NCBI GenBank assembly: GCA_016935915.1
Contig: JAFGQB010000024.1
Location: 1 to 40,758, forward strand
DNA: 40,758 nt
DNA from: Spirochaetota bacterium
Lineage (GTDB): Bacteria > Spirochaetota > GWE2-31-10 > JAFGQB01
Reading direction: 5' to 3'
The translations under genes were made by a program, and so were the position numbers. Shown piece by piece: positions 1 to 40,758 of this stretch; positions within the stretch are counted from its first letter, which is position 1; each line of letters opens with the position of its first letter. The notes under the pieces were generated by a model that saw only the letters and a program-made list of their open reading frames with translations, searched no databases and had not been told where the DNA came from.

Positions 1-81
1 ATAAATTTCTAATAAAATTTTATTGACTAATTTAATAATTTTAATAATTATACAAACAAATACAAAAAAGCGGAGAGAGAA

Positions 82-852
82 TTGAAAGTTAAGGTTTTAA
101 TTTTTACAGGATACGGTATAAATTGTGAAAAAGAGCTCTCATGGGCATTTGAATTAGCCGGAGGTCAGCCTGATATTGTTCATCTGGAAGATGTAATTGT
201 AAACAAAAGCATTATTGATAATTACCAGATAATGGCTTTTCCTGGAGGTTTTTCCTTCGGCGACCACATTGCATCAGGCAAAGTTTTTGCAAATATCGTT
301 AAATATAATTTGATTGATAAACTAAAAAAATTTATTGAAAAAGATTTTCTTGTGATAGGCATCTGCAATGGTTTTCAGATAATAGTTAAACTGGGACTTG
401 TCCCTGATTTTGATTTTGATCAGAAACAGACCGCGAGTCTTGTTGAAAATGATTCCGCACATTATGAAGACAGATGGGTTTATCTTAAAGCTGTAAATAA
501 AAACTCTCCCTGGCTTAAAGATATTGACGAGATTTATCTGCCTGCAAGACATGGTGAAGGTAAATTCATTACTGCAGATGAATCTGTTTTAAAGAAATTA
601 AATGATGATGATCAGATAGCTTTTAAATATATAAATCCTCATTCGGACAGGGTTGATTACCCCTTTAATCCAAACGGGTCTTATGATAATATTGCAGGTA
701 TTTTAAATCCTAAAGGCAATGTTTTGGGTTTAATGCCTCATCCCGAAGCTTATATTTTTAAAGAAAACCATCCGAGATGGACAGAGGGCAAGTTTGACAA
801 TGAAATAAAAGGTTTAAAAATTTTTGAAAACAGCATAAATTATTTTAAATAG
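82..852 (+). CDS. purQ: Phosphoribosylformylglycinamidine synthase, glutaminase subunit PurQ
   Basis: Glutamine amidotransferase subunit of FGAM synthase (de novo purine synthesis, cytosolic); it releases ammonia from glutamine for the PurL/PurS partners, which are not in this window. Class I glutaminase triad is visible: nucleophile Cys95 in GICNGFQ, and His220/Glu222 in MPHPEAY. The N-terminal GINCEKE matches the PurQ (G-x-N-C-E/D) signature that separates it from other class I amidotransferases. The 256 aa length fits stand-alone PurQ, slightly longer than the ~227 aa Gram-positive form. It starts at TTG (82), preceded by a GGAG-type ribosome site at 72-75. The AAA+ gene follows after 9 bp, so the two may be cotranscribed although functionally unrelated. 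Confidence 0.95.
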   Translation: MKVKVLIFTGYGINCEKELSWAFELAGGQPDIVHLEDVIVNKSIIDNYQIMAFPGGFSFGDHIASGKVFANIVKYNLIDKLKKFIEKDFLVIGICNGFQIIVKLGLVPDFDFDQKQTASLVENDSAHYEDRWVYLKAVNKNSPWLKDIDEIYLPARHGEGKFITADESVLKKLNDDDQIAFKYINPHSDRVDYPFNPNGSYDNIAGILNPKGNVLGLMPHPEAYIFKENHPRWTEGKFDNEIKGLKIFENSINYFK

Positions 853-861
853 GGAATTAAT

Positions 862-2733
862 TTGGAAAAAAAGGAGATTGTCGATCAGTTAAATAATTTT
901 GCTTCATGGATAACGGTTTCAAATAAAAAATTTATTATCAAAGCTGTTTTAAACTGCGTTGAAAAAAATGAAAAAATTATTAATCTTCTGGAAGGAATTT
1001 ATAAGGGAGATAATGACAATAGTTTTAAACTGAATATTCATGGAATACTTTTATTGACTGATAAAAGGATAATTTTTATTTCCGGCGAAAATACATTCAG
1101 GGACAAACTGATTTTAAAATTGGATGAAGTGTTTTCGATAGATCAGGAAAAATCATTTGCTTTCATAACAATGTTTATCAGATATAATAAAAAGGTATTT
1201 TCGTTTGATTCTGTAAACAAAGAAGAAAATGTAAATAAATTTATAAATGATTTTATTGTTTTATCAAATATTAAAGAAATGGATAGAGATCAGATAATAA
1301 TTGAAGAAAGTCCTCATAAAATAAACAAAAAGTCAGACAGTGAAAATTTTAATTTCCTGTTCAGTGAAGCCGTTAAAATTAATAATTCATTGAAAGAAAT
1401 AATTACTGATTATGGATTGATCAAGGATTTGATCATTGATGATCTTTGTATTTTGACCAAATTAAGTTTGACTAATGACTGTATATTGGATGAAGAAAAG
1501 TTTTTCGCAGTATCTGTTTTGATGCCGCTTATCGATGATAATTTCGCAAAAACAGCGCAAAACGCTCCTGCGGATATACTGAAAAACTGGGACAAAATTA
1601 ATCCTAAACTTGAAAAAATTGGTGAAAATTTTGAAAGTATTTCACTCTTATCTGTTGAAACTATCAGGCAATTTGATGAAAAAGAACTTAAATTGAATTA
1701 TGATAAGATCAGATCGGTTTATTATAATTATTCGCAATGCATCATTAAAGCGGACGGCAGCATCAATCCTCAAGAAGAATCAAGATTAAAAAAGATATTT
1801 GAAATTATTTACAGAGAAAAAGTAAAAAAAGAGCAGAATGAAAAAATCAAAGAGGTTAAAAAAGAAGAGGCTAAAAAAGAAAAGCTTGTTGAAAAAGCTG
1901 AAGTTAAGGAAATTACACTTGATGAGGTCATGAAGGATATAGATAAATTAATAGGAATGAAAAAAATTAAGGACCAGATAAAAACTTTGATAAATTTAAT
2001 AAAGGTGCAAAAAGCAAGAGAAGAAAGAAAGCTGCCGGTGACCAGGGTTTCCCTTCATTCTGTTTTTTACGGACCTCCGGGGACAGGTAAAACAACTATT
2101 GCTAGACTTCTGGGTAAAGTATTTAAATGTCTCGGTATTTTAACTCAAGGTCAAATAATTGAAACAGACAGAGCAGGTCTTGTAGCAGGATATGTAGGTC
2201 AAACAGCTATTAAAACAGATGAGCTTTTAAACAAAGCATTAGATGGTATTTTGTTTATAGATGAAGCGTATGCGTTAAAACCGAAGGAAAGTACCAATGA
2301 TTTCGGTCAGGAAGCAATTAATATTATTTTAAAAAGAATGGAAGATTACAGGGACAGATTGATCGTTATTACTGCGGGATACCCGGATGAAATGAAAGTT
2401 TTTATTGAATCAAATCCGGGATTAAAATCAAGATTTAACAGATATTTTTACTTTGATCATTATACGCCTAAGGAATTATTTGAAATTTTTAAAATTCTCT
2501 GTGATAATTCACAATTTAAATTGGAGAATAATGCTAAAAATAAATTAATAAGACTTTTTCAATTGCTTTATGATAACCGTGACAGAACTTTCGGCAATGG
2601 AAGATTGGTCAGGAATTTGTATGAAAGGATTTTGGAGAAGCAGGCGAACCGTATAGCCGGGATTACACCTTTATCTGAAGAAATATTAAATACACTTAAT
2701 GAAAATGATATTTTAAATGTTGATGAGATTTAA
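862..2733 (+). CDS. CbxX/SpoVK-family AAA+ ATPase with N-terminal PH-like and TerB-like regions
   Basis: 623-aa cytosolic protein. Residues ~25-135 contain GILLLTDKRIIFIS, the pattern of bacterial PH-like (YokE/GRAM-type) domains. Residues ~170-320 are helical and end in ADGSINPQEESRLKKIF, a TerB-like metal-binding-helix pattern. A Lys/Glu-rich linker (~318-350) leads to a complete AAA+ module: Walker A GPPGTGKT (404-411), Walker B LFIDEA (464-469), arginine finger region SRFNR (523-527) and sensor-2 GNGRLVRN (578-585). This module is of the CbxX/CfqX (RuBisCO activase-like) and SpoVK/EccA group, which remodels protein partners. The partner here is unknown. The TTG start at 862 follows AGGG at 851. 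It is convergent with the kinase at 2745. Confidence 0.85.
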   Translation: MEKKEIVDQLNNFASWITVSNKKFIIKAVLNCVEKNEKIINLLEGIYKGDNDNSFKLNIHGILLLTDKRIIFISGENTFRDKLILKLDEVFSIDQEKSFAFITMFIRYNKKVFSFDSVNKEENVNKFINDFIVLSNIKEMDRDQIIIEESPHKINKKSDSENFNFLFSEAVKINNSLKEIITDYGLIKDLIIDDLCILTKLSLTNDCILDEEKFFAVSVLMPLIDDNFAKTAQNAPADILKNWDKINPKLEKIGENFESISLLSVETIRQFDEKELKLNYDKIRSVYYNYSQCIIKADGSINPQEESRLKKIFEIIYREKVKKEQNEKIKEVKKEEAKKEKLVEKAEVKEITLDEVMKDIDKLIGMKKIKDQIKTLINLIKVQKAREERKLPVTRVSLHSVFYGPPGTGKTTIARLLGKVFKCLGILTQGQIIETDRAGLVAGYVGQTAIKTDELLNKALDGILFIDEAYALKPKESTNDFGQEAINIILKRMEDYRDRLIVITAGYPDEMKVFIESNPGLKSRFNRYFYFDHYTPKELFEIFKILCDNSQFKLENNAKNKLIRLFQLLYDNRDRTFGNGRLVRNLYERILEKQANRIAGITPLSEEILNTLNENDILNVDEI

Positions 2734-2744
2734 AAAAAAGCAAG

Positions 2745-4238
2745 CTATAATAAGTTGTTTACAGCTTTTTTCAGCTCGTCAAAAGTATAAGGCTTTTTAA
2801 GAAAGATATTCACTTTTCCTCTTAGATTATCATCATTGTTAAAATCTTCGCAATATGCACTGGCTATAATAATTTTTATGTCCGGAGCGATTTGCTTTGC
2901 TTTTTTTATAAGTTCAACACCTCCGATGCCGTCAACAACTATCATATCCGTAATTAATATTTCAAAAGGATCTTTTTTTTCAATAGCGGATTTTATTAAT
3001 TCCTCTGCTTTCTTTCCGTCTTTGGCGGTTTCTGTTTTATGCCCCATTTTCATTATCATTTCTTTGCATAAAGACAATATCATAGGGTCATCGTCCATTA
3101 TCAAAATTTTAGTTGTTTTTGTGTTTTCAGGAAGGAAATCTTCGAGGATAAGGGTGTTTGACTGTATGCTTATGGGAAGATATATTATGAATTGCGTTCC
3201 TTTGTTCAGTTCGGATTCAACTTTGATAATACCGTCATGTTTTTTTACTATTTCCTGTATGATGGCTAATCCAAGTCCGCTTCCGTCTTTTTTTGTTGTA
3301 AAAAAAGGATCAAAAATTCTTTCAAGAACTGATTTCGATATGCCTTTACCAAAATCTTTAAAGGTAAGCCTCACATAATTTCCTGGATTGGCATTAAGTT
3401 CATAATAATTTGTTATTTGAATATTTTCCAAAGTTATTACAATATTTCCGCCTCTCGGCATTGCCTGAACTGCATTTATGATCAAATTCTGTAATATCTG
3501 TTCGATCTGTATTTTATCGGCAAAAATTTCCCATAGGTCGTCAGGTGAGGTTATGTCACAATTATAAGGTTTGCCGCTAAGTATAAAATTTGTTATTTCT
3601 TCAATTAATATTTTCAAATTCACTTTTTCTTTTGTTAAGGGCATACCTTTTGAGAATGCAAGCAATTGATTAACAAGACGCCTGGCTTTTTTACATCCCT
3701 CTTCTGCGTTTTCAATATATTTTTTAAAATCATCAAAAGAAACTACCGGAAGTTTTAATAATGATATATATCCTAATATTCCTGTTAACAAATTATTGAA
3801 ATCATGAGCCATGCCGCTTGCCATTAATGATAATAATTTTAATCTGTCATTTTTTTCATCTGCAGCATTTTCTTTTTTCTTTTCTGTTATGTCATTAATA
3901 ATCATTAGTTTTGAAAAAGAACCATCTTTATGATAAATCGGCGAATTTAATACTTTATACCATTTATTGTCTTTTGGGCTTTTTATTTCCCAGTATTGAG
4001 TTTCTCCCTCAAAAACTTTTGTGTCTTTACACCATGGGCAGATATCTTCAAGTTCATGTAAAACTTTATAACAAGGCTTTCCTGTACCGTCATATCCGAT
4101 TCTGTCAATTAATTTTGGGCTCATATATTCAATTATGTGATCTTTTGAACAAACATAAATAAATCCATCACTGGAATTGACTATTGCTTTGAAAATTTCT
4201 TCAAGTTCATAATAATTTATTTTATTTTTTCTGTCCAT
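2745..4238 (-). CDS. PAS hybrid histidine kinase with C-terminal receiver
   Basis: 497-aa cytoplasmic two-component sensor with no membrane segment. A PAS domain (~12-118) contains Cys56 and a CPWC motif (67-70), a spacing that could bind a metal or act as a redox switch. HisKA has phospho-acceptor His145 in SGMAHDFNNLLTG (NtrB-like H-D-F-N-N form). The HATPase_c domain shows N256, the G1 box DFGKGIS (295-301) and GSGLGLAI (319-326). A receiver follows with acidic pocket D382-D384, phospho-acceptor Asp431 and Lys482-Pro483. There is no DNA-binding output, so signal must pass to another protein. It lies 137 bp downstream of ndk on the same strand and ends 11 bp from the convergent AAA+ gene. 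Confidence 0.93.
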   Translation of the reverse strand: MDRKNKINYYELEEIFKAIVNSSDGFIYVCSKDHIIEYMSPKLIDRIGYDGTGKPCYKVLHELEDICPWCKDTKVFEGETQYWEIKSPKDNKWYKVLNSPIYHKDGSFSKLMIINDITEKKKENAADEKNDRLKLLSLMASGMAHDFNNLLTGILGYISLLKLPVVSFDDFKKYIENAEEGCKKARRLVNQLLAFSKGMPLTKEKVNLKILIEEITNFILSGKPYNCDITSPDDLWEIFADKIQIEQILQNLIINAVQAMPRGGNIVITLENIQITNYYELNANPGNYVRLTFKDFGKGISKSVLERIFDPFFTTKKDGSGLGLAIIQEIVKKHDGIIKVESELNKGTQFIIYLPISIQSNTLILEDFLPENTKTTKILIMDDDPMILSLCKEMIMKMGHKTETAKDGKKAEELIKSAIEKKDPFEILITDMIVVDGIGGVELIKKAKQIAPDIKIIIASAYCEDFNNDDNLRGKVNIFLKKPYTFDELKKAVNNLL

Positions 4239-4375
4239 ATCATAAATAATAATGTACTTCTGATTATTTAAATCTTAAACAGTTGGAATCAAATTTTGCC
4301 ATAATTTATCTTTTATGGCATTTTTATTTTTTGAAGTACAAATATATAAATAAAAATATTTAAAATTAAATTATT

Positions 4376-4822
4376 TTAAATCCAATTATCTAAAGCTTTT
4401 TCATAGCTGAATATTTCATCTTCCTTAAAAAAATGATTAATTTCTTTATTTGCATTTATTATACTGTCCGATGAATGTACTATATTTATCGGTGTATGCA
4501 GAACAAAATCACCTCTTATAGTACCAGGCAGTGCTTCATCAACATTAGTTGCACCTGTTAAATTTCTTGCCAATTTTATAACATTGTCTCCTTCAAGGAC
4601 CATTAATATTACAGGATTTGACGTAATATGTCTTACTTGAAAATTAAAAAAAGATTTGCCTTTATGTTCATTATAATGGTATTCTGCTTGTTCTTTTGAC
4701 AGATGAGCCATTTTGATGCCGATAATTTTCATCCCCTTTTTTTCAAATCTGCTGATTACCTCACCTGATAAGCATCTTTGAATACAGCATGGCTTAAGTA
4801 TAATTAGAGTTCTTTCCTTCAT
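4376..4822 (-). CDS. ndk: Nucleoside diphosphate kinase
   Basis: Transfers the gamma-phosphate from ATP to nucleoside diphosphates through a phosphohistidine. The catalytic His is in NIVHSSDS (the N-x-x-H-(G)-S-D signature, His116 from the ATG), and the ATP-site Lys is in LILKP. The usual KPDAV is replaced by KPCCI, so Asp is Cys. Length (148 aa) is typical. A TTG lies immediately upstream (4825), but the AGGA at about 4826-4829 is better spaced for ATG 4822, which I chose. It is followed on the same strand by the PAS hybrid kinase. Confidence 0.93.
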   Translation of the reverse strand: MKERTLIILKPCCIQRCLSGEVISRFEKKGMKIIGIKMAHLSKEQAEYHYNEHKGKSFFNFQVRHITSNPVILMVLEGDNVIKLARNLTGATNVDEALPGTIRGDFVLHTPINIVHSSDSIINANKEINHFFKEDEIFSYEKALDNWI

Positions 4823-4825
4823 CAA

Positions 4826-5414
4826 TTCCTACAAACTAAAAAATATTAATGAAAATCTTAAAGCAAAACCTTAAGATTACAAATAAATAATTTAAAATAC
4901 TACAATATTAACATTGTTTATTTTATTTTTTGTAAATTTAAAATAATAAATTTTTCAATATTAGTCAACAGATATGTACTTATTTAAACTTTTTTAAAAA
5001 AATAGCAGCATTTCATTATAATTTTGATATTTTATTTTTTTTTTTATAATATATTAACAAGATTATATAGTTTTTCTATAAATTTTGTAGATTAATTTTT
5101 TTATAAAATAAGTAAAAAAAAAATCAACTTTATTTTATTTTTTCAGAAGATTTGTTTACAAAAAATAGAATTTAAAATATTACTAAATTTATTAAGCATT
5201 CTGTTAAAAAAATTCAGAATAAACTACTATTTACTCTAAAAAACATAATAAGCATATTTATAAATTTCAAATTATTAATGATTTTAAAAATTTCAGCTTT
5301 TTTAAAAAAATTTTAAAACTATTTACTTATAATAATAAAAATTTTAATATTAATTAATATTAAAGCTGATGATGTTTATATGAAATTAAATTTAAAATTA
5401 TAATTTATTATTAA
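4826..5414. other. AT-rich intergenic spacer between divergent genes
   Basis: 590 bp of nearly pure A/T between ndk (leftward) and the 298-aa protein (rightward). I see no ORF with a ribosome site, no RNA gene and no convincing inverted repeat. It should contain both promoters, but -10-like hexamers are so common here that none can be singled out. Confidence 0.5.
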
Positions 5415-6311
5415 TTGGAGTCAATTATTAAAATATTATTGGCAGGCGATAAAAAATTATGTCCATTTTATTATTCTTTTTTTTATGAAAACAGGCATGA
5501 AACTTATTTGATGCATGATTTTCAGGCTGAAAAAAGAGATGATACCGCGCCCCAAAAAGACGGGAAAAATGAGTCAGAAATCAGAATCGCAACGAACAAG
5601 GATAAGTTTGATATAATTTTGATTTTTATCAGGGCAGAAATTCATTCTGCTGAAGATGAATTAAAAGAGATAAATAATATTTACGGTTCCGGAGTACCCG
5701 TAATGGCAGTGTGCGAAAAAGACCGTTTTGTTATCATAGATTTATTATATAATCTCAATGTCATTGAAATAATTTTTGAATTTGTTCCTGAAAAAATTTT
5801 AAATGCAATAAATATATTCAATGAAAAATTAAATGACAGAACAAATATTCCAAATAAGAAAAATCCAAAAAATTATATTATTGATTTTTATGAAAATAAA
5901 GACATATTGGTGATTGATATTTCCGGATTTATTTTGAGGGAAAAGCTCGGAGGTTTGAAACTGATGTTTATGAATTATTTAAAAGATAAAATAAAGAGAT
6001 TAAGAGGCATTGTATATATTTTTTCTGATATTAATGAAAGTTTATTGAATTTTCAAAATGTATGGTCATTATTAAGGATATGGAATGAATTAGGTATAAG
6101 CTATAGTAAAGTTACTTATCTTACAAATTCGAAAATATTAATAGAATTAATAGAAAAATATTTTTTAAGATTTGGTCTTCAACTGTATCCTAATCTATTG
6201 GAAATAGTTCGTTTTTTTTATCCTGAATTAGCTGAAAAAAATGAAATGGAACTTTTTGATTTTTCATCCCAGATACTTTTGACTCAACACAGAGTAGTTC
6301 CATCTAAATAA
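5415..6311 (+). CDS. Uncharacterised alpha/beta protein, possibly degenerate receiver plus STAS-like half
   Basis: 298 aa, not recognised. The N-terminal half (IKILLAGDKK, then DIILIFIRAE, GVPVMAVCEKD) alternates strands and helices like a receiver domain, but the phospho-acceptor and Lys motifs are not convincing. The C-terminal half (~150-270: ILVIDISGFILREKLGG, then RLRGIVYIFSDIN) has the strand-helix rhythm and sequence flavour of STAS/anti-anti-sigma domains. No signal peptide or membrane segment. The TTG at 5415 has no upstream ribosome site, whereas GGAG at 5417-5420 sits 6 nt before an in-frame ATT at 5427, so translation may really begin at ATT. It is convergent with the small Pro-rich gene. 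A role in partner-switch signalling is only a guess. Confidence 0.6.
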   Translation: MESIIKILLAGDKKLCPFYYSFFYENRHETYLMHDFQAEKRDDTAPQKDGKNESEIRIATNKDKFDIILIFIRAEIHSAEDELKEINNIYGSGVPVMAVCEKDRFVIIDLLYNLNVIEIIFEFVPEKILNAINIFNEKLNDRTNIPNKKNPKNYIIDFYENKDILVIDISGFILREKLGGLKLMFMNYLKDKIKRLRGIVYIFSDINESLLNFQNVWSLLRIWNELGISYSKVTYLTNSKILIELIEKYFLRFGLQLYPNLLEIVRFFYPELAEKNEMELFDFSSQILLTQHRVVPSK

Positions 6312-6315
6312 AGTG

Positions 6316-6459
6316 CTAAGCAATTATATCAATGGTGCTTTGCACGATATTTGTATCACTTACCGGTATTTCTTCTAAAGGAGGTGGTGCAGATACTGGT
6401 GCTGCTGTTTCTGGAGCCGGCGGCGGAATATATGTAGAGCTTACTGATTCTATGTCCAT
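6316..6459 (-). CDS. Small 47-aa Pro/Ala-rich protein
   Basis: Short ORF starting MDIESVSSTYIPPPAPE, followed by an Ala/Pro-rich stretch, and ending in IVQSTIDIIA. It begins with ATG (6459-6457) six bases after a perfect AAGGAGG ribosome site (complement of 6466-6472), among the strongest in the window. The stop is TAG at 6318-6316, 4 bp from the end of the convergent 298-aa gene. The MDI-S start is reminiscent of very short motility-associated proteins of the YjfB type, but the Pro-rich body does not match and I do not assign a function. Base composition (GC-rich Pro/Ala codons) stands out from the flanking AT-rich DNA, supporting coding use. Confidence 0.65.
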   Translation of the reverse strand: MDIESVSSTYIPPPAPETAAPVSAPPPLEEIPVSDTNIVQSTIDIIA

Positions 6460-6558
6460 AAAGTTCCTCCTTATATATTAATTATAGCATAAAATTAAAA
6501 AAATTTCAAATTTTAAAATTTATTGTAAATTTTAAACTATAATTTTTATAAAAATTAT

Positions 6559-6588
6559 TACAATTCATCTAAATTTAGATGAATTGTA
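6559..6588. promoter_or_regulatory. 30-bp perfect palindrome, candidate operator
   Basis: The left arm TACAATTCATCTAAA is followed directly by its exact complement. The core half CATCTAAATTT recurs about 30 bp to the right (near 6605-6615). There is no T-tract on either side, which argues against a terminator. It lies ~100 bp upstream of the small Pro-rich gene, so a dimeric-repressor operator is the simplest reading. Confidence 0.4.
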
Positions 6589-6762
6589 TAACTTAAATTT
6601 AAAATACATCTAAATTTATATAACTTTAAATTAAAAATATATAAAATGTCAATATTTTTTACTTTTATAAAATATTTAATTGCCAAGATTATGTTAAATA
6701 TGATCAACGAAAGCTTTAAAATTTCCATAATTTAATCATTCAATTATTTGACTTAAATAATA

Positions 6763-6781
6763 AATTATGATAATCATAATA
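6763..6781. promoter_or_regulatory. Fur-box-like hyphenated palindrome
   Basis: Arms ATTATGAT and ATCATAAT are separated by one base (6764-6780). The 19-mer at 6763-6781 matches the classical Fur consensus (GATAATGATAATCATTATC) at 15 of 19 positions by my count. It lies ~200 bp upstream of the synthetase-like gene. In such AT-rich DNA a chance match is quite possible. Confidence 0.2.
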
Positions 6782-6979
6782 AAATTTAAAATAAATTTAA
6801 GCTGATATTGTTAAGGTCAAATATTGATAAAATTGATTGGATTTTTTAGAAGTCGGCTTATCAAAAATATTTTAAATCGATCATATTAGGAACACAAATA
6901 ATTAATAAAAATAAAGAATTAAGAACTTGATTTTTATTCTGGAGTGTCTTAGTGAGATTATTTTTCAGGAGAAGTTAAG

Positions 6980-8215
6980 ATGGAAGACAATATGAAGAAA
7001 ATCGGAGAAAGTTTAAGTAACTTTCAGGCGGCTTTGATACAAAATGGAATGTCAATACAAGAATTTATAAATGAAACTTATTCAAAAAAATGGCTTTCTG
7101 ATGAAATGGTATCAATAATGGAAATAAGGACTTCTTTGGTTAATTCCATGAACCAATTTCTTGTAAATGAAGGTTTGATCAACATTGAAAGAGTTATGCT
7201 AAGCATTCTAACTGATCCGTTGGCGCATGATATTGAACATACGCCTGTAATCAAATATAAAGGACATACTTATGTAACTACACACAGCATGATATATAAC
7301 AAGTTTTTAGCCTGTTCAAATCCAAACATAAAAGGTGTTTTTATTGATTCTCCCAATATACGTCTTGAACTTGAAAGTCCAAACAATATTCAAAGAGGAA
7401 GATATCTAGTTGATTTTTCACAAATGGATCTGGAATTAAGAAGAAACAGGAATTTAACAATTGATGATTATTACAGCAAAGAGTCGATGGTTTCGGATAT
7501 TTTAAATGAGGATATCAATAAAATAAAGAATTTTTTTGAAAGAATGATTGTTTTTGCAGTTGAAGAAATTAATAAAAGGAATAAGGAGCATTTAAAAAAC
7601 TTAAATGTTGTTCTGGAAGTTCCAAAATTACCATTTCCTTCTTTTTATAAAGATGAAGCAATGGCAAAACACGGCAGTAAAAATTATGAAATTAAAATCG
7701 GAGAAGAGTCTAAGTCGCAGTTTTTCTGGCTTATGGGTTTAAAAAGGGAAAACTATGACCTGATATATCCCTATTTATTAAAGGACGGTTCAAAGATTGA
7801 CTCCATGAAGATCAGTTCAAAAAACATCTTTAATTATGATATGCTTTCAAAAAGCATTAATGCAAAAACAGGTAAACATTCCGATGCAATTGAAATATTA
7901 TCCGGCGCTATCAGAGAATGGCTTTATGATCCGATTGTACAAAGAATAATTGACAATAAAGTGCTTTCTGTAAAACCTGTGATAAAAAACAATAATATAG
8001 AAAATATAGAAGAATTGGGCGGTTACGGTCCGTTTTTGTATTTTGTGTCAATGAAGGATCAAAAAGGAAGGAATATTTTCCCTGATACGATGGGCGGAGG
8101 AATTGGTATAGAAAGAACATTATATTCAATTTTAAAAGGTGATAAAGTTAAAAAAATCGATGATATAACTTACTTTGGTAAAAATCCTGATTCACATCCG
8201 CTGTATCTGTTTTAG
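6980..8215 (+). CDS. Class II aminoacyl-tRNA synthetase-like protein (AsnRS/AspRS catalytic core, no anticodon-binding domain)
   Basis: 411 aa resembling only the catalytic core of asparaginyl/aspartyl-tRNA synthetases. A motif 1-like helix lies at ~45-75 (IRTSLVNSMNQFLVNEG). Motif 2 is at ~127-153: RLE in place of the usual FRxE, then RGRYLVDFSQMDLEL, which parallels the AsnRS RHLAEFWMIEPE. Motif 3 is GGGIGIERT (372-380) with invariant Arg379. The N-terminal OB-fold that reads the anticodon is missing; residue 1 begins almost at the catalytic domain. A comparable archaeal AsnRS paralogue acts as an asparagine synthetase, so asparagine synthesis or amino-acid activation is likelier than tRNA charging. 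The ATG follows AGGAG. A long AT-rich leader with possible operators precedes it. Confidence 0.75.
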   Translation: MEDNMKKIGESLSNFQAALIQNGMSIQEFINETYSKKWLSDEMVSIMEIRTSLVNSMNQFLVNEGLINIERVMLSILTDPLAHDIEHTPVIKYKGHTYVTTHSMIYNKFLACSNPNIKGVFIDSPNIRLELESPNNIQRGRYLVDFSQMDLELRRNRNLTIDDYYSKESMVSDILNEDINKIKNFFERMIVFAVEEINKRNKEHLKNLNVVLEVPKLPFPSFYKDEAMAKHGSKNYEIKIGEESKSQFFWLMGLKRENYDLIYPYLLKDGSKIDSMKISSKNIFNYDMLSKSINAKTGKHSDAIEILSGAIREWLYDPIVQRIIDNKVLSVKPVIKNNNIENIEELGGYGPFLYFVSMKDQKGRNIFPDTMGGGIGIERTLYSILKGDKVKKIDDITYFGKNPDSHPLYLF

Positions 8216-8230
8216 CATCGTTTTTTTTAA

Positions 8231-8258
8231 GTAGGGACGCGATTAATCGCGTCCCTAC
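8231..8258. repeat. 28-bp GC-rich perfect palindrome at convergent gene ends
   Basis: GTAGGGACGCGATT followed by its exact complement. It is far more GC-rich than its surroundings. It sits between the 3' ends of the synthetase-like gene and the convergent DUF438 gene, where it could act as a two-way terminator. Its sequence type (GTAGGG-CGCGAT) resembles palindromic repeats dispersed in other bacterial genomes, so it may be a mobile palindromic unit. Confidence 0.6.
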
Positions 8259-8369
8259 AAATAAATAATAATCTATAAATATAATTTTTTTGGTAACATA
8301 AATAACTTGAAAAACAAAAGCTTCTGAGTCATCTTTAGAACGTCAAAAAAAAACTATGTAAAAAAACAA

Positions 8370-9590
8370 TCATTCCCACTCCAGAAGTCTTTTTTCACCT
8401 TCCAGTTTTTTTATATTGGTCACATCCTGAGTCAGTTCGATAATACCTTTGTATATACCCATATTATCATATATTGGAAAATATCTTATATGAATTAATT
8501 TTCCCTGCATATTTATCCAGAATTCAGCTGCTTTTTTTTCCTTCTTTTTAAAACTGTCTATGATTTTATTGACGATATGAACGCTCTTGTGGGGATGGCA
8601 GTTCTGCACCTGTCTGCCGATAACTCCCGGGCTTCTGGGGAATATCCTTTCTGCATTTGCGGAATAGTATCTTACAGTATCATTTTCATCAACATAGGAA
8701 ATATCAAATGGCAGGTTTTTCAATATTAAATTTAATATTTCTAAACTGATTTTTCCTTCTTCAAGACTCAGTGAATTTTTTTCATGTGTATTTTCTTCTT
8801 TTTTATCTTCGTGTATATTGCTGCCCTGTAATTTTTTAATCATATTGGCATCCCATAAGTCTGATGGTTTGATCCATGAATATCCGATATCGGATTCACC
8901 AAGTTTTATTCTTGCCCAGTCTGTTTCATTAAGTTTTGATAATGATGTCGGGAATAATATTCTTTCTTCCATAAAGATCATTTTATTTATTGAGAAGGCA
9001 AGTTCTTTAAAACTGGAATAAAATTCTTTATATTGTTTTTTATTTAAAAAATTCTCGGTGTTTTTTATTAAAGTACGGATTTCATCATGTTTACCCCACA
9101 TGACTTTACTTGGTCCTGAAAAACCTTTTTTTTCAAGAAATGGGAAAAGCTGATTTTCTTTTCTCTGGTAATGGAAATTTATCTTTTTGAAATTTTCGAA
9201 ATTTGTTTTAAAATCATCCAACTCTTTACTGTTAGTTTTACCTTTTTGGATAGATTTAGCGGATGATTTCAGTTTTTTTATGATCTTTTTTGCTTCCTTA
9301 TTTTCAAGCATATATGTATGCACGGGATGACCTTCGATCTTTGAAGGTTTTTTTTGTTTTGATAAAGATTTTTCAAATACTGACACATGAACATTGCATA
9401 ATTTCTGTATCTCCTCAGGTTTAAATCCTTCATTTATTAAAGACATTTCCATTTCCGAGATTTCTTCGGCAGATACATTTTTAATAAGTTTTTTAAATTG
9501 ATTTTTGACTTTTTCGACACTGATGCCTTTATGAAGATCATGAATAATTTTTTTTAATTTTTCCTGTTTTTCAATATTTATTTTTTCCAT
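8370..9590 (-). CDS. DUF438 / hemerythrin-HHE / PAS sensor protein
   Basis: 406 aa with three parts. DUF438 is at ~8-75 (helical). A hemerythrin-like four-helix bundle at ~85-225 offers ligands in GHPVHTYMLE (His88/91), His140, KENQLFPFLE, KHDEIR (His168) and MEERILFP. A PAS domain at ~283-393 carries the DUF438-family signature FPRSPGVIGRQVQNCHPHKS, with the closing ITNIKKLEGEKRLLEW-type tail (here TNIKKLEGEKRLLEW). Such proteins probably sense O2, NO or redox state through a di-iron or haem centre, with no enzymatic output. The ATG follows GGAG by 6 bases. It is 19 bp downstream of the kinase at 9610-11154, likely one operon, so it may modulate that kinase. Confidence 0.88.
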   Translation of the reverse strand: MEKINIEKQEKLKKIIHDLHKGISVEKVKNQFKKLIKNVSAEEISEMEMSLINEGFKPEEIQKLCNVHVSVFEKSLSKQKKPSKIEGHPVHTYMLENKEAKKIIKKLKSSAKSIQKGKTNSKELDDFKTNFENFKKINFHYQRKENQLFPFLEKKGFSGPSKVMWGKHDEIRTLIKNTENFLNKKQYKEFYSSFKELAFSINKMIFMEERILFPTSLSKLNETDWARIKLGESDIGYSWIKPSDLWDANMIKKLQGSNIHEDKKEENTHEKNSLSLEEGKISLEILNLILKNLPFDISYVDENDTVRYYSANAERIFPRSPGVIGRQVQNCHPHKSVHIVNKIIDSFKKKEKKAAEFWINMQGKLIHIRYFPIYDNMGIYKGIIELTQDVTNIKKLEGEKRLLEWE

Positions 9591-9609
9591 AATTTACTCC
9601 ATGCTTTTT

Positions 9610-11154
9610 TTAAATCAATATTTTATTTGGTATTTGTAAAATAAATTTTGTCCCTTTATTTAAAACAGATTCAAATTTAATTTTTCCATTATGAATTTCA
9701 ATAATTTTCTTTACAATAGTTAATCCCAATCCTTCTCCGAATATATTGGACTGGCGTGTTCTGAAAAAAATATCAAAAACTTTATCATTTAAATTTTCAG
9801 GAATGCCGATTCCATTGTCTTCGATAAAGTATAAAGAAAAATTTTTTTCTTTATGACCGCTTATTTTTATTTCGCCTTTTCTTTCAGACGGTATATATTT
9901 TATGGAATTGTCAATTAGATTTGAAATAGCCTGATTAATATAAGCTTCATCTCCGTAACATTCAGGTAAATTATCAACTGATAAATTGATTTTATTATCT
10001 GATATTTTAAATTTAAATAGATCCAAGACTTCTTTTATGCACTGGTTCATATCTATCATTTTAAAATTTAAATTGATAAAACCAATCTTTGACAATTTTA
10101 ATAATCCGTTTATCATTAAAATCATTTTATTGCTGCTTATAGTAATAAAATTGAGACATTCAACTATTTCTTTATTCATTTTTTCTAATAAGAGTTTTTT
10201 TAATTTGTTGTTCATTTCACTTTCATTGATGAATTTTAATAATTCTTTAATGGATTCATTTAATTCGTTTGAAAAACCCTGAATATTTACTATCGGTGAT
10301 TTAAGATCATGTCCTATGCTGTATATGAATTCCTCAATTTCTTTTTTTGACTTTGCTAATTTTATAATTAAATCTTCTCTTTCTGTTTCCAGTTTTTTTA
10401 CATCAGTTACATCTTCTCCGGAACTCATGGTACCTAAGATTTTACCCTCATCATCCTTTATTATGGTATTTGTCCATGATATTAATTTTTTAGATTTTTC
10501 CTTTGTTATGATTAAATTTTGATGTTTTTCTACAGACTCAATTTTTCCTTCCATCAATGAGTTAAAGATTCTTTTAACTTTATCTTGGTTTTCTTTTGGT
10601 ATAAAATTATCAAACCAGTTTTTTCCGATTATTTGGTCACTTTCATAACCCAATATTTCACAGCCTTTTTTATTAATTAATGTTACATTTTGATTTTTAT
10701 CTATGGCAATAACTATTAATCCTACAAGATCAAAAAGTTTTTGTGAAGTTTTTTTTGATTTAATAAGTTCTGATTCTAAGTATTTTTCTTTTGTTATATC
10801 ATGCCATGTAAGCATGGTATAACTTTTATCCATAAAGCTGATCTTTTTACTGATTGTTTTAGCAAGAGTTATTTCTCTTTTTTTATTATAAAATAGAATA
10901 TTTTTTTCAAATATATCATTTTGATTATTCAGTTTATCAACAATTTCAATTAATGCATTTTTATTTGACGGATGGATTATATTATCAATTTTTATTTTAT
11001 TGATCTCTTCCAGGTTTGAATAACCGCTTAAATCTATTGTTGCCTGGTTCATATATATCGGATTTAAATCTGAATCAAAAATTATTATTCCGTCTTTTAT
11101 ATTGTCAAGAATAATTTTAAACATCTGAATATCACTAAATAAATTATTATACAT
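9610..11154 (-). CDS. PAS-PAS histidine kinase
   Basis: 514-aa soluble kinase. PAS1 ~8-125 and PAS2 ~135-255 (GYESDQIIGKNWFDNFIP is a classical PAS segment, ending GEDVTDVKKLE). A coiled-coil linker leads to HisKA His282 in YSIGHDLKSPIVNIQGF. The ATPase domain has N412/N416, DNGIGIP (446-452) and GEGLGL (473-478). There is no receiver and no transmembrane segment. The bacteriophytochrome/haem-sensor-like HDLKSP form is common in PAS kinases. It precedes the DUF438/hemerythrin gene by 19 bp. A cognate response regulator is not in the window. No clear ribosome site precedes the ATG. Confidence 0.92.
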   Translation of the reverse strand: MYNNLFSDIQMFKIILDNIKDGIIIFDSDLNPIYMNQATIDLSGYSNLEEINKIKIDNIIHPSNKNALIEIVDKLNNQNDIFEKNILFYNKKREITLAKTISKKISFMDKSYTMLTWHDITKEKYLESELIKSKKTSQKLFDLVGLIVIAIDKNQNVTLINKKGCEILGYESDQIIGKNWFDNFIPKENQDKVKRIFNSLMEGKIESVEKHQNLIITKEKSKKLISWTNTIIKDDEGKILGTMSSGEDVTDVKKLETEREDLIIKLAKSKKEIEEFIYSIGHDLKSPIVNIQGFSNELNESIKELLKFINESEMNNKLKKLLLEKMNKEIVECLNFITISSNKMILMINGLLKLSKIGFINLNFKMIDMNQCIKEVLDLFKFKISDNKINLSVDNLPECYGDEAYINQAISNLIDNSIKYIPSERKGEIKISGHKEKNFSLYFIEDNGIGIPENLNDKVFDIFFRTRQSNIFGEGLGLTIVKKIIEIHNGKIKFESVLNKGTKFILQIPNKILI

Positions 11155-11273
11155 AAAATTATATTATTTATTTTAAAAGCATGAGTTATAGATTTTCAAA
11201 CATTATACTTATTAATGTTGATAAATACAATAAAATTTTATGATTTTATTATAATTTTTATAAAATATGATTT

Positions 11274-11370
11274 GATTATATTTTATATAGCATGATTGGA
11301 TTTTATATATTTTTTTTTAATTATCATAAAAATAATCATATTTTATAGTTTTTTGATCATATTTTATATG
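11274..11370. repeat. Four phased AT-rich direct repeats, candidate operator array
   Basis: Copies GATTATATTTTATATAG (11274), GATTGGATTTTATATAT (11294), AATCATATTTTATAG (11334) and GATCATATTTTATATG (11355). Start-to-start spacings are 20, 40 and 21 bp, so all copies face the same side of the helix. They lie 120-216 bp upstream of the PAS-PAS kinase start. Confidence 0.35.
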
Positions 11371-11404
11371 TTATTATTTAAAATAAAGAATTATAATTAA
11401 GCAT

Positions 11405-11510
11405 AAGATATAGTGTTACTATATCTTGATTGATCCTTTTAAAATAATATATTTTTTTAATTAAGGGACTATATCTGATTATTTATGGTAATCAGGTTAG
11501 TCCTTTTTTT
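11405..11510 (+). ncRNA. Two-hairpin element with alternative pairing and U-tract (candidate small RNA or attenuator)
   Basis: Hairpin 1: AAGATATAGT (11405-11414), loop GTT, then ACTATATCTT (11418-11427). Hairpin 2: AAGGGACTA (11463-11471) with TAGTCCTT (11498-11505), and inner arms CTGATTA (11475-11481) and TAATCAG (11489-11495), followed by seven T, a good intrinsic terminator on the + strand. The nonamer ACTATATCT occurs in both hairpins (11418, 11468), so the 5' arm of hairpin 1 can pair with either one, the logic of an antiterminator. No + strand gene enters or leaves the element, so strand and role are uncertain. Confidence 0.35.
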
Positions 11511-11511
11511 A

Positions 11512-14166
11512 TTAATTGTTTATTTCCATTACATTTAATATTTCTTTCTTTAAATCTTCAATATCAAACGGTTTGTTGATTACACCTTTAAAGCCGTATT
11601 TTTTATAATCGGATATCACAGGATCATTTGAATAACCGCTGCAAACAATAGCATTTATTTTATTATTTATTTTTAACAAATGGACTATTGTTTCTTTTCC
11701 TCCCATGCCCCCTTTAACTGTTAAATCAAGTATAACCAGGTCGAAAGGATTATTGTTATCCAATGATTTTTTGTATTTTAAAATTGCCTCATTTCCATCT
11801 ACCGCAAAAGTTACATTACATCCAAGGTAAGTTAAAAGTTTTTTTGAAATTTTCCTGATCATTTCATCATCATCCATCATTAAAATATCATAGGTTAATG
11901 GGATATTTTCTGTTTGGCTGATTTGATTGTATTTTATTATTTTGCTGGTTGCCGGTAAATAAATGTAAAAAGTAGAACCTTTGTTTAAGATGCTTGATAC
12001 ATCAATAAAACCGCCGTGCTTTTTAATTATGGAGAATGATATTGCAAGCCCAAGTCCATTGCCTTTTTCTTTTGTAGTGAAATAGGGGTCAAATATTTTC
12101 TGAAGATTTTCCTTTTTAATGCCGGGTCCATTATCACTGATTGAGATTTTTACATATTTCCCTTTAGGTATATTGAAGAAATTATTTTCATATGATTCAT
12201 AATTTTCGGCGGTTATCACTATTTTGCCTGATTTTTTATTAATCATTGATTCTCTTGCATTTAAGATTATATTATGAAAAACACTTATCATTTGTCCCTG
12301 GTCGAATTCAACGAATAATATATTTTCATTAATATTGAATGAGGTTTCTATATTGCTTCCCCTTAGTATGAATTCGCTTGCTTCTTTAATTAATTCAACA
12401 ATGGAACCTGGTTTTTTTATAGGTTCTCCGCCTTTTGAAAATGTCAATAACTGAAAGGTAAGATCTTTAGCCCTGAATGTTGCCTTTTCAGAGTCAATCA
12501 GCAAATTCTTTATAGGATTATTTTTATCAATTAAGTTTTTTGCTAGATTTATATTACCTAAAATTCCTGTCAGCATATTATTGAAATCATGAGCAATACC
12601 GCCTGCAAGAATGCCCAGTGATTCCAGCCTTGCGGATCGTATTATATGTTCTTCATTTTTCTTTTCTATTGTTATGTCTCTCACTATTGTTACGATTTTG
12701 ATTACTTTGTTTTTTTCTTTAACAGGGATTTTTCTTGTTTCTGTCAGCAATATATTATTAGAGAAATTTATTTCATGTTCTGATATTATCATTTCTCCTG
12801 TTTCAAATACCTTTTTATATTCGCTTAATACATTATCTTCAAGTTCGGGAAAAACCGAAAATAAATTCTCTCCTATTACCGGATTTTTAACTTTTCTTAT
12901 CTTTTCTAAAAAGTCAATTAATGCTTTATTGCATAATGTTATTACATAATTTTTATCTATTACATGGATAAAATCACTCATTGCATCAATTGTTGTTTTG
13001 TACTGCAGAGCTGATTCAAAAAGTGAATTTTCGGTTATTTTTCTTTCAAATTTTTCAAGTTCAAGTTCCTGAGATTGCCTGATATCATGACCTACTATTA
13101 AAAAGCCGTTTATTTCATTATACCGGTCTATAAGTATTGTCGCATATATATTAATTGGTATTTTTTCATTGAATTTATTAATTAATTCAACTTCCGTTGT
13201 TATCGTTTTATTTATTTTGATTTTATTGATAACTTCTTCAATATTTGTTCTTTTATTATTTAATATCAGATCAATGTTATTTGCTTTAATATTTTCTTTT
13301 TTAACTTTTAATATATTAATCAATTCTTCATTTACCTCAATAATTTTACCGTTTTGATCCAGAAGGATTATAAAATCATTTATGTTCATTAATATATTTT
13401 TTAATGCTATTTTAGGTGTAATACGCATTAAACCGAATCTGGTAATTGCAATTTTTATACCGATAAAAATTATAAAGCATATGAAATGTATTGTATTTTG
13501 TAACGGAGTTACTACAGAAAAATATAAAAGCGTGATAACATAACCCCCGGACAGGTATGTTATTAAGGAAAATGTCAATATTGTTTCAAGCATCTTTTTT
13601 TGTCTTATACTTTGATTTTTTTTTATTGAAAATATCAGCAGTAATAAGGCAAATAAACCATAAATAAATTGATGAGCATAAAATATATGTGTCCAGATAT
13701 TTTGTTGATCCAATACAATAAACCATGTATTGGGAAGTTTTACAACATCAAAAACAAAATCATTTGCCAGAACAAAATAAGAGATGATGATCGACGGTAA
13801 AAGTAATATGGGAGTATTCCCTGAATATTTTCTTAAAAAATTAAAATCTGTCAGATATATTATAAAGATCAGATACATCGGAATGCATAAGATCGCAGAG
13901 ATTACGGATAATTTATACCACAATATTGCATAAAATTTATAATAGGTTGAATTCATTAATGCCACCAAAAGGCACCATATGGCATATATGCATAATAATA
14001 CTGCATAGGATTTGTTAATTGAAGATTTGTAATTATCTTTTATGCTTTCTATTGCAAAATATATGCTTATAAGAAAGATTAATAAAGAAAAAAAAGAATA
14101 TAAATTCATACTGGCGTTTTTAAAAAAAAATCGATTTTTTTTAAAGTTTATTTCTTTTTTCACCAT
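11512..14166 (-). CDS. Membrane 7TM-PAS-PAS hybrid histidine kinase with receiver
   Basis: 884 aa. Residues ~20-245 contain seven or so hydrophobic helices typical of the histidine-kinase N-terminal 7TM sensor region. PAS1 ~255-365 and PAS2 ~385-500 follow. HisKA has His526 in AGGIAHDFNNMLTG. The ATPase domain has N636, DNGPGI (678-683) and GNGLGL (702-707). The C-terminal receiver has acidic pocket D765-D767, phospho-acceptor Asp814 and Lys865-Pro866. The domain plan from HisKA on closely parallels the hybrid kinase at 2745-4238, suggesting paralogues. The 7TM part implies detection of a membrane or periplasmic ligand. The ATG lacks an obvious ribosome site; Met20 is an alternative start. 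Confidence 0.92.
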   Translation of the reverse strand: MVKKEINFKKNRFFFKNASMNLYSFFSLLIFLISIYFAIESIKDNYKSSINKSYAVLLCIYAIWCLLVALMNSTYYKFYAILWYKLSVISAILCIPMYLIFIIYLTDFNFLRKYSGNTPILLLPSIIISYFVLANDFVFDVVKLPNTWFIVLDQQNIWTHIFYAHQFIYGLFALLLLIFSIKKNQSIRQKKMLETILTFSLITYLSGGYVITLLYFSVVTPLQNTIHFICFIIFIGIKIAITRFGLMRITPKIALKNILMNINDFIILLDQNGKIIEVNEELINILKVKKENIKANNIDLILNNKRTNIEEVINKIKINKTITTEVELINKFNEKIPINIYATILIDRYNEINGFLIVGHDIRQSQELELEKFERKITENSLFESALQYKTTIDAMSDFIHVIDKNYVITLCNKALIDFLEKIRKVKNPVIGENLFSVFPELEDNVLSEYKKVFETGEMIISEHEINFSNNILLTETRKIPVKEKNKVIKIVTIVRDITIEKKNEEHIIRSARLESLGILAGGIAHDFNNMLTGILGNINLAKNLIDKNNPIKNLLIDSEKATFRAKDLTFQLLTFSKGGEPIKKPGSIVELIKEASEFILRGSNIETSFNINENILFVEFDQGQMISVFHNIILNARESMINKKSGKIVITAENYESYENNFFNIPKGKYVKISISDNGPGIKKENLQKIFDPYFTTKEKGNGLGLAISFSIIKKHGGFIDVSSILNKGSTFYIYLPATSKIIKYNQISQTENIPLTYDILMMDDDEMIRKISKKLLTYLGCNVTFAVDGNEAILKYKKSLDNNNPFDLVILDLTVKGGMGGKETIVHLLKINNKINAIVCSGYSNDPVISDYKKYGFKGVINKPFDIEDLKKEILNVMEINN

Positions 14167-14266
14167 TTGTCAATAAAAGATGAAAAATAGATTGAGTTTG
14201 CTTTATGGCTTTGGTATTATTAATCAACGCCAGGTTTTTTTAAAACAAAAATACAAGTAGTGGTGA

Positions 14267-14349
14267 CAGGTAAGAAAACCTGCATTTTCCGGTCAACTGT
14301 AAGAGCGCACTAAAAAAAACAGTCCACCCGCATCAGACGGGAAAACAGA
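14267..14349 (-). repeat. Dispersed intergenic element, family A copy 1
   Basis: Positions 14274-14308 match 23352-23386 over 35 bases with two mismatches, including an identical 24-base core (14285-14308). Next to the core is a CAGGT/ACCTG hairpin (14267-14271 with 14278-14282). Read on the minus strand it follows the SpoU methyltransferase stop directly. It also carries a CCCG/CGGG hairpin near 14327-14341. Confidence 0.6.
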
Positions 14350-14357
14350 GCTTGAAA

Positions 14358-15113
14358 TCAAAATTTGATTTCTTCGGATTGCAATTTACTTTGATTTGTT
14401 ATCTCATATAAAGCAATCCCGGCTGCAGCTGCAACATTCAAAGATTTTTTTAGTCCATACATTTCTATATGAAAAATACCATCTGAGATCAACAGGATTT
14501 CCTTTGATACTCCGAATTCCTCGTTGCCGAAAATTATAACACACGGAAAATCGAATTTATATTTATTTATAGGTACTGAATTACAGGTTTTTTCAATAGA
14601 ATAAATTTTATGACCTTCATTTTTTAATTTTAATATGATATCCGAAGGATTTGAATAATAATTCCAATTAATTTTAACATCCCTGGAAGTTTTTTTCACC
14701 TTTGAACTGTCAGGTTTACAGGTTATGCCTGTGATTAAAAATTCTTCGATACCGAAGGCTTCTCCGGATCTGATAATTGAGCCGACATTGAAAGGAGAAC
14801 GTATGTTTTCAAATAATATTTTTACTTTAAATTTATTAAAAATCTGTTTTTTTTGCAGATCAAAAGGTTCTTTTTCTAAAAAAGGATTTTCCTTTAATAA
14901 TATTGAATATAAATCATCATATAACCTCTGCCATTCATTATTATTACGGGGTATTTCAATTTTAAATTTTTCATGTTTATTAAACAATTCAGCTATTGAT
15001 AAAACATAATCAGCATCTTTTTCATTGACAAATAGCTGCTTTACGGCAAAAATTAATTTTTTAATTCTATTTTCATAAGAAAGAGTTAAATAATCTTTTT
15101 CAGTAAAAGACAT
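14358..15113 (-). CDS. TrmH/SpoU-family RNA 2'-O-ribose methyltransferase
   Basis: SAM-dependent trefoil-knot (SPOUT) methyltransferase acting on the ribose 2'-OH of tRNA or rRNA; the target cannot be told from sequence. All three SpoU motifs are present: motif 1 ENIRSPFNVGSIIRSGEAFG, motif 2 IIFGNEEFGVS and motif 3 IEMYGLKKSLNVAAAAGIALYEI-type (key N-V-A-A-A-A-G). The N-terminal ~95 residues form a separate helical part, possibly for substrate recognition. I chose ATG 15113 (MSFTEKD...), with a weak AAGAG upstream; an in-frame TTG at 15137 adds eight residues but has no ribosome site. A family A element follows the stop. Confidence 0.9.
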   Translation of the reverse strand: MSFTEKDYLTLSYENRIKKLIFAVKQLFVNEKDADYVLSIAELFNKHEKFKIEIPRNNNEWQRLYDDLYSILLKENPFLEKEPFDLQKKQIFNKFKVKILFENIRSPFNVGSIIRSGEAFGIEEFLITGITCKPDSSKVKKTSRDVKINWNYYSNPSDIILKLKNEGHKIYSIEKTCNSVPINKYKFDFPCVIIFGNEEFGVSKEILLISDGIFHIEMYGLKKSLNVAAAAGIALYEITNQSKLQSEEIKF

Positions 15114-15362
15114 AACTGATGCTCTTAATTTAATCAAATTTCAAAAAATATTATTTAATATTAATAAATTATATTTTCATATTTTTTTCACTATGTTATA
15201 ATAAATATTTTAATATATAAAGAAATATTCTTTAAAAGTTAAAATAGAAAACTCTTAGATTATAGTAAAATGATAATTTTTCAAATTAAAAAAGGGAAAA
15301 AATATTATAAAAATAAAGCATATACAAATATATCAAATTTTAAAATAAGGTAAAAATTAATT

Positions 15363-17582
15363 ATGAAATTGAAAAAAAGGGCAGCAAAGATATTAAAGAT
15401 TTTAATTATTTCTATAATATCGCTAATAATAATAACCTGTTTTTATATGCTTATTGTATTTTTCGAATTTGTTCAAAACATTGACAGCATATATAATAAA
15501 TTAAATTTATTTTCTTATGCTTTAAACAGCAATGATGAAACTGATATTATACTCCAAGATGAGTTAAAAAAAGATGATGACAGACAGTCGTCCTTTTTTT
15601 ATGACAGGTTTGGCAAGATCATTGCTAAATATTCCCCTGAAAAACACATGTTAATCCCTTTAAGAAGAATTCCTTTTTTTGTATCAAGAGGCTTTATTAT
15701 AGTTGAAGATAATCATTTTTTTAATCATCACGGCATAAATTATGTAAGGACAGGAATTGCTGTTATAAAAAATATCATAACTTTTGGAAGAGCGCCCGGT
15801 GGTTCAACTATAACCCAGCAGCTTGCAAAAATATTATTTACCAAACAGAAAAGAAATATAAAAAGGAAGATATATGAATTATATTGCGCCATAGGAATAG
15901 AAAATAAGTTTAATAAAAACGAAATTCTTCAGATATATTTGAACTCGATTTATTTGGGGCACGGGATATACGGTATTGCCAATGCAAGCCAGTTTTATTT
16001 CGGTAAGGATGCAAGCGAACTTACTGTTTCCGAAGCCGCTTTATTAATTGGTATGAACAGAGCTCCTGAGATTTATTCTCCGATAAAAAACAGGGACCAT
16101 GCTATGAACATACAAAAGGTGGTCCTGAATCAATTTGTTAAAGAAGGTTTTTTATCAAAGGATGAGAGTGAACTTGAATTTAATCGATTTTGGAAAAGAT
16201 TTGACAGCAAAGGTGCGGTTGGCAATCAGTCTTTCTGGAAAACACAGATTAACAGATCCGGATATGTAACCGAATATATTAGACAGACTCTTGAAAAGGA
16301 GCTTCCCTTTGATAAAATAACTCAAGGCGGGCTTATAGTAGAGACAACAATTGATATTGAAAGACAACTTTTAGCTGAAAAAATAGTAAGAAATTATATA
16401 AAAGATGTTGAAGAAAAAATCAAAAAAATAAATGACGGGTTGAAAAATAAAGTTTTAACGGATGAGGAAATTTATGATCTGGAAAGTTCCTTTGCCAGTA
16501 TTGATTACAGAACAGGAGAAGTTCTTGTTTTGCTAGGAGGATCTCAGTATTCGTTTGCAAATCAGTTCAACAGGGCAATTAATGCTTTCAGGCCCATAGG
16601 CTCCAGCGTAAAGCCTTTTATTTATGCAATGGGTTTCAATGAAGGCAAAATCGGAGACAATGATTTTCATCCGTTCAGTAAATTTAAGGATGAAATTAAA
16701 ACATATATTGTAAATAATAAAAAATATGAACCTAAAAATTATGACATCAACCATAAATATGGAAATATAGTTACGATTTATGATGCTGTCAAAACTTCGT
16801 TGAATACAGTTTCGGTTTCTGTTTTCAATGAAATGAATGATGAACAGAAGGATAAGGTCGTTGATTTTATACAAAAAGCTGCTTTTTTATATTCTGAAAA
16901 AGATAAAAAAAGAGTGCCTAAGGTTTTATCTTTGGCTTTAGGTACCTGTGAGTTATCGACACTTGAATTGGCTGCAGCTTATTCGGTGTTCTGCAGGGGA
17001 GGCAAAAGTCTCTACCCGATTATAATAAAGAAAATATATGATAAAAAAGGCAATGTATATTATGATTATACAAGGGATAATAATCCTAATTTTAATAATC
17101 TTTATCCTAAGGAATACAGAGAAAGTTTACAACTGATCAGACCCGAAGCCGCATATGAGATGGCTCAGGTTTTAAGAGGCACTTTTGAAGACGGAGGCAC
17201 CGGATGGTGGGCAAGTTATGTAACCGGATTTAATGCTTTAGGATACGGCAAATCAGGAACAAGCCAGGATTTTAAAGATGCATGGTTTGCAGGATTTACC
17301 GACAGGGAAGTAAGCGCTTCATGGGTTGGATTGGACAACAACAAATCGATGCTGATGCCCGGATCATCCTCTGCTGCATTGATCTGGTGCGATTATAATT
17401 CTAAAATTGCAACGAATATATCAGATCCGATACCAAAACCTGACAATATGAAGCTTGTAACTATCTGCAGAAGTACAGGACTTCAGGCTGTAAAGGGATG
17501 TCCTGAAAAAATTGATTTTTATTTCTGGAATGACGGACCGCTGCCTGAAAAATGTTATATCCATTCGGATTTTAATTTTTAA
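15363..17582 (+). CDS. Class A penicillin-binding protein (PBP1A-like): peptidoglycan glycosyltransferase/transpeptidase
   Basis: 739-aa bifunctional wall synthase with one N-terminal transmembrane anchor (~11-35) and periplasmic catalytic domains. The GT51 glycosyltransferase shows VEDNHFFNHHG (catalytic Glu115), GGSTITQQLAKILF (146-159) and RKIYELYCAIGIE. The transpeptidase has SSVK (nucleophile Ser414, Lys417), SLN (479-481) and KSGT (630-633). Sequence after the transpeptidase is short and holds three Cys (702, 713, 731). It is the first gene of a tight same-strand series with the three-repeat lipoprotein (17 bp gap), TPR protein, GAF protein and a small protein, suggesting that these serve envelope growth. 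Confidence 0.96.
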   Translation: MKLKKRAAKILKILIISIISLIIITCFYMLIVFFEFVQNIDSIYNKLNLFSYALNSNDETDIILQDELKKDDDRQSSFFYDRFGKIIAKYSPEKHMLIPLRRIPFFVSRGFIIVEDNHFFNHHGINYVRTGIAVIKNIITFGRAPGGSTITQQLAKILFTKQKRNIKRKIYELYCAIGIENKFNKNEILQIYLNSIYLGHGIYGIANASQFYFGKDASELTVSEAALLIGMNRAPEIYSPIKNRDHAMNIQKVVLNQFVKEGFLSKDESELEFNRFWKRFDSKGAVGNQSFWKTQINRSGYVTEYIRQTLEKELPFDKITQGGLIVETTIDIERQLLAEKIVRNYIKDVEEKIKKINDGLKNKVLTDEEIYDLESSFASIDYRTGEVLVLLGGSQYSFANQFNRAINAFRPIGSSVKPFIYAMGFNEGKIGDNDFHPFSKFKDEIKTYIVNNKKYEPKNYDINHKYGNIVTIYDAVKTSLNTVSVSVFNEMNDEQKDKVVDFIQKAAFLYSEKDKKRVPKVLSLALGTCELSTLELAAAYSVFCRGGKSLYPIIIKKIYDKKGNVYYDYTRDNNPNFNNLYPKEYRESLQLIRPEAAYEMAQVLRGTFEDGGTGWWASYVTGFNALGYGKSGTSQDFKDAWFAGFTDREVSASWVGLDNNKSMLMPGSSSAALIWCDYNSKIATNISDPIPKPDNMKLVTICRSTGLQAVKGCPEKIDFYFWNDGPLPEKCYIHSDFNF

Positions 17583-17599
17583 ATATCAAGGCTAAGATT

Positions 17600-18814
17600 A
17601 TGACTGAAAACAAAAGTTTGTTATTGATTATATTTTTAATTTTAATTTTAAATTGCTTTAATTCTTTTAAACAGCAGTTCAAACCTTATGATATAGATAA
17701 AATTAATGATGCGGAAGACAATGACAACAGAAGGGATGCTAATATTGTGAATGCTTCAGAACCGATTATCGGTTTTTTTAATGATAAAGGTAAAGCAAGG
17801 GATATAGATTATTATATGGTATATTTTAATAATTTATATGTTTCCTATAAGATTATTCAGACTGCTGTACCAGGGATAGACAGTAAATTGACTTTTTTTT
17901 CCGCAGACGGAAGGATACTTTATATAATTGATAATAAACTCAGAGGTGAAGCAGAAAAACTCTGGGAATATTATCCTGACAATGAATATTTGTTATTCAA
18001 AATAGAATCAAAACTGGGCTATAATGAAAAAGTTCCATATTTTATTGATTTCATGCCAAATGTGATTGAAGATAATAAAGAAATCGAACCGAATAACAAA
18101 AAGGAGAATGCAGTTTTTATTAAAGTCGATCAGATTTTTAAGGGATTAATTTCACCCAGAGAAGATATAGATTTTTATAAAATAGTATTTGATGACAGCA
18201 AATACAGGGATTTTTCTCTTGAAATTAATACATTGGCAGGTATTGATATAAACTTTACAATAATAAACAATATAGACAATCAGATGAAATACATAAACAA
18301 CTCTTCATGGGGAGGCAGGGAAGTTTTTCCGTTTTTGAGCAATGAGAAAGGTGAATATTATATTAAAGTTCAGGCAAATATTAAGGATTATGAATTAAAA
18401 AATCCTTCTTACCAGTTTGAAATCAAATCACTGCCATCAAGGGAGCAGGACAGGGAATTATATTATGAAAGAGAATTCAATGATACTTATGAAACTGCAA
18501 CAGAACTCATCGATGCAACTGAGATACAGGGACTGTTCTTTCCTGATAAGGATACCGATTGTTATAAATTCGACTTATATAAAAATGCAATAAGTGTAAA
18601 TATTGATCTTTCAAGTATAAGGGGATTAGACCCGAAAATTGAATTATATGATAATGATTTTAAATTGTTAAAATCCGAAAATAGGAATAAAAAGGATGAA
18701 GGTGAACAGGTCCTGATCAATAATATGTCCAGAGGCAGATATTATTTAAAACTGGAAAGCAGGGAAAGTTCATTGCTGGTTTATAAATTGTTTTTAAAAG
18801 TAAGGTATAAATAA
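17600..18814 (+). CDS. Putative lipoprotein with three PPC-like beta-sandwich repeats
   Basis: 404 aa. An export signal ends in ILNC (Cys19), with Asn at -1, accepted in spirochaete-type lipoboxes. The mature part has three repeats of the bacterial pre-peptidase C-terminal (PPC) kind, each with an E-x-N-D/N opening and a D-x-D-x-Y/F-K core: ~34-150 (DAEDNDN...RDIDYYMVYF), ~162-283 (EIEPNNKKENA...EDIDFYKIVF) and ~294-404 (EREFNDTYETA...KDTDCYKFDL). PPC domains usually flank secreted enzymes; here no catalytic domain is attached, so it may be a periplasmic binding or scaffold protein for the PBP. Only one base separates it from the TPR gene. Confidence 0.75.
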   Translation: MTENKSLLLIIFLILILNCFNSFKQQFKPYDIDKINDAEDNDNRRDANIVNASEPIIGFFNDKGKARDIDYYMVYFNNLYVSYKIIQTAVPGIDSKLTFFSADGRILYIIDNKLRGEAEKLWEYYPDNEYLLFKIESKLGYNEKVPYFIDFMPNVIEDNKEIEPNNKKENAVFIKVDQIFKGLISPREDIDFYKIVFDDSKYRDFSLEINTLAGIDINFTIINNIDNQMKYINNSSWGGREVFPFLSNEKGEYYIKVQANIKDYELKNPSYQFEIKSLPSREQDRELYYEREFNDTYETATELIDATEIQGLFFPDKDTDCYKFDLYKNAISVNIDLSSIRGLDPKIELYDNDFKLLKSENRNKKDEGEQVLINNMSRGRYYLKLESRESSLLVYKLFLKVRYK

Positions 18815-18815
18815 A

Positions 18816-20402
18816 ATGGTTATTTTTGTCGTAGTTGTTGTTTTAATTATTTTATTTTTGATTTTCTTAATGTTTTTAAGATTGTTTTCAGGGAACAATC
18901 TTAAGCTTAAAGAGGGAATAAGGCTTGAAGCAAGCGGCAAATATTATGATGCATTAAGTACTTATGACTATCTTTTGCAGAACGGTTTTTCAGTTCCCGA
19001 ATTAAGATGGAAAATTGCTAATGTATGCATGAAGATCAATAATTATACAAGGGCTTTAAAAGAGTTAAATGTGCTTCAGCAGACAGGACAGGGGCCCAGT
19101 AATGTATCGGTTTACGCTATAAATAAATTAATTGCCGAATGTTATTTAAGATTGAATAAGGAAAAGGAAGCTTTTTTCAGTTTCGTTGAACTATTAAAAT
19201 TTAATCCTGATGACACTTGGGTCCTGTTTGAATTAGGCAAATTATATGCAGGACAGGCAATGACCGGTAAAGCAATAAGATTATTTGAAAAATGTTTGAA
19301 AAGCAATCCCAATGATCCCGAACTTAATTATTATATGGCAAGGGCTTTTTTAGACTTCGGTGATTCTGAAAAAGCTCTTCAATTTTTTGAAAAAACCGCA
19401 AGGCTGAGGTTTTTTGACCACGGTAAGGTAAATTATTATCTGGGTGTGATATATTTTACCCAGAAAAAATATAATCTGGCGCTTCAGCATTTTCCGCAGG
19501 TATTGAAATTAAGACCTAATGACAATAATCTTCTTTCTGATTCTCATCACTACATAGCTTTATCATATAAGGAAAAAGGACTTATTGATGAAGCTGTTAT
19601 TAATTTTGAGAAATCCCAGGTTTATTCTGAATTGCTGACTGAAAAGAATTTAAATAAAAAGTCATTGTATAATGAAGGTGTTTTACTACTTAAAAACGGA
19701 CAGTATGACAAGGCTTTGGAAAAGTTTTATAAAGTAAAGATGATGGATTATAAGTATAAGGATGTTGAAAAACTCATAAGGATAATAAATACAAGCAAAA
19801 AGAATGGGGAAAAAATGCCTGACGGACTTGCAAACTTTATAAATGAAAATCCATTAACTACAATATTGAGAAGGGGCATTTTATATTCAAAGAACAGATT
19901 CAATATAAATTTGGTTGAAAGAAAAGCCGAGAGATATTCCAATGTCATAAGCGGGGAACCTGCAGAATCAAATACAATGAGTAAAAGCACTGTGTACAAT
20001 ATATTGTCCGTTAGCAACTTTAATTCAATGACATCCAAGCAGTTTAAAGATCTATCGAGAAAATTGATCAGATCAATAGGTTTTTATATAAAAAGTGAAC
20101 CCAAATTCACAGGCGATGACGAATATATTGACGGTAATGCCATCAATTTTCACAGCTACAATATAAAGAACATAAAAAATAAAGTTGATTATTTGATTAC
20201 AGTGAGAAGATATAAAGACATGGTGCCTGAGCTGTCGGTAAGCAGGTTTGTGGAATGGATGGAAGAGGGAAATTATAAGTACGGGATTTTTATGGCTTCT
20301 TCGGCATTCAGTCCTCAAGCTTTTAAAGTTATACATTTATATCCTAATGTCAAGTTTATTGACAGGGGCGGCTTGTCAAGAATTTTAGGGAGAATATCGT
20401 GA
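18816..20402 (+). CDS. Membrane-anchored TPR protein with C-terminal Mrr-like (degenerate) domain
   Basis: 528 aa. An N-terminal transmembrane helix (1-22) is followed by about seven TPR-type helix pairs (~30-325; e.g. GKAIRLFEKCLKSNPNDPELNYYMARAFLDFGDSEKALQFFEK-type units). A C-terminal domain (~403-528) follows the Mrr restriction-endonuclease fold: SKQFKDLSRKLIRSIGF, then LITVRRYKD, then YKYGIFMASSAFSPQAFKV and FIDRGGLSRIL. The catalytic Q-x-K strand is replaced by TVR, and the preceding acidic residue is not clear, so nuclease activity is doubtful. Location in the PBP operon suggests a scaffolding role. Its stop overlaps the GTG start of the GAF gene. Confidence 0.82.
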   Translation: MVIFVVVVVLIILFLIFLMFLRLFSGNNLKLKEGIRLEASGKYYDALSTYDYLLQNGFSVPELRWKIANVCMKINNYTRALKELNVLQQTGQGPSNVSVYAINKLIAECYLRLNKEKEAFFSFVELLKFNPDDTWVLFELGKLYAGQAMTGKAIRLFEKCLKSNPNDPELNYYMARAFLDFGDSEKALQFFEKTARLRFFDHGKVNYYLGVIYFTQKKYNLALQHFPQVLKLRPNDNNLLSDSHHYIALSYKEKGLIDEAVINFEKSQVYSELLTEKNLNKKSLYNEGVLLLKNGQYDKALEKFYKVKMMDYKYKDVEKLIRIINTSKKNGEKMPDGLANFINENPLTTILRRGILYSKNRFNINLVERKAERYSNVISGEPAESNTMSKSTVYNILSVSNFNSMTSKQFKDLSRKLIRSIGFYIKSEPKFTGDDEYIDGNAINFHSYNIKNIKNKVDYLITVRRYKDMVPELSVSRFVEWMEEGNYKYGIFMASSAFSPQAFKVIHLYPNVKFIDRGGLSRILGRIS

Positions 20403-21346
20403 ATAGAAAGAACCTGTTTTTTGTTTTGATTATGATATTTTTGATAATACTGATATTTGGAATATTATATTTTATAGGTTTCTTGAATTATTTCAATTCA
20501 AAGTATGTTAAAAATATAAAAATCCTTGATTTTACCTTTTTGCCCAAATATATAGCGGTGATATATCTGGTAATATTGACCGTTTTTCTGGTTTTGGTCG
20601 CTTTAATAATAATAAAAATAATCATAAGTTTAAAAAATGAAAGCAGTCAACTGACCGCCATAGATATTGATGACTATTCGGTGGAGCAGGATAATAAGGA
20701 GAAGCTTGCAGAGTCTTACAACAAACTGGTGGACAGCATTGATAAAAAGCTTACTGCAATAAAGAAATATACCGAGATCATTGATGAAGATCTTGAAAAG
20801 ATGGACAAGGTTAATTATGAAACAGCATTGGAAAAAACAATAGAATCAATTCTTCAGAATTTTTCCCATATGGTAAAGGATATTATTCAATCGGCAACCA
20901 TTTCTGAGCTTTTTGACAGGATTATTTTCTGGGGCGTTTCATTGTCAAATTCGAAAAGAGGTTCCATAATGATCGTAAATAAGGAGAAACAGCTATACAT
21001 TTTTAAAACCATAGGATGGAACGAAGAAGAGTTGAAAAAGTTCGGTGAAGTTAAAATACCTTTGGGTCAGGGGATATCGGGAAAGGTTGCAAGTGAAAAT
21101 AAAAGGATCTTTGTAACGAATGTGGAAAATTATGAAGATTTTGATTTCAAGAATAAAGATAAATATAAGACCAAATCATTTGTTTCCATGCCTATATTCG
21201 GGATAAAGAATGTAGTTGCTGTATTGAATTTAACGGAAAACAAGGAGGGATTATATTCGATCAATGATCTTGAAATAATTAACATTTTGACCTCTCTTTC
21301 ATCTAAGATCTATGAATTGATACAATATAAGAAAAAAATTAAATAA
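20399..21346 (+). CDS. Membrane protein with two TM helices and C-terminal GAF domain
   Basis: 315 aa. TM helices lie at ~9-32 and ~51-74 with a short loop between, then a charged coiled-coil (~80-145) and a GAF domain (~150-312: RGSIMIVNKEKQLYIFKTIGW, PLGQGISGKVASENKRIFV, KSFVSMPIFG). There is no kinase, cyclase or phosphatase output, so the GAF domain would act by ligand-dependent contact with a partner. The GTG start at 20399 overlaps the TPR gene's TGA by four bases (GTGA), indicating translational coupling. It belongs to the PBP operon. Confidence 0.85.
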   Translation: MNRKNLFFVLIMIFLIILIFGILYFIGFLNYFNSKYVKNIKILDFTFLPKYIAVIYLVILTVFLVLVALIIIKIIISLKNESSQLTAIDIDDYSVEQDNKEKLAESYNKLVDSIDKKLTAIKKYTEIIDEDLEKMDKVNYETALEKTIESILQNFSHMVKDIIQSATISELFDRIIFWGVSLSNSKRGSIMIVNKEKQLYIFKTIGWNEEELKKFGEVKIPLGQGISGKVASENKRIFVTNVENYEDFDFKNKDKYKTKSFVSMPIFGIKNVVAVLNLTENKEGLYSINDLEIINILTSLSSKIYELIQYKKKIK

Positions 21347-21359
21347 ACTGGAGTATTTT

Positions 21360-21668
21360 ATGAAATCAACTTATCCTTTAAATGTTAAAACAAATCTTTA
21401 TATAAAAGATGAGATAATGATACATCCCAATGAAGGATTTGAAGTAGGGTTGATGAATACTTCTCATAATGTAAAGCTTTTTGTAAATTCGGCAATTGAG
21501 GTTTTTAATAATGCCGAAACAGATTATATAATTGCAAATCTTGTGCTGAGCAACAATTGCAATCACGGCGAGATTATAATGAACCATAAATTCTGGAAAA
21601 AGATCGGTTCACCTGCGAAATTAAAGCTTCATTTTGACAATAATAAGGTTCTGCTTACAAAAGTGTGA
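21360..21668 (+). CDS. Small unknown protein, last gene of the PBP operon
   Basis: 102 aa, not recognised. It is rich in predicted beta strands (TNLYIKDEIMIH, KLFVNSAIEVF, AKLKLHFDNNKVLLTKV), with no signal peptide or membrane segment. It starts with ATG after GGAG (21351-21354) and is 13 bp beyond the GAF gene. A family A repeat begins soon after its stop, as it does after other transcription units here. Confidence 0.75.
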   Translation: MKSTYPLNVKTNLYIKDEIMIHPNEGFEVGLMNTSHNVKLFVNSAIEVFNNAETDYIIANLVLSNNCNHGEIIMNHKFWKKIGSPAKLKLHFDNNKVLLTKV

Positions 21669-21709
21669 TCAATGAGCCATGGAATTTGCTCAACTCATTG
21701 CTTTTGATT

Positions 21710-21780
21710 CAACGGTTTTTTTAGCGTATTGTCAATCCGGAAGCGACCGCTTTTCAATCAGGTTTTTATACCTGTAAAGT
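21710..21780 (+). repeat. Dispersed intergenic element, family A copy 3 (divergent)
   Basis: In gene-to-element orientation it reads: T7-AGCG, then a CCGGA core, then a hairpin CAGGT-loop-ACCTG (21759-21774), the same order as copies 1 and 2 on the minus strand. An additional AAGC/GCTT stem lies at about 21741-21752. Sequence identity is only partial, so membership rests on order and structure. Confidence 0.4.
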
Positions 21781-21836
21781 TGGAGGTTTAATTTTATTAC
21801 TTTTTATAATATCGATAATACTGCAGGAATTTTTAC

Positions 21837-21911
21837 CACTTAAGGCTATTTAGGAACACAGAGTTTTAATGATTTCATTTCATACTTTTTTATTATTCGA
21901 CATCCGTCCTA
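21837..21911. repeat. Dispersed intergenic element, family B copy 1
   Basis: Shares CACTTAAG (21837), a 17-base block GAACACAGAGTTTTAAT (21854-21870) and a 26-base block ending CGACATCCGTCCTA (21886-21911) with the copy at 37925-38038; the last block differs at one base of 26. Confidence 0.65.
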
Positions 21912-22048
21912 TTTGATTATATATAAAGAAATTGACATTTAGAAAACTTTTTATTATTTTTAAACTTGTAAACTATATCAGCAGAAATTATTTTTTTTTA
22001 TAATTAACAAGCCGGTATATATATATTAATTTCAAAGAAGTTAAAATT

Positions 22049-22417
22049 ATGGGTTTTTTAAATTATAAATTTGTTATAACGGTAATCTTTATTACTTTAA
22101 ACATACTGTCGGGTATAATATTGACAATAAAAGGGATGCCTTATAATTCTCTGCTTACAAACATTCATAAGATTTCGGCATTGATATTCGGTATATCATT
22201 TGTCATGATAATTATTAGTTCACTTAAAATGAATGATGCCGGCACAAGCAGTGTTTTATTGATAGTTCTGTCCGGACTTTTGTTCATCATATCAATGGCA
22301 AGCGGAGGATTAATTATCGCATTAAAAAATGCAAATAACGTGGTTTTATACATCCACAGAATAATTCCTTTTATTTCGATAATAATTATGATAATAACAT
22401 TGTATATTTTAAATTAA
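22049..22417 (+). CDS. Small four-helix membrane protein with two intramembrane histidines
   Basis: 122 aa, nearly all hydrophobic: four TM helices at about 8-28, 37-58, 66-90 and 98-120. Two His residues sit in similar contexts at the starts of helices 2 and 4 (NIHKISAL and YIHRIIPF), the arrangement expected for haem-b ligands in small cytochrome-b-like membrane proteins. I do not recognise a named family. The gene stands alone, 380 bp after the PBP operon and 60 bp before the methyltransferase. Confidence 0.75.
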   Translation: MGFLNYKFVITVIFITLNILSGIILTIKGMPYNSLLTNIHKISALIFGISFVMIIISSLKMNDAGTSSVLLIVLSGLLFIISMASGGLIIALKNANNVVLYIHRIIPFISIIIMIITLYILN

Positions 22418-22477
22418 AGTATTTATAGAATTGAAAAAGTCAGCAGATTATAATGCAATTTTTTACAAGGGAAAAAA

Positions 22478-23260
22478 ATGAGATTAAAGCATATAGATGA
22501 AAATAATGAGATAGACTGGGGCAATACTTCGGATGATTACGGTAAATATAGACCCGGATATCCGCAGTTTGTTTATGATTTTCTTTTTAACATTGGGATC
22601 GGGAAAAACAAACAAAAAATCATTGATCTGGGTACAGGAACCGGTGTTTTAGCAAGGGCATTTGCTAAGAATGGTGCTGTAGTAACTGGTGTTGATGTTT
22701 CTGTTGATCAGATAAGAAAAGCAGTTGAGTTGAGCAAAAAAGAAAAACTTGATATAAAATATATTGCATCAAAAATCGAGGATTGCGAATTTAATGAAGG
22801 ATCGTTTGACATGGCATCATCCGGACAGTCATGGATATATTTTGATCCTGTACAAACGATTACTAAGTTAATGAAATGGCTTATACCAAAAGGAAAACTT
22901 TTGCTGATGCATTTAAGCTGGCTGCCTTATGAAGATGAGATAGCAGCAATGACTGAAAAGCTGATACTTCAATTTAATCCTTCATGGAAAGGTGCAAATT
23001 ATAAGGAAAACCGCAGTGGTAAAACATACAACAACCTGAGAGATTTTTCAATGTTCACCTTTCAGAAGTTCATTGTTCCCGTTGAGTTTACACAAGAAAC
23101 ATGGAGAGGAAGAATGAGATCATGCAGAGGAATAGGTGCAAGCCTTGATCATCAGAGAGTAGCTGAATTTGATTTGATATTGGAAGAGATGCTAAAACAA
23201 AAAGGCTTGAATAGTTTTACCGTTCTCCATGAAATATTGATCCATGTTTTTCAGGTTTAA
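22478..23260 (+). CDS. Class I SAM-dependent methyltransferase
   Basis: 260-aa cytosolic Rossmann-fold methyltransferase. Motif I is IIDLGTGTGVLARAFA (48-63), and the acidic residue at the end of strand 2 is in VTGVDVS (Asp73). The post-motif SGQSWIYFDP (115-124) and the C-terminal QETWRGRMRSCRGIGASL are typical of the small-molecule methyltransferase group that contains trans-aconitate-type enzymes. Substrate is unknown. The ATG follows AGGG with good spacing. It is convergent with the RuBisCO-like operon; a family A element lies between them. Confidence 0.9.
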   Translation: MRLKHIDENNEIDWGNTSDDYGKYRPGYPQFVYDFLFNIGIGKNKQKIIDLGTGTGVLARAFAKNGAVVTGVDVSVDQIRKAVELSKKEKLDIKYIASKIEDCEFNEGSFDMASSGQSWIYFDPVQTITKLMKWLIPKGKLLLMHLSWLPYEDEIAAMTEKLILQFNPSWKGANYKENRSGKTYNNLRDFSMFTFQKFIVPVEFTQETWRGRMRSCRGIGASLDHQRVAEFDLILEEMLKQKGLNSFTVLHEILIHVFQV

Positions 23261-23300
23261 TGTTAAAAAGAATTTTTAAAGTTTTTAATCAATACGGTCT

Positions 23301-23440
23301 TGGGTCTTTTTTAAAATAAAAGACATATAAATACAGGTTTAAAATAATAATGAAAACCGGCTTTTTCCGGTCAACTGTAAGAGCGCCAAAAAAAATCGCT
23401 GCAGAAACTGACAATTCCTTGAAGCTCTGTCCCCAAAATG
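23301..23440 (-). repeat. Dispersed intergenic element, family A copy 2
   Basis: Positions 23352-23386 match 14274-14308 over 35 bases with two mismatches (24-base identical core 23363-23386). ACCGG/CCGGT form a short hairpin (23356-23360 with 23367-23371), and a GTCTTTT/AAAAGAC hairpin lies at about 23306-23328. On the minus strand it follows the stop of the RuBisCO-like gene. It also shares the GAGCTTCAAG/acagagctt segment seen near copy 1. Confidence 0.6.
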
Positions 23441-23485
23441 AGATTTTTTTAGTTAAGCTTTTATATTAAATTGTTCACTTTATGA

Positions 23486-24604
23486 TTAAATTCTATTTAG
23501 CAGTCTTAAAAATGTTTTGACGTTTTTTTCTAGATCCCTGCCTTCAGCATAAAGGCTGCCGCCGACCAGATAGATCACATCATTTTCATAAAGATCGATC
23601 ATCTCCTTGATGTTCTTTTTTTTTATGCCGCCGCCTGGCATGGGGAAAATAGTTTTCATATTATAAAAGTCATCAGTGCATGATGAAGCGATTTCTCTGC
23701 ACTGCTTTTTTGTAAATCCGAACCGTCCGTTAAAGTTGGGATAAATGACTGCATCGGCACCGGAGAGTCTCTGGAGTTTTGCAAATAAAAGTCCATGTGA
23801 AAAACCCGAATTACTGTTTAAAATATAAGGTCCGAGAAGGGACGGATGTGTGATAACCGGCAGATCTATCTCTTCGTTTTGTGATATTGATCTTATAATG
23901 TCAAAACCTGTTAAGCCCGGCGAGATCATCACTCCTTTTGCTCCCCATTTTTGTGCAAAAGTCAATCTTTTAAAAATTTCATCAAAGGGACCAGTTATAT
24001 TGGGAACATAGATCGTTTTATGTCCTGTTTTCAGGTTTGCCTTTTCCACTGCTACAGCACATGATTTAACCCTGTCATTGAAAGGACAGTATAACTGATC
24101 TGTCAATCCGTGATCATCTTTTACAATGTCGATTCCGCCCAGAGCAAAACTGTAAGCAATCTCTGCAAGTTCTTTTACAGATTTTCCCATGGGCTTTAAT
24201 GCTGCAGCTAAAAGCGGCTTATCTTTTATGCCGATTAAGCTTCTGATTCCGCTTGCACCGAATTTGGGGCCTTTGAATTTTGATACAAGAGCAGGGCTTA
24301 ATTTAAAATCCATTACTTTAATGTTTTTTTTTATGCTTGTGTTCCCGAACATTACATTTAAAAATTGAGTAAGTTCATAAGAGGAGTTTTCAGAAGGGTA
24401 GCTTATAGAAGCCTGATAAACATCTTCATTGATTCTGTTGAAATCCGTTATTTTACCGACAATATTATCCTTTATGAACCTGTCTGTTATCAGCTCTTCA
24501 TCCAGTTCAACTGTCTGTTCATAGCAAATTGTTTTTGCAATGGCATAGGATTTCTTTTTATCCGCTTTTATCCGATAGACAACATCAAACCTTTCATCGG
24601 TCAT
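23486..24604 (-). CDS. RuBisCO-like protein (form IV), probable 3-oxo-isoapionate-type decarboxylase or enolase
   Basis: 372 aa of the RuBisCO large-subunit superfamily: N-terminal alpha/beta domain (~1-115), then a TIM barrel. The barrel motif ALKPMGKS gives Lys137 (RuBisCO Lys175), with Met139 where RuBisCO has Lys177. GGIDIVKDDHGL gives Lys162-Asp163-Asp164-His165, so the carbamate Lys and metal Asp are kept but Glu204 is His. His253 is in ITHPSLLG, and PMPGGGI and VGGS supply phosphate-binding glycines. These changes exclude CO2 fixation. Its start overlaps the transketolase C-subunit stop (ATGA) with GGAGG upstream. RLPs beside split transketolases are known in D-apiose catabolism (OiaC/OiaX), the likeliest role; the methionine-salvage enolase is an alternative. 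Confidence 0.85.
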   Translation of the reverse strand: MTDERFDVVYRIKADKKKSYAIAKTICYEQTVELDEELITDRFIKDNIVGKITDFNRINEDVYQASISYPSENSSYELTQFLNVMFGNTSIKKNIKVMDFKLSPALVSKFKGPKFGASGIRSLIGIKDKPLLAAALKPMGKSVKELAEIAYSFALGGIDIVKDDHGLTDQLYCPFNDRVKSCAVAVEKANLKTGHKTIYVPNITGPFDEIFKRLTFAQKWGAKGVMISPGLTGFDIIRSISQNEEIDLPVITHPSLLGPYILNSNSGFSHGLLFAKLQRLSGADAVIYPNFNGRFGFTKKQCREIASSCTDDFYNMKTIFPMPGGGIKKKNIKEMIDLYENDVIYLVGGSLYAEGRDLEKNVKTFLRLLNRI

Positions 24605-25602
24605 AGATCCTCCGGGTTCGAGTTTACAGTCATATCATTTATCTCGACATTGTCTATATCTTCATTGTCGATGTTCGTGCTTATGTCAAGCAGTTTTTCG
24701 CAGGCTTTCACTATTGCCATAGTATTGATTTGGTATTCATTCATCAGATATTTTAAACTGGCTCCGTGTGCAAAAGTGTCTTTTAATCCCAGTCTTATTA
24801 ATGGAAGATTAATATTTTCTTCTGCAATTATCTCAGAAACTATTGAACCCAAACCGCCTATGATCGTATGGTTTTCTACTGTTATGATTCCGCTTCTTAT
24901 GTTTTTTAATTCTTCCAGAAGCTGTTTTTTATTGAACGGTTTTAAAGTTGATACATGAAGCGAAGTTATTTTAATTCCGAAGTCATTTAAAACTTTAACA
25001 GCTTTCATTGCTTCTTCAGTTGTGATTCCTGATGATATTATTGCAATGTCTTCACCGGAGCTTAATTTTCTTATCTGGTTAAACTTGAAAGGTGTATTAA
25101 AAAGTCTTATTACATTTCCTCTTAAGACTCTAACATAGACAGGACCGTTTATTGAGTCTGCTGTTTCTAAAACTGTTTCAACCTCAGTTGCATCACCAGT
25201 TTCTAAAACAGTCATGTTCGGGATGCTTCTGAAGACAGCGATATCTTCTATTGCCTGATGCGTTATACCTCCTGGAGTCGTCAACCCGGGCAGAAAACCC
25301 ATCAACCTGACATTTCTGTTCGAATAAGCAATTGAACAGATTATCTGGTCAATTGCTCTTCTGTATAAAAAAACGGCAAAAGTGTGTATAAAGGGCTTAA
25401 ATCCCTCAAGCGCAAGTCCTCCGCATACGCTTATCATATTCTGTTCAGCCATTCCCATAGAGAAAAATCTGTCGGGATACTGATCCCTGAACTTGTCTAT
25501 CTCGCATGAACCGGTAAGGTCAGCTGAGATACACAAGACTTCAGGCTTATCCTTTGCAAAATCAATAAATGCCTTTGAATAGGGTTTTTCTTCATAATTC
25601 AT
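24601..25602 (-). CDS. Transketolase C-terminal (pyrimidine-binding) subunit; AptB-like candidate
   Basis: 333-aa half transketolase. The PYR domain has catalytic Glu53 in MGMAEQNM, which activates the thiamine diphosphate pyrimidine, and His115 in GGITHQAIED. A C-terminal domain (~180-310) closes with LGLKDTFAHGAS. The tail past ~310 is acidic (NIDNEDIDNVEIND). It partners with the subunit encoded 2 bp upstream (25605-26510) and shares an ATGA overlap with the RuBisCO-like gene, so the three proteins are made together. This supports a dedicated sugar-phosphate transketolase, such as apulose-4-phosphate transketolase, rather than the housekeeping enzyme. Confidence 0.9.
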   Translation of the reverse strand: MNYEEKPYSKAFIDFAKDKPEVLCISADLTGSCEIDKFRDQYPDRFFSMGMAEQNMISVCGGLALEGFKPFIHTFAVFLYRRAIDQIICSIAYSNRNVRLMGFLPGLTTPGGITHQAIEDIAVFRSIPNMTVLETGDATEVETVLETADSINGPVYVRVLRGNVIRLFNTPFKFNQIRKLSSGEDIAIISSGITTEEAMKAVKVLNDFGIKITSLHVSTLKPFNKKQLLEELKNIRSGIITVENHTIIGGLGSIVSEIIAEENINLPLIRLGLKDTFAHGASLKYLMNEYQINTMAIVKACEKLLDISTNIDNEDIDNVEINDMTVNSNPEDL

Positions 25603-25604
25603 CT

Positions 25605-26510
25605 TCAGTCCTCATACAGATCTTTTTTTATTTCTTTGATCAATTCGTTCTTTTCATGATCATCTTTAAATTTAATATAATGGAGCTTCGGACTGTATTT
25701 TTTTAAATAATACATTCCCCTGTAAGGTATTGTATTGCAGATTATCACCAGTCCGCTGTTTATCGGATTTACAGTGCAGGCATTGTTGATCTGTTCTATG
25801 TCATGCCCGTCAACATCTATAACCTGAAGTCCGAATGTTTTTATTTTTTCTGTTATAGGCTCTATTTTTAATACAGAGTCCATCTCCCCGTCGCATTGCT
25901 GACGGTTTTTGTCGATGATGATCTTTAAATTGTTCAGCTTGTAGTGGCTGATGAGATTAAAAGCTTCCCAAGTCTGCCCCTCCTGAAGCTCACCATCGGA
26001 TATAAACACCCACACCTTTCCGGTATCTTTTTTGAGCTTTCTTCCCAATGCAATGCCTGCTGCCTGGCTCAATCCCTGTCCCAGTGAACCTGTTGTCACC
26101 TCCATGCCAGGAGAATGTTCCGCTGCTATCATTTCAACGCTTGATCCATCCTTGTTGTAATGCGACAGGGCTTTTTCACTCATCCTTCCTGTTTCAATCA
26201 GAGCAGAATATACAATCAATGCATACTGGGCAGGGCTGATTATAAATCTGTCATAATAGCTGTTTTTTTCACCGTGATACAATGCTCCTGTAAAGCTTTT
26301 GGGATTATCTTTACCCGGGGTACCGGCAAATGAAAGAGGTATGGGAGGTCCTATACTGTCGCCTATGTTTAAGGCTTTAACATACAGAACCGATAAGATT
26401 TCCGCAGAGGAGCATGCCTGAGAGAGATATCCGCCATTATTCTTTATGGAATGCTCAAATACTTTTCTTCTGATGCCCAATGCAACTCTTCTTGCTTCCT
26501 CCTGCCACAT
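25605..26510 (-). CDS. Transketolase N-terminal (ThDP diphosphate-binding) subunit; AptA-like candidate
   Basis: 301-aa PP domain. The ThDP/metal motif is SDGELQEGQTWEA (Asp172) ending at DKNRQQCDG (Asn202), with Ser instead of the usual first Gly. TGSLGQGLSQAAGIALG (140-156) is the conserved cofactor loop. The early segment LSQACSSAEILSVLY and the phosphate-site region resemble other split transketolases. The ATG follows AGAGG. It is the first gene of the three-gene minus-strand operon. Its base composition is less AT-rich than the neighbouring kinase genes. Confidence 0.9.
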   Translation of the reverse strand: MWQEEARRVALGIRRKVFEHSIKNNGGYLSQACSSAEILSVLYVKALNIGDSIGPPIPLSFAGTPGKDNPKSFTGALYHGEKNSYYDRFIISPAQYALIVYSALIETGRMSEKALSHYNKDGSSVEMIAAEHSPGMEVTTGSLGQGLSQAAGIALGRKLKKDTGKVWVFISDGELQEGQTWEAFNLISHYKLNNLKIIIDKNRQQCDGEMDSVLKIEPITEKIKTFGLQVIDVDGHDIEQINNACTVNPINSGLVIICNTIPYRGMYYLKKYSPKLHYIKFKDDHEKNELIKEIKKDLYED

Positions 26511-26968
26511 AAGTAACCTCTTTTTATGATTGTTAAATGATAAACGGGCAGTATATAAAAGAAACCAATTTTACCTATTGTTAGTTATTTTTTTTAAAAA
26601 CCATCCCATTTATATTTAAATATGCTATAATTTTTCAGTATATCTTTAAAAATATACAATTTTTAATGTTAAATTTCAAAATAAATTTGAAAAGACAAAA
26701 AATTTGATAAATTTAAAGAGATTTTTTGTAAAATATTGTTTATTAGGAGTATTTATATTCTTTGGCAGTATACAGATTAAATGGCAATAACGATAGACCC
26801 CTTTTACCGCAAAACCCGATACGATAGTGGATTTTCTGATAACAGTAAGGTAGGTAATAATAAATAATAAAAGATTTTGAATTTATATAAAATATACCAA
26901 ATTGTATATTTAATTTTTAAAAAAAAGTTATATAATTAATAAATAAGTATTTTTTTCAGGAGCTTTTA
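26511..26968. other. Divergent intergenic region with a less AT-rich island
   Basis: 458 bp between the transketolase operon (leftward) and the lipoprotein gene (rightward). Most is A/T-rich and presumably holds both promoters. An island at about 26760-26860 has near-balanced composition and encodes a 28-codon ORF, listed separately; CGATAG occurs twice there. CAGGAG before 26969 is the ribosome site of the lipoprotein gene. Confidence 0.5.
26781..26867 (+). CDS. Possible 28-aa peptide in a compositionally distinct island
   Basis: ATG-initiated ORF starting MAITIDPFYRKTRYDSGF and ending VGNNK-stop. The codons and composition look coding compared with the A/T-only flanks, but no ribosome site lies at normal distance and an in-frame stop directly precedes the ATG. 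It could equally be a remnant of a longer gene or part of a structured RNA leader for the downstream lipoprotein. Confidence 0.25.
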   Translation: MAITIDPFYRKTRYDSGFSDNSKVGNNK

Positions 26969-28066
26969 ATGAAATTTAAAAATTTTCTTTTTTTTGTATT
27001 TTTTTTGATTGTTTTGCTTATTTTCGGATGTAATATAGGAAATGTAATTGATGACGATGAAAATAATTCAAACAGCACCTCTTCATCAATATTCTCAAGC
27101 TCATCATCTGTAAGTTCGACTTCATCTCAATCAAGCTCAAGCAATGCTTCGATGTCTGCCAATGAATATGTTGCAGACTTTAGAATGGCAAAAGAGAGTG
27201 TCTTAAGATCAATACCCGAAACTTATATCAACTGGGCAAGACAGAATCTCCGCATTGCATATCAGCATACATCTCATGGTACTCATGTATCCTATGGACT
27301 ATTCGGTCTTCAGGATTATAAAGCAGGAGACAGTACACTCTTTGGGATCACAAACAACAATCCGACTGCAGATAAGCTTGATTTTCATGATTATGCAGTC
27401 GGTGGATATGGTGCAGGCTTTTCCGACTTGAGCACAGCAGATGCAAACTGGAACAGTTTTACAGATCAGGTCAGGCTCTATCTTGATGATCCTGTAAATG
27501 CATCTATAAATATAATGATGTGGTCATGGTGTAATATAGCAGGTCATAATATAAGCGGATATCTTTCGGCTATGGGTACTTTGATAGGGGAATACGGTCC
27601 GGGCGGTTCTAAAATAGGGACAGAACCCGGTCAGACAAGAACAACTCCGGTAACATTTATATTCATGACAGGTCATGCAAATCTTAATGACAATACAGGA
27701 GACGGTAATCCTAAAAATCAGGCTCAATTGATAATAGATTACTGCAATTTAAACGGATATTTCTGTCTTGACTATTACAGCATTGATACTCATGATATGG
27801 ACGATAACTACTGGGAGGATGCCGGAGATAATGGTGATTCTGCTTCTTATAATGTCTGGAACGGATCTTCCGGAACACAATATTTTTATGGGGATTGGCA
27901 GGGTTTACATTCTTTAGGAACTGACTGGTACAATAACAAGAGTTCTCCGGGAGGCACTGTTGCCTGCGGACAGCATAATGATCAGCATATAACCGCCAAC
28001 AGAAAAGCCTATTCAATGTGGTGGATATTAGCCCGTATAGCAGGCTGGGATGGTGTAAGCATGTAA
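26969..28066 (+). CDS. Secreted lipoprotein, SGNH-hydrolase-like
   Basis: 365 aa. Signal peptide with lipobox LIFGC (Cys21), then a Ser-rich flexible linker (~34-63), typical of surface-tethered enzymes. The folded domain (~70-365) has clustered histidines in AYQHTSHGTHVSYG (100, 103, 106), MMWSWCN, FIFMTGHANL (234-239) and a terminal QHNDQHITANRKAYSMWWILARIAGW that resembles the final catalytic His block of SGNH/GDSL-type esterases. I cannot assign the catalytic Ser, so the hydrolase call is tentative. Near two polysaccharide lyases, deacetylation or binding of plant or microbial polysaccharide is plausible. A strong terminator follows at 28106-28148. Confidence 0.65.
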   Translation: MKFKNFLFFVFFLIVLLIFGCNIGNVIDDDENNSNSTSSSIFSSSSSVSSTSSQSSSSNASMSANEYVADFRMAKESVLRSIPETYINWARQNLRIAYQHTSHGTHVSYGLFGLQDYKAGDSTLFGITNNNPTADKLDFHDYAVGGYGAGFSDLSTADANWNSFTDQVRLYLDDPVNASINIMMWSWCNIAGHNISGYLSAMGTLIGEYGPGGSKIGTEPGQTRTTPVTFIFMTGHANLNDNTGDGNPKNQAQLIIDYCNLNGYFCLDYYSIDTHDMDDNYWEDAGDNGDSASYNVWNGSSGTQYFYGDWQGLHSLGTDWYNNKSSPGGTVACGQHNDQHITANRKAYSMWWILARIAGWDGVSM

Positions 28067-28476
28067 TAACATTTAAAAAGGGTTAATTTAACATATTATC
28101 TGTTTAAAAAGACCGGATGGGATTTATTTCTATTTTGGTCTTTTTTTTAATAAAATTGCCACAGAGGATAAAGAGAGAACAGAGAGTTTTTTTTAGAATT
28201 GTTAAGACAGTGTGTTATTTTGGTGCAAAGGCTGTCCGGAATCGACCGGTTTCCTGTTGTACCGGTTTAAATTGAAACATTGATTTTTACATTAAATGAT
28301 AAATTTTTTTTATAAATTAATTGACTTTTAAGCTGTTATTTATTAACTTGATTATTATTTATTTTTATAAATGTTTATACTAAAGGCACAATACTGATCA
28401 TCTTTTTTTGGTACAAAGACAACGATGAGATGCGGACAGCGCAGGTTTAAATCGCAAATAAAAACGGAGACGGCGA
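28067..28476. other. Intergenic region with terminator and repeat remnants
   Basis: 410 bp. After the terminator (28106-28148) come a CCACAGAGG...AACAGAGAG segment (28159-28194) resembling family B, and a TTTTGGTGCAAAG-GCTGTCCG unit (about 28218-28238) mirrored by TTTTGGTACAAAG (about 28407) and CGGACAGC (28433-28440). Both units lie next to GGTTTAAAT. No gene is seen. Confidence 0.45.
28106..28148 (+). terminator. Intrinsic terminator after the SGNH-like lipoprotein
   Basis: AAAAAGACC (28106-28114) pairs with GGTCTTTTT (28137-28145) around a 22-base loop, and eight T (28141-28148) follow the GGTC arm. It is 40 bp past the lipoprotein stop. Confidence 0.7.
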
Positions 28477-28863
28477 ATGAAACTGCTTGACAATATTACA
28501 ATAAAAATGAAAAAACTCAAAAAAGAGATCACTGCCCTATATTATGCTTATCAAAATCCAGAGGTTAAAATCCTGCCGAAATTTATCATTATTATAGCTT
28601 TAGGATATGCTTTAAGTCCCATTGACCTTATACCTGATTTTATACCAGTACTGGGATATATGGATGATCTATTGATTATACCAGCATTAATTACACTCTC
28701 GATAAAACTTATTCCTCCGGAAATCTTAGAGGAATCAAAAAGAAAGGCGGAAGAGGTACCTTTGCTGTTAAAGAAAAACTGGTTTGCCGCATTGGTTTTT
28801 ATCCTTATCTGGATAATATTATTGGCAGTGATGATCCGGCCGGTTTTAAAATTGGTTAAATAG
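28477..28863 (+). CDS. DUF1232 (YkvA-family) membrane protein
   Basis: 128 aa. Contains the DUF1232 core: LPKFIIIIALGYALSPIDLIPDFIPVLGYMDDLLI-type sequence (~38-70), with the diagnostic SPIDLIPDF. A second TM helix is at ~105-126. Function of the family is unknown. The ATG follows GGAG at a 7-base spacing. It appears monocistronic. Confidence 0.9.
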   Translation: MKLLDNITIKMKKLKKEITALYYAYQNPEVKILPKFIIIIALGYALSPIDLIPDFIPVLGYMDDLLIIPALITLSIKLIPPEILEESKRKAEEVPLLLKKNWFAALVFILIWIILLAVMIRPVLKLVK

Positions 28864-28972
28864 AATGTTTTCTCATTATATATTACATTTTTATATGCTC
28901 ACCAAGTCATGAAATATTTCAGAATTTTGTAAAATTTATGAAACAGCAATGCTTATGTGTTAAATTTTTAGA

Positions 28973-29803
28973 GTGAAGATGCTGTTTTTACTCTGTATTT
29001 TAATTATAATTTTAAATAACTGCAATTTTCCTGTTATTGATAATTCTTCTGGAAAACCTGAATCTTTTAACATGCCTCAGGCAACAATTACAGAAAGGAT
29101 TTTAAATATTACATATGAAACAGGAACATCAAATGACGGAGAAACTGAATTGATTGTACAGGGATATGAAGAATACTCATGTACAGTTTCTTCATCTTAT
29201 GAGCGGGTAGGGTCTTATTCAATTCGTTATGAACTTTATGATACTGACGGCATGGTTGAAGGTGGTACTAGAGCGGAAACATCAGCAATTAATATAATTG
29301 GTTGTCGTTATAATGAAGGTGATGCTTTTTATTATGGATTCAGCATATTTATTCCAGCTGATTGGCAGAATGATGAGGGTAATGAAGACATCATTTTTCA
29401 ATGGAAGCATACAGGTAAAGGCCCTGATTGTTTTATAGGCATCAAAAGGGAAGAATTCGTTTATCGTATTAATAACGATGATTATGCATATCAGTATCAT
29501 ATTGCCGATCTTGCAAAAGACAGATGGAATGATTTTATCGTATATATCGATTGGTCCTGTGAATATTCAGGTCGCAATATAATCTGGTACAAAAGTGAAG
29601 AACAGAACAGTTATCAGCGGACAGTTGATTTAAAAGGGGCAAATATGTACACTCCTTTGGAATCAAGTTTCGGTTATTTCAAATGGGGGCTTTATTGCCC
29701 TAAATGGAATGATTCAAATACAACTTTAGTTTCACATCGAATAATCTTTCATGACAATATACGTACAGGTGGTACTTTTGAACAGGTTGATCCTTCAAAA
29801 TAA
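28973..29803 (+). CDS. Lipoprotein polysaccharide lyase (heparin-lyase-I-like family)
   Basis: 276 aa. Signal peptide with lipobox LNNC (Cys17, Asn at -1). The mature domain (~45-270) is a predicted beta-jelly-roll with landmarks of the heparinase/glucuronan lyase superfamily: SIRYELYDTDG...RAETSAI (early Arg-Glu block), FYYGFSIFIPADW, IIFQWKHTGKGPD and the late SFGYFKWGLYCPKW (YFK-G-Y motif). The likely reaction is beta-elimination of a uronic-acid polysaccharide; the exact substrate is unknown. The GTG at 28973 precedes an in-frame ATG at 28979, and either may be used. With the pectate lyase 2 kb away it points to uronic-acid polymer use. Confidence 0.72.
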   Translation: MKMLFLLCILIIILNNCNFPVIDNSSGKPESFNMPQATITERILNITYETGTSNDGETELIVQGYEEYSCTVSSSYERVGSYSIRYELYDTDGMVEGGTRAETSAINIIGCRYNEGDAFYYGFSIFIPADWQNDEGNEDIIFQWKHTGKGPDCFIGIKREEFVYRINNDDYAYQYHIADLAKDRWNDFIVYIDWSCEYSGRNIIWYKSEEQNSYQRTVDLKGANMYTPLESSFGYFKWGLYCPKWNDSNTTLVSHRIIFHDNIRTGGTFEQVDPSK

Positions 29804-29996
29804 TAAATAATAATTGTATTTAACTTAATATATTATTTAAAAAAAAACATACCAAATTATCTATTTATTTTTAATCTAAATATCGATATAATTTAAACGA
29901 CTGTGAAAGTTTTTTCATTACAGGAAACTTGAAATCACAATTTTTGTTTGTATAATTTTAATTGACAAAGAGAGGCAAAAGATTATAACTATTGTC

Positions 29997-31079
29997 ATGA
30001 GCGTAAAATTATTATTGGAACCTTTTATAATGCCGGGGGTTAGCGATAAGCGTCCCTTAGTTATTGCAGGTCCCTGCAGTGCCGAGTCAGAAGAGCAGGT
30101 GATGACAACTGCAAGACAGCTTAATGAAGAGGGCATAAAGATATTCCGTGCAGGCATCTGGAAGCCAAGGACCCGTCCAAATGCTTTTGAAGGTGTGGGT
30201 TCTATTGGTCTACCCTGGCTTAAGAAAGTAAAAGAACATTTTGGCATGTACACTGCAACTGAGGTTGCAAATGTAAAACATGTCTATGAAGCTTTGAAAT
30301 TCGGAGTTGACATACTCTGGATTGGCGCAAGGACCAGCGCAAATCCCTTTGCTGTGCAGGAAATAGCGGACACTTTAAAAGGCATGGATATACCAGTGCT
30401 TGTTAAAAATCCTGTTAATCCTGATATTGAACTCTGGATCGGAGCATTAGAAAGGCTCAATAACTCAGGTATCAAGAAGCTTGCAGCAATTCACAGGGGA
30501 TTTTCGGTTCATCAGACATGCCAGTTCAGGAATGATCCGCAGTGGCAGATACCAATAGAGCTTAGAAGAAGGATACCCAATCTGCCTATCCTTGTTGATC
30601 CGAGCCATATCTGCGGTTCAAGCGAACTTTTATATGAAGTGTCGCAAAGAGCAATGGACCTTGATTTCCACGGACTTATAATAGAGACACACTGCACTCC
30701 TGAAAAAGCCTGGAGCGATGCAAAACAGCAGATAACCCCAGCAGGTTTAAAAGTACTCCTTGAAAAACTCATCCTGCGTCATTCGGATGTTGACAGACAG
30801 CAGTCAAAAAAACTTGAAGAGTTCCGTTCAAGGATCGATAAATGTGATGATGAACTTTTAAACATACTTGAACAGAGGATGCAGGTTTCCGAAGAGATCG
30901 GAGAGTTTAAAAAGGAAAATGAGATAACAATACTTCAGACAGAAAGGTGGGATACGATCGTTAAGAAGCGAACAGGCATGGGGCTTAAAAAGGGATTAAG
31001 TGAAGAGTTCGTTTCAACTGTGTTTGCCGCAATACACCAGGAGTCAATCGACCACCAGAACAAGGTGATGAATGAATAG
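29997..31079 (+). CDS. DAHP synthase / chorismate mutase bifunctional protein
   Basis: 360 aa. Residues 1-262 are a DAHP synthase of the KDPS-like (class I-beta) type: GPCSAES (25-31, metal ligand Cys27), WKPRTRP (55-61), GARTSANP, DPSHICGSS (His204) and IIETHC (Glu230). Residues ~268-355 are a chorismate mutase of the AroQ helical type (LEEFRSRIDKCDDELLNILEQRM...IGEFKKEN). Together they catalyse PEP + erythrose-4-phosphate to DAHP, and chorismate to prephenate; the mutase may serve as the feedback sensor. The ATG has no ribosome site nearby; AGAGG at 29971-29975 is spaced correctly for an in-frame ATT at 29982 instead. Isolated from other aro genes. Confidence 0.94.
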   Translation: MSVKLLLEPFIMPGVSDKRPLVIAGPCSAESEEQVMTTARQLNEEGIKIFRAGIWKPRTRPNAFEGVGSIGLPWLKKVKEHFGMYTATEVANVKHVYEALKFGVDILWIGARTSANPFAVQEIADTLKGMDIPVLVKNPVNPDIELWIGALERLNNSGIKKLAAIHRGFSVHQTCQFRNDPQWQIPIELRRRIPNLPILVDPSHICGSSELLYEVSQRAMDLDFHGLIIETHCTPEKAWSDAKQQITPAGLKVLLEKLILRHSDVDRQQSKKLEEFRSRIDKCDDELLNILEQRMQVSEEIGEFKKENEITILQTERWDTIVKKRTGMGLKKGLSEEFVSTVFAAIHQESIDHQNKVMNE

Positions 31080-31123
31080 TTTACTGATCTGTTTTGAATA
31101 TGTGTTTACATATGATTAATTGT

Positions 31124-31627
31124 TCACTTTTGCTCATTATTAAAAATAAAAACCTTTCCTGACCATTTTTTGCTTATAAGTTCTTTTTCAGAAAAGTTAT
31201 TTCCAGTATAAATAGTTATTACATTTTTCCAGAATTTTTGAGCCGCAATATTGTGCGGATGCTGTCTTATTTCCCAGTCTCCTCGGAACATATCAAACAT
31301 TTTGATAGCTGCTTTTTTCCCGATGCCTTTTCTTCTGTATTTTTTCATTATGAAAAATTCCGAGATGCTTTTTGCCTGTTCATTTTTTAAGATATGACAA
31401 TGATTGCTTAATAAAACAAAACCTGCAAATTTATTTTTGACTTTTATGAAAAATGGATGTTTGTTTTTTTCTTTCCAGTAGTGATCCAGATATTTATATC
31501 CGTAATGACCTGATTCATCAACATCTTTATTGTCAAATTCCGAAAAGTCATATAGATAGAGTTCTATTAATTGTTTCAATATTTGTTTTTGTTTTTTTAA
31601 AACCTTGATAAGTTTAAAAGCGGTCAT
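31124..31627 (-). CDS. GNAT-family N-acetyltransferase
   Basis: 167 aa. Acetyl-CoA pyrophosphate loop (motif A) is KYRRKGIGKKAAIKMF, preceded by strand 4 SISEFFIM; the later WEIRQHPHNIAAQKFWKNVI is the usual GNAT N-x-x-A-x-x-F-W segment. It resembles predicted small-molecule acetyltransferases; the substrate is unknown. The ATG follows AAGGA. It is convergent with the DAHP synthase gene and divergent from the pectate lyase. Confidence 0.9.
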   Translation of the reverse strand: MTAFKLIKVLKKQKQILKQLIELYLYDFSEFDNKDVDESGHYGYKYLDHYWKEKNKHPFFIKVKNKFAGFVLLSNHCHILKNEQAKSISEFFIMKKYRRKGIGKKAAIKMFDMFRGDWEIRQHPHNIAAQKFWKNVITIYTGNNFSEKELISKKWSGKVFIFNNEQK

Positions 31628-31881
31628 TTGGCAATCCTTAAATGTTTATAAAAAAAATTTGTTAAAAGATCAATGATTTAAATTTTTCTTTAACTTAAAA
31701 AAGTTATATCCTATAAATACTGCACTTTATCTGGCATTAAAAAAAGTATGATATTATTTGACGGAAAACAGATATAATATTAATTATGAGAAAATAATTT
31801 AAAAAATAATAAATAATTTTTTATAATTTATGATATAATTATTTACCAATAAAAGAATATATTATAAACGGAGTAATAAAT

Positions 31882-33153
31882 ATGAAAAATATCATTTTTA
31901 CAATGATCGCATTATTATCAACAATAGTGGCTGTTTTGCTCTTTATTAGCGCAAAAACATCTAAACCTTTATTTAACGCAGACGGATATGCATCAATGAA
32001 TGGCGGAACCATAGGCGGATCAAAAGCTTTTAAAAGAAATATTTTTACTGTAACAAACAAATCTGAATTATTAAAAGCTTTATATGATGCAAAGGGTGAA
32101 TTAAGCAATGATCCGAAAATTATTTATATAAGCGGGGTTATTGATCTTTGTGTGGATGAAAACAATAAACCTTTGACTGAAAAAGATTTTGCTGCGGCAC
32201 CTTATACTCTTGAAAAGTATCTTGAAACATACAGCCCTGAAAAATGGGGCAGGAAAAATGTTACAGGTGAGCTTGAAACAGCAAGAAAGGAATCAGAAAG
32301 AAATCAGGCAAAAACTATAGTAATTAAAGTCGGTTCAAATACAACTTTGATAGGAAAAGATAAAGACGCAAAGATAATACATGGAAACCTTTTACTTGAG
32401 AAGGTGTCAAATATTATTATCAAGAATATCACATTTGAAGATGCTTATGATTTTTTTCCCGAATGGGATCCATCAGACGGTCCTAACGGTAACTGGAATT
32501 CCCAATTTGACCTGATTGCAATTGCTAATTCCACAAATGTCTGGATTGACCACTGCACTTTCAGTGACGGGGATAGACCGGACAGCACTTTACCTGTATA
32601 TTTTAATATGAAGTACCAGACTCATGATGGAGCAGTTGATATAACCAGACAATCCAATTATATAACATTGTCCTATAACTACTTTTTTGATCATGATAAA
32701 ACAACCTTGGTCGGATCTTCGGATAATTCAACTTCAGATAAAGGAAATCTAAAAGTGACATTTCACCATAATTATTATGAAAAAATAAATCAGAGAATGC
32801 CAAGAGTAAGATTCGGGGAGGTGCATGTCTATAATAATTATTATAATAACATCGGCATTTATGCTATAGGCATTGGCAGGGAAGCAAGCATTTATGCCGA
32901 AGCAAATTTTTTCGAAAACATTAAAGGTCCGGCAACTCAAATTAAATATTATGATACAAAAGGTGCAGGCTATATTAAAGATGTAAAAAATGTTCCTCCG
33001 ATTGAGGGCATTATCTCATCTTCGGACGGTATTCATACAGGAAAAGTAAATTGGAATCCGAAGAGCAGATATCAGTATAAAGTGGACAACACGAATGATG
33101 TTAAAAATATCTGTATTACTTATTCTGGAGCGGGTAAGCCAGAGAGATATTAA
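31882..33153 (+). CDS. Secreted pectate lyase, polysaccharide lyase family 1
   Basis: 423 aa with a hydrophobic export signal/anchor (~4-23). The parallel beta-helix shows family 1 motifs: NVWIDHCTFSDGD (219-231), DGAVDITRQSNYITLSYNYFFDH-type block (key D-I-T, S-N-Y, H271) and QRMPRVRFGEVHVYNNYY (304-321), whose Arg308/Arg310 include the catalytic base. Cleaves polygalacturonate by Ca-dependent beta-elimination outside the cytoplasm. The ATG follows GGAG. A strong terminator follows at 33202-33240, so it is monocistronic. Confidence 0.92.
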   Translation: MKNIIFTMIALLSTIVAVLLFISAKTSKPLFNADGYASMNGGTIGGSKAFKRNIFTVTNKSELLKALYDAKGELSNDPKIIYISGVIDLCVDENNKPLTEKDFAAAPYTLEKYLETYSPEKWGRKNVTGELETARKESERNQAKTIVIKVGSNTTLIGKDKDAKIIHGNLLLEKVSNIIIKNITFEDAYDFFPEWDPSDGPNGNWNSQFDLIAIANSTNVWIDHCTFSDGDRPDSTLPVYFNMKYQTHDGAVDITRQSNYITLSYNYFFDHDKTTLVGSSDNSTSDKGNLKVTFHHNYYEKINQRMPRVRFGEVHVYNNYYNNIGIYAIGIGREASIYAEANFFENIKGPATQIKYYDTKGAGYIKDVKNVPPIEGIISSSDGIHTGKVNWNPKSRYQYKVDNTNDVKNICITYSGAGKPERY

Positions 33154-33201
33154 AGTTAAAAATAAATAGTATTGGACAATAATTGTGTTTGATTTTATAT
33201 A

Positions 33202-33240
33202 TTAAAGTTGAGAAATATACTTTCTCAACTTTAATTTTTT
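33202..33240 (+). terminator. Intrinsic terminator after the pectate lyase gene
   Basis: A 14-bp perfect stem, TTAAAGTTGAGAAA (33202-33215) with its complement (33221-33234), a 5-base loop, then six T (33235-33240). Confidence 0.85.
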
Positions 33241-33288
33241 ATTTTGATTTTTTTTTTACAGTTTAAATTTAAACAGCGGTTATTTTAT

Positions 33289-34041
33289 ATGGATATTCAT
33301 GATATAAGTCTTTATAAATGGATTTTTCTTGTTTTTTGCGCTTTAACAATCGGCATGACTAAAACAGGTTTGTCTGGAGTGAATATGCCGTCGGTTATTT
33401 TTTTAGCATTGATTTTCGGCGGAAAAGCCTCCTCAGGTCTTGTCCTTCCCATGCTTATAATTGCTGATGTATTCGGTGTTGTATATTACATTAAGAATAC
33501 AAACTTTAAATATGTTTTAGTTTTAATGCCTTATACTATATTAGGGATATTTATTGCTCTTTTCATAGGAAAAAATATTTCAAATAATATTTTCAACATC
33601 TTAATAAGCATTGTGATTTTGATCGGTTTGGTTTTTATGATTTTTAGGAATAAAAAAGCTTCTGTTCCGACTCACTGGTCTTTTCCGGCAGCTATGGGAA
33701 CATTAAGCGGTTTTTCAAGTATGATCGGCAACTCTGCCTCTTCGATCATGGCACTCTATCTGTTGTCAATGAAGCTGCCTAAGAATAATTTTATTGGTAC
33801 TTCAGCGGTTTTTTTTGCCGCAGTAAATCTGATTAAATTACCGCTTCATGTTATTTACTGGCACACAATTACTTATAACTCGTTATTAATAGATATTCTA
33901 ATGGCTCCCGCTATTGCACTGGGAGCATTGATCGGGATATTGATAGTCAAGAAGATACCTGAAAAACCTTACAGATATTTTATAATAACTGCATCGGTAG
34001 TGTCTGTTGTAGTGTTGATTGTACGTAGTTTGATGGTTTGA
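33289..34041 (+). CDS. TauE/SafE-family membrane permease
   Basis: 250-aa integral membrane protein with about eight TM helices. The first repeat begins with ALTIGMTKTGLSGVNMPSVI and the second with AAMGTLSGFSSMIGNSASSIM, the duplicated G-rich helices of the TauE/SafE (sulfite/organosulfonate exporter) family. Transported anion unknown. An upstream in-frame TTG (33244) lies inside the terminator's T-run, so the ATG at 33289 (MDIHDIS) is the sensible start. Monocistronic. Confidence 0.9.
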   Translation: MDIHDISLYKWIFLVFCALTIGMTKTGLSGVNMPSVIFLALIFGGKASSGLVLPMLIIADVFGVVYYIKNTNFKYVLVLMPYTILGIFIALFIGKNISNNIFNILISIVILIGLVFMIFRNKKASVPTHWSFPAAMGTLSGFSSMIGNSASSIMALYLLSMKLPKNNFIGTSAVFFAAVNLIKLPLHVIYWHTITYNSLLIDILMAPAIALGALIGILIVKKIPEKPYRYFIITASVVSVVVLIVRSLMV

Positions 34042-34148
34042 TTATTTATTATTATTTAATTAATTTTATTTTTTTATATTGACTTAATATGCAAAAATAT
34101 TTATTATTTTTATATATTTTAGAAATTTTGTATAAATCAGGAGTGTGT

Positions 34149-34523
34149 ATGAAAAAAATATTATTATTATTGTTTTTTGTTCTAACTGCTGTTTATTTTG
34201 TTTTACCTGGTGGTGTAGCACCATCAACCACTACAACTGTTAATATTAAAGATGAATTTTTTAAGGCTGTAAAGAGAGGAGATACGGCATTTGTAAAGGA
34301 AAAACTGGATTCAAAACAGGTAATTATCAATTCTCAGGATACTGACGGCAGGTCCGCGATAATAATTGCCGTTGATAATGTTGATGTGAATATGGTTCTG
34401 CTATTGGTAACTTACAGACCCGATGTTGTCAATGTAAAAGATAATAAAGGCAGATCGGCTTTGGATGCAGCAGCAGAAAAAGGTAATATGCAAATTACTC
34501 AAGCGCTCAATGCACTTAAGTAA
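34149..34523 (+). CDS. Small exported ankyrin-repeat protein
   Basis: 124 aa. N-terminal signal peptide (MKKILLLLFFVLTAVYF), a Thr-rich stretch, then two to three ankyrin repeats (VKRGDTAFVKEKLD; INSQDTDGRSAIIIAVDN; VNVKDNKGRSALDAAAEKG). Likely a periplasmic protein-binding module. AGGAG (34139-34143) sits 5 bases before ATG 34149; a longer in-frame ORF from 34089 adds 20 residues without a ribosome site and is not used. A two-way terminator follows. Confidence 0.82.
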   Translation: MKKILLLLFFVLTAVYFVLPGGVAPSTTTTVNIKDEFFKAVKRGDTAFVKEKLDSKQVIINSQDTDGRSAIIIAVDNVDVNMVLLLVTYRPDVVNVKDNKGRSALDAAAEKGNMQITQALNALK

Positions 34524-34542
34524 AATCTATGATGATTAATAT

Positions 34543-34584
34543 AAAAAAAGCGATATAGAAAGAAAATCATATCGCTTTTTTTTT
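34543..34584. terminator. Bidirectional intrinsic terminator
   Basis: AAAAAAAGCGATAT (34543-34556) pairs perfectly with ATATCGCTTTTTTT (34569-34582), flanked by A-run and T-run. It lies between the convergent ankyrin and HhH genes and can serve both. Confidence 0.85.
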
Positions 34585-34606
34585 CATTGAAAAATTATAA
34601 CTAACT

Positions 34607-35017
34607 TCAATAAGTAACCATTGGAGATAATTTTTTAGCTTCGTCAACCCATTTTTTTACGATCTTTTCGCCGGGCAATTGTCTTACGAGTTTACTTTTT
34701 TTGTTTACTTCTTCAAGTTTTTTATATAAATTTTCCGGAGTTCTGTTTTTGAGTTCTTTTACAGTGTCAACTCCAGCTTTTTCCAAAAGTTCCGAATATT
34801 CGCTTCCGATACCTTTGATTCTGTACAGGTCAGCCATATTAACCCATTTTAAGATCGTAGAATCTTCGATGCCTGATTCCTGGCTTATCTGTTTTCTTCC
34901 TGCTTTGGTGCAGCCTTTTTTTAATAATGCGTTAACACTTTTGATTTTTGCTTTAGCAAGTTTTTTTGCATTAGCTGCACCTATACCTTCAATATCAGAT
35001 ATTTTATAATTTGCCAT
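34607..35017 (-). CDS. DUF4332 helix-hairpin-helix protein
   Basis: 136 aa of the DUF4332 family. Two helix-hairpin-helix units occur: ISDIEGIGAANAKKLAKAKI and YRIKGIGSEYSELLEKAGV, each with the G-I-G hairpin. Such units usually bind DNA non-specifically, so a nucleoid- or repair-linked role is possible but unproven. GGAGG is 7 bases before the ATG. Confidence 0.9.
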   Translation of the reverse strand: MANYKISDIEGIGAANAKKLAKAKIKSVNALLKKGCTKAGRKQISQESGIEDSTILKWVNMADLYRIKGIGSEYSELLEKAGVDTVKELKNRTPENLYKKLEEVNKKSKLVRQLPGEKIVKKWVDEAKKLSPMVTY

Positions 35018-35245
35018 AAATAAACCTCCATAATAAATAAAACATTTTTTTAAATTATAAAAATTATAATTTAAAATGTCAATTAATTAAATCAATTAAA
35101 TATATATATTTTATTTTTAAAGTTTTATTTTTTAATAATGTTATTTTCTTGACTTTATATTGTTTATTAATAATAATAAAAAGTATAATTTAAAAAAAAT
35201 TTTTATTGGTATTTTATAAAAAAAATAATTTATGAGGAGTTTAAT

Positions 35246-36076
35246 ATGGCGGAAGACAGAGATATAATATCAAAGGAAGATCATGAATTAAATTATCTTT
35301 TAAAAAAATGGGGTAAAAAAACAAACAGTGCAAACAGAAAAATTTTATCCGATGCACTTGACAGGTTTAATGATGACAACAGCTTTAAAGTTCATAACAG
35401 GGAAAATTTTTATAAGTTTGTTGAACAGAATAAAATTATCGATTCGATGGAAAGTGGAGCTAAAAAAGATCCCTATACACTGACAGAGGTAACCGGCGAT
35501 TTTAAAACTAAAGCGAAAGACAAAAAAAGCATTTTATGGTTAATTCTTTTAATCATTATGGTTATCATTATAATTTTTTTTATTATCTTCGGTCTGAAAT
35601 ACTGCGGTAGTATTAAATCAGAAAAGAGTACAGAAATTGAAAAGACTACGGATCAAAATGAGGAAATCAACAAAAGATTATCAGATGAGGCAGCTAAAAA
35701 AGCAGAGCTTGAAAAAATAAGCAAAATTTCTGAAATTATCAAGCAAAACACTCCTATATATTTTGTTAAGGATAGATCCCTTCTTATTGATGGAGAGGAA
35801 AATAAAGTCAATAACCTTATTGTGCTTTTAAAAGAATTTAACAATGTAAATTTTATTATTGAGGGACATACTGCAAATATAGGATTGCCGGAAAATGAGA
35901 TGAAGTTAAGCATGGAAAGGGCAGATAAAATCAAACAAATGCTTGAGAACGGATTAAAAGGAAATTTTTATAATTTTACTGTAAAAGGATATGGTGCTCA
36001 GGTTGAAGCTGTACCAAATTCCGATAAAACAAATTGGCATTTAAATCGGAGAGTAGAAATAAAAACTGTTTTATAA
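35246..36076 (+). CDS. Inner-membrane-anchored OmpA-domain protein
   Basis: 276 aa. There is no signal peptide; a charged ~93-residue cytoplasmic N-terminus precedes one TM helix (~94-117), a coiled linker (~125-165), and an OmpA/MotB peptidoglycan-binding domain (~168-275) with IEGHTANIG, KLSMERADKIKQML, KGYGAQ and NRRVEI. The usual GHTD Asp is Ala (GHTA), while the closing NRRVE Arg is kept, so meso-diaminopimelate binding may be altered. The layout (cytoplasm-TM-OmpA) recalls MotB, but no channel Asp is evident in the TM helix. GAGGAG precedes the ATG. Confidence 0.87.
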   Translation: MAEDRDIISKEDHELNYLLKKWGKKTNSANRKILSDALDRFNDDNSFKVHNRENFYKFVEQNKIIDSMESGAKKDPYTLTEVTGDFKTKAKDKKSILWLILLIIMVIIIIFFIIFGLKYCGSIKSEKSTEIEKTTDQNEEINKRLSDEAAKKAELEKISKISEIIKQNTPIYFVKDRSLLIDGEENKVNNLIVLLKEFNNVNFIIEGHTANIGLPENEMKLSMERADKIKQMLENGLKGNFYNFTVKGYGAQVEAVPNSDKTNWHLNRRVEIKTVL

Positions 36077-36132
36077 TTTTTATATTTATAAAGTATGCTT
36101 TAAGAAATGCTTTAGAATAATATGGATATATT

Positions 36133-37848
36133 ATGAAACTATTTGACATGAGGACAGTTATTTATAGTTTTTCGATCAGCAATCTTATTACCATGGTAGT
36201 CATGGTTATCCTTTGGAATCAAAACCGCAAGAGATATTCAGGAATTGGATACTGGATGGCTGATTATATAATGCAGTTCATTGCATTGGTACTTATTTCT
36301 CTTCGTGGTATTATTCCAAATCTTCTATCAATGACGGTCAGCAATGCTCTGATCATAGGAGGGACAATTTTAATATATATGGGATTTGAACGTTTCACAG
36401 ATAAGAGAAGCAGCCAGATCCATAATTTTATCTTATTGATTTTATTTATTATCAGCCATTCATATTTTGTCTTTATTATTAATAACTTAACAATTAGAAA
36501 CATTCTATTTTCCATAGCTTTGTTTATTATAAGTGCACAGTGTACTTTTCTGTTACTGTGGAGAGTTAGATCAGCTATGTATTCCATAACAAGGGGAGTG
36601 GGATTTGTATATGCAGCATACTGCATTGTCAGTATTGCTCGAATAATATTCGATTTAACTTTTAAATCAGGAATAGATTTTTTTCGTTCAAATATATATG
36701 ATACAACAGTTCTTATGATATATCAAATGCTTTTCATTTTGCACACGTTTTTTCTTTTCTTGATGGTAAACAGCAGATTATTTTCTGAAGTAAAAAAAGA
36801 TATAGAATCGAGAAAGGAAACTGAAAAAATCATTCGATTAAGACTTAGAATATGGGAATATGCTGTTACACATACTTTAAAGGAATTGATGCAAAAAGCT
36901 CTTGATGAAATTGAAGAACTTACAGGAAGTCTTATTGGTTTTTATCATTTTGTTGATGAAAATGAAAAATCATTGACTCTTCAGGCTTGGTCGACCCGTA
37001 CTAAGGCGGTATTCTGTAAAGCAGAAGGAGAAGGGATGCATTATTCAATTGCAGAAGCAGGAGTATGGGTAGATTGTATTCATCAGCGAAAACCAGTTAT
37101 ACACAATGACTACAGTTCATTACCTCATAAAAAGGGAATGCCTGAAGGACATGCTAAATTGATTCGCGAACTGGTTGTGCCTACAATTAGGGACGGCAAG
37201 ATAGTTTCAATACTTGGGATTGGAAACAAACCATCAGATTATAATGAAAAAGATGTTGAACTTGTTTCCTATATTGCAGACATAGTATGGACCATTGTGT
37301 CGCAAAAAAAAGCAGAAGAACAGATCCATCAATTGAACGACCAGCTCGAACATCTTGCAATGACCGATGAGTTAACTAGTCTGGCAAATAGGCGTGCCTT
37401 TTTTATTCTTGGAGGCGATGAGATAAAAAGAGCACGACGGTATCATTCTTATCTTACTCTAATCATGTTTGATATTGACAGGTTTAAACAGATTAATGAT
37501 ACATACGGACATGAAGCTGGAGACACTGTTCTGCAATGTATTACAAAGACGATCAAGGAGAGTACCCGTGAGGTTGACATTGCAGCCCGTTTGGGCGGGG
37601 AAGAATTTGGGATACTTCTGCCTCATACAAAATCATCCGATGCTGTCAAATTAGCTGAGCGTTTAAGGCTTTCTATTGAAACAAAAAATTGTAAGGTACA
37701 AAACAAGAGAATGAAAATAACAGCAAGTTTCGGAGTGGCAGATTTCAACAATGAAATGCCTGATCTTGATGCACTGCTTAGAGATGCTGATACGGCAATG
37801 TACAAGGCAAAGAAGCAAGGCAGAAATAAAGTTGTTTACATTAAGTAA
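36133..37848 (+). CDS. Membrane GAF-GGDEF diguanylate cyclase
   Basis: 571 aa. Six or seven TM helices (~10-213), a GAF domain (~240-390; AVTHTLKELMQKALDEIEELTGS, PSDYNEKDVELVSYIADIVW) and a GGDEF domain (~405-570): DELTSLANRRAF, FDIDRFKQINDTYGHEAGD, active site GGEEF (488-492). The allosteric I-site RxxD is present as REVD (479-482), so the cyclase should be product-inhibited. Makes c-di-GMP from two GTP in response to membrane and GAF ligands. Confidence 0.94.
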   Translation: MKLFDMRTVIYSFSISNLITMVVMVILWNQNRKRYSGIGYWMADYIMQFIALVLISLRGIIPNLLSMTVSNALIIGGTILIYMGFERFTDKRSSQIHNFILLILFIISHSYFVFIINNLTIRNILFSIALFIISAQCTFLLLWRVRSAMYSITRGVGFVYAAYCIVSIARIIFDLTFKSGIDFFRSNIYDTTVLMIYQMLFILHTFFLFLMVNSRLFSEVKKDIESRKETEKIIRLRLRIWEYAVTHTLKELMQKALDEIEELTGSLIGFYHFVDENEKSLTLQAWSTRTKAVFCKAEGEGMHYSIAEAGVWVDCIHQRKPVIHNDYSSLPHKKGMPEGHAKLIRELVVPTIRDGKIVSILGIGNKPSDYNEKDVELVSYIADIVWTIVSQKKAEEQIHQLNDQLEHLAMTDELTSLANRRAFFILGGDEIKRARRYHSYLTLIMFDIDRFKQINDTYGHEAGDTVLQCITKTIKESTREVDIAARLGGEEFGILLPHTKSSDAVKLAERLRLSIETKNCKVQNKRMKITASFGVADFNNEMPDLDALLRDADTAMYKAKKQGRNKVVYIK

Positions 37849-37924
37849 ATACAGGCAGATCGGTTATTCTATTTAGGTCGAATTTCGAGTTTCTTATAAT
37901 TATAAAATTTTTGGTCTCAGTGGT

Positions 37925-38038
37925 CACTTAAGAACACAGAGTTTTAATAATTTTTTAAATTTACATAAATTCTCAATGAGCTTAAGTGTATTTAAGTAGT
38001 TTTATTACATATTTTTTTATTATTCGACATTCGTCCTA
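37925..38038. repeat. Dispersed intergenic element, family B copy 2
   Basis: Shares CACTTAAG, GAACACAGAGTTTTAAT (37932-37948) and a 26-base T-rich/CGACATTCGTCCTA block (38013-38038) with 21837-21911. In this copy CACTTAAG (37925-37932) has an inverted partner CTTAAGTG (37981-37988), so the longer version can fold back. It lies between the convergent GGDEF and IspH-like genes. Confidence 0.65.
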
Positions 38039-38127
38039 ATTATTAATTTTTTTTAAATCTAATTTATTAATGTTTTTTTAAGAAGAATATGCTTGAAAGG
38101 GAAATCAAATCTGTATTCTGATTTTAA

Positions 38128-39477
38128 TCAGTTTTGATTAAAAGCTTCATGAACTGCGAAGGTATCATTATAGCTTCTGAATTTAATAACTTTTTTATTA
38201 TCATCTATTTCCCAAGTATGAATATTTTCCGATCTGAAAGTTTTTCCGGTTTCAGTACATTCTCCTTCCTCCAATAAATGTACATCAACTTTATTACCTT
38301 CTTTAACATAAAAATGCTCTTCAATGTTTGTCATTCTTAAATTTGAATATTTTAACTTTTCCATGAAATTTCTGACACCTTCTTTCCCTTTATAATAACC
38401 CTGAATCGGCAAACCTTTTCCGCTTCCAGCCATAATCCAGACAACATCATCGCAGATATAATCCAACAGATCATTGATTTTATTATTTACAATTTCTTTA
38501 TTATCAGGGTGATCTAATATAATGCTTAACAGATATTCATACAATATTCTTGCAATCTCTATAGGTCCGCCGTATTTCTTTCTAATTATATGCAAAATTT
38601 CTTTTCTTTTTTTATGAGAAACCGGTATGGGTGCAGAAATGATTCCGATTCTCAAATTATTGTTGAAATTTTCCGGAATATTTGATTTATTTGAAATTAC
38701 AACTGCTTTAATTCCGATCTCTTCAATAGCCCGTACAATTGACTTGGTAGATCTGTCACCGAAACTGCTGCAGATGACCCATATCTCATCCAGTTTTTCC
38801 TGAATACCTTTTATCCTGATTTCTTCGAAAATACCCTGTCTCACCCAATGACAAATTGTTTTTTTATAATTATCCAATTTATTATCCGGATGAGGATATT
38901 TATTTTCTATATATTCAGCCATATCTTCCGCATCTTTCCATCTGTGAGCAGCATAGACCATTAAATATACAGGTTTGGAAATAATAATATCTTTTAATTT
39001 TTCCTGATAATTATCTGCCTGCACAATAATTATGTCTTTTGGATATATTGATTTATAGCAGTCATGCACCATATGATCTTCATCTATCATTAAAATACTT
39101 TGATAGGTATCGGTATTGACTTCGATCAGCTGATCTCTTAATTGACGAACCCATGGGCATGGTGCTTCTATCATAGGGATATTTCTACTTTTTAGTTCAT
39201 CCAGTTCTTTAATATTAGAATCATACCCTGTAATAAAAATGCCGTCACCAGAGGGTAATTCATTAATTGTGTTTATATAATTTACTTTAATTTCATTAAG
39301 CCACTCTTTATTTGCGCCTCTTGACTCATTTCTTATCCATTCCAAATTAATATGAAATTTTATGGCTTTTCCTTTATAAATAACCGGCTCTCTTAAATAT
39401 TTAGGGAACTTTGTAATTATTTCCTTTGTAATCCATTTACATGGTGCATCTTCTCTGAAAAAATAAAAATATGACAT
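38128..39477 (-). CDS. Divergent IspH-like [4Fe-4S] protein fused to a SnoaL-like domain
   Basis: 449 aa. Residues ~5-318 align by eye with 4-hydroxy-3-methylbut-2-enyl diphosphate reductase (IspH/LytB): APCKWITKEI (Cys13), PVIYKGKAIKFHIN (His42), KSRNIPMIEAPCPWV (Cys107), SILMIDEDHMV (His135), KKTICHWVRQ (Cys209), EIWVICSSFGDRSTKSI and the GIISAPIPVS end block. Cysteine spacing (94, 102) parallels E. coli IspH (84, 101). His74, catalytic Glu126 and the QTTLS Thr have no counterpart (Tyr85, Val137, YAAHRW), and the NSSNS substrate loop is changed. Residues ~322-445 are a SnoaL/NTF2-like fold (DDVVWIMAGSGKGLPIQGYYKGKEGV). AAGGAA precedes the ATG. It is probably an Fe-S enzyme with a new substrate. 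Confidence 0.75.
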   Translation of the reverse strand: MSYFYFFREDAPCKWITKEIITKFPKYLREPVIYKGKAIKFHINLEWIRNESRGANKEWLNEIKVNYINTINELPSGDGIFITGYDSNIKELDELKSRNIPMIEAPCPWVRQLRDQLIEVNTDTYQSILMIDEDHMVHDCYKSIYPKDIIIVQADNYQEKLKDIIISKPVYLMVYAAHRWKDAEDMAEYIENKYPHPDNKLDNYKKTICHWVRQGIFEEIRIKGIQEKLDEIWVICSSFGDRSTKSIVRAIEEIGIKAVVISNKSNIPENFNNNLRIGIISAPIPVSHKKRKEILHIIRKKYGGPIEIARILYEYLLSIILDHPDNKEIVNNKINDLLDYICDDVVWIMAGSGKGLPIQGYYKGKEGVRNFMEKLKYSNLRMTNIEEHFYVKEGNKVDVHLLEEGECTETGKTFRSENIHTWEIDDNKKVIKFRSYNDTFAVHEAFNQN

Positions 39478-39526
39478 ATATTATTTCCTTAATTATTCTG
39501 AATAATTTTAGTTGATTTGATAAATA

Positions 39527-39571
39527 CTTTTAATTGCCTTTTAAATTATTCTTTAAAAAGGCAATTAAAAG
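39527..39571. terminator. 16-bp perfect stem-loop, probable terminator or processing signal
   Basis: CTTTTAATTGCCTTTT (39527-39542) pairs with its exact complement (39556-39571) around a 13-base loop. It lies just after the SpoIIAA-like gene and before the IspH-like gene on the minus strand. There is only a weak T-tract, so it may separate or attenuate the two units. Confidence 0.55.
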
Positions 39572-39596
39572 ATTATTAAATTTCTTATGCAGCTGT

Positions 39597-39950
39597 TCAT
39601 GAAGCTAAATAATTTTTTGCTTCATCTTCAGTATTAAAAATTTTTAAACTTGAGCCTGTAACTGTATTATAGAGATTAAAAACAATTTTTTTTATTCCCG
39701 AAATTCCAATTGCAGCCTGTTTAGCAATTAGTTTTGTAATAGCTTTATTTTCATCACTTTTAATGTAATCAACAAGTTCATTTGATATTGTTGAATCTCT
39801 GAAATCAACCAACATCAAACAACCGCTGCCATTTTTTTTAATTAGTTCACAAGCCTGTTTGTAATTTTCCAACAAATTTTGTCCGGTCAGACCTCTATGA
39901 TCAACATAGATAATCTTTTTGTTTTTATGATCAATCATATTAACCGGCAT
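39597..39950 (-). CDS. SpoIIAA/STAS-like small protein
   Basis: 117 aa of an alpha/beta fold: strand IIYVDHRG, helix NYKQACELIKKNG, strand CLMLVDFRDS, helix, strand QAAIGISGIKKIVFN and a closing helix NTEDEAKNYLAS. It resembles the SpoIIAA-like (STAS/SEC14-related) family of unknown ligand. AAGGAGG is 8 bases before the ATG, a strong site. It sits between the IspH-like gene and the SDR on the same strand with ~120 bp on each side. Confidence 0.75.
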   Translation of the reverse strand: MPVNMIDHKNKKIIYVDHRGLTGQNLLENYKQACELIKKNGSGCLMLVDFRDSTISNELVDYIKSDENKAITKLIAKQAAIGISGIKKIVFNLYNTVTGSSLKIFNTEDEAKNYLAS

Positions 39951-40068
39951 ATTATTAACCTCCTTGGTATCAATTAAAATTTATATTATACTATTTTATG
40001 AAAAAATAGAAAAAATTCAAATAATTTATAAAAAATAATTAATTAATTATTTTTTTAAATTCTGTATT

Positions 40069-40758
40069 TTACTGTATTGAAAATCCTCCATCAACAAACA
40101 ATGTATGACCGATAACAAAGGATGAGCAATCTGAACATAACCATAATGCCGCAGATGCTGCTTCTTCAGGTTTACCTATTCGTCCGATCGGATGGCAGGC
40201 TGCATAATAATCTTCAAGGTCCTTATTTCCCTTTGTGCTTCTGTAAAAAATATCTGTTTCAATTGACCCGGGAGCTATAGCATTTATTTTTATACCCATA
40301 TTTGCATATTCAAGTGCAGCTGATTTAGTAAGTCCGATAATCCCGTGTCTGCTTGTATTATATGCACTTCTATCTTTTCTGGCTATAATACCACAAACAG
40401 AAGCCATATTTACTATGGAACCGAAACCCTGTGTTAACATCTGCCTAATTTCATATTTCATTAATAAAAAAGTTCCCTTTAAATTTATATCTATGATTTC
40501 ATCCCATTCATTTTCTTCTAAATCTATAAGAGGAGATTTTTTACCGTCAATACCTGCATTATTGAATGCACAATCTATCCTGCCATATTTTTTTACGGTT
40601 TTATTTATTAAATCAATTACATCATCTTTTTTTGAAACATCGCATTGAATATATGCTGCTTCTTTGCCCTGTTTTTTTATCAATTCGACTGTTTCTTCAA
40701 GTTTATCCACTCTTCTACCTGATATCATTACTTTTGCTCCTTCATTTGCGAAAAGTAA
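40069..40758 (-). CDS. Short-chain dehydrogenase/reductase, 5' end outside the window
   Basis: The frame stays open to the right edge (LLFANEGAKVMISGRRVDKL), so the usual TGxxxGIG NAD(P) loop is beyond the window and the Met at 40728 is internal. Visible SDR landmarks: CDVSKKDDV, CAFNNAGIDG (N-N-A-G), NMASVCG (catalytic Ser region), AYNTSRHGIIGLTKSAALEY, INAIAPGSIETD and the end HTLFVDGG. The catalytic Y-x-x-x-K reads Y-N-T-S-R (AGA codon), an Arg for the normally invariant Lys. It is otherwise a classical fatty-acid-reductase-like SDR. Substrate is unknown. Confidence 0.9.
   Translation of the reverse strand, partial: LLFANEGAKVMISGRRVDKLEETVELIKKQGKEAAYIQCDVSKKDDVIDLINKTVKKYGRIDCAFNNAGIDGKKSPLIDLEENEWDEIIDINLKGTFLLMKYEIRQMLTQGFGSIVNMASVCGIIARKDRSAYNTSRHGIIGLTKSAALEYANMGIKINAIAPGSIETDIFYRSTKGNKDLEDYYAACHPIGRIGKPEEAASAALWLCSDCSSFVIGHTLFVDGGFSIQ

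Follow-up and report, generated by a model that had tools for sequence, protein, structure and literature searches.

The window, a contig of 40,758 nucleotides from a metagenome-assembled Spirochaetota genome, carries at its far end three genes on the same strand. A small STAS-like gene separates an SDR gene from a gene whose product joins an IspH-like domain to a SnoaL-like domain. The features are given below; rows are those of an alignment of the five IspH-like relatives with 21 ordinary IspHs.

38128..39477 (-): IspH-like::SnoaL-like fusion gene, 449 aa; one uninterrupted ORF with LYTB and SnoaL_2 matches
38572..39477 (-): IspH-like domain, residues 1 to ~302; matches by hhalign, AlphaFold, and PDB fold search
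39439..39441 (-): Cys13 codon, predicted [4Fe-4S] ligand; invariant in 26/26 rows
39157..39159 (-): Cys107 codon, predicted [4Fe-4S] ligand; invariant in 26/26 rows
39073..39075 (-): His135 codon, counterpart of E. coli IspH His124; invariant in 26/26 rows
38851..38853 (-): Cys209 codon, predicted [4Fe-4S] ligand; invariant in 26/26 rows
38770..38772 (-): Cys236 codon, a fourth Cys directly ahead of the lost SSN loop; conserved throughout the five relatives, with Gly in its place in ordinary IspH
38131..38571 (-): SnoaL/NTF2-like domain, residues ~303-449; SnoaL_2 at 24.4 bits, PDB entry 3grd, and a SnoaL protein of locus L004
39597..39950 (-): small STAS/SpoIIAA-like protein, 117 aa, upstream on the same strand; weak match to PF11964 (E 0.024, below the cut-off)
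40069..40758 (-): SDR oxidoreductase, truncated at its 5' end by the contig boundary; adh_short_C2, E 2e-59

The fusion ORF starts with an ATG at 39477, and AAGGAAA lies a few bases upstream of it. Elsewhere in the window, a RuBisCO-like large-chain gene (23486-26510, (-); PF00016, E 9e-28) immediately follows a transketolase that is split into two halves; this region may encode a sugar-phosphate or thiomethyl salvage route.

The N-terminal part of the fusion protein belongs to the IspH/LytB superfamily, as a divergent member. The Pfam LYTB model (PF02401) matched residues 56-282 with an E of 3.9e-15 and 56.3 bits, well over the cut-off of 24.5, and the four relatives scored between 29.6 and 44.6 bits. 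In a profile-profile comparison with 21 ordinary IspHs (hhalign; E 4.4e-16, 271 columns), C13, C107, and C209 fell on the three IspH cluster cysteines. A profile search of the PDB sequences returned IspH at E 1.3e-6. The score against the HMBPP-reductase model TIGR00216 was 46.5 bits, under the equivalog cut-off of 187.85. An AlphaFold model of residues 1-310, calculated with the 26-row alignment, had a pLDDT of 90.9 and a pTM of 0.87; an earlier model of all 449 aa, calculated with two sequences, had a pLDDT of 46 and was set aside. In a PDB fold search with the later model, 12/12 matches at E <0.001 were IspH (best E 1.8e-13; TM 0.55-0.77, the top value of 0.77 being to Plasmodium IspH), with the qualification that the model's IspH fold is not fully independent evidence, since ordinary IspHs were part of the alignment behind it. 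The kinship to IspH claimed in the original prediction was recovered by both profile and fold searches. Given the fold of IspH and the positions of Cys13, Cys107, and Cys209 in the alignment, these three residues would lie close together.

The closest relative is found in Spirochaetes bacterium GWB1_27_13 (locus L004; 49% identity, 319 aa) and has no SnoaL domain. It was retrieved from a collection of 84,980 species by a scan that reached close relatives only. When 393 Spirochaetota genomes were searched with a profile, three further relatives came up in another family (loci L023, L024, and L025), and no others at E 1e-12; order-wide and class-wide searches returned zero additional relatives. 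The IspH-like gene is present in 5 of the 393 genomes, which represent two lineages only. Searches of viral contigs, phages, and plasmids yielded nothing related to the IspH-like domain apart from one weak match to an ordinary phage ispH. The sequences form a real subfamily of IspH, conserved and divergent, which is fused to a SnoaL-like domain in the window genome.

The invariant columns of the 26-row alignment are C13, C107, H135 (H124 of IspH), C209, and G278, with no others; C13, C107, C209, H135, and C236 are invariant among the five IspH-like relatives. The three Cys had originally been recognized by their IspH-like spacing, and both the alignment and the profile-profile comparison place them at the cluster positions. 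The same prediction listed two conserved histidines. His135 is present in all 26 rows, whereas His42 lies off the column of IspH His41, is replaced by Tyr in all four relatives, and cannot be counted; the His41 column itself is without His in all five relatives. Counterparts of E. coli His74, Glu126, Thr167, and the NSSNS loop had been reported missing, and they are: the relatives have Tyr85 (5/5), Val137, and Ala or Ser at the three positions, respectively, and GDR, KDT, or NNR in place of the Ser-Ser-Asn loop. In IspH, His41, His74, and this loop line the diphosphate pocket, and Glu126 and Thr167 form the proton relay.

Exchange of E126 in E. coli IspH for Gln, Asp, or Ala reduces the activity to almost nil (PMC8837944). 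Because these mutants are nearly inactive, the window protein is unlikely to reduce HMBPP by the known route, and IspH-like chemistry in this family would need another proton source. The predicted [4Fe-4S] cluster would be of the open-site type, its apical iron being free. The retention of the Cys and of H124 in five divergent sequences, the loss of the diphosphate and proton-relay residues, and the presence of a separate ispH support the suggestion made at the outset that this is a cluster-bearing IspH relative with a changed substrate.

The separate ispH, which the original prediction had proposed to look for, is located on contig C234 of the same genome and scores 256.8 bits; the window gene is therefore not needed for isoprenoids. 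The assembly comprises 3.7 Mb in 310 contigs and is 78% complete. With the IspH/LytB HMBPP reductases (PF02401, TIGR00216), the window family shares the fold, the three cluster Cys, the His124 counterpart, and the overall order of domains. It differs from them in its low identity (12-18%), in having no counterparts of E126, T167, His41, His74, and SSN, in the additional invariant Cys236, and in its coexistence with an ordinary ispH; no link to MEP genes was seen. An IspH domain joined to a second domain is also found in the IspH-ribosomal protein S1 fusions (NF000907), but these are full HMBPP reductases, unlike the window protein, which scores 33.7 bits against their cut-off of 624.

The C-terminal part of the protein starts right after the last IspH helix, with no spacer. 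Its match to SnoaL_2 (PF12680) is weak (24.4 bits, E 4.6e-5; cut-off 27). The gain of a SnoaL-like domain, as originally claimed, is supported by the best PDB match of this part, the NTF2-like 3grd (E 3.8e-7), and by the SnoaL protein at L004:13051-14082 (E 3.2e-32). The resemblance to SnoaL_2/NTF2-like proteins extends over the C-terminal 110 residues. The window protein has a single such domain fused to the IspH-like domain; the neighbors in L004 are double. The fusion matters less than had been thought: it occurs in one of the five family members, whereas the other four are stand-alone proteins, the nearest of them encoded next to SnoaL genes. The SnoaL fusion is a local variation of the subfamily.

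The original prediction missed the surroundings of the gene, in which an AfsA-like gene, a giant kinase, and an SDR suggest a pathway. The IspH-like gene and an adjoining AfsA hotdog gene (PF03756, E 9e-17 to 1e-19) are divergently oriented in L023, L024, and L025, and a gene for a giant PknB-AAA_16-GAF protein, a sensor kinase, lies downstream of the former; in L023 and L025, the giant proteins also carry PAS-histidine kinase-receiver parts. The order in L004 is a giant kinase (SpoIIE type), the IspH-like gene, an SDR, a double SnoaL, an FMN reductase, and two more SnoaL genes; afsA is on another contig of that genome. An SDR of a generic type is found beside the IspH-like gene in 3/5 loci: adjacent in L004 and in L023, where it sits between the IspH-like gene and the giant kinase, and one small gene away in the window. 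In a BLASTP comparison, the window SDR was 62% identical over 219 aa to the SDR directly behind the L004 IspH-like gene. In four loci, a giant kinase gene lies near the IspH-like gene. The window's genome yielded a single giant kinase; its gene and afsA, which opens contig C180, are divergent neighbors. No end overlap was detected between C180 and the window contig, C175. By their orientations, the genes on C175 and C180 could make up an afsA-SDR-STAS-ispH::snoaL operon running away from the kinase gene, if the two contigs are indeed adjacent. The giant kinase of the window's genome ends in SpoIIE and HATPase domains; together with the STAS-like protein, itself a weak family match, this could hint at partner switching.

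AfsA (PF03756, over the cut-off) occurs in 15 of the 393 Spirochaetota genomes, and all five genomes with the IspH-like gene are among them. The hypergeometric P of 3.9e-8 for this co-occurrence is inflated by the relatedness of the genomes, so the counts within groups matter more. Of the 46 genomes in one order, 3 have AfsA, and precisely these 3 have the IspH-like gene; in the window's class, the same holds for 2 of 9. The association between the IspH-like and the AfsA-like gene is strong. The five AfsA proteins linked to IspH do not group in one supported clade of the AfsA tree (two changes), so a single origin is not shown.

Locus-specific HAD genes of two families lie beside afsA in 8 of the 10 AfsA genomes that have no IspH-like gene, in contrast to 0/5 of the IspH-like genomes (Fisher P 0.007). 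Most of these eight loci contain a giant kinase and some an SDR. The other two IspH-less genomes, G202 and G252, have neither a HAD nor an IspH-like gene beside afsA; an SDR and a chemoreceptor-like gene are found there. The HAD-B family is missing from all five IspH-like genomes, and one weak HAD-A-like match in the window's genome lies away from afsA. Convergent with afsA in L024 is a gene (L024:6030-7181) for a 383-aa protein that has no Pfam match and in which HAD-like motifs were noted by eye. The AfsA loci of the ten further Spirochaetota genomes and of G004 (L045-L055) are recurring islands with giant PknB-AAA-GAF kinases, HAD, SDR, and STAS/chemoreceptor genes. Taken together, the Spirochaetota AfsA islands look like an apparently undescribed signalling system.

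AfsA is the Streptomyces enzyme behind hormone-like signals. In the known pathway, it couples a beta-ketoacyl chain with a phosphate derived from glycerol, and the product is a ring with a C=C-CH2-O-phosphate group. HMBPP has this allylic C-O grouping too, and there IspH cleaves it by reduction. Based on the shared grouping, we propose that the IspH-like protein would carry out a two-electron reduction on the product of the AfsA-like enzyme. The most likely step would be the reductive removal of the allylic oxygen or phosphate, and the alternative would be reduction of the ring C=C, the role of BprA. The SDR would reduce the side-chain ketone, and the product would be sensed by the giant kinase or would elicit a response from it. 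Because SnoaL is an aldol cyclase of polyketides, the SnoaL-like part, which is fused in the window protein alone, may assist in closing the ring by an aldol reaction; or it may keep the substrate in place.

The Streptomyces route begins with the condensation, by AfsA, of a glycerol derivative and a derivative of a fatty acid. The ring C=C is reduced by BprA/GblC, the phosphate is stripped off by a phosphatase, and reduction of the ketone falls to an SDR (PMC5735094); sabA (AfsA), sabP (phosphatase), and sabD (dehydrogenase) lead to butenolides (PMC6930871). The spirochaete loci resemble these AfsA/ScbA/BarX pathways (afsA-bprA-SDR; sabA-sabP-sabD) in combining an AfsA-like hotdog protein with an SDR and, in the sister loci, with phosphatase-like HAD genes. 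They differ in having a giant kinase, not an ArpA-type receptor, and an IspH-like protein where the sister loci have HAD. The AfsA-like proteins are also far under the ScbA/BarX cut-off: against the equivalog NF041195 they score 42-47 bits (cut-off 200) and match in the second hotdog repeat only. Given this partial match, a butenolide is no more than a putative product. Nothing useful came from searching the PDB with the AfsA-like protein.

Very likely, the window protein is a non-MEP [4Fe-4S] enzyme functionally tied to the AfsA-like gene. Our best overall reading, held with moderate confidence, is that it is an IspH-superfamily [4Fe-4S] reductase outside the MEP pathway, acting in an AfsA-type (butenolide/butyrolactone-like) signal pathway. 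Weighing against it are the distant match of the AfsA-like proteins to ScbA/BarX, the location of afsA and the IspH-like gene on separate contigs in two genomes, the restriction of the five genomes to two lineages, the two AfsA genomes with neither a HAD nor the IspH-like gene, and the HAD-like gene convergent with afsA in L024. We tentatively go further and suggest a new branch of IspH in spirochaete hormone-like signalling, in which the open-site cluster would remove the allylic oxygen or phosphate of an AfsA-derived butenolide, or reduce its ring C=C, in place of the Streptomyces phosphatase or BprA reductase, with the giant PknB-AAA-GAF kinase as receptor or output. That the allylic C-O step, drawn by analogy to HMBPP, would be the exact reaction is somewhat doubtful.

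Two readings would make the gene a relic or an error, and we consider both highly improbable. The LYTB match and the three Cys are what a second, degraded HMBPP reductase would retain. This candidate was rejected because a new set of residues is kept in all five sequences; this set is conserved across lineages and exhibits no decay, while E126, T167, H74, His41, and SSN are missing from every relative, the score lies far below the HMBPP-reductase cut-off, and an ordinary ispH is present in the genome. The fusion could also be an assembly or sequencing artefact that merged two adjacent genes, given that it is known from one MAG, that the four relatives are all unfused, and that SnoaL genes are neighbors in L004. 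There is, however, no intergenic remnant, and the first SnoaL helix (IEIARILYEYLL) abuts the last IspH helix without a start of its own.

Two further readings accept the protein as functional, and each is unlikely to about the same degree. It may be a redox or small-molecule sensor, through whose non-catalytic cluster the neighboring giant kinase learns of oxygen, the redox state, or the AfsA-derived signal, with the SnoaL/NTF2-like part as the ligand-binding module. NTF2-like domains often merely bind ligands, a giant PknB-AAA-GAF kinase is near the gene in four loci, and the known proton-relay residues are all lost except His124, all of which would suit a sensor. On the other hand, the invariance of His124 and of the new Cys236 in an otherwise divergent family looks more like an active site, an SDR is beside the gene in three of the five loci, and giant kinases adjoin AfsA in many genomes that have no IspH-like gene. 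The protein may instead reduce some other substrate (for example, a quinone, an acyl chain, or a sugar acid), the AfsA neighborhood reflecting joint regulation and not a shared pathway. Just three of the five genes are directly beside afsA, and the AfsA-like proteins are distant from ScbA/BarX, as this explanation would allow; the exact match in occurrence across 5 of the 393 genomes, and also inside each of two separate groups, argues against it.

To our knowledge, the established roles of IspH-superfamily enzymes all lie in isoprenoid synthesis; a literature text search for papers naming AfsA and IspH together returned nothing relevant. The link to AfsA-like genes is a more interesting result than the SnoaL fusion. 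A divergent IspH subfamily tied to AfsA and with an intact cluster site would extend a rare organometallic chemistry to signal molecules, and it would point to apparently undescribed hormone-like signalling in spirochaetes.

Two genes encode possible electron donors for an Fe-S reductase. Directly behind the giant kinase of the window's genome is a gene for a DUF362 and two-cluster ferredoxin protein (L029:7241-8401), and the FMN reductase in the IspH-like cluster of L004 (L004:11011-11859) contains a Fer4-like Cys motif.
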